From: Nigrospora sphaerica | Taxonomy: Eukaryota > Ascomycota > Sordariomycetes > Amphisphaeriales > Apiosporaceae | Assembly: GCA_018287875.1 (NCBI GenBank) | Contig: JAGVVL010000002.1 | Span: forward strand, 4,092,001 to 4,156,000 | DNA: 64,000 nt | Direction: 5' to 3' | Notes under the pieces: generated by a model | What the model saw: only the letters and a program-made list of their open reading frames with translations | What the model was told of the DNA's origin: nothing | Databases searched by the model: none | Position numbers and translations under genes: made by a program | Shown here: positions 1 to 64,000 of the stretch, piece by piece | Layout: every line of letters starts with the position of its first letter | How positions within the stretch are numbered: position 1 is the first letter of the stretch

Positions 1-716
1 CACGCTGTCCACGCTGCCGGCCCTCTTCCTCATCGACAAGGTCGGCCGCCGCCCGCTCCTCATGTGCGGCGCCGCCGGCACCTGCGTGTCGCTCGTCATT
101 GTGGGCGCCATCATCGGCGGCTACGGCGACGGCTTGTCCTCGAACGCCTCGGCCGGCTGGGCCGGCATCGCCTTTGTCTACATCTACGACATCAACTTCT
201 CCTACTCGTTCGCCCCCATCGGCTGGGTCTTGCCCTCCGAGATCTTCAACCTCGGCAACCGGTCCAAGGCCATGGCCATCACGACCAGCGCGACCTGGAT
301 GTGCAATTTCATCATCGGTACGTCCCCCCCCCCCCCTTTTTCATTTCTTCTTTCTTTCCCCAACCCTCCCTCTCGCATTATCAACCAAACCCACCGGCGC
401 CTACGTACCCTGCTGATTCCGGGGGGTCCCAGGCCTCGTCACGCCCGACATGCTCGAGACGCTCGGGTGGGGCACGTACATCTTCTTCGCCGCCTTTTGC
501 CTGCTGGCCCTCGTCTTCACCTACTTCTTCGTGCCCGAGACGCGCGGCAAGAGCCTCGAGGACATGGACGTCGTGTTTGGCGACGCCGCCGCCCACGAGG
601 AGAAGGCGCGCCTGTACGACATCGCCGCCTCGGTCGGCCTCACCGACGCGCTGCCCGACGCCAAGGTCGCCGCCGCCCGCGCCGGCGCCGTCGAAGAGGT
701 CGAGCAGAGGGTATGA
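1..716 (+). CDS. MFS sugar transporter, C-terminal part (5' end outside window)
   Basis: Exons <1..317 and 433..716; the 115-bp intron (GTACGT...CAG) contains a run of C. The spliced protein reads through at residues I-I-G-L-V. It shows a sugar-porter loop motif D-K-V-G-R-R just after the window edge, several hydrophobic membrane segments, and the family's C-terminal signature P-E-T-R-G-K-S-L-E-D, followed by a cytoplasmic tail ending in E-Q-R-V. These are hallmarks of the major facilitator sugar/H+ symporter family (plasma-membrane uptake of hexoses, pentoses or related sugars). The substrate cannot be read from this fragment. It is convergent with another sugar transporter ending at 1586. 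The N-terminal half lies outside the window, so length and start are unknown. Confidence 0.9.
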
Positions 717-1585
717 TAAAAGGGGGGACTCGCGGGAGGGGTGGGCGAAAAAAAAAAAGCAAAAAAAAAAGCAAAGGCTCCCATGCGGGCGGCGTGGCCA
801 GCGGGCCTAGGCGAACGGGCCGAGGCGAAAGCGCCGGGGGAATCTGTACATCGTGCCACCTCTTAGTTTTGTATACGCCGACACGCGCGGTGGAGAAGGG
901 CCACGCTTCGTTGAACAAGAGCCGCGCTTCGTTGATTGGAGTTACGAGCAAGCAACATCTTCGTCTGGGTGTCCAATCGCCCCGGCGCCCCGTACCCGGT
1001 CGCGCCCTCGAGGCCGTAGAATAGGAGACAGTCGTCGTCTGGGCGACTTCATCCACCTCAACTACGCCGACGAAACGCAAAAGCCGCTGGAGAGCTACGG
1101 CGCCGAAGACGTGCGCGCTGCCGCTCCCGAGCACGACCCCGGCGGTGTTTTTTTATTTTTATTTTTTTATTTTTTATTTATTTATTTTTTATTTTTGGTA
1201 CCGCGTACCTGGTGGCTCAAGATCTCCAACGTGGCCCTGTGAGTGACGGGGAAGGCCAACGACGAATGTGTGCCAAGATACTGAGCTATCCCGTTCTGTA
1301 TGGAGGTAGCGGAAGTGATGAATGAAAGCCGTAGTCACGTACCCAAGCAAATACGTGGAACAAGAAGGCAAGTTCGTCTCAGCAAGATCCACTTTAGTCG
1401 CAAAAGATGGGCAGTTCTTGGGCTATCTGGTTTTGCTCTTGAAGTACTCCAAGAAAGCATTATCAACATCCAGGACACGACACGCCCCCTTCATCGCATT
1501 GACGAACAACTACTTGTCCATCGCGGCAGCTAAAGTAGCCACATCACAGCCACTCACTTCACCGTGACCACGTACGAGGGGTATT
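717..1585. other. Intergenic region between convergent transporters, with A and T homopolymer tracts
   Basis: No supported gene. It holds the 3' flanks of both sugar transporters. Two low-complexity stretches stand out: an A-rich run near 749-772 and a T-rich (T3-7 A)n stretch near 1147-1196. Short open frames here lack family similarity. Confidence 0.6.
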
Positions 1586-3389
1586 CTAAACCTGGCTCGT
1601 GGGAGGAGCAGCGTCCGTAGTCGTGGTGGGAACCGCGGCCTTCTCACTCTCCATGACATGCGGCTGCGCTCCACCCTTGCGCTCAATGGCTTCAATCTCG
1701 GCCTGGAGACGCGATTCACCTCGGTGCGTCTTCCAAGGGGCGGGGCCATCCTTGGAGAACAAAACCTCGATCTCTTCCAGCGTCTTTCCACAGGTCTCGG
1801 GATAGAGAAAGAAGATCCTGCGGCGTCTTGTCAGTACGCTTCGTTTGATACAGGAACGCAAAGGGTTGTAAGTCACTTACCAGACGGCAAAAGCCGTGCA
1901 AAGCACGCCAAAGACAATAAAGATTCTCCACTGGATGTTAAGGAAGGCCGGGGGCAGGAACATGCCGAGGGCAAAGTTGAAGATCCAGTTGGATAGAGCG
2001 GCCATCGACATACCCGTGGCGCGGGTGCCTAACGACCAGACCTCGGCGGCGTAAATCCAGCAGCCCGGAGCCAGAGTCAGGGCATAAGCAACAATGAGCA
2101 GGTACGAAAAGGTGATGACCGTGTTGGCAGGGTTGCCCGAGGACACCTTGAAGACGACGTTGGGGTTGCCATCAATACCTCCGGGCACGGGAATGTAGTT
2201 GGTCGCCATCACGCCACCCACCACGAAGTGGCAGAAACCCATGGAGAGCGCACCGGCGATGAGAAGCCAGCGCCGACCGACCTTGTCGATGAACAAGAAC
2301 ATGACACCAGTGAAGATAATGAAGACGGCGTACTGAATTCCCGACGTCACCGAGGCAACGTCACCCGAGAGACCAGCCATCTGGGCAATGAAGGTGAGGT
2401 AATAGACGATGGTGTTGGCGCCGGCCAGTTGCTGTCAAGAGGGTCAGTGGACGGCGGTCTCGCAAGTCAAGGTCGGGACACTGTGGTCAAGCTTACCTGC
2501 CAGGCCTGGACCGAGCAACCAGCCAGGGTCCGCTTCCACATGCCGTTGGCGTAAAACTTCTTCAGACCGGGGCCGGCCTCGCGCTCGGCGTTCATGACGG
2601 TCTGGATCTCTTCCCACTCAGCCAGGACGAGAGGGTCGTTGATGTTTCCGCCGGCCTGGATGTTGGCCAGAACCTCGATTGCCTCCTTGTCGCGACCGAC
2701 CTTGGCTAGCCAACGGGGGGAGCGGGGGAGAAACGGAAGACCGATCATCAAGAGCACGCAGGGGATGAACTGGGTGCCCCAGGCGGTGCGGAAAGAGGCC
2801 TCGCCCTTGATGGTGCCGCAGCCGTAGCCGATGAAGTACATGATCAAGATACCAAACTCAATGGCCAACTGCTGAATGATGACGATGGAGCCGCGCTTCT
2901 CTGCCTTGGCAATCTCGGCCAGATACACGGGCACCTGGGCCGAGGTGATGCCGACCGTAATGCCGTTGATGATTCGGCCCGCAATCAGAGTCCCGACGTT
3001 CTTACACGCGACCTGGACCGAGGTGCCGATCAACCAGAAGATGCAAGCGAAGAAGATGGAGTCGCGCCGTCCCCATTTGTCCGAGATGGGACCGGCAATA
3101 GCAGATCCGATGACCGAGCCGGCGGCCAGGGCAGAGCCGATGGCACCCTGAATGACACCTGTCGGTTCGTTGAAGTAGGGGATGTATTGGCCTTCTTCCT
3201 TTTGGATAACGATGGCCGACATGGAGGAAATGTCGAAACCAAAACTGGACCTCACCGTTAGCATCGCGGCTCTCTCTCTACGATAGGGCTAGAGGAAAAA
3301 GGGGGGGGGGGGCTCTTGACTTACAGCATGCCGCCCAACGTGGCGACACAGGCCACGAAGTGCACGTTGTAGATCTTGGGAAGCACCAT
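1586..3389 (-). CDS. MFS sugar (hexose/pentose) transporter, complete
   Basis: Four exons on the minus strand: 3325-3389, 2497-3244, 1881-2431 and 1586-1817. All joins are GT-AG and in frame, giving 531 aa. The start M-V-L-P-K-I-Y is followed by the first membrane segment. Sugar-porter signatures visible: G-F-D-I-S near the N-terminus, D-K-W-G-R-R, the central P-R-S-P-R-W-L, Q-Q-L-A-G-A-N in TM7 (substrate-binding segment), D-K-V-G-R-R, and C-terminal P-E-T-C-G-K-T-L. Twelve TM segments are expected. Family knowledge makes it a plasma-membrane proton-coupled sugar importer resembling fungal high-affinity glucose/xylose carriers; the exact substrate is inferred only broadly. The first intron contains a G13-like run. 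The roughly 2-kb region upstream is probably its promoter. Confidence 0.93.
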
Positions 3390-5485
3390 CTTGGCGGATC
3401 GAAGCTCTCCAAGCACACGCAAGACGGAGCAGCAGACAAGCAAGACTGCGCAAGCGAGGAAGAGGAGTGGGAACAAAAGCTGGACTGAGGCAGGAGGCGG
3501 GCAGCCCCCGCATTTTATTCCTCCTCTTCCCCAGCTCTTCTCGCCTCTGCCCGTCGGCTTTTCAGCCTCTCTGGCTATACTGGGCTGGCTTGGCCTCGCT
3601 TGTGCGGAGGAGGATGGGGCAACAACAGTTGGCGCACCGCACCACAGGCTGCCTGCATGCAGCCATCCCCGGCAGACCAGGGCCGGGGCCAGGTCACGCT
3701 GAACCGGGCCGCCCAGACGAGAGCGCCTGGCGAGGGCAGCATCTGAATGGCTGGGACCCCAACGGCGCCGGCCCTCCGCATCCCCGGCCCCCCTGTCGGC
3801 CTCCAATTCGGCCTTTGGGGTTTGCTTGATGGGCTTACCCAAGGCAGGCCGCTCAGCAGGGTTGTATGGGTTCCGCACCAATAGCGACGTTACAACGGTG
3901 CCCGGGGGGAGGCCTGGGGAAAGGAATGGGCCTGCGGGGTATGTGGGCCTCTGATAGGTGCGTTTATAGCCCTCGGAAATTCACCGTTTGCAGTTCCACG
4001 ACTGCTCGCTGGCCCGGCGGGCCAGGGTCGGTCACGTCTCTGCCCCGTCTGGGGCCCCCGGATTGTACCCCAGCTGGTCTGGATTGGGCTGACGGCGGGG
4101 AAACTGTTAAAGGGGAGGTCGGTCTGTTTGCTGACCGCTTGGTTGCTGGTTGGTGCTGCTGTGGATGGGACGGTGGTGCCAATTCTCGACACATTTGGTT
4201 TGTCCTATACATTGCATTGCTGCAGGCAAGTGCAGTGCTCCAGGCGAGGGGTTCTCTACGAGGGAGCACAAGTTAGTCAAGAGAAGGACATGTATCGGAA
4301 AGCAAAGGTCTGACTGGACCCGCATAGATGGTAGAAAGGGCTCCATTGTGTGTGCGTATGTGTTCTGCTCGTGGTGGGCGTGCAGCAAGCGAAACGACCT
4401 GCGCGTCTCACGCGGACAAGCACATCAGGGAAAGGAAGGGGAAACATGCATGTTTCGGAACGGGCACGTGTCGGCAGGGGCGTGCAACAAAGATCCATCT
4501 CCTCTCTACACAGTAATAGCCCCGATATAGGAAGGTTATCCGATCATGGGTGGAGTGCCGTAATAAGGTAGGCAATAACAAGGGCCCAAGATGTGAGCAG
4601 GAGCAACCTTGCGGGAGAGCGATGGTCTCCCCCACCTCTGTTAAGGCTAAATGCCCACGGCCCGTTTGTCATTGGTCAGTCGCTTACCGTGGCCGTAACC
4701 GTGGATCGCATGATTAGCGCCAACTACGTCGACTCTTGGTTTATCAAGTACGATGTACTTTCGTACCCGTTGGCCCTTCAATGTCCATCTCCCCATCTTG
4801 CCAGCAATCGGTGTGACCCCGGGCTTGCGTCCTGCATATCCCAGGAGGGCGGACTCGCTCTTGATGGGTGGAAAAGTCGCAACTTTCACCCCGAGGTTGC
4901 CTTCGCCAAAGCAGACCCCGTCTACCCAGCCGTCGGGTGGCTGGCAACTTAGGGCCTGTCCTTTCCCCGTATTGACAAAATGGACAAATAATCATCTTTG
5001 GGAGGATTACCCCCCCGTCCGGGTATCTTGCTCGGCCTGGCACCCACGCAGCCGAAACTTTAAGAACATGCGCCCACCACGACTGGGAGGCGCGCCGAGA
5101 CTTTCATCCGTGCCAGCCGAGCCATGCTTTCGGGTACATGTGGGTAGTTCTATTTAGCGGTGTTCCAAGACATAGGAGAGGTCTCGATCGTCGTTAGGTG
5201 AACTGGCCCGAGGTGGCGAAAGGCGGCGTTTGCTCAATGATAGTAGTATATAAGTCAAGCGGTGGGACTATGACTCTTGCCCTCCCTTCATTTCCGATAT
5301 GTACTTGATCCTTCGCCCTCTCTGTATCATGCCCTCGCCCCATGGCTTCGCTGCCTGGAGGTCCCTTTGCACAGTCGGTAGATCGACGCAAGCCTGTGTC
5401 ATTTGGTTTATTCGGTATTAGAACTGGGTCCAGCAACATTGCGCGCCCACAGCTGCTGTCACCTGTGTTTATGGTCCGTTTCCCC
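3390..5485. other. Intergenic region, 2.1 kb, upstream of the sugar transporter
   Basis: No gene supported on either strand. It probably contains the promoter of the transporter starting at 3389 and the 3' flank of the symporter ending at 5486. Several C- or G-rich blocks occur between about 3900 and 4080, including a perfect inverted repeat, CTGGCCC-GGC-GGGCCAG, at 4009-4025. GC-rich boxes fit carbon-catabolite control in principle, but no specific factor can be assigned. Confidence 0.5.
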
Positions 5486-7066
5486 TTATAACACGTAACG
5501 AAACCCCGGCCGATTGTCGCCCGTGAATTCTCGCTGCTCTTCCGTCATGGCCTCCCAAGCGGCGTCCGCCTTTCCCGCCCTGCGACGGCTGTTTTCCCGC
5601 CCGAGGGCAACGCGCATGAAGAGCGAGCCGCCGAAGAGGGCAACAACCTGGTAGCCCAGCACCACGCCGTGACCCGTAAAGTAGCGAGGCTTCTCCTGGA
5701 GAAGGTAGATATTGGAGGAAACCACGCCGTTAATGTTCCCCCAGCCCACAACCATGCCAATCACTACGGCACGCTTCAATGACCCTTCGGTGTTGTTCAC
5801 CACCCACGCTAGGGTGTTGGAGACGGTGGGGTATATGCCCGCGGCGGCCAAAAAGGTCCCGGCGTATTGCGTCTTGGGATCCGGCGTCGCTATCAGCATA
5901 GCGAACCCCACGATTCCCACACTGGCGGACACGATGTTGCAAATACCTCGTTGGCGCGTTCGGTCAGCCACATAACCCGCGAGAACGGTGCAAACGGCAC
6001 CGGCGGCGTACGGCGGGACGCTGAAAAGCTGGAGTTTCGTGCCCGAGTAGCCCATGCCACCCAGAATGGTGGGCAGGAACAAGGAAAAGGCGTAGAGGGG
6101 GCACAGGCAGCCCATGTAGATGAACATGTACCCGTACGTCTTCCAGTCCCCCAGGGCGGCGTATATGTGGCGCTTGTCGAAGCCGGAGACCGTCTTGCCC
6201 TGCCTGTCGAGGATGAGCCGTCGTTGTAGGCGGACGCGGTCGTCGGCCGACAGGAACCGCGCGTTTTCGGGCCAGTCGAAGATCATCCACCAACAGAAAG
6301 CGCCGACCAGGATAGTCCCGAGACCTTCCAAGATGAAAATCCAACTCCAGCCGGGGAGCCCCGAGACGCCATCCGCGAGCGCAATGGCCGCCGCCAGCAG
6401 ACCGCCAAACGATCCCGCCAGCGCCGCGGCCGAGAAGAAGAGAGCCGACCGGAGTCCAATCTCCGAGGACTTGTACCAGCACGACAGGTAAAAGTTGACG
6501 CCTTCTGGAGAATGAGCCAAGGAACACCAACACCCACTCCATGTCCGTTCGAGCTTACCTGGGTAGAGGCCGGCCTCCGTGATGCCGAGGAAACACCGCG
6601 CCGCAAGCAGGCCCGAGTAGTTCTGGCAAAGGCCCGTGAGGGTCATGACCGTGCCCCACAGGACGACGATGGACGTGAAGAAGATGCGCGGCGTGGTTCG
6701 CTTGAGCATGGCATTGGTGACAGGCTCGGCAAGCGCGTAGCCGATGAAGAATATGGTCAATGCCATGTTGTAGTCGGCTCCCGAGGCCGACATGCCGAGA
6801 CTGGCTTCCATGCCGGCCAGGCGCGCGTTGCCGATGTTGGTGCGATCGAGGAACGACATGAGGTAGATGAGCGAGAGCCACGGGAGCAGCCACAGATCCA
6901 CCTTCCGCACAAGCCGGCGGTCGATGGCGGCTTTCTCCTCAAGTGACTTCCCCGGGTCGGGATCGGGGAGGCGAGCGAGTTCTTCGGCGTGCTCATCTGG
7001 GGGTTCGGCTTTCTCGAGTCGGTTGCCTCCGTCAAAGGAAGGAGTGCTTTGGGGTCTTGAGGTCAT
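5486..7066 (-). CDS. MFS anion:cation symporter, Dal5/Tna1-type
   Basis: Two exons (6559-7066 and 5486-6501) flank a 57-bp intron, giving 507 aa. The N-terminus has a short acidic cytoplasmic stretch, then the family's K-V-D-L-W-L-L-P-W-L-S entry into TM1 and F-L-D-R-T-N-I-G-N-A-R. The spliced junction gives Y-P-G-V-N-F-Y-L-S-C-W-Y-K, typical of TM4 in this family. D-W-P-E-N-A-R-F-L precedes the central loop. Twelve TM segments are expected. Members import small organic anions such as allantoate, nicotinate, pantothenate or biotin precursors across the plasma membrane; the substrate here is not identifiable. I chose the ATG at 7066; an in-frame upstream ATG at 7153 would add 29 residues without family similarity. 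The intron ends in CAGAAG, a tandem acceptor. Confidence 0.88.
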   Translation of the reverse strand: MTSRPQSTPSFDGGNRLEKAEPPDEHAEELARLPDPDPGKSLEEKAAIDRRLVRKVDLWLLPWLSLIYLMSFLDRTNIGNARLAGMEASLGMSASGADYNMALTIFFIGYALAEPVTNAMLKRTTPRIFFTSIVVLWGTVMTLTGLCQNYSGLLAARCFLGITEAGLYPGKLERTWSGCWCSLAHSPEGVNFYLSCWYKSSEIGLRSALFFSAAALAGSFGGLLAAAIALADGVSGLPGWSWIFILEGLGTILVGAFCWWMIFDWPENARFLSADDRVRLQRRLILDRQGKTVSGFDKRHIYAALGDWKTYGYMFIYMGCLCPLYAFSLFLPTILGGMGYSGTKLQLFSVPPYAAGAVCTVLAGYVADRTRQRGICNIVSASVGIVGFAMLIATPDPKTQYAGTFLAAAGIYPTVSNTLAWVVNNTEGSLKRAVVIGMVVGWGNINGVVSSNIYLLQEKPRYFTGHGVVLGYQVVALFGGSLFMRVALGRENSRRRAGKADAAWEAMTEEQREFTGDNRPGFRYVL

Positions 7067-8158
7067 AACGGGCAAGAAGACGTGTGAGACCTTGATGTCG
7101 ATGCCTTGCGATGAATCGATGCAGCTTGATTGTAATGAAAATGCAAGAGGCACTGCTTGCTGCTTATAAGTTGGCTACCACAATATGCCTTCTGGGCGTA
7201 CAGAAACCTTTGTTATGCATTATCCTCCTACAGGCGCCATGGGGAGACATCAGGCGCGTAGCCCGGATGCAAGATGTGTGGATAGCTACTAACTGGCCCG
7301 GTTTTTCGCAGGTCTCGCTCAAGATGGTCAGGAGGCGGGCAAATACTGCGAGAAGCCACGTCAAGCTACTGGCCAACACCTCAAAGGCTCCGGCCGGGTC
7401 GCACGAGGAGATGGCCGGCACGCGCCTCGGAAACGGGGCCCTGGAGCACGTATCGCACGATGCCGAAGGCAGACCAGACCTCCGGCAGTGGCGAAGCGCC
7501 TGGCGGGTTTATCGGGAGGCAACGGGAAGTCCCTTGGACTTCCTGGTTACCTGCAGCTGTCAGGCCATTTTGTGGCTGCGACCATTCCGATGGTTCGCCA
7601 AGATATTGCGGAGGACATAGTTAAGTGCGCACAGTCACAGGCCCCATCATACGACTTTTTCTTTTTTGCCCACGCCGCCAAGGGGTCGACTTCCACTATT
7701 ATAAGCCTTGGCAATTCTCGCCGGGGACTCGCCCGCCAGAGGAATACGTCTGGATTCTAGGGTGCTTGGCGACCCAGCTACCTTTCTGGCATTATACACA
7801 GTATACACATGTCTGGGTGCACAGACATCCCCCAATGCGTATGAGAGGCGTAAAACCCACCTGGGGCCAGACCTTCGAACCCCTAGAATCTAGACGGACG
7901 GGTCAATTGCGAGTGCATGTAGGTATCATACAAACTCATTTAAAGAGCTTATCACTTCAGTGACCGGAGCATATTCCCAAAAAGAGGCAAAAGGCAACAC
8001 ATGCTATTTCAGAAGCCATCCCTCAGGAGACTCTCGATCATATGAATAAAGTAGCGCATCCGAAAACGCCGGGCTAACTATGCTAGATACCAAGCAGGCC
8101 GCTCCCGTCGGAAAACTCATGACCTGGGAGTCCGGTAAGAACTCCGTACTGAGGTGAC
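7067..8158. other. Intergenic region, 1.1 kb
   Basis: No gene supported. It is the upstream region of the symporter starting at 7066 and the 3' flank of the gene ending at 8159. A short TTCGAAC motif near 7873 resembles a tRNA T-loop but has no paired stem. Confidence 0.5.
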
Positions 8159-9474
8159 TCAATCCTTCTTCTCCTTCTTATCGCCCTCCTTGTCCCCCTC
8201 ATTCTTGTCGGCGCCCTCTTTGCTCTTCTCCTCTTGCTTCTTGTTCTTCTCCTCCTCCTTCTTCTCCTTGTCGCCCTCCTTGTCCCCCTTGTTCTTGTCG
8301 GCGCCTCCTTTGCTCTTCTCCTCCTGCTTCTTGTTCTTCCCCTCCTTCTTCTTGTTCTTCTCCTCCTCCTCCTTCTTCTTCTCCTCTTCTTGCTTCTTCT
8401 TTTCCTCCTCCTCCTTCCTCTTCTTCTTCTCCTCCGCCTCGAGCTTCTGCCACTTTTCGGTGTAGGGTTCCTCGTTGGCCGCGGCCTGCAGCTTCTCGCG
8501 CGTCGTCCACTCCGGCGCGAAGGAGCCGAAAGTCATACGGCCAATCAAGCTAATCATGATAGCAGTGCCGACAATGGCGGTAAGCACGAATCGGTAGGTG
8601 CCATACCAGGTGGGCGCCCAGCCGCGGATGGTGGCGGTACGGTCGGCGTACCACATGCCCACGAAAGCCGCCCACTGCGCCGTCAGACCCCATTGCCACG
8701 GCAGGAGCAGCGTGGGCCAAGCGACGACCGAAGCCGCAACGCCGAGACCATAGCGGAACCGCGCCCGCGCAGCGTCAGGCACCTTTTCAGCGAACTCGAG
8801 ACCCCAGTGGATGGCGCCCAAGAAACTGATGATGACGGCACCGTAGCCAAGCTGTATCGGCTCGACGACGCTGAGCCAGTGGCTTGCCATCTCCTGTGGG
8901 ATCAGGAGGTTGTTTAGCAGAGAGGAGTCAGTGGGCCACTCGGTGTTTCGCGCCCAAGCCAGGTAGAGCACGCTGGTCGACGTCGCGAGATACGGAGTTG
9001 TGCCGGCCAAGCCGAGAATGTAAGAAAGGCGGGGAACCCCCGCGAGACTGAAGGTTTGCTTGACAGTTTCCTGAAGACATATATCATTAGCACACGGCAT
9101 ATGCGATGTGGGGGAAATGAGGGGAAAGCCCAACTCACCACATCGTGACCCAGCCCATCCGACACGGGCTTCGCGTTATCCCGTGCAGGTGCCGGCTCAA
9201 CCACATGGCGCACGCTCGATTCCGAGGAGACGCTCTCCGGGTGGGACTCCAAAACTTTCTGGCCAGCGGCCTTCTCCTCCTCGGGCGTGAGACTCTGGCC
9301 CAGAGGCGGCTTCGTCGCGTACGACGTCTTGTGAACCAGTAGAGCGGTTTGGGGGATCGCTTTGCGGGTGGTCCGAAGTGCCGTGGCATGCGCCGAGCGC
9401 ATAGGCAATTGCTTGCCCGTGGATGCGAGGGCTCGCGCGGAGCTCGTCCATAGAGGTCGCGTAGCACGGAACAT
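8159..9474 (-). CDS. TMEM69/DUF3429-like mitochondrial inner membrane protein with Lys/Glu-rich tail
   Basis: Exons 9139-9474 and 8159-9070 (68-bp GTGAGT...CAG intron) give 415 aa. Residues 1-60 are rich in Arg, Ser, Ala and Thr with almost no acids, consistent with a mitochondrial targeting peptide. The middle (about 115-290) has several hydrophobic segments and the conserved V-P-R-L-S-Y-I-L-G-L-A-G-T-T-P-Y and E-P-I-Q-L-G-Y-G-A-V-I-I-S-F-L-G-A-I-H-W-G of the DUF3429/TMEM69 family. Human TMEM69 is a mitochondrial membrane protein of unclear biochemical role. The last about 110 residues are almost only K, E, D, N, Q and G, with a 30-residue unit present twice. The tail is probably disordered and may have expanded by repeat slippage. 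Function is not established. Confidence 0.85.
8173..8345 (-). repeat. 90-bp tandem repeat encoding a Lys/Glu/Asp-rich unit
   Basis: Within the 3' coding part of the TMEM69-like gene, a block starting TCGCCCTCCT at 8181 recurs at 8271 (90-bp period, 30 codons). Both copies encode K-N-K-K-Q-E-E-K-S-K followed by G-A-D-K-N and G-D-K-E-G-D-K, with only a few substitutions. The strand is strongly pyrimidine-biased on plus. Confidence 0.85.
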
Positions 9475-11219
9475 GGCGCGGATGTGGTTGCAGCAAGATA
9501 GGTAAAGAGGCAGGTAGGTGAAGCGGTATTAGCGTAAGTGGAAGAGACAGAATAATCTCTCTTTCTCTCTCCCTTCTCTTTGTACGAGCTGGGGGCAGCT
9601 TCCGAAAACTAGGCAGGCACGAGTTGTCGATAGGGCTAAACCAAAGCCTATCGAAAAGAACGGGGGGTGTATATCGCGAACGATGGCAATGCAATCAGGG
9701 GCCGGGGCCGCGGAATTGGAATCTTTTCAATTCGACCCCCCCGTACATAGGGTGTGAAGTCAATGGCTGCGACGCACTTACATCATCGATGGCTGCGCTT
9801 GCTCCAGCCGCGGCGCACTCTCGGCATCTTCACGCCGCAGGTTTCGCAGACAGGCGGCGCCCGCATCGCGACCGTCTCGTGAAACTGCAGCTACGTCAAT
9901 CGGTCGATCTCCAAGGTTCGGAACGTTGGCCGGCCCTCAAGACAAACAGGGCTGGCAGACTGGCTGCCAACAGCCCAAGCTGGTCGTCCCCCCGGCACTT
10001 CTAGAGGGAGCTTGGGCATTGTGACGTAACCTGTAATTGTTGGCTGATGAGGAACCCTGCTGAGTTGTGAAGGGAGAAGGGAATTCTAGAAGTACCTACT
10101 GTACTTGTGTCTGTGCACACATGGATCCCATGTCTGTACTTCCGTAGTCCCGCGAAAGCACGTAGTACTTTCCCCTCGGCGAGTGGCTGATGCTTCAATA
10201 CTTGTAGTTGCAGAACCCATGCATGGCCAGCGCCAACATCCAACTGGTACGTCCATAGGCACTCACAATATCCATCCCGACGGGTCGTATGGAAAATGGA
10301 TCGGCCTGCGGAAGCGCCTGCGAAAGCAGTTCGACGTTTGACCTATCGTTCATACCGACGTGTAGTCGTCCATGGTCGGAAGGCTCCAAGTTCAGGTCTT
10401 CCATTGGGCTCCCATACCTTAGCGGAGGGGCAGGCAGCGGCGGCACTAGCCACAGCCTGAGAAAGCAACCTGAGTGGCTGGCAGCGACGACAACTGGCGT
10501 CATACAATCCCCAAACTCAGGTTGGTGCGAGTAGAGTACGTCTTACTTCTTAGACGATGCCTTTGCCAGCAACAACTAAAGCAATTTGCTACTCAAGTAC
10601 GGGGTACTAAGCCGGGTTAGGACTGCCAGCACCAGGCCCGGGCACGCACGCATTGGAGGAAGAGGTCTAATACGTAACCTTAGGCAAGCTTGAAAGGTCA
10701 CCAGCCCGGCCCAACACGACGAGCCGCGGCGGGCGACTGCTCTTTCCCATATCCGGCTGCTAGTACGTAGATGCACGATTTCGATGGGGAATTTGTCCGT
10801 CTGGTCGTTCCACGCCAAGGCATAATCTCTTGTCCCTCCCTTCTTCTCTGCTTTCTTGCCCCTCAGCTAGGTTGATAGGCGCTTATTTATGTCGTTTTGT
10901 GCAAAGCGGTAAATCGGTTGTCGTACGCGTTCCCCAGCCCACATCAGGCGGGCCTTCACACCATTCCCAACCATTCACCGATTGTGCGGCCTCCGACACC
11001 ACCACGAGCGCCCGACGATACCCCTCCCAGACCAGCCGGAACCCGCAACGCCCGTCTTGCCCCTCCTTCCGCGACTGGGCTTTTACCCGGAGTCGTACGC
11101 CTGTCACTACCTCGATCGTCGACAAGAAGCCGCCGCTTTCTTTGCCCATGAAGCACCACGATACCCCGCCCTAACCCACGAATTCGTCCCGGCCCGGGTT
11201 ACGGCACCATACCGCCGAC
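9475..11219. other. Intergenic region, 1.7 kb, divergent promoters of the TMEM69-like gene and vps13
   Basis: No gene supported. The two flanking genes are divergent, so this interval should hold both promoters and 5' leaders. A GTACCTAC element lies at 10092-10099. The 200 bp before vps13 is C-rich, as is common in fungal leaders. Confidence 0.5.
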
Positions 11220-14200
11220 ATGTTGGAGGGCTTGGTTGCTGGTCTCTTGAACCGCTTCCTGGGCATGTACGTCAAGAATTTCGACCCTGCCCAGTTGAAA
11301 GTCGGTATCTGGTCTGGCGACGTCAAGCTACACAACCTGGAACTGCGGAAAGAGGCCCTGGACCAGCTGAAGCTGCCCATCAACGTTGTCGAAGGCCATC
11401 TCGGCCAGCTGACCATCATTATACCGTGGTCCAACCTGCGAGGCGCCCCCGTCAAGGTTTTCATCGAGGATGTCTTCCTCCTGGCCTCCCCCAAGGAGGA
11501 GGCCGCCTACGACGAGGAAGAAGAGGAGCGCAGGAAACAGCGCATTAAGATGGAGAAGCTGGACTCGGCCGAACTCATTAAGGAACGTTCGCAGGAGGGC
11601 CTCAGCCAGGAGGAACAGAAAAAGAGCCAAAGCTTCACCGAGAGCCTGGTCACTAAGATTGTCGACAACCTCCAGGTGACAATCAAGAACATCCACGTGC
11701 GCTATGAGGATTCCATTTCCGCCCCCGGCCACCCCTTCGCCCTGGGCATCACGCTCGAGGAGTTCAGCGCCGTCTCGACCGACGGCGAGTGGAAGCCCAC
11801 CTTCATCCAGAACTCGTCCGAAACCACCCACAAGCTGGCCAAGCTCGGGGCTTTGGCTGTATACTGGAATACCGACACGAAGCTGCTAGGCTCTGGGCGC
11901 GAGGTCCCGAATAGCGAGGCCGATGAGCTCTCACACGACGAGATGATGGGAAAATTCAAAGGCATGATCGGCAAGGGCGATAACGAATTCACGGCCAATC
12001 ACCAATTCATCCTCAAGCCCGTTAGCGGCCAGGCCAAAATCGAGCTGGACAAGACGGGTGCGGTGCATGTTCCCAAGTTCAAGGCCAATCTCCTGTTTGA
12101 CGAGATCGGCGTTGTCCTCGACGACCACCAGTATCGTGACGCCTTGATGATGGTGGATCTCTTCCACTACTTCATCCGCCATCAAGAGTACAAGAAGCTA
12201 CAGCCCAAGGATGTCTCGCCCAAAGAAGACCCACGCGCCTGGTTCAAGTTTGCTGGCAATGCAGTGCTGGGTAAGATTCACGAGCGTAATCGCCGCTGGA
12301 CGTGGGACTACTTCCGAGAGCGTCGTGATGATCGGAAGAGGTATATCGAGCTTTTCAAGAAGAAGAAGGCAAACCAGCAACTGTCCATGCAGGAAACCGA
12401 AGACATGAACAAGCTCGAGAATAAGCTTGGGTATGAGGACCTTCGATTCTGGAGATCACTCGCTCGCAACCAGCTCAAGAAGGAGAACGCCGAGGCTCTC
12501 AAGAATGCGCCCCCCAAGCAGGAGGAACAACAGGGGTGGATCTCCTGGGTGTGGGGATCCAAGCCTGCCCACGCCCCTGACTCGACCGAGAACACCCAGA
12601 TCACTGAAGAACAACGGCAGGAACTCTACGAGGCCATCGACTGGGACGAGAAACAGGCCTTGTCAGAGGCCGTTGACGCCCCGCGCGATACCGTGAAGAT
12701 GCAAGTAGAAACGTGTCTTAGCACCGGTAGCTTCACCCTGAGGCAAGACCCCCATGGTTCCAAGAAGGACCTTCTGAGCCTGCATTTCGATGTATTCAAA
12801 GCAAAAGCCATCAAGCGACTCGACTCGGTACTAGCCGACATCAGCCTCGGCGGCTTCCGAGTGAACGACGGCACGACCCCGGACTCGCTGTTCAAGGAGA
12901 TCGTCCGAGTCAAAGACTCGCCAGAGCTGAGCCAGCAGAAGCGGCTCTCCATCATTGACCTGGAGGAGACGGAACAGGCGACCTTCTTTGACCTGCAGGT
13001 AGAGCAAAATCCCCTCGATGGCCAAGGCGACTTTGCGGTTACCGCCAAACTGAAGCCCCTGGAGATCATCTGGAACCCCAACTTTGTCGTGGGAGTCTTT
13101 GACTTTTTCAAGCCTCCCGATCGTCATATGGAGTCCATTACTGCGCTGATGGAGTCGGCCGGTGCCACCGTCGAGGGTCTAAGACAGCAGACGCGAGCGG
13201 GTCTCGAGTTCGCCCTCGAAGAACACAAGACCATCAACGCCAAGCTGGACCTGCAGGCACCCCTGATCATTGTCCCCCAAAGCATCACAACCAAGACCTC
13301 GCTCTGTCTGATCCTGGATGCCGGTCACATCAGCGTCAACAGCGAACTGGTCAACAAGGACACGCTGAAGCAGATCCAGGACAAGCAGAACCAGCAATAC
13401 TCCGACGCAGACTTTAAGCAACTGGAGTCGCTCATGTACGATCGCTTCCTGGTCAAGTTGACGTCCACGCAGCTGTTGATTGGGCCGTCCATTGACGAGG
13501 CCAAGTCGCAGTTGGTCAGCAAAGATGAGACGCGCAATCTTCACATTGTGGAGAAGATCAACCTAGATTTCACTGTTGCCATGTCTATCTTGCCGAAGGC
13601 CCCTAACCTCACCAAGATGAAGATATCCGGTCACATGCCCGTCCTCCATGCCGCAGTCTCCGACACCAAGTATAAAAGTCTCATGAAGTTGATTGATGTT
13701 GCCATTCCGAAGTTTGGGGACGACACACCACAGGCACCGCAACCGCAGCAGAGGCAGTCGTTCAATAGACCGCGCCTGCTCAGCACAGCCTCGGCGCGTT
13801 CGCAAAATTCGCGCCCGCGCAGGCCCTCCAACGCCCTGTTCATGTCGCAGCAGTCGGCTGTAATTCTGGAGGATGACATGGATGACGATGAGGATTCCTT
13901 CGAGGATGCGACAGACGGAAGCTCCAACCAGCAGCTTAAGATCCAGCAGAGAACCTTCGAGTTCAAGTTTGCCGTCGACAAGCTGCAAGGCTCGCTGTAC
14001 AAAAGCGACCCCGACGGCAAGAAACCGGACGCCCTACTGGTGGAACTGATTGCTGAGAATTTTGACCTCGAGTTTTACATGAGGCCGTACGATATGGCCG
14101 CCGAAGTGTCACTTGGTTCCCTGACAGTCGATGACTTTGTGGACAACGCCTCTGCTGAGTTCAAGTCGATTGTTTCTTCCGGAGATGTTGACGACCGCCA

Positions 14201-17200
14201 AGAACACACTGAACTCGTCAAAGTCAAATTTGTTAAGGTCAAGAGGGACTCGCCCGAGTTTATGCCCATATACGAAGGGATAGAAACCAACGTGGACGTC
14301 GCCATCTCCACGATCAACCTTGTTGTGACGCGAAAGACTCTTTTGACGTTACTTGACTTCATACTGGTAACATTCACCAGCAATGATACCACGCAACAGG
14401 CGAAACGAATCACAGCCAATGAAGAGGACGACGAAGACGACAACCAAATCGAGATTATTGAGCCCAGCCCGACCCCTCCTCAGAATGAAGGTGGTTCCAT
14501 TCGTGTCAAGATCGACCTCAAGGCCATCCGAATGATTCTGAATAATGATGGGATTCGACTAGCGACTCTGTCCTTCGAGCAGGCCGATGTTGGCATCCAC
14601 CTTTCCGGCAAGACGATGCGAGTAGGGGCGAAGCTTGGCGACTTGAGCCTGGTCGACGACATCAATGCAGGCGCTTCGGAAGACTCCAGCCTCCGGCGTC
14701 TTGTCACAATCCAAGGGAACGAGCTTGCGGACTTCCGCTACGAGACATTTGACTCCAGCAATGAAAAGGCTTATCCCGGCTATGACTCTTCCATCTTCCT
14801 CCGCGCTGGCTCGATCAAAGTCAACTTCCAAGAAGAGCCGTTCAGGAAGATCATCGAGTTTCTCGTCAAGTTCGGGAAAATGCAAGCCATCTACAATGCT
14901 GCACGGCAAGCGGCTGCCAATCAGGCCCAACAGCTGCAACAGAGCACGAGTCGATTCAAATTCGACGTAATCGTGAACACGCCTATCATTGTTTTCCCGG
15001 GCCCCGTCACCCCGGGCCAGGCGAAACGTGACCTCACGACTGCCTATCTGGGAGAAATCTATGCGCAGAACAAGTTTGCGCCCCTGGACGACTCGGAGAC
15101 CTCCGAACTGGCTATGAAGCTGTCGGCTGGCATCCGGAACATTAGGTTGACATCGCTGTTCCACTACGAGAATGATCAATCTGAGGAGCTTGAGATGATC
15201 GATCATGTTGACTTGGGGTTCAATATCACCTACGCTGAACATAAACCCGGTCGGAAACGCCCTGATACGGAGATTGAGGGCAGCATGACTGACATCAACC
15301 TCAAAATCACCCAGTACCAGATGAAGTCACTGCTCGCCATATCCCGATCTGTTCCTGCTGCATTCACAACGGATGCGGAGGCTAGTGGCGAGGAAGCCGA
15401 ACGGGATGTTGACGAGGGAACCCTGAGGCGGGCCAAGACGATGACATCAATTGCCAGCGACTCTGACAACACGCTGGTGAACCTTGGCCCAGAACTTGGA
15501 TCCCGGGAGGATACATGGACCAAACTGGACCTGGTTTTTAACGTGCACAAGATCGGTCTCGAGCTCATCAATGCTCCGGAGGATCGGCCTGTGGGAGATT
15601 TGGACGCAGCGAGCCTTGCTCAGTTCTCCCTTGACGACAGTAAGCTCAAAACGCGCATGCTCGCAGATGGCGCCTTAGAGGCCGAGTTCGTCATCCAGTC
15701 CTTCACGATCCAGGACAGTCGCCAAAGCAACGCCAACAAGTTCCGCAAGATCATGACCTCGTCCAATCAGAGCGTACAGCAATTCATGGCCTCAGTGTCG
15801 ATGACCGGAGGCCAGGACAGAAGCATGATTGCCGTGGTAGCCATCGACAGTCCCAGAATCATCTTTGCGCTTGATTACGTCTTCGCCATCCAGAAGTTCC
15901 TCAGCACGAGTCTGGAGGTGAAGGAGCCTGCAGCCATCGAGGAGGAGCTGGAGGAAACCCCGGAGGGCTCAGAGACCGACTCAATGCAAGTTGAATCGAC
16001 GGGAGACAAGCCTCGGAGGCCGCAGGGTGCGCCACCAGGCCTCGACAAGAAGAAGGACTCGGCGATGAGCGTTTCTTTCCGCGCCAACGTCGTGGATGCT
16101 CAGGTCATTCTGATTGCGAATCCTTTGAGTGCGAGTTCCGAAGCGATTGTTCTGGGCACCAAGCAGGTGCTCCTCTCACAACAGCATGCTTTGACTTTCC
16201 AGGTTTCAAAGGTTGGCATGTTTCTCTGCCGCATGGACAAGTTTGAGTCCTCTCGCCTACGTGTTCTTGACGACTTTTCGATCCAAATGTCGATGGACAG
16301 CTCGCAGCCGAACAAGACCAACATGCATCTTGATATCGAACCTTTGATCCTGCGATTGTCGCTGCGCGATATTCTGTTGGTCTTGCAGATCTTTAGCAAG
16401 GCTTCAGAGATGTCCGCCAAAGATTCCGACAAGCCGCAGCCAAGCGCCTCGGACAGGAAGGTGGCCCAGCTGCGGCCTGACAACCTCAAGAAACGAACAG
16501 CCAGTGGGCACGCGCAATCTACCTTGGCCAAGCGGACGAAAGCGACCAAGCCCAGCGGGACCGTTGCAACTAGGGGTAGGAAAGAGTCGCAGTCAGCGCC
16601 GGCTCATGATGTCAGCAAGGGACCTAAACGCCAGGAAGAAATGACGGCCACGATCGAGGGCATACGCGTCGTTTTGATAGGTGATCTACACGAACTGCCC
16701 ATCTTGGATCTGAGCGTCAAGAGCTTCACAGCGTCGGCGGCCGACTGGTCCAGCAATCTGAAAGCCGAGGCGGCGATCGACATGTACATCAACGTCTACA
16801 ACTTCGCGAAGTCTGCATGGGAGCCGCTTCTCGAGCCATGGCAGGTTGGTTTTGGAGTTGCGAAGGGCCAGGACGGTCTTTTGTCGATCGATCTTCAGTC
16901 CAAGAAGACCTTCGAGATCACGGTTACGACGGCGACCATTGCCCTTGCATCCAAGTCCTTCAACTTCTTGACGGGCGACGAGGACGTCCTCGAAAAGTCG
17001 CGCAGCACTGAAGCGCCATACAGAATCAGGAACTACACCGGATTTGACGTCGTCGTGCAGGCTAGGAACCAAAGCAATACGGAGAACATAACGGCCAAGC
17101 TCGGGGATGGCGACGAGGCGCCTTGGAGCTTTGAGCACTGGGAAAAGATGCGCGAGAACATCTTGTCGGAAAGTAATACTTCCAACACCGTCAGCGTGCA

Positions 17201-20200
17201 GATCGAAGGCAGTGGGTTCGACACGGTCCAGAATATCCGGCTCAACCGCGAGGGAGAGTACCTCTATAGTCTGCGGCCGAAGATGGACGATACCCTCCAC
17301 CGACTTCTAGTCGAGGTTACTCTGGGAAGCGACAACGTCAAATGCGTGACACTTAGGTCTCCATTAGTCGTGGAAAACCAGACTCAGATTCCCGTGGAAC
17401 TTGGTGTCTACGATGTCGAGGAAGGCCATCTGCTGAAGATCGAGAAGATCCCGCCTGGCGAGAGCCGACCGGCCCCCGTGGCTGCATGCTTCGTCAAATC
17501 GCTCCTCGTGCGACCCGACTCCGGCTTTGGCTATGCCTGGTCATCAGAGCACCTCTGGTGGAGGGATCTCATGAAGCGACCGACGCGTACCTTGACATGC
17601 AAGGGAGAGAACAATGACCCCTTCTATTTCCAGATGAATACCAACTTTGATCCAGGCCACTTCCTCAACGGGTAGGTTACTTTACACGCCGGTACTGTTC
17701 GCATGCTTACATCGAGACAGCAAATATCCTTACATGAAGATCAAGCTTTCTCCGCCCATCGTACTGGAGAACCTGCTGCCCTACGACTTCAAGTACCGGA
17801 TTTATGACAAGGACACCAGGAAGGACTGGACCAACTTCCTCCGGAAAGGCGGCGTGAGCCCTGTCCATGTCGTTGAGCTGTCGCACCTCCTCTTGATGAG
17901 TGTTGATATGCAAGACACGGTGTTCAAAGCCAGTGAATTTGCTATCATCAACCCTGGTGGCCAAGAAGACTTCCGCAAAGAGCACAAGCTAATATGCAAA
18001 GACGCCGAGGGTCTTCAACTCCACCTGCACCTTCACTACTTCCGAGTTCCCGAAGGTGGTGGTGCCTTCACAGTCACAGTCTACAGTCCCTACGTCGTTC
18101 TCAACAAGACGGGCCTGGACGTCAACATTCGTGCCAAGCAGCCGCTTCAGCATGTGAAGAGGGCAGCGGGGCAATCGCCGACCATGGATAACTCGGACAG
18201 GGAGCGGCCCAAGGCCCTCCCTTACATGTTCTCGTACCCGAGCGACGATCAGAGAAACCGGGCTCTCCTCAAGGTTGGCGAGTCCGAATGGAGCAAGCCC
18301 CAGTCTTTCGACGCAATTGGCAGTACTAGCGACGTGATCCTGCCGGCTGTCAACAAGAACGCAGAGTACCACGTCGGCATTACAGTACAGGCTGGCGAAG
18401 GCAAGTACAAGATGACCAAAGTGGTCACCTTGGCGCCGAGGTTCGTGGTCAAGAACAAACTCGGCGAAGACATCAACCTGAGGGAGCCTGGGTCTTCCAA
18501 CATTATGACTCTGAATCCCGCTTCTCTACAAGCCCTCCACACCCTACAAAGGTCTCCAGCGAAACAACTAGCCCTTTGCTACCCGGGCATGGATAACCAG
18601 TGGACGTCACCCTTCAACATCTCGGATCTTGGCACAACTCATATCAAGATCGCAAAGGCCGGCCAACGCCAGAAGCTTATCCGCGTCGAGACCCTGATGG
18701 AGGATGCCACAATCTTCCTACACATCAGCATGGAGACGAAGGCATGGCCGTACTCGATGCGAAACGAAAGCGACACCGAATTCGTCTTCTTCCAGGCCAA
18801 CCCCAACGTGGAAGACGATGGGTCAGAGGATCGCTCCGGCTGGCGGCCTATTAAGTATCGACTGCCACCTCGTAGCATCATGCCGTACGCTTGGGACTTT
18901 CCTGCGGCGAAACACAAAGAGATCGTCATCACGGCATTCGGAAAAGAGCGGCATGTCAAGCTTGCAGAGATTGGCAACCTGATACCCATGAAGTTTGTGA
19001 GCAGTTCGGGCGGGCAAAAGATTATCGACATCAACGTTGCCGCCGATGGCCCCACGCAGACCTTGATCTTGTCCAACTTCAAGCCAAGCAAGAGCCTGTA
19101 CCGACAGCGGACTGGGACGGGACTGAGCTCCAGCAGCACTGGTGGCTTCGAAGTCAAGGACCTCAACTCGGGGACTACCTTCCAGGCGCAACTTAAGCTC
19201 TCGGGCATTGGTATCTCGCTCATTAACAATTCCTTGAAGGAGCTTGCATATATCACGTTCCGGAATGTAGTCCTGAGCTACAAGGAGTCGGCACTCTACC
19301 AGACCATCAGCACGTCGGTCAAATGGATCCAGATCGACAATCAACTGTACGGTGGCCTGTTCCCCATGGTTCTCTACCCCAGCGTTGTGCCGAAGCAAGC
19401 GCAAGAAACCGAGATGCACCCCTCTCTCCACGCACAGGTCACGCGGGTTAAGAATGACGACTACGGCGTCCTGTACGTCAAATACGCCACAGTGCTACTG
19501 CAGCAAATGACAATCGAGCTGGACGAAGACTTCATCTATGCCGTCCTAGACTTCACCAAGATACCGGGCGCTGCGTGGACGGAAGCACACGAGGGCAAGC
19601 TGTGCGACGAGAGCCTGGATCTCCCTGAGCCCAAGCAGGAACAGTCGGGCCAGGACATCTACTTCGAAGTGCTCAATATCCAGCCCATGCAGCTCGATCT
19701 CTCTTTCATGCGGACGGAGCGGGTCAATGTCGAGGACAAGACGTCGTCCCGAAACCCTGTCATGTTCTTCATCAATGCCATGACCATGGCCATTGGAAAC
19801 GTCAACGATGCGCCCATCCGGCTGAATGCGCTCCTGCTGGAGAACGCGCGGGTTTCGGTGCCGGTCCTTGTGCAGAACCTATCGAATCATTACAGCCAGG
19901 AGGTCATCTACCAGATCCACAAGATCATCGGCAGCGCTGATTTCCTGGGCAATCCAGTCGGCCTCTTCAATAATATCAGCAGCGGTATCACGGACGTCTT
20001 CTACGAGCCGTACCAGGGTCTAATCATGTCAGATAAGCCCGAAGACCTCGGTCTGGGCATTGCAAAGGGCGCCGCAAGCTTTGTGAAGAAGTCGGTCTAC
20101 GGCTTCTCCGACTCATTCTCCAAGATCACGGGCAGCTTTGGAAAGGGATTGGCGGCGGCTACCTTGGACAAGCAGTTCCAGGACCGCCGTCGCATCACGC

Positions 20201-20871
20201 GCTCCCGCAACCGACCCAAGCATGCCCTGTACGGCATCACGGCGGGAGCCAACTCGTTCTTCACGTCGGTTGCATCGGGCGCAGGCGGCTTCGTCAAGAA
20301 ACCGCTCGAGGGCGCTGAGCAAGAGGGCGCCGCCGGTTTCTTCAAGGGCATAGTCAAGGGCGGCGTCGGTCTGGTGACGAAGCCGGCCGTCGGCTTCTTC
20401 GACATGGCCTCCAATGTCTCCGAGGGCATTCGCAACACGACGACCGTTTTCGACGGTTCTGAGCTTGACCGCGTGCGCCTGACGCGCTTCATTCCCTCGG
20501 ACGGCATCGTGCGCCCTTACAACCAACGCGAATCCCTCGGCCAGTACTGGCTCAAGCAGGTCGACAACGGCAAGTACTTCAACGAGGAGTACATTGCACA
20601 CCTGGAGCTGCCGCGCGAGGATATGGTCGTTATGGTGACCTACAGCCGCATCCTGCTGATCAGGAGTCGCCGTCTGACTACCGAGTGGGACGTACCTCTA
20701 AAGGATGTTCAGACGATTGCCAAGGAACGCACGGGCATGAGCATCGTGCTCCGGGGCGGGCAGAACGGGCCCTTCATCCCCGTCGGCGAAGAGAGCGGCC
20801 GTACTTTCCTGTACCGCATGGTGGCTGTGGCCGTGGAGGAGTTCAACCGACGATTTAGGGGGTTGGAATAA
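11220..20871 (+). CDS. vps13: Vps13, giant bridge-like lipid-transfer protein
   Basis: Two exons, 11220-17671 and 17721-20871 (49-bp intron GTAGGT...CAG), give 3200 aa, close to yeast Vps13 (about 3,140). The N-terminus M-L-E-G-L-V-A-G-L-L-N-R-F-L-G is the conserved chorein domain, ending with P-W-S-N-L and the E-D-V-F-L-L segment. The long middle is the repeating-beta-groove rod that shuttles phospholipids. A disordered Ser/Pro/Gln segment near residues 840-900 includes an acidic block. The region from about 1900 to 2500 should be the VAB adaptor-binding domain. The C-terminus carries the ATG2-C-like helical part (G-F-S-D-S-F-S-K-I-T-G-S) and a final PH-like domain from about 3100. Family role: bulk lipid transfer at vacuole-mitochondrion, ER and endosome contacts and at the prospore membrane. 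The gene is convergent with the PKS. Confidence 0.97.
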
Positions 20872-21359
20872 AGGCAACAGGGAAGATTGCGCCGACGTTG
20901 CTGTCTTGGTGGACTGGAGTATACGTTTTCCCAAGCAGCATACGAGCAGTACTTTTATGATTTAGACCAGGCCTGGCGTTTGGTGTTAAATTCACGGGCG
21001 CGGCCCTTCAATGCAAAAGCCTCGGCGACTTGAGAGCCATGGATGAAGGATGAATGAACGATAGCATTTGGTCACTATGGTGTAACCCCTGCGGCTCACG
21101 TGTTCATGAAGCTCGCTTCCGAATGGGTGATCATAAGCTTGTAAAGGACATACTAGAAGAACGTGCATAACTCATTACACGATGCGGTACAACCGAACAG
21201 AGACGCCAACCCAAAGATTGAATCCTTAATGCAGCCACCGTCCAACCCCTCAGTCAGCCACAAGAACACCGGCACCTTGTCCCAGCCCGACACCACCGGC
21301 AGCTTCGCCGTCTACGACTCTCTGGTCCACCATGACCGAAAAGCCGCCACAGCGGCCTT
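20872..21359. other. Convergent intergenic region between vps13 and the PKS
   Basis: Only 488 bp separate the two stop codons. No gene, and no further PKS or NRPS module, is visible here, so the PKS ends in this interval. Confidence 0.6.
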
Positions 21360-24300
21360 CTAGTCCCGAAGGGATGGTTCCATGGCGTGCCCGTCCGAAA
21401 CGTCGCCCGGGCCGGCGTGGCCCGCTTCCGAAGGCGGTGCCGACGTGGCGGGGGTCCCGAGCCGCGAGGACTCCATCGAGGTCGAGAGACGCTCGGACAC
21501 GACGTGTTCGGCCACGGCCAGACACACTAGTGATTGAATTCCGTCAGTTCGTGTTCGGGCTGACGCCGTGACGGTCGGAAAGAATCAAGGGGTATGAAAA
21601 AAGGGGGGCGGGGAGAGGGAGGATGTGAGCACTTACGGCGATCAAGGCTATCGGCGGCCAAGATTTTAAGCACGGCAACGTCCTGGCCCAGCGCGTGCCA
21701 GAACCAGTTGCGTATCTCGACGGCGATTAGCGAGTCGATGCCCAGCTCGGCGACGCCACGGTGCCTGTCGATGTCGGCGCGGGGCAACCGGAGCAGGGTT
21801 TCGAGCCGCTGCAGAAAGGGCGCCATGATGAACTCGGCAGCGGCCGCGGGATCCGTCAAGTCCTCGAGCTGGTCCGCCAGGTCCCGGTCCGACGGCAGCG
21901 CCGCAGTCGCGGGCCCGCCGTCGTCGTTGTCGAGGGCGAAATGACCAAAGCGCGGGTCCGAATGCCAGTGCAAGGGGTTGGGCGAGCCACGGCGGAAACG
22001 CCGCAGGCCCGTCGTGATGTCGACAGGCTGACCGAGCCGGTCTGGCTGGCCGGCAGCGACGGCCTCGAGGAACATGTGGTGGAGGTCGCGCTCCGATACA
22101 GGCGGGTAGCCCTCCCTCTCGAGCCCGGCGTAGAGCTCGGTTTTCTCGCGGTGCAGCAAGCCCAGTCCATAGATGACCCCGATGTTCAGCACGGAGCCGG
22201 CAAGACCCCTTCGGCGTCGATTGGCCGCCAGGCCGTTCATGTACATGTTGGCGGCGGCATAGTTGGACTGACCCGGGTGTCCACCGATGGCAGCAAACGA
22301 CGACGTCATGATGAAAAAGTCGAGATGCACCTCGGCGAAGGCATCATCGAGATTCTGGGACCCTCGAACCTTGGGCCCAAGAACGCGCTGGAACCGGTCG
22401 GCCGTCATCTGCGCGAAGACGCTGTCTTCCAGCACATTGGCACCGTTCACGACGCCAGCAACCGGGGGCAGCGACTCGGCGAGCTCTCGTGCAAAGGCGA
22501 AAACATCCGCTCGGCTGGTGATGTCCAGTCGCTCTACTTGTACTTTGGCACCATGTGTCGTGGCGACCTCCTCGCACCACCGCGGTGACGTGTCGGCGTT
22601 ACGGCTCGCTAAGACGATGTGGCGAGCGCCATGTTCGATCAAGAGACGGGACAGGCTTTGTCCAAGGTCGCTTGTCATCCCAAAGAGAACATAGGTTTTA
22701 TCTCCCCTAAAGGATCCGCAGCCAGCTCTTGGCTTAACCAACTGGAACACCTCTCGCTCCGCCCGCCAGTCTATTATCTCAAAACAAATCGGGGCACCTC
22801 TCGCGGCCAAGAATTTCGGCAGGGACAAGCACTCCCCTTCGGCAAGAGCCGGCATACTATGTGTTGATAAGATCCGCCGTTCTGCCATGCCAACAGCTGT
22901 GTGCCAAATGCTGCCCAGAGTCGCCGATGATGCAAATTGCAACCCGCTGGCGGTATGTTGTGATAGGTACGTTGAGTTCCGTGGGGACAGTTTCGCCAAA
23001 CGTTTGGACAGTTCGTGTCCTCTCGGAAGCAGATCACACACAGTTGCACCTCCGGGGGGGTAAACGGCCTTGATTTGCGCATCGGTAGCCCGTACATGGA
23101 TGGCTTTCGAAGCACATCCCACATGGCTGTCATGCCCCGAGGCTACGAGGCAGCTTGTGACCTCGACGCCTTTGAAGGCCCCAACAACGCATTCTCTGAA
23201 AGCTTCGTCCGGTCCGACCAGAACGATAGGCTGTGTGGGTGCACTTTCTCGGAGCGCCAATGCAGAGACAAGACGTACCAGGAGCCTTAAGAATTCGAGT
23301 TCGTTTGTGACTGTACTGGGTACAGTGGATGCTGCGGAACTGGGTACCGTGACATATGACGAATTCGTCGTCGAACATGCCACCATACTAACTCCAGAAA
23401 CCACGTCCACTCCCAAGCAAACGTAGAAGGGGGTGTCTAATGGTAGCAAGGCCTGAGAGCTGAATGAAACCTGAAGTAAGTGGCGGCCAGGGAGGATGCT
23501 TCTGGTCACTTCAAGGTTGGAAGCTTTTGTTTCAAATGCCAATGACCCGAGCTCGGCCTCTCCGGTATGAACGACTTCCACGCGTGTCCGTAGGGTGTTG
23601 AGTGGGCTGTGTACGACCCTTCTGATCGAGTTCAACCGGTCATTGGATGCTTTCAAAGGCATCACCCGTGGTATCCAGCATCGGCCGTCGTAAACATGCA
23701 TCTCGGGCTCCATGGTGTGCAACAAATTCGGGGAACCGGGGCTCTCCTCGATCAGCCGTGAGGTGTAGCGAGACACCAGACGAGCCGCATCTTCGAGAGA
23801 TTCCAAGTCCAATATCTGTAGGCGCAAGTTGGGGACCTCGGCAACAAGTGTACGGGCAAAACCGAACGTGGCGCTGTGGTGAGGATTATCAGCTCGGGCC
23901 CCCTGCACAACCCACAGTACTTTCATACTTGGTCGGAGGAGCTCTCTGAGTTTATGAAGCCGTGTATCGGTCATGTTAGTGACCATGGGTTGGTCGAGGT
24001 CGGCGAGCATGACGACTGTTGTGCAGGAGCTCATGTCTAATGAGCTGACTTCTTCAAGTGTTGGCCGTGCCACCACCGAGTAGCCCGCCAAAATTGCTCG
24101 ACTCTGCACGTCTCGACCGATACATATGATGCTCTCTTCCGTGCCACCGACAATAAGAACCTCGGAACTCCCTTTGGGCCAACGAGAGAGTGGCGCCAAT
24201 GGAACGGCCCGTCGAATGTGGATTGCAAACCCCGATGTATGGCGTTGGTCAGAGTATCGGGCCTCGGCGGTGAACCCACACGACTCCAAGATTTTTGGCC

Positions 24301-27300
24301 ATTCTAGCAACGGAACACTACCAGGAATGTTTGGGCCAGTGCCACCCAGATTGCGATATGGCCCCCTCCTGTTGCCGAACGCCGAATGGACAAGTACCAA
24401 GAATCCGCCGCCAGTCATTGATGCCCTGATATTCCTCAGTGCGACCGCCGGAGGCTGTGCCTCCAGAATAGAGGCAGAGACAATTACCAGATCTAAGGAC
24501 TTGCCGGTGTCGATTTGGGGGCCTATGCCCTCGCTCAGGTCGATGAATCTGTGGTGGACCTTTGAGTTCTTCGCAATAATTTCTTCGTCGGGTTGTGAGC
24601 TCATTCCAATAGTCAGAGACGAGAATGACGTCTTCAGCCCCCCTCTCATTAGTTCATTGGTAAACGATTCGGACTCGACCAAGCTGAGGACGTCCATGTG
24701 TGCAAATCGGTGAACTAGCTGTTGCACGATACGAACTGTGTGCTTATTGCCGCAGGTCTCGTGATGGGTGGCTTCCGTGATGGATGGGAGGATGCTGGGT
24801 ATCACAGTTGGGCAGGCTTTACCCAAGTCCATGACAACATTCAGACAGCTCCGGTACGGCGAGCCGTCAATGAAATGGCTAATGCTCTTGGCCGTATCGT
24901 CGCTTCCAGGTCTGAAAGTCGCAGAATGGCTGCCGGGGCTGAAGAAAGCAACCACTCTGTTGAGGCTTTCAATAAGCATGGGGTCGACGGTGCTCTGGTT
25001 ATCGTCGGCCGGTCGTACAATCTCATCTGTCGGATCGACGTCCATGACGGTGTGCAGGTAGAGCTCGTAGTCGTCCTCGGCTCGGGTGTGAGCGATTGCT
25101 GTTACCGACAGCCCTTCGATCTGGATCTCGGTTTGCCCATCACCATTGAAAATTCCAATGTCTGTCGTGAATGTCGCTTTCGATGTCATGGATGCGGGTG
25201 ACACATTGACAAGTTTGGTGTCGACGGCGAGGGACGTGTCAGAACCCGAGCTCGGTATGGCTGTACAAGTGGCCAGGTTGAACCGCACTCGCTCGATGCG
25301 GGTTGGAAGAAAGGACGTCCAGAGGGACCTTGGAAAAGTCAGTAAATACATCCCCCCGAGTTTTATGGGTGTTAAGAGTTCTTACCTATCTCCTGGTGAT
25401 GCATAGGACAGAAACGCTGACTGAAAGCAGCTATCCAGCGTCGCCGGGCTGACAGCCAACGATGTCGTATCTTGGGCATGGCGCTTTCGCAACGTAGTTG
25501 ACGAGAAGTTGGCTCGGCGTCGAATCGACTGTATGGAACGGAACGGCCCCGTGTAAACGAGCCCGGTCTGGTCCATCATCCTGTAAAAGGCCTCGGGTTT
25601 CTCTGTGAGCGTCTCCGACAAGCTTGGCTGCCGGCGTGGCAGGGCCTCGGCATCGCCTTCGCCGAGATAAGCCCGCACACTGCCTGTCATGTTCTTCCTC
25701 ATGCTCCGGGTTCCATTCGCGGGACACGAGGACAAGTTGAAGTCTGCCTCCAGTACCGATGCCACTTTGCAGTCCTTTGGCGGCGTGTTAACACGCAAGG
25801 AAAACAACACCTCTGTTCCTGAAGAGCCGGAGTCTATACCTATGCCGCTCAGGATGTCCATCGCCTCTATCTCCACTACCGAGGCAGGTCGCTCGGCAAG
25901 GAGAGCCTTTGTTGCGTCAAGGACCATGACGCAATACGCCGAAGCTGGCAAAAGATGTTCTCCCTGAAAAGTGTGATGCCGTATCCAGGGGACCGTATCC
26001 GGCTTTAGGATGTTACGCCATCGAAGCTCGAAGTCGTTATCGTCGCGCGTCCTGACACCTAGCAGCTCGTGGGGTGCATCTTTCTTGAGGTGGTATTTTC
26101 GGGATACGCGAGACTCTCGATAGTGAGTCTGAGAATGGTCCCAAGGATAGGAAGGCATGTCAAGCAACCGAGACGCGGACAGCGAGCGATTCGCCGTCAG
26201 TTCGATATAGCGGCCCACGTCCACGGATGCAGGGCCATAATGCGTCCACATGAAACCCAAGAAGTCGGACAAGGCCTGCTGGTCATCGACGAACCTCTCC
26301 AAAACACCAGCGTAAGGAACGGGGCTGCCGAGGAGCGCTTTTGACGTTTGGCTGACGGGCCCCTTAAGGGCCGGGTGGGGGCCGAGTTCAACAGCGCCAT
26401 CAAAGGGGCCAAACTCTTCGATGGCAGTTTCAATGGCATCTTGGAAGCGCACCGTTCGGACCATGTTGTCTCTCCAGTAGCCGGCACCGGCATCCCTCTC
26501 TCCCGTCTGGGCGGTGCCGTAGACACTCGATACCCAGTTCGCTTGATTGCTTCCCGAACTGAGGTTGATGGCACAACCTCCCAATGCCCTGACATAGGCG
26601 GCAGCGGGCCGATTCATGTGGGGAGAGTGGTACGCCGTGTCAACGACGAGCAGCCGGGCAAACTTGTTCTGCTCGATGAGCATATCTCGCGCCCGATGGA
26701 TCATACCACGGTCGCCCGAGAGAGTCACGCTTGACGGCGCATTGGCAGCAGCTACACAAAGCCTGCCGCTGAAAGTTGGGTTGCGGCAGAAGGCTAATGC
26801 TTCGCGTTCCGATAGGCCCGCGGCCAGCATGCCACCTTTCTCGCCGTCGACGCCGCCGGCAAGATGGGCGTACAGGCCCCGGTAGTAGGCGATAAGAATG
26901 GCATCCCGTGCCGTCACTCGGCCGGCGGCGTAGGCCGCGGCGATTTCGCCCGACGAATGGCCGACAACGGTATGGAAGCGGAGCCGAGCAGCCCTCAAGA
27001 CGTCACACAAGCCGATCTGCAGGGCCGTGCACAGGGGCTGCGATATGGCGGCCTCATGAACCCGCGAGGCTTCCGGGGCGGCGAGGAGCTGACCCTCGAG
27101 CGTCCATGCGGGCGGGTCAGGGCATGTGCTCAGAACGGCGTCAAGGGCGCGGATGGTCTGGCGGTAGACGGGGTGGGCCGTCAGCAGCGCGCTCGACATG
27201 GTCGGCCACTGGGCGCCCTGTCCGGTGAAGACGGCGAGTACACGGGGCGCCGGACGCGCGGAATGGGCGTGACGTCCAACGCCGCTGCCCTCGGTTACGT

Positions 27301-29121
27301 CGTTGGCGGCGGAAGCCATGGCGGCAAGCGCTTGGGCGCGGGACGAGGCGGGTAGGGCGAGGCGGTAGGGCAAGGCGGTGCGCCGCGCGACGAGGTTCCA
27401 AGCCAGCTCCTCCAGCTCGACGTCGGGGTGGCACTCCAGATAGAGGCGCCACTGGCGGACGACGGCGCGCAAGGATTTAGGCGAGGCAGCCGACACGAGC
27501 AGCGGCAGGCAGGGCGGCGGCCGCTCGGGGCCGCGGCGCCGCCCAACAAGAGGCACGCGGCCGTGGCGAGGGTCATACGACTCGACGATGGCGTGGGCGT
27601 TGGTGCCGCCGAAGCCAAAGCAGTTGACGCTGGCGCGACGCGGGCGGCCCTCGGGCGGTTCGGGCCACGGCAGCGACGTCGTGGGCACATGGAGATGAGG
27701 TTGGTAAAAGGGTTCGACGGTCGGGTTCAAACGTTGGAGATGAAGATTGGGCGGCACGCGCCCGTGTTTCATGGCTTGCACTACCTTGAGCAGGCCCGCC
27801 AGCCCGGCCGCGCCTTCCGTGTGGCCGACCACCTGTTTTTCGCCATTGCACGTGAGCAAACCGTGTGACTTCCGTCAAGTGCAGGCCGTTTCATTTCGTA
27901 CGTACCGTTTTGACCGACCCGACCAGCAGTTTGCCTTCGGCCGTCGAGTTGCCACGTGCTTCCGGCACGCCCGCGTCCGGCCCTCCGAAGAAGGCCCCGT
28001 GGATCGCCGCCGCCTCCACGGGATCGCCCACCTGTGAGGCGGTTTAGTCAGCCCATCCGACCGGCCCCTGTGCTCTTCTCGTGCAGCGCCACGGCAACAG
28101 GGGAGGAAACGTCCAAGACAAAAACGACGGCCGGGGTCTCTCTCACCTTGGTCCCCGTGCCGTGCGCCTCAAAGTACTGGCAGCGGTCGCGCGGGTCGCG
28201 CGGGTCCAGCCCGGCGCGGCGGTACGTGGCGGCGATGAGGGCCGCCTGGGCGTCGGGGTTGGGCATGGTGATGCCGGGGGTGCGGCCGTCGGAGTTGACG
28301 GCGGTCTCGCGGAGGACGGCCTCGACGGGGTCGCCGTCGGCGAGGGCGGCGGCCAGGGGCTTGAGGAAGAGGGCGGCGACGCCCTCGCCGCGCGCGTAGC
28401 CGTCGGCGCCGGCGTCCCACATGCGGCAGCGGCCTGTCGGGCTGAGCATGTGCAGGCTCGACTCGACGACGAACTGCTCGGGCGCCAGCATCAGGTTCGC
28501 GCCCGCCACGCACGCCCGTGCCGTCTCGCCCGCCCGCAGGCTCAACACCGCCTGGTGCAGCGCCACAAGCGACGAGCTGCACGCCGTGTCGATGGTCATG
28601 GACGGCCCCCGCACGTTGAGAAAGTACGACACGCGGTTGGCCAGGATGGACCGCGCGTTGCCCGTCGCGTAGTACTGGCTCGTCGTCAGCTCGTCGCGTT
28701 GCGACAGCGTGTCGTAGTCGGCCGTCATGACGCCCGCAAAGATGCCCACGTCGGTGCCGCTCAACCCCTCCAGCGTGTACCCGGCCGCCTCCATGGCTTC
28801 ATACACGACTTCGAGGAGGAGCCGCTGCTGCGGGTCCATGGCCTCGGCCTCGCGCGGCGTGATGTTGAAGAACCCCGCGTCGAAGACGCGGTGGTCCTGC
28901 TCCAGCCAGTAGCCATGCGTGGCGTTGGTCGTGCCATGGTGTTCGCCGTCGGCGTGGTAGAAGGCTTTTGCATGGAACCGGTCCCCCGGTACTTCTTTCG
29001 AGAGGTCTGTTGGGTTGCTCAGGAGATCCCAGAACTTGGAGGGCGACGTGGCCCCGCCCGCAAACCGACAGCTGCTGCCGACTATGGCGATGGGCTCACC
29101 ACCTTTGCGTTGTTTGTGCAT
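21360..29121 (-). CDS. Highly reducing type I polyketide synthase (KS-AT-DH-psiMT-psiER-KR-ACP)
   Basis: Five exons on minus: 28147-29121, 27906-28031, 25386-27832, 21637-25328 and 21360-21526; 2468 aa in frame. KS is intact: D-T-A-C-S-S-S (Cys181), E-A-H-G-T-G-T (His320), G-H-T-E-G (His371). AT has G-Q-G-A-Q-W and G-H-S-S-G (Ser660). DH has [10 protein letters not shown] (His987) and L-D-S-C-F-Q (Asp1167). The methyltransferase fold is recognisable, but the SAM glycine motif is replaced by V-L-S-L-V-E-S-E-S. The ER region lacks a nucleotide-binding glycine motif. KR has [10 protein letters not shown] and catalytic S...Y in S-N-Y-A-A-A-N. ACP has L-G-I-D-S-L (Ser2382). This resembles the LovB/PKS-NRPS-type clade with a dead ER, but without a condensation domain. 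Product unknown. The last exon is least certain: a 110-bp intron ending TAG gives [10 protein letters not shown] after the ACP; reading through stops at 21527. Confidence 0.93.
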
Positions 29122-32100
29122 GGCGGCGTCTAGTAACGGCGTCCTGCTGCCTCCTCTGGCAGATGTGACGGTGTGAAAAGAGCCCGTGGGAAGCGTGGAA
29201 AAGGTCGGTCTTGAACATGAAGTTCGACGGGAGCAAGAGAGGCAAAAAAACGATGAGAAGAGAGCTGCGGCTGTTGGGAATATTGGATACGCTGTGCAAC
29301 GAAATAACCTCGTTTATGTATCCGAAGGGGGCAAGGGGGTTTCGATATGTATCGTCCCTGGGCAATCCCCCATGCCATCGTAGACGCTGCAAGGATCTAC
29401 ATCCCACTTTCGCCCTACCCGGAAGCTCGTAGTTCGAGACGGGTGCTGCAATGGGCATGCAGATGGCTGAGAACAGTGGGTGGTGCATTTCCTACGCGCC
29501 GTCAACTACACGGCCGATACAAAGAGCTGGACTTGGATTTCCTCGATCCTTTCTTCCACTTTCAAGCCACCTGAAACTTTCTTTTCAGCTCCGTGGTTTC
29601 GTTACTGTCATGTTTTGTTCTTCTTTCTTTCACCCCCTCTCCTTCCTTTCCCTCCTTTCCCATTCTGTTTGCCTGCCGGGCCTTTGCTGGATCGCCATCG
29701 AAGAGCTTGACGGCGGCGGCTGCTTGCTTTGTAACATCAGTTGCAACTCGATGTTTGTATGTTCCCCTATTTTCCATTGTTTGGTGTTCCGATATTCCAT
29801 CCTGGTGCATAGACTCGACCTTGTCTCTGCCGTGGACAGTCAGATGTAGCACCAGCCCAGCAATAGACCAGAAAAGCGGCGGTATATACGGACTACTCGA
29901 CCACTACCAAGCGCGTTAGCCGAGCCCAACCCTTCAAGGTGGTCATGCTAGCCCTACGCAGCGAAAAACTTCCCCGATGACGTCTGGGGTGTCATCAGTG
30001 GGGTGTGTTCCCATGTGCTGTAGTTCCGATCTCCCGGAACAGATAATAAGAGGCCGATAGCGGGAAGCGACCTGCCATCGGCCCTGTGCGTCATGCTCGT
30101 GTATCCAGACATGCCGAGCTGCAAGAGAACCCAGGGAGCGGTATGATGCTACGGTATTGCCAAGGCTCTTCGCGGTCACAGGCAACTGCATGATTCGGTG
30201 TGGGTACTGGTTGCGTTCTTTCGCCAACGACGGGGTTATGATGGGCATATTGTATGGATAACACAGGCCTGCAACATCCCCGGGCGCAGAAACAAGGCAC
30301 TTTGTCTGTCCGATAACACAGCGTAGTACCGGACTCAGAATTCAATCTTTAAATTCGAACTCGATCTAGTGCTGGATCGGGAGAGGAAGCGAAGTGGAGA
30401 ACACCAGATCCAACTAATTATAGCATGGTGGTGGTACAGTCTCCTGGTCTCTAGGTGCCCTCCAGAAGTATTCCTTTTTTCTCGATATGCTTGTGTATAC
30501 TGATAAATACTGGGATGCTTCGTTTCTTTCACCAGTCGGTTCTATTGGATTTGGTTGATGGGAAAAAAAAAGGGGGGGGGGGGGGATAATAGTCAGTGCG
30601 ACCCCTAATAAAAGACGGGAAATCTGGATTACTCAGGGGGGAGCTTCTTTGGCAGTCTGCCGGATATAGAAAAAAATACCCATTTAAGCTTAAGCTAGTT
30701 ATGATGCCATGGGTGCTGGGTAATGTATAAATTCGACCTATCACGTTCGTGACCCCGAGGCGGCAGTCCGCCTCGTTCATCCGGCCGGGATAGGGGGGTT
30801 ACCAATCCCGAGGCACACGTACACTGGCAAGGGCCAACGGATGGGAAGGCGGGGCGGGAATCATCTGTTTCCCCCCCCCCCCTGGGTGCCAGGGCGCTAT
30901 AGTCCGCTGCAACGGATCTTGTGGAATTACACTTTGAGCCACTTCACCCGCAGGATCGGCTGCACGCGCCCCCAAGCAGGGGCGGGGGTGGCATGGTGGC
31001 GGTACACCACATACGATAATGCAATGGAGCGCGATTCCTGTGCGTCGGGAGGTATAGTGCTTTTTGTGAGAGCAAAATCCGGGTCTGCCTGGTCCACAAG
31101 GGCGGCCGTTGTTACTACGATGCCCCCCCTCCCCGATCGCCTGTTACTTCTTCAGGGGCTCGATAGGGGCGTGCGAACAAGTGCGATACCTCGATCGTCA
31201 GAAACACACAGTTCGCGGGAGCTGACAAAGGCAAGACTGTGAGGCCACATGCAGGTGAACTACCGTACCAGGACAGCACGCGTATCTCTCGTCGCCGGCC
31301 GCATGGGACTGGCGTAACAGGAGAGGGGGGCTGGGCATGGGGCAGCGGCATCGTCGGAGGATGGTGCGTTTTGTCTCGGGATCGCTGCAGCAGGAAGAGG
31401 GGTTGCGCCTTGGTACGGGTGCAGATTCCCCGGGGATCCCAGGGTTCAAAATCTACTGGCGGACCGTATCTGTGTACGCGCTCGGGTTCTCCGCCCTGCA
31501 ATATCCCTAGTGACACGACCACAAGCTTTTCAACTGTATCTATATTCTATCTGCCAATGTCTTGCGTACACTAAGACATCGTGCCCCCCTAAAGCAGGCA
31601 ATGCAACCTGGAAACCGCTAGAGCTCCCTTTTGGCCCCGGGCGTTTAGCCACGGTTCTGTTGGTGTCCCGGCGCAACCGCTATCGGTCATACTCTGCTAG
31701 AGAAAAGAGAAGGTACGCGACGCCGTGGCGGGGCCGTCTTATCACGCCCATGTGCTCACGTGGGTAACGTTAGGGGAAGCGGCAATGCCACATATCTGAT
31801 GTGATTCTGATCTATAGGTAAATCATCAGTATAGGAGGAAAAGAGGGGGCCGGCAGAGCCAATAGCATTTGGCCACTAGCGAGACGAAGTTGGCGTGATT
31901 GGACGCCACCGACTACCAAGCCGATGCAGAACTTCGGTTATGTTCGCTCTCTTGGGTACATGCGCGCCATACGACGGCCGACCGCGCAGCTGGGAATCTC
32001 GGCCTGAACTCCTGCTCCTTCGGCCGGCGGCCGACGAACGAACAGGGATCACCGTGGATGACTCCGAAGGCTACCTGCAGGTGATTCTCGTGATGCCGGT

Positions 32101-33017
32101 GCTTTAGCGTCCCCAGTCGTGGCGTTTGTATCCGCGGCGCGCCCTGTCGGTGAGGCGGCGCCCGCAGCCTCCCCTGCATAAAGCGTGAGTGTTAGGGCTC
32201 GAATAGCCTCGAGGCCACTGTTGAATAGTTGACGTAACTGCCTAACTGTAGGCTGTAGCCTTAAATTTCCATGGTTTCGCACATTCATAGCTCCACCGCC
32301 ACGCGCCTCCCATCGCTGGTTACAGCTCGAGCGTACGGGCGTAGCATCGATGTCGAGGCGCCTCCTGAACGGGCCTCCACAACCCCCAATGTTTATTCAT
32401 CCAGATAAGGCGGTAGGGGGAGCCGAGGAGCTTACAGGCGGTGCCGCCTGTTAACCTTTGGTGGCCATTGTTGGTGTGGACATGCACGCGCGAGATGCGC
32501 GATGGGTGCGCGATGGGTGCGCTTTGGGAGACAGCGTCTCGCCCCGGGGTTGGCGACACGGTCGATTTTGCGGTGTAGGTGAGGGACGAGTGAGCGAGCT
32601 AGGGAGTGTGGTTACGCAACGGCCGCCGCAGCCTCACCGGCTCTTAGGGGAGGCTTGGGGACCGTCCAGATCTCTGGGACGGGTCCCGCCACCCCCATCT
32701 TCTCCATCCGCGACGGCCCTCCTCGGGACCGTGGCCTCCGCGAGGTGTACAGTCTGCCGCCGGGTCGAGTTGAGACAAGACGGGTGTGACGTATCCACTG
32801 CCTCGGGGGCCTCCTGTACCGCATCCCAGGATCGATCATAGTTCAGGGCGGGCCGCTCGAGGTTCCTAGTCCCGAGGCCACACGAGGAGGCACAGTCGGC
32901 CTCTCATAGACAGAGCAGAGAAGTTATTCTATTGTGGTATCCGCAAGCTCATTGGGTAAACCGAGCGCCGAGAGAAAAAGCAATATCCAGACCATCAGAC
33001 ATGGGCCCCCGCTCGCT
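29122..33017. other. Gene-poor interval, 3.9 kb, upstream of the PKS
   Basis: No supported gene on either strand; open frames are short and lack recognisable domains. It includes the PKS promoter on the 29-kb side. Homopolymer runs occur at about 30565-30586 (A then G) and 30870-30881 (C). There is an 18-bp palindrome, ACAGGCGGTGCCGCCTGT, at 32434-32451, and an 11-bp direct repeat, GCGCGATGGGT, near 32497-32520. No clear transposon ends or tailoring genes are visible. Confidence 0.5.
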
Positions 33018-34268
33018 TCATTCGCCGTCGCCGGTACCGAAAATCTCCTGGTGGATCCTTTCACTACCGACGCCGGCCTGGGCAAGGAATTTCCTAACAT
33101 CGTGCATAAAGACGGTAGGCCCGCAGACATAGTAGTTGGTGCTGGCATCATTCAGGAACAAGTGGCGTGCTTGATCGACCTTGCGCAGATCCATGCGTCC
33201 GACGAAGTGGTAATCGACACCCTCCAGTTCGCTCTCCTTGACTGCGGTCTTGAAGACCGTAGTCTGAATATTCGGGCGGTCGGCCGCCACGTTCTTGATG
33301 TGGCCGGCGAACGCCTGTACTTCGGTACTGTGCGCACCGTGCACCCAAGAGATGGGTCGAGTTGACCCGGCGGCCACGAGGCTGTTGAGGATGGACACCA
33401 TGGGCGTGATGCCCACCCCGGCCGAGATGAGCACCACGGGGGTCGTGCTCTTGTCGTCGGGGTCCATGGTAAAGGGGCCCGTGGGGTGGGTGATCTCGAC
33501 AACGTCGCCCTCGCTGAATTCGTCGTGCAGCAGATTGGAGATCAAGCCTTTGATGCCCGTCTGCTTGCCAGCCTCCTTCTTGACGCTAATGCGGTAGCAA
33601 TCGTTGCTGGGCGCGTCGCTCATGGAGTACTGGCGCGGCTGCATGCAGTTCAGCTCGGGGACGAAGACGCGCAGGCTGGTGTACTGTCCGGGCTGGAAGG
33701 GCGGCAGGGGCCTGCCATCCTCGGGAACCAGGTAGAAGCTGGAGATCTCGCTGGACTCGGCGACCTTCTTCTGGATCTTGAAGCGTCGCCAGCCCGTCCA
33801 TTCGCCCCAGGACGCATACAGCTGCTTCTCGGTGTTGATGAAGATGTCGGCCAGGGCGCCGTACGCCGCGGTCCAGGCTTCGGCCACCTCGGGGGTCACG
33901 GCATCACCGAGCACGGCGGCGACGGCCTCAATGAGGTACTTACCGACGATCGGGTACTGGTCGGGCTGCACCGTCAAGCTCACGTGCTTGTGGGCGATCT
34001 TGGCGACAGCATCGGACAGTTTGCCCAGATCGTCGACATAGCTGGCGTAGGCAAAGACAGCACCAGCCAGGGCGCGTGGCTGGGCGCCCGTAGCTTGGCT
34101 GGTACGGTTGAATATGTTGTTCAGCTCCGGGTGGGCCACGATCATGTTCTTGTAGAAGAGGCTCGTGATGTCGACGCCGTGTTCCTTGAGAAGGGGCGCC
34201 GTCGACTTAACGATGGCAATCTGGGCCGGTGTCAGGGGCGCTGAGACGGGCTTCGACGAGACAGCCAT
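33018..34268 (-). CDS. Flavohemoprotein, nitric oxide dioxygenase
   Basis: Single exon, 416 aa. Residues about 10-150 are a globin: L-T-P-A-Q-I at the start, the heme-contacting F-Y-K-N-M region, and K-H-V-S-L-T-V with the proximal His in the A-H-K-H segment. This is followed by a ferredoxin-reductase-type FAD domain with R-Q-Y-S-M-S-D and an NAD(P)H domain with S-A-G-V-G-I-T-P-M and Y-Y-V-C-G-P. This architecture converts NO and O2 to nitrate using NAD(P)H, in cytosol or mitochondria, protecting against nitrosative stress. The start at 34268 (C-A-C-C-ATG-G context) is preferred; an in-frame ATG at 34289 would add seven residues. The neighbours do not indicate a nitrate-assimilation cluster. 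Confidence 0.96.
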   Translation of the reverse strand: MAVSSKPVSAPLTPAQIAIVKSTAPLLKEHGVDITSLFYKNMIVAHPELNNIFNRTSQATGAQPRALAGAVFAYASYVDDLGKLSDAVAKIAHKHVSLTVQPDQYPIVGKYLIEAVAAVLGDAVTPEVAEAWTAAYGALADIFINTEKQLYASWGEWTGWRRFKIQKKVAESSEISSFYLVPEDGRPLPPFQPGQYTSLRVFVPELNCMQPRQYSMSDAPSNDCYRISVKKEAGKQTGIKGLISNLLHDEFSEGDVVEITHPTGPFTMDPDDKSTTPVVLISAGVGITPMVSILNSLVAAGSTRPISWVHGAHSTEVQAFAGHIKNVAADRPNIQTTVFKTAVKESELEGVDYHFVGRMDLRKVDQARHLFLNDASTNYYVCGPTVFMHDVRKFLAQAGVGSERIHQEIFGTGDGE

Positions 34269-35324
34269 GGTGACGGATGGATCGGGCAATGGGCGGGTAT
34301 GTGACCGATTGTATGCGAGAAGGGGGGTTGAACGCTGCTCGCATTCCTGCCGCCGAGCATCCTACCCAGGCGAACGCCTTATATAGCTCCCAGGCGAAGT
34401 TTCCAACCCGAGTCTTCACCGTTTTGTGCGTGTCTCCTCGGCTGTCCCGAAGCTTCACGAATCTGGACCGGGAAGCATCCGTCCTGGCAGGGCAGGCCGT
34501 CGGACAACTGGGACGGGCGGGCAGCAGGCTAGCATGACGAGCGCGGAGAAAAGAAAGTCAACAACTCAACAACAGACGGGGGACGGAATGACCAATCCTC
34601 AGACCACCCGCCAAACGCTGCGTCACATTTGCCGCTTTGTCATTCGTTGCGGGTGCTGCCGCTCAGGCCCGCATTTTCCCGCGCTCATCCACCGCGGCTT
34701 CCGAGTATTATCGTTGTAGTTGACTATCTCCGCGGAGCCTCATGTTTCTTTCTTTCCTTGCTTATTTTCGGACTACAAAGGTCACCCCAACACAAATCAG
34801 TACATGGACGAAGCAGCTGAAAAGGCCTCGTGCCTGCGTCGTCCCAACCTCGTACGATCTCGTAACCCCCAACGACAAGCGCGTGGCCCGTCGAGGCCAC
34901 ACGACCCAAGGATCCTTCGAGTGCAGCTTACTAAGACACTCGCATTTCATATGCACAACGGCCCCAGGAGCAACGAGGCCGGACCCGGTGCGTCTTCGGC
35001 CGATCGCGAGCTTGCCAGGCAAGTCAAGTCGCCAGCACCGGCCTTGGTGGACAATCGGCTGGCGCCGGGTGTCTTTGGTGAAGCCACGCACGTCAGATGG
35101 TCCATGTGAGCATTCCGAGTATGCGATCCCGCCGAGACAGCCACGTCAAGTGGTACACGGGAGCGAACCGCTCTGCGAAACCAAGAAGGCAGAAACTCAA
35201 AAGTGACTGAACTGCCCGCCCATGCACGTCGTCCCGCCCACGCCCGATAATTCAATGCCTGTACTCCATCCCGTCCTTGTTTAAGGGGTATCACATGCGT
35301 ACGCTCCAATACAAAGTCCGGCCC
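34269..35324. other. Intergenic region, 1.1 kb
   Basis: No gene supported. It is the upstream region of the flavohemoprotein and the 3' flank of the seven-TM gene. Confidence 0.5.
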
Positions 35325-37171
35325 TCACTCTCCCCTCGGCCACGGCGCCCCTCTGGTGATGTGGACCGGCGGCGACACGACACATACGGTGCCTCTTCTT
35401 GCGTCGTTTCTCATGATGGGCAAGACGGGGCCCGAGTCATCACTCTGTTCCGGTTGTGCCTGGTAATATTCGTCATGGTCTGAACCAAGGGACGAGAGGG
35501 AGCGCAAATGGATCATCTCGGCGTCCTCCCTCGCCTTGCCACCCGCCGACGTCACGCTGGGCCTCGGTCCGCCAGCCTTGCTTGCCTTGTAGGACTCGTT
35601 GTACCGCGAGAGGGGTGGGGCCAGGGGCAGGGGCTTCGAGAGATCGACATGCTGTCCTACAAAGTCCCTAGGCGTCGTGTATTGCTCGACCTCGTCGCAT
35701 GTCGTAAAGAGGTTTTCCACGTCGCCCGACGGCGGGCGGTCGATTGCTTTTCGTCTTCCGCGCCACCAAAACATGCAGCCGCAACCACCTCCGAGTCGGC
35801 CCCGCCATCTCTTCGGCACGACGAGCTCATACATGGCCATTCGGCATCCCGCCGTCGTCCCAAAGACGAGGAACAGGAAGATGCCCGGCGACACGCCCGG
35901 CATGTAGAGGAACATGGTCGACCTCGCGCGCTCGACGCCAAGGTCGGGCTCTACGGCCTCCATGTCTTTTTCGTTATTGCGCATGGACTGGAGCTGGAAG
36001 AGCGTGTTGGTGACCTCGAATATGCTATTTCGTGTGAGCTGTGAGTTCATCATGCGCGACGCGCGCTGCGACGGCGTTGGTTGGAGAGGGGCTTACCCCA
36101 AGACGACAAAGGCGCACGTGAACCGGACCATGAGCCACCGGTCATACAAGCCCTGCTTCTTCACCGTTCTTTTACCTGTGCTGCTCTGCGTCGCCGTGCT
36201 TTGCGTGCCGGTGCCCTGGGTCGCCGACGTCGCGCCTGACCCTTCTGCCGGCCAGTTGGACAGCTTTGTGCGAGTGCTTATATAGCGCACCAGAATGGCG
36301 ATGACGGTGGCGCTTCCCATAGCCAGGCTAACCATCACTGCCGAGGAACCCGCCGGTTAGTTTACCGGCCACGCGCGGTTTTGGCGGGGTTTGTTGGTTA
36401 GGGAGCAGCGTACAAGGCAGGTCGGCAATCAGGATAAAGACCACAAATTGCTTCTGGATGGCGGGGACTCGGAGCAAGAGGATAGTCATCAGAGGGAACA
36501 GGACTGATATCCATTTCCCGGCCAGGTTGATGCGGCGCAGGATCGTCTTTAAACTGTTCTTTTTGTTGAGATCGTATACAGTCTGAGCCAGCTCGCCAGC
36601 CCTGCAGAGCACGTCAGACCCGTTGTGCGTGTAGCGCCGACAAACCCCGAAAGGAATGAATGGCCTACGGGATTTACTCACCAGAACATGACCAGCATGG
36701 CCTCGACGCTGTAGGAGTAGTACTCTGGCGGGAGAGATGGGAGTCAGTGGGGCGCCTTGAAGGAAGCAGGGGCAACACACGGATGTAATACAGAACAAGA
36801 TCTATCCCGACGGATCCATTGGCAATGGCGCTCTCGGCGTTGACGCGGTACGAAACCCGGCGCTCAAACTGCTCCGTGACTACGTCTTTGTACGACGTCA
36901 CGTCATGGCCTTGCTGGATAATGGAGGCGGTGGTGCTCGTCAGCGTGAAGTAGGCGAGGATGGAGATGTCTGGGGCCGCGGACGGGGTAAGTCAGTGTTG
37001 GGGGGTCGAGGGGGGTTACGGACGGTAGCGTCACGCACAGGACAGTCCCTCCCGGTAGATGCGAGCGACGTAGATGAACAGGGCGCTGCAGATCCAGCTG
37101 ATGGACGCGTAGGTCAGGGACAGAGCAGCAGCGCCCTCGGCGCCGGCGGGCAGCTGGTTTACGCCGGGCAT
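35325..37171 (-). CDS. Fungal seven-transmembrane protein of unknown function
   Basis: Six exons on minus: 37039-37171, 36781-36969, 36682-36724, 36414-36601, 36097-36337 and 35325-36024. All boundaries are GT-AG with matching phases; 497 aa. The reconstructed protein has about seven hydrophobic segments, starting at A-L-S-L-T-Y-A-S-I-S-W-I and ending with M-P-G-V-S-P-G-I-F-L-F-L-V-F-G, followed by a 170-residue cytoplasmic-type tail rich in Ser, Pro, Arg and Asp. The layout is GPCR-like, but I recognise no named receptor family. A Ser/Thr/Gly/Gln-rich loop lies before TM6. The 43-bp third exon is small. The acceptor of exon 6 is AAATAG rather than the nearer CAG, because only this keeps the frame. 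The start is the ATG at 37171; the frame extends upstream only to a GTG. Confidence 0.75.
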
Positions 37172-40100
37172 TGGGAAGCCGCAGTCACTGGCTGCCGGCA
37201 GCGTACAGAAGGACTTCGCGCAGCACCAGGCACAGAGATTGATGTGTCGGAAGCTTGTCACCAGGACACACCCAACAGAACACCCGGATCGGCGCGGCTA
37301 TATAGTCCCTTCACATATCGGCAACGAAGGAGGGCGGCGAGGGTATAAAAGACGTGGGGACATGACCAGGTTACGGCTGGGAGGGTGGTCCGCATCCCGA
37401 GCAGTTTTAGAAAGCCACAGCCGGCGTCGTGCCGATGCTCTTTTCATGCCGGCGGTGGTGGTGGTGGTGGTGGTGTGGTATACCCCAGAAGCCCAGTGTC
37501 CCGTCGATAGGCCGAGGAACGATGATAGGTAGAGATTTCCGTTCGAATGCCACATCAAACGATCACGGTCACAGCTCGGCCAGAGGCCTGACGGCCTACC
37601 CAAGGTCCCGCCTCCTTCACCTGCCCTGTTGAGCGGGCTAGGAGCACATGGCGATACTAGACGGGCTGGTGTGCATCGGCCGTTGTTCCCAATTAGTCAT
37701 TTGCCGTCTGTACCTCGACCCACATGTGGCTTAACTTGTTGCAACTGCAAGCGTTGCATGGGTAGTGCCCTCGAACGCCATCTCCCACAGGAGCACTGGC
37801 CCTCTTTTGACGGTCACATCCGCCCGAGCCGTGACCGGCCGGGATGAACTGGGGGGGAAGGGGGCGGAAGAGCCCTGAGGGGGAAAGCGGACCTCGCGGG
37901 AACCCACGATGTAGGACAAGGCTAGAAAGTGGCGTCTTGCCCGGAGCACATCCAGCGGGGCAAGCTTCCCATATACTGTGTACCTAGGCACTCAACGCAT
38001 AAAGCCCTCGGCGGCGTCGAGGCGGCTCCTCGGGGGGAGAAGTTCAAACATACATACATACCTTGGTTCTTCTCGTGCCATGCCACAAGGGCGGGCAGCG
38101 CAGTACCGGCTCTCGGGGCTGATCAAGCACCTGATCCAGGCCCCGTCCCATCGATGGATGACAGGGGCGAGGAAATTTGAGTAAGCATCAGCAACGAAAG
38201 AAGAAAAAAAAGAGGGCAACGCCCAAGGGCCAAAACCAGGGCTGGAACTAAGCAAGCTGCCAAGTGTTGGTCCAGACTGTCTCTCTCTCTCTCGGAACGG
38301 GCCCAACGGTCATGACGATGAATGCGGGCGGGTCTTTGGCTTTTCTAGGTCCCCCGTGAAAAAGCCCAAAGGGCGGGGGTGCGGCTTCCCCCTCGGCATC
38401 ATTGGTCCGTCGCCAAGCATGTAAGTGCTTACAGCCCAATGAACGCGGACACGGAACGTTTCCTGTTCGTCACCGTCACCCTGCCTGGTGCCGACAGCTC
38501 GGTTTTTTCTTTCTTTTCTGCTGCGTCAAATCAAACTGCGACGCTTCGTGCAGGGCGAGTACGGCCGTGCATTGGTCGGACGGTAAAACGGGCAGTCAGG
38601 AATGGAGGTTTCGGGGGACAGGCTCACTAAGCCCTAGGCGCCTGTTCGCGCAACTCCCCAGTAATTCTGAACCCTCCCCTCTCGGCGACACCACCGCCCC
38701 GTTTACCGGGTTGGCCGGGTTTGGGCCGGGCCGCCTACGGTCTGGAGAACCGTTAACTCTTCTGCCTGGGTGGCGTGCGGCAGAGAGACAGGGCGGATGC
38801 CGCATGAACTCCGACCCCTTCCTCTACTATATTCTCTCTGTGTCCTGGCAACGCCGCCCTTTGGTGCCCCCCCCCCCCTTCCCAAAATCTCTCCGCACGG
38901 GAAAGGATGCCCTGATATACCCTGCCATGCCCGAGAATGCTCCCCCGTCGTGGCTCTAGGCCCCGACGCTGCAGCTGCCAAGCGCGACCCCTCTCCCGTA
39001 TTCCGGATCCAGATGAAAGCCCCTCGGTCGGTACTGGTCTCGCCGTGGATCCTGTGAACCGAGAACCAAGCTTTGCTACTTGCCAGCATGCGCCATGTGT
39101 GATTCGCATTTACCCACAGATGCTTGGCAAGCGAATACGTACACCCCGTACGTATCATGCCATCAGCCCCCCGGCTCCCGTGCCCAAGTTGTTCGGCGGA
39201 AGCAGAAGCAGGAACCTCGGCAGGACGTTACTAGGTAGGCAGCCATGCACACACGTGGAGACTTACCAGCCGGCGCCACGAGGGAGACACGCCTCCAGGA
39301 GCGAGATTAACGAGATCTCGACCGCGTGTTCCAACGATGTGGTCGTGTCCACCGGCAAGTTTCGCTATCGAATTCTGCTGCAGATTCCGGACAGGAGACG
39401 AATGCGCGCCGGTAAATCACCCGCGCCAGGTCGTACTGAGTGCCGGCGAGACGGTGGTGGCCTCGTGCAGGCCGGACTATCCTCCTTCCGGCCGCCTCTC
39501 CCGGCGCAGCCAATGGGCGTATCACGGACATCTGCACCTGGATGCAAGTGCAATGCAAGGAGGAACATGGGGACATCGCCGGTGGAGAGAGGAGAGAGGG
39601 CCGGCTCTCTTGGGTAAAATCCGGAGCAAATGCATCCACGGTCTCGAGCGATGTGACCCTTACGCCACATCTCAAAGCTCGCCCTCGTGATAGAGAACCT
39701 GCTGGGACGGAAAAACTTCTGGACCGCGTACCGCACCGCCTCCGCTGCCCCTGGCCAAGATTCAAACCTCCAAAACCATTCGTCTTTGCTTCCCAGCGCC
39801 AAGTATGCGGTCTCGTCATGTGTACAGCATATCAAGGTTGCACTTCTATTCGCCCCCTTCACCTCCTTCCTCTTCTGCACATGCAACCGTCTGGCAATCT
39901 TCTATCGGCTTTCGTTATGGCAATCTCAAGATAAGGGGTTTGGACTCTGCTCCGGTCTGGGCAGCAGGCGGGCCTGAACGAGCATGGCGTCGTCCCTGAC
40001 CATGGCTTGCCGTTTACCCCGACCAACCGTGTCATGGGACTTCTCGCTGACTTGGGTCACGGGGTGAATGCCACTCTTCTCTTCGTCACTCAACAACCCC

Positions 40101-40501
40101 GTTCAAGACGAAAAGGGGGGGTGGGCGGGGCTGGAGACGGCTGCCGTTGCGATTGGGGTACGTTCACTTTGCTACCTGGAGGCCGGCGACGGACGGCAAG
40201 GTTTCCCGACGTGTAGACGGAGCGAGGTTTGATGTCAAGACTTCGTTGTCTGAAAGCGGGAAATCTCAAGGCCGAGGGTAGGGCGGAATCCAAGGACGGC
40301 ACCTAGTAATAGTACTGTCTTGCACAGTCATGCACTTGGTTCTTTTTCTTGACTCAGGAACCAGCTTTGGCGGTGTAGGTGCCTACACGGAAAAGGGGAA
40401 AATAGATCGAACAAGTGAGAAACACCCTGAAAGTGCCTGTATACTGGCAAATTATATTGTTTGAGCCCCCAGCGCAATCAGAAGCCTCTGCTCAGGGGTT
40501 G
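37172..40501. other. Gene-poor interval, 3.3 kb
   Basis: No supported gene. Contents are a (GGT)n run near 37447-37475, a TACCTAGG element at 37981, a (CT)n stretch at about 38279-38296, a C10-like run near 38868, and the palindrome GTAGGTGCCTAC at 40375-40386. Open frames are short and overlap on both strands without domain similarity. Confidence 0.5.
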
Positions 40502-43375
40502 CTACTGCAACAAGCGTACCAACAAGTTGCCCCAATCCTCTGGCTTGTCTCTGACGAGCTCAAACATCTCCGTCTTACGAGTCTCTGCCACAAGAACATC
40601 GGCGCCTTTTCTGAAATACGCCAAGACGCCACCCCGACCATCCAAGCTTGCCGTTATGCGGTAATACCTCTCGCCATTATCGGTGCTCTTCGGCGTCGGT
40701 AAGAAGCGCAGGTCATTTTCATTGCACCATTCCTCAATCTCTTCGCGGAACGATTTGGGAACCGATTCTGGCCCAGCAGCCTTCTCGGGCATGGCTCTAC
40801 CGACGGCAGGCTCGGGTCTCCGAGAGGAATGCGACTTGGCTTGACGAGCAGGCTTGCCATCTGGCGGCGACAACTTCTCCTGAACATCGGCGCCGAGCTC
40901 GATAGCCTGCTCCAGCATAGCCTGGCCCTTTTCGAATTCGGCCACGATGCTCTTTTCCTTCGAAAACTTGGGCAAGATGTCGTTCTGCCAAGACTCGTAC
41001 CAGGTGGCGATTTCGTCAAAATTAGACCCGTCGCTCGTTAGCCACTGGTAGAGTATGTCATGCCACATGGGGAAGACTTCGGCGGCAATGACCTCGGCTA
41101 CCATGGAGGAGGATATGACGTCGGTCCATTGGGCAATGCCCGCCAGCATGGGCATATAGGGATTTTGGTCGGCGGGATCGACCCGGAAATTCGTACGGAG
41201 ATATTTGGCCATGCTGGGAAGGAGATGGTGCATGACGAGCGGTTTCCACTGGTCCTGTGACGGCGTTGGGCGGAACACGTCCTTCCATCGCTTCAGGCCC
41301 GGGATCACTCCCCGGTCGAATTCCCACACGTCGATGAGCTGGCGGAACTTGCGGCGGATATCGGCCACCAAGCCCGTGCCCTTGGGGTCCAGGTGGTGTG
41401 CAGGGAGAAATTCCAACCAAGGGAATACCCAGAGGTGAGGTGGATGGTGTTGCTTCTTCCTCGGCTTCCAGCTCGCGATGGCGGCCTCGAGGCGGCGGAC
41501 GACTTGCTCAAGCAGCTGGGAGCGGACAAAGGGAGGGAAAAGTTTGTCCCATTTCTCAAACAAGGCGATCAAACTGTCGGCATCCTGGACATCCCATTGT
41601 TGTGTAATAGCCGTCACAAGCTTGGGAAAAAGCAGCTTGTAGATCATGCTTTCGTACGGCGTGGTAGACTTTTGATGGTGACGATGCGTGCCGTCGAGCT
41701 CATCGTCCACCCATCTCGACACAACTTTACTGCCTGCGGAGCTGGACTTTAGGCCGAGGACGCCCTGGATACTCGTGAGATCCGCGACCAGATTGCCCAG
41801 TTTGGGGTCCTCTAGTGGCTGCCACCCTTGCGCGGCATCTCGGACGAAGGGGTGAATTGCAGCAACGGCAATGGCAGCCAGTTCATCGTTGCTTTCACGG
41901 ACCTCGACCTTGCCTTCGACCTTCCGAAGTCCGGCGATGATGGGGTCCCACTCCTTGTCTCGGGCGGACTGCGATATCTCGTCTAGAACCGAGGCAAAGA
42001 CCTGGAGGCTTGCGAATTCGCTTTGCAGCTCATCTTGCTCTTGTGACCTCTGATGTGTCTCCATATCCAACCAGGCTAGAAACGGGTCAGCTGCTGTCTC
42101 TTCCGCGAGGCGTGGTAGAAGCTCACCTTTCCTCTCTTCCAAAGTCTTCCACTCTTCCACGAAAGCGATCAGATCTCTCTGGGCCCTGCTGGCCAGCTTG
42201 CGCGCCTCCGTCTGTTCCGCAACTTCCGTGCCGGCGGTAGGGGTCAAAAGTCCCGAGCCAGAAGTCAGCATCCTTTGGCCGGGCCCGGTCATGTCGAGAA
42301 TAGGGGCGAACGCGTCCGGAATGTGTAGCCCAGGAGCAGCTTTCTGCATGTCGCTGACGGTAAGATATTTTGTCTTGGGCCGTCGCGGCGTGCTGGATCC
42401 GCTCGCAGTGCCACTGTCGAGGCCCTGCCGTTTCTTCCGCTCTGCCTTCTTCTTCTTCTTCTTTTCCTCGTCCGAATCGGAAACCTCCTCACCGCGCATG
42501 CGTGCCGCTCTTTTCTGCTCTTGCCGCTCGCTCTTGGACATCTCCTTAACGAGACCAGGACCAGCGCCCTGAGGCCGCAGGGTAGGCTCGATAATAACAT
42601 TCCTGCCCTGACGCTCGGCACCCAAGCCCTGGCCTTCGACATAGCCCATCTTTGCCATCATACGTGCCGCGAAAGACTTTTCCTTGCCACCAGCCCCACC
42701 GCTGAAGGCGCTGGGTTTGGGTGCCGGCGACGCAGACGGCTCATGCTGGAACTCGGCCTTCAGGACCGGCGCGTTTGCTGATGATGGTACGAAGCCTGCA
42801 CCAAGTGGTCGGCTGCTGTCAAACTTGGACGCCGGGTTCCTGAAGAACTTTCTTGACGCCGCCGCCGTCGGGGCTGCAGGCGTCTCGGTCTGCGTCGGGG
42901 GCGCCCAGCCAAGCCCCTGGGCCGCTGGACGGAAGCCCAGACCGACGCCCGTCATTTCCTCGTCCTCGTCGTCCTGTTCCTCGTCCTCGTCGGGTACCTT
43001 GTCTTTGGCGCCAATACCGAAGCGACCAGTCTCTGCGTATTCTGCATCGTCGTCTTCGTCTTCATCGTCTTCGTTCGGTTCCTGCTGACCGACGGACACA
43101 AAAGCCATTCCCTTGTGTCGTAGGTCCTTCTTGCCTTTCCTTTGCCATCCAGGGCCGTCATCCTCGCTGTCGGATCCAAAAATACCCAGTGCGGCGCTCT
43201 CCTTCGCGTTTCGACCCGTACGGCGCTTTTTGCGAGGGTTGAAATCGCCGAAGTCGTCATCGCGGGGATCGGCAGAGGGTCGCTGCTGGTAGTCGTCCCC
43301 GGCATCGCTGTCAGAATCGGAGGACGAATATGCCACGGCGTCTGCCTTGGAGATGTTGCCCGGGTTAAACGACAT
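40502..43375 (-). CDS. G-patch spliceosome-disassembly factor, TFIP11/Ntr1 family
   Basis: Single exon, 957 aa. The N-terminus is acidic and serine-rich (TIP N-terminal domain, S-S-S-D-S-D-S-D). A G-patch spans residues about 235-280 (F-A-A-R-M-M-A-K-M-G-Y-V-E-G-Q-G-L-G). A Lys-rich stretch follows near 330. The long helical GC-rich-factor-like region covers about 430-850, with W-V-F-P-W-L-E-F-L-P and the C-terminal W-Y-E-S-W-Q. This is the fungal counterpart of human TFIP11 and yeast Ntr1/Spp382, which recruits and activates the helicase Prp43 to disassemble the intron-lariat spliceosome. The start at 43375 matches the conserved M-S-F-N-P and is preferred over an upstream extension of the frame. 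An intronless gene of this size is notable among intron-bearing neighbours. Confidence 0.92.
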   Translation of the reverse strand: MSFNPGNISKADAVAYSSSDSDSDAGDDYQQRPSADPRDDDFGDFNPRKKRRTGRNAKESAALGIFGSDSEDDGPGWQRKGKKDLRHKGMAFVSVGQQEPNEDDEDEDDDAEYAETGRFGIGAKDKVPDEDEEQDDEDEEMTGVGLGFRPAAQGLGWAPPTQTETPAAPTAAASRKFFRNPASKFDSSRPLGAGFVPSSANAPVLKAEFQHEPSASPAPKPSAFSGGAGGKEKSFAARMMAKMGYVEGQGLGAERQGRNVIIEPTLRPQGAGPGLVKEMSKSERQEQKRAARMRGEEVSDSDEEKKKKKKAERKKRQGLDSGTASGSSTPRRPKTKYLTVSDMQKAAPGLHIPDAFAPILDMTGPGQRMLTSGSGLLTPTAGTEVAEQTEARKLASRAQRDLIAFVEEWKTLEERKGELLPRLAEETAADPFLAWLDMETHQRSQEQDELQSEFASLQVFASVLDEISQSARDKEWDPIIAGLRKVEGKVEVRESNDELAAIAVAAIHPFVRDAAQGWQPLEDPKLGNLVADLTSIQGVLGLKSSSAGSKVVSRWVDDELDGTHRHHQKSTTPYESMIYKLLFPKLVTAITQQWDVQDADSLIALFEKWDKLFPPFVRSQLLEQVVRRLEAAIASWKPRKKQHHPPHLWVFPWLEFLPAHHLDPKGTGLVADIRRKFRQLIDVWEFDRGVIPGLKRWKDVFRPTPSQDQWKPLVMHHLLPSMAKYLRTNFRVDPADQNPYMPMLAGIAQWTDVISSSMVAEVIAAEVFPMWHDILYQWLTSDGSNFDEIATWYESWQNDILPKFSKEKSIVAEFEKGQAMLEQAIELGADVQEKLSPPDGKPARQAKSHSSRRPEPAVGRAMPEKAAGPESVPKSFREEIEEWCNENDLRFLPTPKSTDNGERYYRITASLDGRGGVLAYFRKGADVLVAETRKTEMFELVRDKPEDWGNLLVRLLQ

Positions 43376-44019
43376 GGTGGGCAGCAAAAGGGAGCAATGG
43401 AGACGCGTGCATCGACAGTCGCCGGGCTCGTCTGCGGTCGCTGAAGGCTGAGGAACGCTTCTAGGGCTGGGATTGCTGCTTTGCCATGGAAGATGTTGGC
43501 TGCGGCCCTGGAGAGCAGCGGCGCGTTGCAACAAGCAGCGGCAGGGTTGGGAGTTGTCGGGACGTCGTGCTGCGTGTGATGTTAACAGCTACTTTATCCT
43601 ACCGACTGTGGATTCCACTAGCTTGAGGTACCAAAGTACATACATGGGCAATCTCATATCTTATCGCCGTCTGGTCCTACAAGGCGAGCACCTCCAATAC
43701 GGATGAGATGCAGCATTCAGATGCCCTTTACGCTATAAGAGATGTAACCTGTCCTGCTGCTTTACAAGGCTAAAAGGGTAAAGATTTATCGTTATGCTAG
43801 TGGTAATTTGGTCTAACCTTTCTGAAAGTTGCGATTCGTATGCATCGTCGTCTATAGTGTCTCGTGGCACGGCCCTGCCCGCCACCCAGCTCGACTACTT
43901 TTCCACCAAAACTACGCCGTACGCCAACCAAAGATACGTTAACAAGAGGTAACCCACATCTGGTGCTGTCAAGAAGCCCAAAAAGCCTCAACTTCGATAT
44001 GCTTGCAGCTTCCGTTCCC
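43376..44019. other. Intergenic region, 0.6 kb
   Basis: No gene seen. It is the promoter side of the TFIP11/Ntr1 gene and the 3' flank of psf3. Confidence 0.5.
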
Positions 44020-44633
44020 TTATTTCTTGACGTTGTGCATCCACTGCTTCGCGGCCTTGTGTCCGTCATGCGCGCGCCGGAATAAAGACCGTTCCCACTC
44101 CTCCAGCCCACTTAGAAAACCCTCTCCTCGGACCACATCGTCTGTCGCGCCCGCCTTGCGCGCATAAAGTGCCGTCTCGCCGGCGCGGGTCACAAAGGTC
44201 TTCCGCAGGACCGCGCAGATCTCGGGTTCCTCGAACAAATCCAGCATGCGCGTCGCCAGCCCGTAAAAGTTGTGACTCTGCTCGCGCAGAGGCACGGCGC
44301 GCGGGTCCGCCTTGAGCGCTGAGATGACCTCGTTAGAGAGGGAAGACGGCAGGGACAGCGTCAGAAAAGGGGCCGAGTCGTCGGGGTTCGAGGACGAAGT
44401 CCGGTTGGCCAGGGCAAGTAGTTCTGCCATCCACAGGGGCAGCGACACGGGGGTCTGGGCATGGAGAGGTTGCGACGGGTTGTTGTCCAAATAACCCAGC
44501 TCGGGAACGTCGAGCTCGAACTTGCACGGCACTTTCTATAGACGGTGGTCAGCACCCGGCCCATTAACCGCAGCAGACGGCGATTACGCACTTCGGCGTC
44601 CGTGAGGATCGCGTCAAGATCGTAGTAGGACAT
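44020..44633 (-). CDS. psf3: GINS complex subunit Psf3
   Basis: Exons 44592-44633 and 44020-44535 (56-bp intron GTGCGT...TAG) give 185 aa. M-S-Y-Y-D-L-D-A-I-L-T-D-A-E joins to K-V-P-C-K-F-E-L-D-V-P-E-L-G-Y-L-D, the diagnostic Psf3 N-terminus. P-L-W-M-A-E-L-L-A follows, and the C-terminal helical part ends W-M-H-N-V-K-K. Length matches the family (about 180-220 aa). Psf3 is one of four GINS subunits that link Cdc45 to Mcm2-7 in the replicative CMG helicase in the nucleus. The acceptor TATAG was chosen over the later AAG because it restores K-V-P-C. Confidence 0.93.
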
Positions 44634-45801
44634 GGCGACGACACTTGTGGTTGGTGGCAAGTCGTTCAGGAGACGCGAGCCAAAAGCGCGTTCAGGACCA
44701 TCCAAAAGATGTTCTCCTGCTAATGCAAGTACCTAGGTACCGAGCGCGGGGGCGGGGCACAAATCGATGGGATGGAAGGCCAACCTGACTACACTTCCGC
44801 TAATAAGCAGCGTTGTTCATCCCCGTTCATCCTCCAAACGGATCTATGTATTAGCCAGTTAAGGACCTGGACAATATGGGATGCATTTGATTCAGGCGGC
44901 CTTGAAAACTTCGGGGTTTCTGTTTCCCTTCAAGTTGACCTTGGATTCAAGGAGGTCAGTCGTCGCACTCCATATCTATGATGGAGGTTACTACGACATA
45001 CTTGTCGCCAAATATAGAGAAGACGCAAGGCTTAGCTCTGCCCGTAATGGTGCATCTGGCTACCCATTACTTTAGGTAGTACGAATATAATGGGATGGAT
45101 GCTTCTGACGACCTGTGTCCTCTCGCTGGGACCGTGGGAATATTGGATAGATCCAGTACCACCGCACGGCCTTGTGTCGTGTAGACACCCTGACTTCATC
45201 TCAGGCAGGCATCCACTTGAGCACACTTTCCGTTAATCCGGAGGTTGCTTGATTTGCGTGACGGATTCAAAGTCCAATACACATAGTACTAACTAATGGG
45301 AATCATGGCCTCCTAAAGATACACCTCTGTGCCAGGCCTGACTGACCCTCAGCCTTAGGTACCCCTTTCATGCGTTCGGAGCAACGGGGCGGAAGCTACG
45401 GGCACGGCCTCGGTAACCGAAGGACTGAAGGAGTTCTCGCCCTCCGGCGGATCCGAGCGAGCTGAGCCAATCAGGCAGGATGTGGAGACCCAACCCGAAA
45501 GGAGCTAAGGCCATGACGAAATAATGAGAAGCTGGGGCTGTCGCAGCTTACAGTAGACCGAAGAGCTCCAAGGAACTAGATGGTTAGTGCTACTTACAGC
45601 TCCCGCAGCTCCAGCTAGCTCTTTCAAACATCCCCTCCCCATATCTCCTAACTACTCGACACCGTAACCGAAGACGCCTCCAGTTCCCCCCCACGGTATG
45701 TCAACGGCCACGTCCTCTCCGTCTCCCACTTTCCTTCTCTACCGCCGCGACCATCAACTAATTACCTGCGCACGTACTATCTAGTTGCTCAAACCACCAC
45801 A
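44634..45801. other. Divergent intergenic region between psf3 and sod2
   Basis: No gene supported. It should contain both promoters. A perfect palindrome, GTACCTAGGTAC, lies at 44729-44740, and a TAGGTAC copy at 45356-45362. The last 100 bp before sod2 is C/T-rich. Confidence 0.55.
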
Positions 45802-46583
45802 ATGCCCGCCCGTCTGCCTTCTACCGCCATCCGGGCCGTTGGCCAGGCTGCCCGATCAGCCATGGGCACCCGCCCGGCCAGCGCCTTTGGTGGTCTCACA
45901 TTTGCACGCGGCAAGGCTACGCTGCCGGATCTTGCTTGTAAGCTCTTGACCCTCCAGCGGCCCAATTGAGACTCCCGAACCGCCAAAGGACTAACCTCGC
46001 GCCACGCTACCCAGACGACTACGGCGCCCTCGAGCCGCACATCAGCGGCAAGATCATGGAGATCCACCACAAGGGCCACCACCAGACGTACGTCAACAAC
46101 CTCAACGCGACGCTCGAGACCATCTCGGAGGCCAAAGAAACCGGCGACTTTTTCAAAGCCGGTAGCCTGGCCCCGGCCCTCAACTTCAACGGCGGAGGCC
46201 ACATCAACCACACTTTGTTCTGGGAGAACTTGGCCCCGGCGAACCAGGGCGGCGGCGGTGCCCCCGAGGGCACGCTGGCCAAGGCCATCGAGCGCGACTT
46301 CGGCAGCTTCGACACGCTCAAGACGCAGGTCAACACGGCCCTGGCCGGCATCCAGGGCTCGGGCTGGGCCTGGTTGGCCAAGGACAAGACGGCCGGCACT
46401 CTGCAGGTCATCACGCGTGCCAACCAGGACCCCGTCACTGGAAACTATGTGCCGCTACTGGGTATCGATGCCTGGGAACACGCATACTACCTCCAGTACC
46501 AAAACCGGAAGGCCGAGTACTTCAAGGCCATCTGGGAGGTCATCAACTGGAAGACGGTGGCACAGCGGTTGGAGAAGGCTTAA
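45802..46583 (+). CDS. sod2: Mitochondrial Mn superoxide dismutase
   Basis: Exons 45802-45937 and 46015-46583 (77-bp intron GTAAGC...CAG) give 234 aa. Residues 1-40 are Arg/Ala/Ser-rich without acids, a mitochondrial presequence. The mature part starts L-P-D-L-A-Y-D-Y-G-A-L-E-P. Metal ligands are visible: His63 in E-I-H-H-K-G-H-H, His111 in G-H-I-N-H-T-L-F-W, and Asp and His in I-D-A-W-E-H-A-Y-Y-L-Q-Y. The G-G-G-H and Q-G-S-G-W-A-W-L patterns are typical of Mn rather than Fe enzymes. It dismutates superoxide to O2 and H2O2 in the matrix. The intron sits right at the presequence/mature boundary. Confidence 0.97.
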
Positions 46584-47693
46584 GTCGGGGGTTGAGGTTG
46601 TGTATATAGTGCCGCCACCAAGCAAGCCGTGACACCCTGATTGGCACCAGGCTTGCTGGCCCCATGGTAGGGAATTTTAACGAGTCCATGTCACTACACG
46701 TTCTTCTGTCATGTTTGATATGAAAGTCGGTCGTCCCCGGCTGTGGCAGGATTATGGAGTGCGCCTCTCTCCGTTAGGTACCGCTCACATGCTCCTATCG
46801 CGGAACTCGGCCGAACGGAGCATAGTACGAATGGCTAGGTACTTATGGGGGTATTCACTGAGACGGCTGCTGGGGCTTGCATGCCTGCGGTACGCTGCAG
46901 AGCCCGGCAGTAGAGCAGGCAAGCAGGGCTCTGTTCCATTGTATGCCTACATGTACGGAGCTGACTGACTAGACGGGCAACAAGCCGGGGGCCTAACTAG
47001 ACGGTTAACAGGCCGGAGGGCCTAAGGAGGGCTCTGCCATACAGGTTGCGCGTAGATGAAGGGGGGTTTTGCCAAGTGCAACTCCGGAAGATGATGGTCC
47101 ATCTCGATCCGCTTCGAGGCAGCCGACCGAGGCACTAGAGGCCGAAGAGGCCGCATTCGACCTGGTTGATGTTGCAAGCAAACACACCGCACAACGGTCT
47201 GGCTGTCTAGAGCCACGAGCAGTGAAGCCTCGCAACGGAGAGGACGACGACGCTCCAACGTGTAGAATCGTTCAATCATACTTTTGGTTTGGAGGGCAGT
47301 AGAACGACGGGCGGCATGACTACTGTCTGTGACGTCATTCAGCAACACCCCACCAACCTTGGGCAAGCTGCATCGTTGGATGGCTGGACGGCCAGAACCT
47401 GTTTGTGATGCATTTGTTGCGACGGCCCGACCTACATGTATGAAGCGTAGCGGTTGCCGTGTGGCTGAGCGGAAGACGGTGCTAGATGCATCCATCTCGT
47501 AAAACCGCAACCGCCCGCCCACCGACCGTTTCGGAACGTGCATCTCGGAAACCGGTTGAGAGGGTGTTGATCCCCGGATCGTGATCTTCACGGCCGCCCC
47601 CCCCTCGCCCATCGGCTCTGCCCTGCATCCTTATTAGCACAGGGACAACCCCCCGCGTCGGCAGGCCGTGGGCCAGCCCGGACCGTCGCGGTG
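46584..47693. other. Intergenic region, 1.1 kb
   Basis: No gene supported. TAGGTAC elements occur at 46775-46781 and 46836-46842. Short open frames show no family similarity. Confidence 0.5.
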
Positions 47694-48540
47694 ATGACGG
47701 AAATCATCAACAACAACTTTAGGATCGCGGTTCAAGACTTGACCGAGCTCCAGATGCGGGCAAACGAGATGCACGAGCGGGCCATGGCCCTCGCGCGGAA
47801 GCGACTGCGGCAGCTAGACAAGGAGCACAAACGGGCCATGCGCGAGAGCGCCGAGCGGCTGAAGAACCTGGACCACGAAAAGGCCATGGCCGAGAGCGAA
47901 GAGCGGCTGGGCCAGCTTGACGAGGAACGTGAGTTCTACCTGGATCCGCGGGCATTTACGCTCTTCCGGCGGCCCCCCTTCCTCGGGCTGTCACCGTCTC
48001 CCGCCCCGTACAGCACAGCACAGTACTGACCGCGGTCCCGTTGGCCGTCCGCAGATAAGCGCGCGATGGAGGAAGCCGAGGAGAGGATCAAGTCGCTGGG
48101 TCATGAGAAGGCCATGCTGGAGGCCGATATGAGAAGTAGGTATGCCCTTTTGGCCACCCGGATAATGGCCACTGCTGATCAAAAACCAGTTAAAGCATTG
48201 GACCATGAGAAAAAGATGGCCGAAGCCGCTCTCCAACGTGAGCTTGCCCCCCCACGCCATGTTCTCCCGCTGCTAAACATGCATTATCCTCGGGATTTGG
48301 GGACTAACACGACCCACCCTTGAAGTGGAACAGTTGCATCATGAAGAGAAGATGGCCGAAGCCCAGCGACGTATCCAGGAACACAACGCGTGGCACGTGA
48401 AACAGATGATGGAAGCTGACCAGCGCATCGAGGCGCTGGAGCACGAAAGGGCGATGCGAGAAGCTGAGGAAAAAATTAACCAGCTGGACTACGAGAGGGC
48501 CCTAGCCGCGACGCAACGCCATCTGCAAGCGCAGCGATAG
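47694..48540 (+). CDS. Small coiled-coil protein made of repeated heptad units
   Basis: Four exons, 47694-47928, 48055-48135, 48190-48237 and 48326-48540, give 192 aa. The protein is almost wholly predicted coiled coil. It repeats a 15-17-residue unit of the form R-I-x-x-L-D-H-E-K-A-M-A-E-A, seen at least seven times with variation (for example L-D-H-E-K-A-M-A-E, L-G-H-E-K-A-M-L-E, L-D-H-E-K-K-M-A-E, L-H-H-E-E-K-M-A-E, L-E-H-E-R-A-M-R-E). All three introns are phase 1 and fall near unit borders, so exons 2 (81 bp) and 3 (48 bp) are symmetric. No named family recognised; a structural or scaffolding role is only a guess. ATG 47694 is chosen; the triplet before it is GTG. Confidence 0.7.
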
Positions 48541-48999
48541 CAGTGCCGAGGGAATGAGGCCACACGCCCGCGGGCCGGCACGACAAAACGATGTGGGATG
48601 ATAACGATATGACCCTACTATATAACCCCAGAGCTTGCATCACCTGCACGCCTGCTTCGACGACTGAAACGGAACCGGTACAGCATTTGTTTGTTCGGAC
48701 AGCTTGGAAGCAGAGCGACCTTGGAAGTAAGTACGCAGAGGCGGACAAAGATCTCCCTCGAGGCATCCATTTTGTCCGCCTACCTTCCTTCCTGCCCAAT
48801 TACCACCACCCTTTAAATATGTACATATGACCGATTCTACTGGACTGGGAAATTTAGTTGTTAAAATACTTCATCACCTATCCCTATGCAGACAAACCTT
48901 GTCGTGGTAAAACGCCAAAAAAAAGAAAAAGAGAAAAGAAGGAAGACCGGCAGCAAGCAGGTTAAAAAAAAAGTGCATTCCGACAAAAAAGGAGGTTAA
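48541..48999. other. Intergenic region, 0.46 kb
   Basis: 3' flanks of the coiled-coil gene (plus) and of the tRNA-Leu gene (minus). A-rich stretches between 48918 and 48990 include the Pol III terminator of the tRNA. Confidence 0.5.
48985..48990 (-). terminator. Pol III oligo-T terminator of tRNA-Leu
   Basis: Six T residues on the minus strand, ten bases past the discriminator base of the tRNA-Leu gene, as expected for RNA polymerase III termination. Confidence 0.75.
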
Positions 49000-49017
49000 T
49001 GCTATCAGTGCGGTTCG

Positions 49018-49076
49018 CTGGAGTGATGTTAGTAAAATGCGTAACACTTACGTCCGCCAGTTGAGGAGAAACTTAC
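49018..49076 (-). other. 59-nt GT-AG intron inside the tRNA T-loop
   Basis: The insertion begins GTAAGT (49076-49071). It contains a perfect branch-site consensus, TACTAAC (49034-49028), with its branch A 11 nt before the last base, and ends CTCCAG (49023-49018). These are the three spliceosomal intron signals, and the length matches protein-gene introns in this window (49-80 bp). Precise removal restores T-loop TTCGAAC. A second GTAAGT lies inside at 49050-49045. tRNA-splicing-endonuclease introns have no such signals. Confidence 0.85.
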
Positions 49077-49102
49077 AACGCACGCGGATTGCTCCAGTGG
49101 TG

Positions 49103-49115
49103 TTTAAAACGAAAA
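49103..49115 (-). other. Canonical 13-nt tRNA intron after position 37
   Basis: T/A-rich insert between G37 and position 38 of the anticodon loop, the universal site of nuclear tRNA introns. Its TTTTAAA end can pair with the UUAA around the anticodon, as tRNA endonuclease substrates do. Confidence 0.8.
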
Positions 49116-49152
49116 CTTAAAACCACCGCCTTAACCACTCGGCCATGATAGC

Positions 49153-49773
49153 TCTGGTATATCGGTAAGTAAAGCTCCGCTTATTACGTACTGTGTTCTG
49201 CGCTAACTGCGCAACATACCGAAGTCGCCCCGAGCTCTTTCCCTCCACGACAACGAGTGCAGAGCCCCGACGGGGTTACTCGCCTGCATTGTTCTCCTCG
49301 TCGCATTTTGTAATTTGTCCGTTCAAGCGAGACACAGTTCCCCCTTCAAGCGGCTAGTTTCTGTCATCTCCCATGTGTGGTGGACGAGGGCAGCGCAATT
49401 GCAACCCCGCTTCGTTGGGCTTACTGAGGGAGCTCTCCAGCCCAGCCTCGATGGCGAGCAAGGTGGAAACGAGACTGACTGTGAGTGAGTGGTGGCGGGA
49501 CTCGACATTTATGTATATCTTTGCCTCCCCCCCTTACCTTGGAGTTACGTGGATGGATACGTTCAGTCATAGAGCTCTTGCAATGGACGGGGAAATCGGG
49601 GTTGTTTCCTTGAGACTAATAGCCGGTTCTACGTCGTAGCGCCGACGGCGGCATTTGTCTCACGAGCCATTATCCAGTCTTGGCGGGTTCCGAGCAGCAG
49701 CAAACGTACCCGGGACCGTTCGACAGCATCCATGCCGACGGCCAGACGGACATGACCCAATGCAACGATTTCC
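49153..49773. other. Intergenic region upstream of tRNA-Leu, 0.6 kb
   Basis: No gene supported. It is the 5' flank of the tRNA and 3' flank of the alpha/beta hydrolase, both on minus. Confidence 0.5.
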
Positions 49774-50778
49774 CTAGGTTTCTGCGACGGCATCTGTCCC
49801 CAGCTGCGATACCATGGCCTCGATAGCTCCGTTCGTCTCCTCGGCTCTTTCCAGGTGAACCCAATGCCCCGAATCGACGGTGACGACGACCAACCCCGGC
49901 GCCCACGCCCTCAGCATGGCCGTCTGCACCTCGGCCGCCGCCTCCGGCTGTCGAGGCACGACGAGGAGCGTAGGGAAGCCGGTCATCCCGAAGTCCTCAA
50001 GGCCCTCCTCGTCGCGCAGCGATAGGTTCCGGTCCAGCATCTTGTAGTACTGCGCCGGGCCGCGGTGGCCGTCGCGCCGGCCGAAGAGCTCAAGGTGCCG
50101 CGCGCGCAGGGCCGCGGGGAACCAGTCGCCGACGCGCTGGCGGCGCCCGCGGCGGACGAAGTCCTCGAAGCCCCGGCGCGAGTGAAACCGCGTCGTCCAC
50201 GTGCGCGGGTCGGCGGCGAACAGGACGTCCATGACGGACTCGGCGTTCTCCTCGAGGGCGCGCGGCGCCGCCGGGTCCCGGCTGAGGTAGGCCGCGTACC
50301 CCAGCGCCTCGGCGCCCGTCGCCCGCCGCGCCGCCTCGGCGACGGCGTCCAGGTCGAACGGGGTCCCCGGCGCGGGGGGGCCGATGCCGAGGAAGGCCGC
50401 GGCCGCGAGGCGTTCCGGGTGGTACACGGCGAAGCGCGAGAGGATCGTGGCGCCCCAGTCGTGGCCTACGCCCACCACCCGGGGCAGTCGGCCGTGGTCG
50501 AGCAGCTGGGCCAGGTCGTCGCATAGGCCCCTGAGCCGGTAGTCGGCCGCGTCGGCCGGGCTGCTGCTCTCGCCGTACCCGAGCATATCGGGCACGAGCA
50601 GCCCGTAGCCTCTGGACCCAAAGTACCGGATCTGGTAGAGCCAGTCCTCGGCGTGCGAGGGCCATCCGTGAATTAGGAGAAGGGTCGGCTTGGCCCCAGT
50701 GCCGCGGCAGCAGAGGTACGAGTATCTGTACCCTCGCGCCGTTTCGAAACTCTCTCTGGAAACGAGAGACGGACTCAT
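49774..50778 (-). CDS. Alpha/beta hydrolase, epoxide-hydrolase-like
   Basis: Single exon, 334 aa. The oxyanion-hole motif H-G-W-P is at residues 37-40. The nucleophile elbow V-G-H-D-W-G-A carries Asp107, typical of epoxide hydrolases and haloalkane dehalogenases rather than Ser esterases. A lid region follows with Y-A-A-Y-L, and the catalytic His305 is in D-S-G-H-W-V-H. The likely reaction is water addition to an epoxide through an aspartyl ester. No signal peptide, so it is cytosolic. The coding region is very GC-rich (third positions nearly all G/C), giving long open frames on the other strand that are not genes. The substrate is unknown; the nearest PKS is 20 kb away, so a link is not supported. 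Confidence 0.88.
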   Translation of the reverse strand: MSPSLVSRESFETARGYRYSYLCCRGTGAKPTLLLIHGWPSHAEDWLYQIRYFGSRGYGLLVPDMLGYGESSSPADAADYRLRGLCDDLAQLLDHGRLPRVVGVGHDWGATILSRFAVYHPERLAAAAFLGIGPPAPGTPFDLDAVAEAARRATGAEALGYAAYLSRDPAAPRALEENAESVMDVLFAADPRTWTTRFHSRRGFEDFVRRGRRQRVGDWFPAALRARHLELFGRRDGHRGPAQYYKMLDRNLSLRDEEGLEDFGMTGFPTLLVVPRQPEAAAEVQTAMLRAWAPGLVVVTVDSGHWVHLERAEETNGAIEAMVSQLGTDAVAET

Positions 50779-51562
50779 CTTGCCGCGGTTTTCCCATCCG
50801 GTTCGGTAACCAAGATATCCGCGGCGAGGCTATAATACATGGCAGCGCGGCCACGAGTTTCATATGTTGGCGTCGGGTTGCGGACACTTTTCGGGGACTT
50901 GAGAAAAGTCTCCGGGTCTAAGACGTTTCAAGGCAATATCGCCATGGGAGTCTGGTCCATACCGGCTTCCCTCAAAAGGCGATACCATCATCATTCGACC
51001 AGATCCCCATCTTTGGGTCCGTTTGCAGTTAGTTCCTGCAAGTCTCGCGTGGGTCAAATGAAGGCCGTATCCATCTACGACTGTCCCAAGCGTCGACGCC
51101 TCCGGGGTAAGCTTGGTTTGTATCCCATTGCGGCGTGCGTAGCATGAAGCCTAGGCCTTGGGACAGTTGACACTGGGCGTGGGTGTAATCGCTTCTCCTT
51201 TGCAGTGACCCGGGACCTCGGCGGTACGGCATGGCCTAGCGCTGTAAGTCCCAAACCAGTCCCCCACGAAATGAAGGTCAGAAAGCAACAACGTGAAAAA
51301 CAAACAGCAGTCTCTATATGGGTATTGCCACTAACGTACGAATCGATACATCGCTTCTCCCTCCTGACAATGTTAAGCAGCGTAACGACCCCACTTACCA
51401 TATCGGATTTGCGCCGCATCAAGACGTGTCCTGCGCTCTCTGGATTGCGCCATGTGAACTAGATCTCACGATTCGACATGCAGACATATGCATCGCCTGT
51501 CCCGTTTCCTAAACGAAGCAGTCCAATGGCCGTCGCCGACTCGCTCCTTTATGCTGTCTGCA
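50779..51562. other. Intergenic region, 0.8 kb
   Basis: No gene seen. It holds the promoter of the hydrolase and the 3' flank of vps39. Confidence 0.5.
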
Positions 51563-54500
51563 TCAAGAACTTCTTGCCCAGCCACCGGCAACTTGACCCT
51601 TGGCTTTCGGCGCTCCACCAACACCCCTTCCCATGCAGCCGTAATGCACCACGCCGTTGTCCGGCAGTACTGCCACCACGCTGTTTCCCAACCTCTTATG
51701 ACAAACACCGCAGACTCTCTCCTCGCTGATCACTACCCGCCTGTTCCGGCCTCCGGGGCCGTCACCGTTACCCAGCAGGAGTTCTGCCTGGGTGTTCACG
51801 AGCAGAGCCCGTCGCAAGCCCTCAACTACGCGGCTCTCGGCCAGTCTAGAGTTGGCCGCGCGGACTCGTCCGGTAAAGTACGATTCCAGCTGGTTGACGG
51901 GCAGGTCATCGGGAATAAGTGACAGGGTAGACGCAGCTGGCAGGCGAGACCCGTGTTTGGAAAGCAGTCGGAGAGCAGGCTCCAAGTTGGGTTGGTGTGG
52001 TGGCGAGGGTGTGAGGTAAAGACTGAGGAGAGTGTGATAGATGGATGGCGTAGATTCGGGATCCTCCTCGTCCTGTTCGGATTGGACGTTTCCGCGATGG
52101 GCCGAGGACGGACGCGACGACGCCTTGCGGGACGAAGGGGAAGTGGACCCGCCCGTCTCGCTCTGAAGCTTGTGGATGCGATTGCAGTAACTGATGATGG
52201 ATCAGAATCGCTGTGCGCGGGGTCGGGTTGGAAGGGGGCATACTCTTCAGCCTTGGCATAATCTTGCATCTTGAAGACGTAGATATCTAGCGCCTGTTTG
52301 TGAGATCCCATGTTGGACAACACTACCGCTTGTGCCTCATAAAAGCGTGGCTCTAAAAATCTGTCAGCACTCGTTCGAGATGCCACCGCATGGCTTGGAG
52401 CGTCCAGCTCAGGCCGCTAGAAACTCACCGTCGCGAGGGATAATCGCATAGGCCCGGCTAAGACTGTACTGCCTGCTCTCTCGCAGGAATTTGACCAAGC
52501 GCTCCATCATCCTGGACTTCTTCTTGTCAACAGCACTGCCGGTGCTGTCGGCGTCCTGAGCCTCGTCGTCCTTTTCATCGTTCTTTTCATCGTTCAGCAC
52601 CTGGACGAATAACTCGACGAGGCGGTTGTGGAAGTCGGGGGTGGCATCATTCAACTCGCTAATGACGTGTTCCAGGTACTGGATCTCGAGCTTCTCGTCG
52701 ATATCCCCAAGGAATTGGGCCACGCGTGCCCGCGGGAGCGTCTCGGCGTTTTCCGTATCTGCTAGGAATATCTCCATGCCCATATCTGGGTCACGTCGAA
52801 GGACCCATTCGGAGAATTCCAGAATCAGATCTATCTCGCTCGGTGGGAGATACTGAAGGTAAACAACGGTCCGCTGCGGCGTCCGGAGTTGTTCGGGCAC
52901 TTCGCTGGGGTTGATGGGGATTGCCATAGGATTGTCTAGCTTGGCAGCCACTGCATGCTCGTCGTGGCCATCATGTTCCTGGCTGCCTGCGTGCTTCTCG
53001 TCCAACTGAGCATGGTCCGCGGCAGGGCTCCCTTGGGCCGCTCCGTTAGATTCGGCTTCGGATACGGTGCCAAACCGCCGTAACAAGGTCAAAGCTTCAC
53101 GGTGAAGCTTCTTGCCGCGGAAAAATTCTACAAGTTCGCTGTAGCGATGGCTCTGCAGTAATTTCTCGTTGACCACTTCTGGGTCGCAAAAGTTGGGAAG
53201 GCGAAAGAGAGATCCCGTCAACGTCGGCGTGCTGTGTATGTAGGCGCGGAAAAGAGTTGTATCAACAAGACAAAGCGTTTCCCGTAATGACTCCTCCAGT
53301 TCCTGGTCCGACTTTGTGTTGGGTGAATCCGGCAAAAGCGAAGTAAAGGGGTCCTCGGACGACGTGGTCGAGGACTGGGTTGTGTTTGACGGCTGGCGGA
53401 TCAATTTGCCCGTCGAGTGGTCTATCACGCGCCCGAGGCGAGTGCGCGTGCCTACCAAGTACATGGACAGTGCACGGACGGCGTCCTTCAGATCGTCGCC
53501 CTCCAGTGGCCTGTTGTCGTGGCTCGATTTCGTCGTTTGAGTCGCCTGCGAGGCCTTGATGCTCGCAGCATCGTCGTCCTTCTGGCCCCGCTTGGACGAT
53601 GCAATCGAGGCCGCATCGGCTTCAACCTTCTTCTGCCCGCCACCCATGGGCCAGTACTTGGCGAAGGCGCCGGGTCGGGCCGGAGACGCCACGTCAGCAG
53701 CAAGATCCTCAGTATTCTTGTCGCCGTTCGTTTTCCCATCTTCGCCAGATGGCTGCTCCTCGTGGTCTTCATGCTCGATTAAGCTCGCTGTCTCATCGTC
53801 TCGGCCAGCGTAGGCTGACAGCTCTTGGGCGATGATGGGAGGGAACAGCCTCAGTACCCTCTCAGGCGGTGCATGCACCTCATCCTCGTTGAACAGATCC
53901 ATACTGTCCCGGTACCGCTTCGCCTTGAATAGAGTCTCGGCTTTCCGCATCTTAACCTCGCGTAGCGTACCCGCTTTGTCTTTGAGAAGGGCAGCCTCGA
54001 GCATGTTCAGCACGCTGATGGCCTCGTCGTACTTGGCTTGCTGGATCAGCTCGGAAACCTGCGCGTCGTAGTCGTCGGCGTCCATTTTCCACACGCACCG
54101 CTCGCTGCTGACGTGAAATCCCTTGGCAGCATGCACTAGGCTCACCGTCGGCGGAGGAAAGTGCATTTGGGCAGCACCAGGCAGGTGGATGTTCTGCAAG
54201 AGGCTCAGCGTGTCTGGGTTGCGCACTTCGAGCGCGCCTTTGGCGGGCGGCTGTAGTGCCACGATGTAGGGGTAGCTGTAGCCAATGTATTCGGGCGCAA
54301 CCTGCCACGGTATCTGCCGCTTGTCGAGAGGCTTGCCCTCGGCATCGATGAACAGCGTGTTGATATCCTTGGCCAGGAGCATTTCGCCCTCGGCCAGTCT
54401 CGCGGCCAAGGGCTTGGGCATGTAGCCACCGAGTCCCATATACCCCATGCTGGCCGCTCCGAAACGACTCGCTTGGCCTGTCGGGGCGGCGGCGCCCGCG

Positions 54501-55276
54501 ATCTCGCTAACGGTAGAGGTCTCGACGTTGATAAGCACGTAGCCGGCGTTCATCCCGCACACCATGGTGGTAGCCGTGGCCCAGGTAATGGTGCGGATGG
54601 CTTCGGGAAGCACGATCTCGGCAACATCGTTGCTCAGCTCACCCGCATGCCAACGCCACAGGATCAATCGCCTCTTCACGGCAACGGCGAGCCGGGAGAT
54701 GATCTCCGGGATTCCCGTGGCGGCGTCCTTGACGATGTTGCTGGTTACGGCGAAGCACGTGGCATTTTTGGTCTGCTGCAGCGTCTCGATCAACTCGTAG
54801 GAACCCAGGTCATGCAATGAGATGTGGTAGGCGGATAGTGAGACGAGGGTGTTGGCCTCCTTGATGATGGCGAGCTGTTCGATGGCGCGCGAGGAGAACT
54901 TGTCGACTTCGCGCAGGAGGTCGGTAGGTTTTGTCGACGCCGAACGGGCCGAGGAGCTGGGGACGGCGTCGGGCTGCGGCAGGGTGCCGTTTTCCGCATG
55001 GCCCTGGGCGCCATTTGTGGGCGACGAGTCCTGAGCCGAGACGTTGTTGAGTCGGTAGATTCGCAGGGAGCCCGTGTTCAGGCCTACGAACACGCGGTCG
55101 CCTACAGTTAAAAGGAGTAGTTAGTACCACGGCCAGCCAGGCCTTCGAGAGCGCGGCCTGCGGGAAGACACGGAGGTCTGGAGGGGTTGAGTACCATGTG
55201 CGAGGATGGACTCGATCTTGGACTTGTCGCGCTGCTTCAGCTCGATGATGGGCCGAGCCGTAAAGGCCGAAAGCAT
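51563..55276 (-). CDS. vps39: Vps39/Vam6, HOPS complex and vacuole-contact tether subunit
   Basis: Four exons on minus, 55195-55276, 52429-55101, 52244-52352 and 51563-52190, all in frame; 1163 aa (yeast Vam6 about 1,050). It starts M-L-S-A-F-T-A-R-P-I-I-E-L, the CNH (citron homology) beta-propeller of about 330 residues. Helical clathrin-repeat-like segments follow, with a charged low-complexity insert (about 460-570), then the TRAP1/Vps39 domain. Spliced residues Y-C-N-R-I-H-K lead to the C-terminal zinc finger C-G-V-C-H-K...H-Y-G-C starting at 1115. Vps39 is a HOPS tether subunit for Rab7/Ypt7-dependent vacuole fusion and also forms vacuole-mitochondrion contacts (vCLAMP). The third intron (53 bp) uses a GTATGC donor. 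Confidence 0.95.
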
Positions 55277-56112
55277 GGCGGCGCCGTTGCCTTGGCTTGC
55301 CTCCCAAGGCTGGTTATTTCGGTATGGACATCAGCGACGGATCCAAACAGGGGATGTCGACGACACTGGCATCAAGACATCGAGCCCCTCCGGTCGGGTT
55401 CGGCGATTCGGGGAGCGTTCGTCGTCTTCGCCGTTGTTGAGGTTGGGCGGGCTTTTGGTGGAGTAGGTATCTAGGTGGTCGTGGTCCTGCATGAACGGAT
55501 CCCTCATGTCATTTGACCGGGAGCATGCGCTTGCGCCTGACCCCCGAAATTGAACCTATCAGTGCCCTTCAGCTTTGGAATGGGTAACCAACGCCTCCAC
55601 GCCAGCGCACAGCACCAGCCCCAACCCCAGCGCCCGGGGGAGGGCAGAGGGAAAAGAATGACGGCATCGTAAGGAAGTACTGCAGCTCCCGACCTCCAGC
55701 GGTGGAAACGCTCTCAACAGGCCGCAGACACTCGGGTGAGCGAGTCTGCGAATCTAATAGTATGGTATACGGGATCATTCGCACTCCCAACATAGATGAC
55801 ACAATTGCCTGCTACACAGCTCAAGTCAAATCTGCAAGGCACATACAAACTTCAATGGTCTTCATATCAAAAGCAAGCTGTGGGTGGTAGTTTGACCCTG
55901 TTCTCTCTCTCTCTCTCTCTCTATATCTCTTGCTCGGTGTCGGATGCACCCGCCTTAGCAAAAAGTCTGATGCGTTCTAGCAACACTACCAAATTGCCTA
56001 CCCCTGTACGATATTGACCACCAACACCTGCTCGCCATGCCAAAGCCATAACCATAACGCCGGGTCCGTCTCGTTTCTTCCCACCGGCCCACCGGCCAGC
56101 CACCGCCAGGTA
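55277..56112. other. Intergenic region, 0.8 kb, with a CT microsatellite
   Basis: Upstream of vps39 and downstream of the phosphate carrier gene. A (TC)n tract lies at about 55902-55922. No gene seen. Confidence 0.55.
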
Positions 56113-57325
56113 TTAGTGTCCTCCGGTCGTGGGAAGACCCAGGTAGACCTTGAAGGAGTCGTAAATCAACCACTGGAAAGCAGTCAGGGTGCCAATCATG
56201 ACGATGCGAACGGGGAGACCGTTCCATAGGCCCCTGAATCCAATGTTCTGGTAAATCCGGCCCACTGCCGTCATGGCCCCTTCGCCGGGCTTGCGGTCGG
56301 CGTTCAACTTGGATACCATGACGTCGGCGGGATGGGAGACGACGGCACATCCAACACCGGCGATGTATCCACCCAGGAACGAGACACCAGTCTGCTGCAG
56401 CGTGTTGTAGGCCTCCTTGGGTTTGCCGAGCTGCTTGTAAATCCCCTCGACCGCCTTCTCGCTGTGGGAACAAGTTAGCAGTGACGGGGGCACAGGGCAC
56501 CAGGAGAATCGACTTACAAGGTGGCAAACTTGACCATGGTATATGGTATCTGTCGGCCCCACAAGGGGTAGAGGCCTTTGTACAGTCCGGCGATGCCTTC
56601 TTTCTGCGTGACCTTGGTCCAGCCCTCGCTCAGTGTCTTCGCATACGGTGGGTTGGTCGTCTGCATGCGGACTTTGATGGATTCCCAAGGGCACAAGAAA
56701 ATGTCGGCTATGAACTCGGCCGACGCACTCGCACCCAGGTAAACGAGGGTCTTGGGCGCATTCGGGAACAGCTTCTCGCCGTAGTAGTATTTGAACATCT
56801 CATAAGCACCATATTTGCCGGCGCCCTGGAACGAGTAGCCGACGAAAGTAGGTGCCCAGCCGGTGAAGACGCCACGGAGGCCCTCGCCACGGTAGATCTT
56901 GCGAAAGGCATCGGCGTTGGACTTGTAGACGGACGAATCGACTTGGCGACGGCACTTCACGAGGTCGAGCGGTGTCACCGAGGCGTGCTGCGGTAGGCAT
57001 AATCAGTATTTTCCCATCGTGTGACGCCTTCTTTACCCCGAGCGTACTTGTCCGAGGCAGTGGGGTAAAGCACCAGGCGTGACGAAGTATACGACGGGAT
57101 AATGCGAAGAGAGAAAACTCAAGAACAGCGAGGCTCGCTTACAGTGGGACCGCACGCTATAGTCGCCGGTTAGCATTCACGACAAGTTCCCTGCCCGAGG
57201 TGCATCACCGGTTTCGCTCCTGACGTACCGATAATACCGCCCAATGTACAAGCAGCAAAGTAAGAAGGCGAGAACAACTCAATGTTGGACTGCCGCTTTT
57301 GCGGGCTTTTGGCTGCGCTCGACAT
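56113..57325 (-). CDS. Mitochondrial phosphate carrier (Mir1/PiC)
   Basis: Four exons on minus, 57229-57325, 57143-57156 (14 nt), 56518-56987 and 56113-56461; 309 aa. Three mitochondrial-carrier repeats show [14 protein letters not shown] and P-A-D-V-M-V. The micro-exon supplies A-C-G-P-T of the conserved A-C-G-x-T-H motif just before repeat 1, characteristic of phosphate carriers. The spliced K-F-A-T-F-E-K-A-V-E is also family-typical. It imports phosphate with H+ (or against OH-) into the matrix for ATP synthesis. The N-terminus is short, with M-S-S-A-A-K-S. Confidence 0.95.
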
Positions 57326-58883
57326 GATTGCTTAAATATGAACTCTTGTAGTCAGGCGGCCTGCTTCACGGTCAATGGGAAGGGAAAGGGTCTATACAAA
57401 TGGCCGGCGTTGTTGGGAATCCGAAGAGATAAATAAAATCGAAAGTTGTAGGGCCGCTGCTCGTATGCTCCCTCCTTATCTTGCGTACTACCTCTTACAT
57501 ACGTAGTCCGTAGGCGCCAGGTATGAATTGGATCCATTCCCTGGCATGAGCTCCAGCTTGCTGCTCGGCTCCGGGAGATCGCCCGTCACTTTCACCCCAG
57601 TCGGGTCGGGTTGATCTGGACCTGGAGCTACTACCACCAGGCTTGCAGGTGAGTACCTACCGACCTACCTTAGATAACGGTAGTGCTCGGTACCACGGCG
57701 CTGGTACGAATAGACCCCCGGCCGTACGACGTAATCGGTCGCTTCCAGACGGTCGCGCGACAGCCAATCTTCGCGTGCCGACACAGCAGCTGGGAAGCCG
57801 AGCCTGGCGAGCTGGTAGACCGAGGCTCCCGTGGGGCTGCATGGTGAGGTCATTGCCCCTGATGGTAGCCATGCATCGAACTAGAGTAGAGGTACGTACC
57901 TAGGTTTGGCCCAGCGAACAAACCAAAGAAGACACTTCAGAAGGAGGAGAGTCAGATGCGATGTACTTGAACTAGACATCCGGTAATGGCGGCGGACGCG
58001 AAAAGCCGAGATCGCGCGCCCAATACACGATGCTAGGCCGTTTTGTCGGCATGGTAGCCGGATATGGATTCTTGAACACCATCCAAAGCAGCGGAGCCTG
58101 AGATGTGACGGCGAGGACGGATGGGTTGTGGGGCACGTGCGAGTCTCGTTTGCAAATACATGATGTACCGTGAGACGCAGGATGATGACCAGCAGCGTCA
58201 TGAGCCGAGCTGCCGTGCCAAACGATCCAGCCCCGCACAAAAGGTTCCCACGATCCATTGAATCCCTGGAGTCATCCACATGGATGCCAGACGGACGACT
58301 AAACCGGACATCGACCCAGGTACACGGCGACAATACATATATAAAGCCAGAGTAGCATCGGGATATGCCTCTGCCGCGATCCATGGGTGGGCATACGCAC
58401 ATACTACAATTTCAATGGGTACGGATGCGAATGCCTACCCTAAAGACCTCGTGACATAGCCCGGCGAGGGCTGGAATGCCACCCACGAACAATCAGACCT
58501 GCTCGGACGTACGCCATGCTCGGTACATGATTTTTTACGCATCCTGGTGGGCGGGACGGCCATGCGCGCCGGCACAGCCCCAAGCCGTTTCTCCGTCTCT
58601 TGCAGGCCACTCATTGGGGCTCGGCCAAGCGGCCCGCGCATGCTCCAAAGCAGCAGCCAGGTCGCATGCCGTAGTGACAGAGGGAACAGTGGAGGAAAAC
58701 AGGCGGCAGGGAGCTGGAGAAGTGCCACCGAGGCGGGTGCTCAAAGTGTTTCGGTGCTCAGGCGCCACGCGTCCATCCGGGTTGGGCCATGCACGTACGT
58801 CGTGGGGGCGGCTGCTGGATGCGGACGGCCGGCTCCGGGGGAGAGCCCCAGTTTGTCGGTTTCGCAGGCGGCTGGCCGGCTGC
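57326..58883. other. Intergenic region, 1.6 kb
   Basis: Promoter region of the phosphate carrier gene. GTACCTAC at 57653-57660 and GTACCTAGGT at 57896-57905 recur here. The open frames between 58435 and 58883 overlap the next gene antisense and have no recognised domain. Confidence 0.5.
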
Positions 58884-59270
58884 TCAATCCTCCTCGACGA
58901 CCTCCTCGCCGTAGTTCTGCTCCTCCAGGGCTTCCTCGTCGACGGCGCCGGCGGCCTTTCGCTTGTTGCTGCCCTTGGGCGGGGGGCCGCCGGGGCCGTC
59001 CTTCTGTTCGGCCCCTTCGGCGGCGGCGGCGGCCTCGCGCTTCTTATCCTCCTCCATGCGGGCCGTGAGCTCCTCGTTGATGCGGTCGCGGTGCTGCGCG
59101 ACGGCGGCGCGGAGGCGGGCGAGGTAGGCCGGGGCCTCGGTGTCGGCGCGCGGTGGCAGGTCCGTCCGCGCTTCGTAATCACGCGGGAAGTGCGGCGCCC
59201 GCGACCAGCTCTTGAGGGACGCGCGGTCGGGCTCGTGCGCCGCGGCGTCGGGGGTCGTGGGGGATGCCAT
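58884..59270 (-). CDS. Small hypothetical protein with acidic C-terminus
   Basis: Single exon, 128 aa. The N-terminal half has a polar stretch S-W-S-R-A-P-H-F-P-R-D-Y-E-A-R. A charged helix follows (Y-L-A-R-L-R-A-A-V-A-Q-H-R-D-R-I-N-E-E-L), then an Ala/Glu segment, a Gly/Pro/Lys linker, and an acidic end with E-E-V-V-E-E-D. No signal peptide or TM. I recognise no family. The ATG at 59270 has a good context and is the first plausible start after a non-conserved upstream extension. It could be a small nuclear or cytosolic adaptor, but there is no direct support. Confidence 0.55.
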   Translation of the reverse strand: MASPTTPDAAAHEPDRASLKSWSRAPHFPRDYEARTDLPPRADTEAPAYLARLRAAVAQHRDRINEELTARMEEDKKREAAAAAEGAEQKDGPGGPPPKGSNKRKAAGAVDEEALEEQNYGEEVVEED

Positions 59271-59697
59271 GGCGTCTGCAGCGGCCGGGATAGGAATGTG
59301 GCGTGGGTTTGGGCAAAGAGAGCAAAAGCCTGAGTACGAGCTCGGGTTTCTAGGATTTGGTGGCCGATGGCGGGGTGGCGGGGTAGATGGATGGTGTGAC
59401 TGCACCTTTACCTATGTACCTAGGTACCTACGTATGTTATATGTTCTAATTGCGTCGTAGGGAGGGCAGAGAATTCACAAGCCAGCCCGGAGTAGGGCGT
59501 GTACCTACCACCAAACCAGTCATGTTGCGAATACTGTACATGTAAAGGACGTGTGCGAAACCCGACATGCTGCGTTCAACTGCTTCGTTCTTCCCACCAA
59601 GCCTTCCTCGATATCCAACGCATTGGTCCTGCCGGTAGGGGAAAGAGGGAGATGTGCAGGCCGAGTACAAACGACGCGCCTGGTCCGTCTGCTCTCT
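59271..59697. other. Intergenic region, 0.4 kb
   Basis: Holds the palindrome GTACCTAGGTAC at 59416-59427 and GTACCTAC at 59501-59508. It is the promoter side of the small acidic gene and the 3' flank of the methyltransferase gene. Confidence 0.55.
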
Positions 59698-61998
59698 TCA
59701 GTCCAGTTCAATAGCTTCTGCTCGCGAGCTTCCGGCGTCAATGTCGAGGGGCGCGTCGCAGGTCCCCAGCGTCCACTGCGGCGCCGGCTCCTCGTCGCCC
59801 CGATCGAACTGCTGCCAGTCGATGCAGGGAACGCTGATGATGCGAGCACCAGCAGGGCCATCGTTAAGCCCCGCGGGTGCGTTCCCTTCGCCTACCGCGG
59901 TGGCAGCACTGCTCCCCGGCACCGCTTCGTCCCAGTCGTACTCGATGCTCGCCCACTGTTCCGGGGTCAGCACGACCTCGTCCCTGTCGCACGGGTCCCC
60001 CAGCGGCGTCTCTTCCTCCTCGACAGGTTCCGCGCCGTCGGCCCGCTCCAGCCAGGCCCGTATGTGCTTGAATAGGGTGTAGGTGACGATGGGCGGAAAC
60101 ACGTTACCAATCTGCCGCTTCGGGTGGCTCCCAAAGAAGCGGTAGCGCACCGGGAACCCGTTGAGCGTGGCGTACTCACGCTTCGTAAAGTCGCGCTGGC
60201 CTGTCCAGTGCGCGTTGCCGTAGCCTCCGTTGCAGGTGATGGTCCGCGTCAGCGGCGCATGCGGGTTGGTCGGCTTCTGGTTCCGGTCCTTGGCCATGGC
60301 GATGTCGTGCATCGGGTCCGACAGTCGGCGGCTGCGCGGGATCCGCGCCACGGCTTGCAGGACGCTGACGTACGGCTTCGTCACGCCCGGCACCGGCTCC
60401 GCGGCGTGGGTGTAGGCCGGGAAGGGGGGCAGAGCCTCGCCCGGGCAGGAGCCGATGACGAGGAGGCGGTTCCGGACCGACGGCAGGCCGAAATTAATGA
60501 AGTTGACGATGCGCCAGCGCACCGAGTAGCCGTGCCGGGTGAAGCCCTGAACGAGCGCGTTGAAGTAGTACTCGAAGCGTGGGTGCAGGATGCCGTACGT
60601 CTGCTCGAGCGTGAAGACGCGCGGCTTGAGCAGGCCGAGCAGTTTGTGGCAGGCGAACAAGGCGGCGACGTTGGCCTCGTCGTTGACGCCCGGCACCGTG
60701 TGCGCCGGCGACCAGAACTGGCAGGGCGGCGAAAGGTGTAGCACGTCCACGCGGCAGCTTACCGGCGTCTCAGCCAGGAACCGGAAGACGTCGACCTCCC
60801 GGAGCTCGGTGCCCGTGAAGTGATGGCGATATGTCTCGCACGCGTCCTTGGAGTGATCGCAGGCCAGTTTCACATGCAATCCCGCGGCCCGCGCCCCGTA
60901 CGAGACACCGCCCGCGCCGCAGAACATGTCTGCTAGAGAGTACCGTTGTCCAGGCTGCTTTCTTCCCCGCGAACCTCGGCCGGTCATCTCGTCGTCGGCC
61001 ACGCGGTCGGCCGCCTCGTCGAGGGCCATGGGAAGCACTATGTCGCGGTTTTCTCTGATGTCGTAAGAACCCCCCGGTACCTTTCCACCCCTCCACTCGT
61101 GTAAAAGGTGGCTGTCGGCTTTCTTGAACCGCCGCTTCGATGGAACTTCATCGTAACTGATGCGCGCCATGATGAACTCCTGTGGTACCGCGTTGGCCCG
61201 ACGCCGGCTCGCCGCATCTTTGTAAACCAGCCGGTACTTCCAGCGGCACGTCAGTGTTGCTTCTGCCTCGATCCGCTCGACCGTATCGTAATTCTCCTCG
61301 AACCTCCAGTCTGGAAATATGGTGTTCGTGTAATGGAACTTGCGCACGCTGACCACTTGGCTCAGGGGCACCTCCACGGCAGCCTGAAGATCATCGTCCC
61401 GGTCGTCGTTGGCGTCGACCTGCAGGATGCGACAGAGTTCGTTGCGGAACCGGGGGAGTTTTCCACGGAGGTGCCTGGTGCGCGTGAAGGCGAGACCGCG
61501 AACCATGGCTCCATCGGGGCCTTTGAAGACGTCCTTGACCTGGAGGAAGGAGGCACGCCATAGCTCCGAAATGGGCTGGATTTCGACGAGGCTCTCCCGC
61601 TTCGGAACGACATGGCCCTCGTATTCCTCCACGTCGTGACCGATGTGGGACTGCGGAAGAATGGGCGGGTTCCTGAGGACCTCGGGACGTTCTGGCTTCC
61701 GAGCACGACTTTTTTGCCGTCGGGCAGCTGCCCCCGCGTCGTCTCTGGTCAGGTCAACCACCTCCGCTTCGGTGAGGTCGATCACTTCAGCAATGCCCGA
61801 GCGCATCGCTGCCTCGGCCATCTCCTCGTCGTAAAAGTCTTTGGATTCCAGCGATGATGTGCCATCGCCATCTCCCCCGAGGGCCGGGCCAGGACCAGAA
61901 CTTGTGGCGCCCCTATCGAGGACACTCTGTTCTATGGATGCCTGCTCAGGACTAAGATCGTTCTCTTCCTCCAACTCGATGCTCTTGTTGCTCATCAT
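59698..61998 (-). CDS. rid: C5-cytosine DNA methyltransferase homolog, RID/Masc1 family
   Basis: Single exon, 766 aa. The N-terminus has two SUMO-interaction-like motifs (V-I-D-L-T at 72-76, V-V-D-L-T at 80-84). A BAH-like region covers about 145-320. The catalytic part has motif I D-M-F-C-G-A-G-G (from 357), motif IV S-P-P-C-Q-F-W-S-P-A-H-T (Cys426), motif VI T-L-E-Q-T (465-467) in place of the usual E-N-V, motif VIII S-V-R-N-R (509-511), and motif X near G-N-V-F-P-P. E-Q-T and W-S-P-A-H-T are the RID/Masc1 signature. In Neurospora, RID is needed for repeat-induced point mutation, and Masc1 for methylation induced premeiotically. It acts in the nucleus of sexual tissue. A second ATG directly follows the first. 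Confidence 0.93.
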   Translation of the reverse strand: MMSNKSIELEEENDLSPEQASIEQSVLDRGATSSGPGPALGGDGDGTSSLESKDFYDEEMAEAAMRSGIAEVIDLTEAEVVDLTRDDAGAAARRQKSRARKPERPEVLRNPPILPQSHIGHDVEEYEGHVVPKRESLVEIQPISELWRASFLQVKDVFKGPDGAMVRGLAFTRTRHLRGKLPRFRNELCRILQVDANDDRDDDLQAAVEVPLSQVVSVRKFHYTNTIFPDWRFEENYDTVERIEAEATLTCRWKYRLVYKDAASRRRANAVPQEFIMARISYDEVPSKRRFKKADSHLLHEWRGGKVPGGSYDIRENRDIVLPMALDEAADRVADDEMTGRGSRGRKQPGQRYSLADMFCGAGGVSYGARAAGLHVKLACDHSKDACETYRHHFTGTELREVDVFRFLAETPVSCRVDVLHLSPPCQFWSPAHTVPGVNDEANVAALFACHKLLGLLKPRVFTLEQTYGILHPRFEYYFNALVQGFTRHGYSVRWRIVNFINFGLPSVRNRLLVIGSCPGEALPPFPAYTHAAEPVPGVTKPYVSVLQAVARIPRSRRLSDPMHDIAMAKDRNQKPTNPHAPLTRTITCNGGYGNAHWTGQRDFTKREYATLNGFPVRYRFFGSHPKRQIGNVFPPIVTYTLFKHIRAWLERADGAEPVEEEETPLGDPCDRDEVVLTPEQWASIEYDWDEAVPGSSAATAVGEGNAPAGLNDGPAGARIISVPCIDWQQFDRGDEEPAPQWTLGTCDAPLDIDAGSSRAEAIELD

Positions 61999-63808
61999 GC
62001 CAGTTGGAGATGCAGACCTTGCCAGATAGGTGCGACTTGGCTCGGGTGCGCATGACAGTGTTCAAGTTCACCTCGCTTTTGTATCTGGCCCAGTGACGAA
62101 GCTCTTCAAATAGCAGCAATAAACAGAAGAGCGTATTGTAGACATGCTACTGGTTCTTTCTGACTGCCTGCAGAGGCAGGCCGCCTGTTGAGTGCGGTAT
62201 GTGCAAACAAAGGAATGCATTGGTGTTGCATCTGCCGTCCTTTTCACGGCATCGGACAACTCGCACAGGCGCGATCCAACTAATTGGCTTTCACCAGGTG
62301 GTGGTGAATGGATAAAAAGAGTACTGTCAGGGGTAAACGAGCGTGTGGCTTTGCCGGCTCCTTTGCATCCACGATACTAGCGTGCAGTAAACGCAACCTT
62401 CCTTCATGAAGCGTTCCACTTGGTTGTTCATTGGTGAACATGAAGCTAGAGTGTTTTTATGCAGCAGAGACGACGGAACTGCAGTTTGCCGCATAGCAAA
62501 CTGTTGTGGGTGATTTGATACTTTGTCGTGCGTTGTACCTACATTACTTGGAATGGGAAGTTGTGAAGCATACAACATTGGCCGTTGACACAATTACCAG
62601 GTCACACGTGTACATGTACCTGACACAACTTGCTGCTGTAAGAAGCCAGAATCTCGGGGTGTTGGATTCTAGTAGAAATCTGATGGGAGATGAAAGATAG
62701 CCATTTCCTTTTACTGATTATGCCGCAGAACAATTCAAATACCACGGGTGGAGTGAGGTGTCTAAGAGGGTTCAGGGTTTCAGACAGTATATATAGCATA
62801 TACACCAACACGGAAGTGGACAATCGGTACTAGTAAGTCCTTGTCAACGGTGCCCAGAATACTAGGGGAAGTAGTTCGGTTCACCATATACATTGGGTTT
62901 GGGGGATGCCAGGGTGGGACTCTGTCATGGCGGCCAGCGGCCAGCGCGCCACATTGCCATGCCTTATCTACTTTCTCGTATTTCGAGTCTCATGAAGTAC
63001 TTGCGAATAAGGGCATGGGAGAGGAGGGCCAAGCAGCAGCAGGAGAAGCGCATAGGCCTTGGCCTACACGGCACGAGAACAAGCAACTTCACATTCCGCA
63101 TCGGGCTTTGCCGACCGAACCCCACTAGAGCCCGTGAACATCATAACCAGCGTCATGACCTCCGAGACGGGGCGGATAGCGAGGCTAAGCTTGGCCAGCT
63201 CTCACCCGGGAAGGTGGTTTTTTTTCTACGGAGTATGCGCGTCCGTATCTGGCTTTGCTTGTCGGTGCAGACTGAGGCGTTGACGATAAGAAGCTTGGCA
63301 ACCCACCTGGGGTAGGATAGACAGGGGCTGAACAGGGGGTTAGCCCCGGAGATGGACCTTTGCAGGGTAGTTGGTGTCCCAACGCTACGCCGTATGCAGC
63401 AGGCCGGCAGTCCTGCATCTGCGGCCACGGCATCGCTGTCTTGGCAATGCAATAACCTGATCAAGCCTCGTGGTTACCTGGGTAGACGATAGAGCCCTTC
63501 GCCGTCGTCGTACCGTCCCGCGCATCTGCGGCCTGCGACCCGCGTGCCCCTTCCCCCCTGGTAGGACCAAACGAAGGAGGGTCCCCGAAGCCACCTTCCG
63601 ATACCAAGTAGCACCAGGTTCCCCACGCGCATCAACATCCTCCCAAAGCTTCCTTGCCTTTTCGTGCCCCTACTATGTAAGCGTACCTATATATATCGGG
63701 GGCAAGCGTTCCTCGGAGGAGGAGAAGAGCAGACGTGCTTGCTCTCGCTGCCCGTCCCGTCCTTCTTCGTCTAGCCCGTGCCCGCTCGCCCAGCCAACCT
63801 TCGTCATC
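61999..63808. other. Intergenic region, 1.8 kb, divergent promoters
   Basis: No gene supported. It lies between the rid-like gene and the aminopeptidase gene, which are divergent. Segments near 62400-62860 are AT-richer than their surroundings. GTACCTAC occurs at 62535-62542. Confidence 0.5.
63687..63696 (+). promoter_or_regulatory. TATA-like box of the aminopeptidase gene
   Basis: TATATATA-type sequence about 115 bp upstream of the ATG at 63809, on the correct strand, followed by a C/T-rich leader as in many fungal genes. Confidence 0.5.
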
Positions 63809-64000
63809 ATGGTCAAGCCCCTCGCTTTTGGAGCCGTGGCGCTCCACGCCTCTGTTGCCCTCGCAGCCGTGACCTCGCCCTCTCTGCCGACGCAGCAGAA
63901 TGGCGATCTCCGGCTCGTCAAGACGGCCGAGAACGACGCCGGTGTCTGGATGACCGAGGAGGAGAAGTTCAACCAGCTCATCTCCAAGCACATCAACTTT
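63809..64000 (+). CDS. Secreted leucine aminopeptidase (M28, Lap1-like), N-terminal part
   Basis: The first 64 codons of a gene that runs off the window. Residues 1 to about 20 are a signal peptide (M-V-K-P-L-A-F-G-A-V-A-L...A-L-A-A). The start of a propeptide follows with R-L-V-K-T-A-E-N-D-A-G-V-W-M-T-E-E-E-K, matching the prosegment of fungal extracellular leucine aminopeptidase 1 type zinc enzymes. Those release N-terminal residues from peptides outside the cell. The catalytic domain is beyond the window, so the assignment rests on the prosegment. Confidence 0.72.
   Translation, partial: MVKPLAFGAVALHASVALAAVTSPSLPTQQNGDLRLVKTAENDAGVWMTEEEKFNQLISKHINF

Follow-up and report, generated by a model that had tools for sequence, protein, structure and literature searches.

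Two leucine tRNA genes of a filamentous ascomycete, those for tRNA-Leu(UAA) and tRNA-Leu(UAG), are each interrupted by a 59-nt insert carrying splice signals. On the evidence of the sequence, we consider it very probable that these inserts are short U2-type spliceosomal introns lying in genes transcribed by RNA polymerase III (Pol III). The preliminary description of this DNA had read the insert in tRNA-Leu(UAA) as a spliceosomal-type intron in a nuclear tRNA gene, and that reading is now supported by the boundary of the insert, its signals and length, the lack of a bulge-helix-bulge motif (BHB) at its junctions, our finding no second tRNA-Leu(UAA) gene in the assembly, and the recurrence of such an insert in tRNA-Leu(UAG).

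The tRNA-Leu(UAA) gene and its T-loop insert

The window (the whole 64,000-nt stretch of DNA analysed) belongs to a 51.6-Mb assembly of 33 contigs (G000). Judged from VPS13 similarity, the host is a filamentous ascomycete near Apiospora: the first exon of this gene (open frame 11175-17675) finds its best named match in Apiospora arundinis, at 83% identity, and the next matches come from other Apiospora and from Xylariales, with one further relative at 96%. The window also holds polyketide-synthase domains (ketosynthase C-terminus, acyltransferase, dehydratase, ketoreductase and carrier protein), which extend over two adjoining open frames at 21527-27874 on the minus strand. The tRNA-Leu(UAA) gene runs on the minus strand from its 5' end at 49152 to its 3' end (A73) at 49000, with the following features.

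49000..49152, minus strand: whole, unspliced tRNA-Leu(UAA) gene, 153 nt (ARAGORN Leu(taa) once the insert is removed; cloverleaf scan)
49116..49152, minus strand: exon 1, positions 1-37, anticodon UAA (read from the sequence; ARAGORN)
49103..49115, minus strand: canonical 13-nt intron at 37/38, of the tRNA-splicing-endonuclease type (ARAGORN anticodon-loop intron)
49077..49102, minus strand: exon 2, positions 38-55, with 3' end GTGCGTT (ARAGORN; cloverleaf scan)
49018..49076, minus strand: spliceosomal-type intron, 59 nt, in the T-loop at 55/56, GTAAGT...TACTAAC...CAG (deletion scan; splice signals)
49028..49034, minus strand: TACTAAC branch-site match, branch A 11 nt from the 3' splice site
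49000..49017, minus strand: exon 3, positions 56-73, 18 nt (ARAGORN; cloverleaf scan)
49128..49145, minus strand: intact A box, TGGCCGAGTGGTTAAGGC (A-box pattern)
49180..49184, minus strand: ATAAG upstream element at -32, common to other tRNA genes of the genome
48985..48990, minus strand: T6 run 3' of the gene, resembling a Pol III terminator

ARAGORN reported no tRNA in either the unspliced gene or the window, and the unspliced gene scored 18.6 bits with the Rfam tRNA model, below its gathering score of 29; once the 59 nt were removed, ARAGORN returned tRNA-Leu(taa). The same program reported an anticodon-loop intron of 13 nt, bearing out the earlier claim that this tRNA has an additional, endonuclease-type intron, with a printed register 3 nt off from 49103..49115. 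To place the insert by structure, we scored all 8,905 single deletions of 1-130 nt for the acceptor stem (7), the T-stem (5) and five conserved positions of the T-loop. Exactly one deletion reached 17/17 (7/7 acceptor, 5/5 T-stem, TTCRA loop), and it is the one that runs from GTAAGT to CAG, in agreement with the claim that the cloverleaf is perfect only when 59 nt are removed between positions 55 and 56. As tRNA structure alone fixes this junction, the boundary of the insert is independent of any search for splice sites.

The signals themselves lie where the preliminary description had placed them, with GTAAGT at the start, TACTAAC 11 nt before the end and CAG at the end of 49018-49076. When the insert was shuffled 300,000 times, the strict set of signals (GTRAGY...ACTAAC...AG) never appeared and a relaxed, much looser set appeared nine times; splice signals are thus very unlikely to have fallen at the structure-defined junction by chance. 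The lengths of this insert and of those described below are within the 54-107 nt of 13 ORF-supported protein-gene introns in the window, a comparison that is heuristic and partly circular, since those introns were picked by ORF continuity, motif and a 45-110-nt limit. Independently of this, tblastn with an Apiospora protein placed one intron of VPS13, about 50 nt long and lying between 17672 and 17722. A group I or group II intron is not indicated: no Rfam family at all scored above its gathering score in the window, and 59 nt is too short for the catalytic core of either group.

A second insert, in tRNA-Leu(UAG)

The sole tRNA-Leu(UAG) gene found also bears an insert.

G000:C12:3116411-3116576, plus strand: tRNA-Leu(UAG) gene (L035)

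Its insert is again 59 nt long (GTAAGC...TACTAAC...CAG), lies between positions 25 and 26, and accompanies a 25-nt canonical intron. ARAGORN misnamed the genomic sequence Ala(cgc) and returned Leu(tag) when the insert was removed. In a deletion scan of this gene, 15 solutions among 7,257 restored the D stem, a five-pair anticodon stem and T33; a leucine anticodon resulted only from a 59-nt deletion, which has three equivalent registers, one of them GT-AG. Both the A-box and the B-box sequences of this gene are whole.

The cores of the two leucine inserts align with a score of 4.0, against a shuffled mean of 2.3 (s.d. 5.0). As the inserts show no clear likeness beyond their signals and occupy different positions in the tRNA, we regard them as two events. 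We also considered that they might be homologous, introner-like copies; this was unsupported, with the core alignment close to the shuffled values and no other copy returned by a DNA search with the locus. The anatomy of the sequences, the unique, structure-defined boundary in tRNA-Leu(UAA), the splice signals and their recurrence in a second gene are established.

A candidate tRNA-Ile(UAU) gene and searches for further cases

A probable third case, found once, is suggested by its sequence to be a tRNA-Ile(UAU) gene with a spliceosomal-type insert.

G000:C12:6340391-6340549, plus strand: candidate tRNA-Ile(UAU) gene (L108)

This locus has an acceptor stem of 7/7 (one G-T pair), a D stem of 4/4, a T stem of 5/5 and a downstream T8 run, and the sequence CTTATA, that of an Ile(UAU) anticodon loop, is followed by a canonical-type intron. 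Its identity is read from the anticodon, ARAGORN naming the wrong tRNA there. The anticodon stem is broken by 56 nt (GTGAGT...AACTAAC...AAG), with a boundary that is not fixed by structure: 132 solutions among 6,854 deletions gave four or five anticodon-stem pairs, and GT-AG removal leaves a T31-T39 mismatch, where moving the boundary by one base would allow five pairs. The T-arm plus acceptor of this candidate occurs a single time in the genome at up to three mismatches.

Considered together, the three inserts are 56-59 nt long (59 in UAA, 59 in UAG, 56 in the Ile candidate) and all contain ACTAAC. Their 5' ends agree with GTRAGY: GTAAGT in UAA, where structure fixes it, GTAAGC in UAG, in one of the three equivalent registers, and GTGAGT in the Ile candidate, at a boundary that structure leaves free. 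The branch sites are TACTAAC, TACTAAC and AACTAAC, respectively, with the branch A 11, 12 and 10 nt from the 3' end of the insert.

Four genome-wide patterns were compared with reversed controls. The pattern joining ACTAAC-AG to a T-arm gave 36 matches (96 in the control) and yielded both tRNA-Leu(UAG) and the Ile candidate; a T-loop pattern with splice signals gave 18 (21 in the control), with strong signals only in the gene of the window. For a CTAAC pattern (147 against 342) and a GCTRAC pattern (128 against 86), candidates were drawn from the matches listed. From the lists of all these patterns, 21 stretches were chosen by eye and read; the Ile candidate was a tRNA with an insert, and none was seen in the other 20. 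With three of the four patterns below their reversed controls, such inserts are rare at best. As pattern searching is not exhaustive, the genome may hold further insert-bearing tRNAs; the Rfam tRNA search of the genome scored 63 of 1,243 candidates.

Copy number and codon usage

Pattern and ARAGORN searches of the assembly found seven leucine genes with anticodon AAG (L088-L094), six with CAG, two with CAA, one with UAG and one with UAA; for the AAG set and two of the CAG genes, which ARAGORN labelled Val, the anticodon was read by eye. A-box patterns allowing up to two mismatches gave 53 and 23 matches, of which 52 and 23, respectively, were read or run through ARAGORN and contained one tRNA-Leu(UAA); the remaining match of the 53 sits on a bacterial contig, C19. 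A DNA search with the tRNA-Leu(UAA) locus returned only itself, in a search that is insensitive (a Leu(CAG) query did not recover Leu(UAG) among its matches). The preliminary description had called for a count of other tRNA-Leu(UAA) genes; within these searches of the assembly none was found, and an intact second copy is disfavoured. Nor did the genome enumeration find a second tRNA-Leu(UAG).

Some of these searches touched sequences of other kinds. Contig C19, which extends past 832 kb, carries dense bacterial-type tRNA genes (L001-L008), some with an encoded CCA, and has protein matches to NusG, ribosomal protein L11, RNA pyrophosphohydrolase and DapF; from its sequence it looks bacterial, not fungal, and would be a contaminant or an endosymbiont. 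A partial copy of the 3' half of tRNA-Leu(CAA) lies downstream of that gene (L030, about 1493-1760), with an additional two-mismatch match at C5:1830058. Both canonical introns of the Leu(CAA) genes contain TACTAAG..CATTAG, but these introns are accounted for by their canonical position.

Only a UAA anticodon reads the UUA codon. Conserved coding sequence contains TTA codons (3 TTA and 21 CTA among 3,200 VPS13 codons), so a decoder of UUA is needed, and the tRNA-Leu(UAA) gene is probably essential. CUA might also be read by I34 of Leu(AAG), which makes tRNA-Leu(UAG) less strictly needed than tRNA-Leu(UAA).

Promoter elements

The 59-nt insert splits the B box of the tRNA-Leu(UAA) gene, and no B-box-like site (up to two mismatches) was found on the same strand between -248 nt and about +850 nt of the 5' end. 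This split B box without a nearby substitute is a difficulty for TFIIIC binding and is the main weak point of a Pol III reading. Upstream of the tRNA genes, [AT]TAAG occurs at -45..-20 in 19 of 50 regions, compared with 3 of 50 at -70..-45 and 1 of 50 farther upstream (shuffled control: mean 4.2, maximum 9). An ATAAG-like element at about -30 is common to many nuclear tRNA genes of this genome and recalls the upstream TATA elements of Pol III genes. Transcription of tRNA-Leu(UAA) may lean on the A box and this upstream element, or may proceed by RNA polymerase II (Pol II). The promoter architecture of the Schizosaccharomyces pombe U6 gene differs from that of tRNA genes.

Proposed maturation and alternative explanations

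We propose that a short U2-type spliceosomal intron came to sit in the sole nuclear tRNA-Leu(UAA) gene found. The gene would be transcribed by Pol III through its A box, ATAAG element and T6 terminator; the spliceosome would take out the 59-nt intron, restoring the T-loop, and the tRNA-splicing endonuclease and a ligase would remove the canonical 13-nt intron. The tRNA-Leu(UAG) precursor, and perhaps that of tRNA-Ile(UAU), would follow the same route. In this proposal we infer all four of the polymerase, the spliceosome as the remover, the order of the steps and the function of the mature tRNA. Spliceosomal removal from a Pol III RNA is made plausible by the precedent of S. pombe U6, as described in PMC8917221. 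Counting against the proposal, splicing would be in competition with rapid 5' and 3' processing and with decay of the Pol III tRNA precursor, the 3' exon of tRNA-Leu(UAA) is just 18 nt long, and the Ile(UAU) product has the T31-T39 mismatch.

Spliceosomes normally work on Pol II RNA, and with the B box of tRNA-Leu(UAA) split and no substitute found near it, the spliceosome might act on the insert in a Pol II transcript, Pol III being blocked. We think this unlikely: the A box, the upstream ATAAG and the T6 terminator resemble those of other tRNA genes of the genome, the A-box and B-box sequences of tRNA-Leu(UAG) are whole, and the spliced U6 RNA of S. pombe is a Pol III product (PMC8917221). 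A further alternative is that tRNA-Leu(UAA) is a pseudogene broken by an insertion, with UUA decoded by a tRNA gene missed by the searches or by the assembly. Insertions in the D and T arms of eukaryotic tRNA genes have usually been taken as pseudogene marks, in families with many isodecoders (PMC4090602). The split B box would suit that explanation, and the count of one copy depends on the reach of the searches of the assembly, of which the DNA search is insensitive. Yet the scored stems are whole and the A box, ATAAG and terminator T-run are retained; no sister copy was found, the A-box patterns (up to two mismatches) leading to one tRNA-Leu(UAA) and the locus search to itself; and the sole tRNA-Leu(UAG) gene found bears the same kind of insert. 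We regard this pseudogene explanation as quite unlikely.

It is very improbable that the inserts are ectopic introns of the endonuclease type, in the style of archaea, Cyanidioschyzon and the Guillardia nucleomorph, with GT-AG ends by coincidence. Introns of this type do occur in D and T arms in other organisms, 25/26 being an archaeal site (PMC4090602), and tRNA-Leu(UAA) does carry a canonical endonuclease-type intron. At the insert junctions, however, no BHB was present: the best central helix had 3, 2 and 2 of 4 pairs (UAA, UAG and Ile, respectively, the UAA and UAG inserts also being tried in more registers), and 2,000 random cut pairs gave 3 or 4 pairs in 1,220, with 3 the commonest. The strict splice signals, moreover, appeared in 0 of 300,000 shuffles for each of the three inserts. 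An assembly or sequencing artefact, a concern raised in the preliminary description, has a practically negligible chance of being the explanation, as one would hardly expect an error to set GT, the branch site and AG precisely at the junction of the tRNA, or to do so again in a second gene. We thus retain spliceosomal introns in Pol III tRNA genes as our reading.

Relation to known introns

Ascomycete nuclear rDNA has spliceosomal (mRNA-type) introns in a structural RNA gene; there, in contrast to tRNA-Leu(UAA), the transcript is made by Pol I and the host is a large RNA in rDNA. The S. pombe U6 snRNA gene has an mRNA-type intron that the spliceosome removes from a Pol III transcript (PMC8917221). 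That arrangement is the likeness to the present case, which is read from sequence; the differences are that the U6 host is an snRNA rather than a tRNA and that it has no second, endonuclease-type intron. Ectopic tRNA introns are described from archaea, Cyanidioschyzon merolae and the Guillardia theta nucleomorph at noncanonical positions that include the D and T arms, sometimes together with a canonical intron (PMC4090602, PMC3978253). As described there, these depend on BHB and endonuclease or are 3-24-nt inserts of unexplained splicing, whereas the inserts of this fungus have spliceosomal signals and no BHB. In the main text of the tRNA-intron review, the string "spliceosom" is absent, and ectopic 25/26 and T-arm sites are given as those of archaeal-type or unexplained introns (PMC4090602).

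The preliminary description had known of no spliceosomal intron in a tRNA. This agrees with our literature search, from which subscription journals were mostly excluded: none was reported in the titles or abstract openings of the best matches. The novelty would lie in the host RNA, a tRNA, for which we know of no example, the intron class and its machinery being known. Four scans with an exon pattern gave 0 matches in viral and bacterial/archaeal contig collections, which hold no fungi and are uninformative on fungal relatives.

Implications

We give even chances to a broader proposal, in which the rarer-codon isoacceptors found singly (Leu-UAA, Leu-UAG and Ile-UAU) would need two unrelated splicing machineries, their introns having been gained independently at different positions. 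Decoding of UUA, and perhaps of CUA and AUA, would then depend on the spliceosome, and splicing of tRNA-Leu(UAA) would rejoin a B-box sequence that its gene never carries whole. Such genes escape tRNA finders that admit an intron solely in the anticodon loop: ARAGORN is blank at tRNA-Leu(UAA) and wrong at tRNA-Leu(UAG) and the Ile(UAU) candidate. The split B box in a seemingly essential gene offers a natural test of Pol III recruitment. In teaching, the introns of tRNAs are kept apart from those of mRNAs, each kind with its own enzymes, and a tRNA that needs the spliceosome would cross that line. If our reading is true, (i) tRNA precursors made by Pol III can be substrates of the spliceosome, (ii) translation of rare codons would be tied to the supply of spliceosomes, and (iii) tRNA genes would be targets of spliceosomal intron gain.
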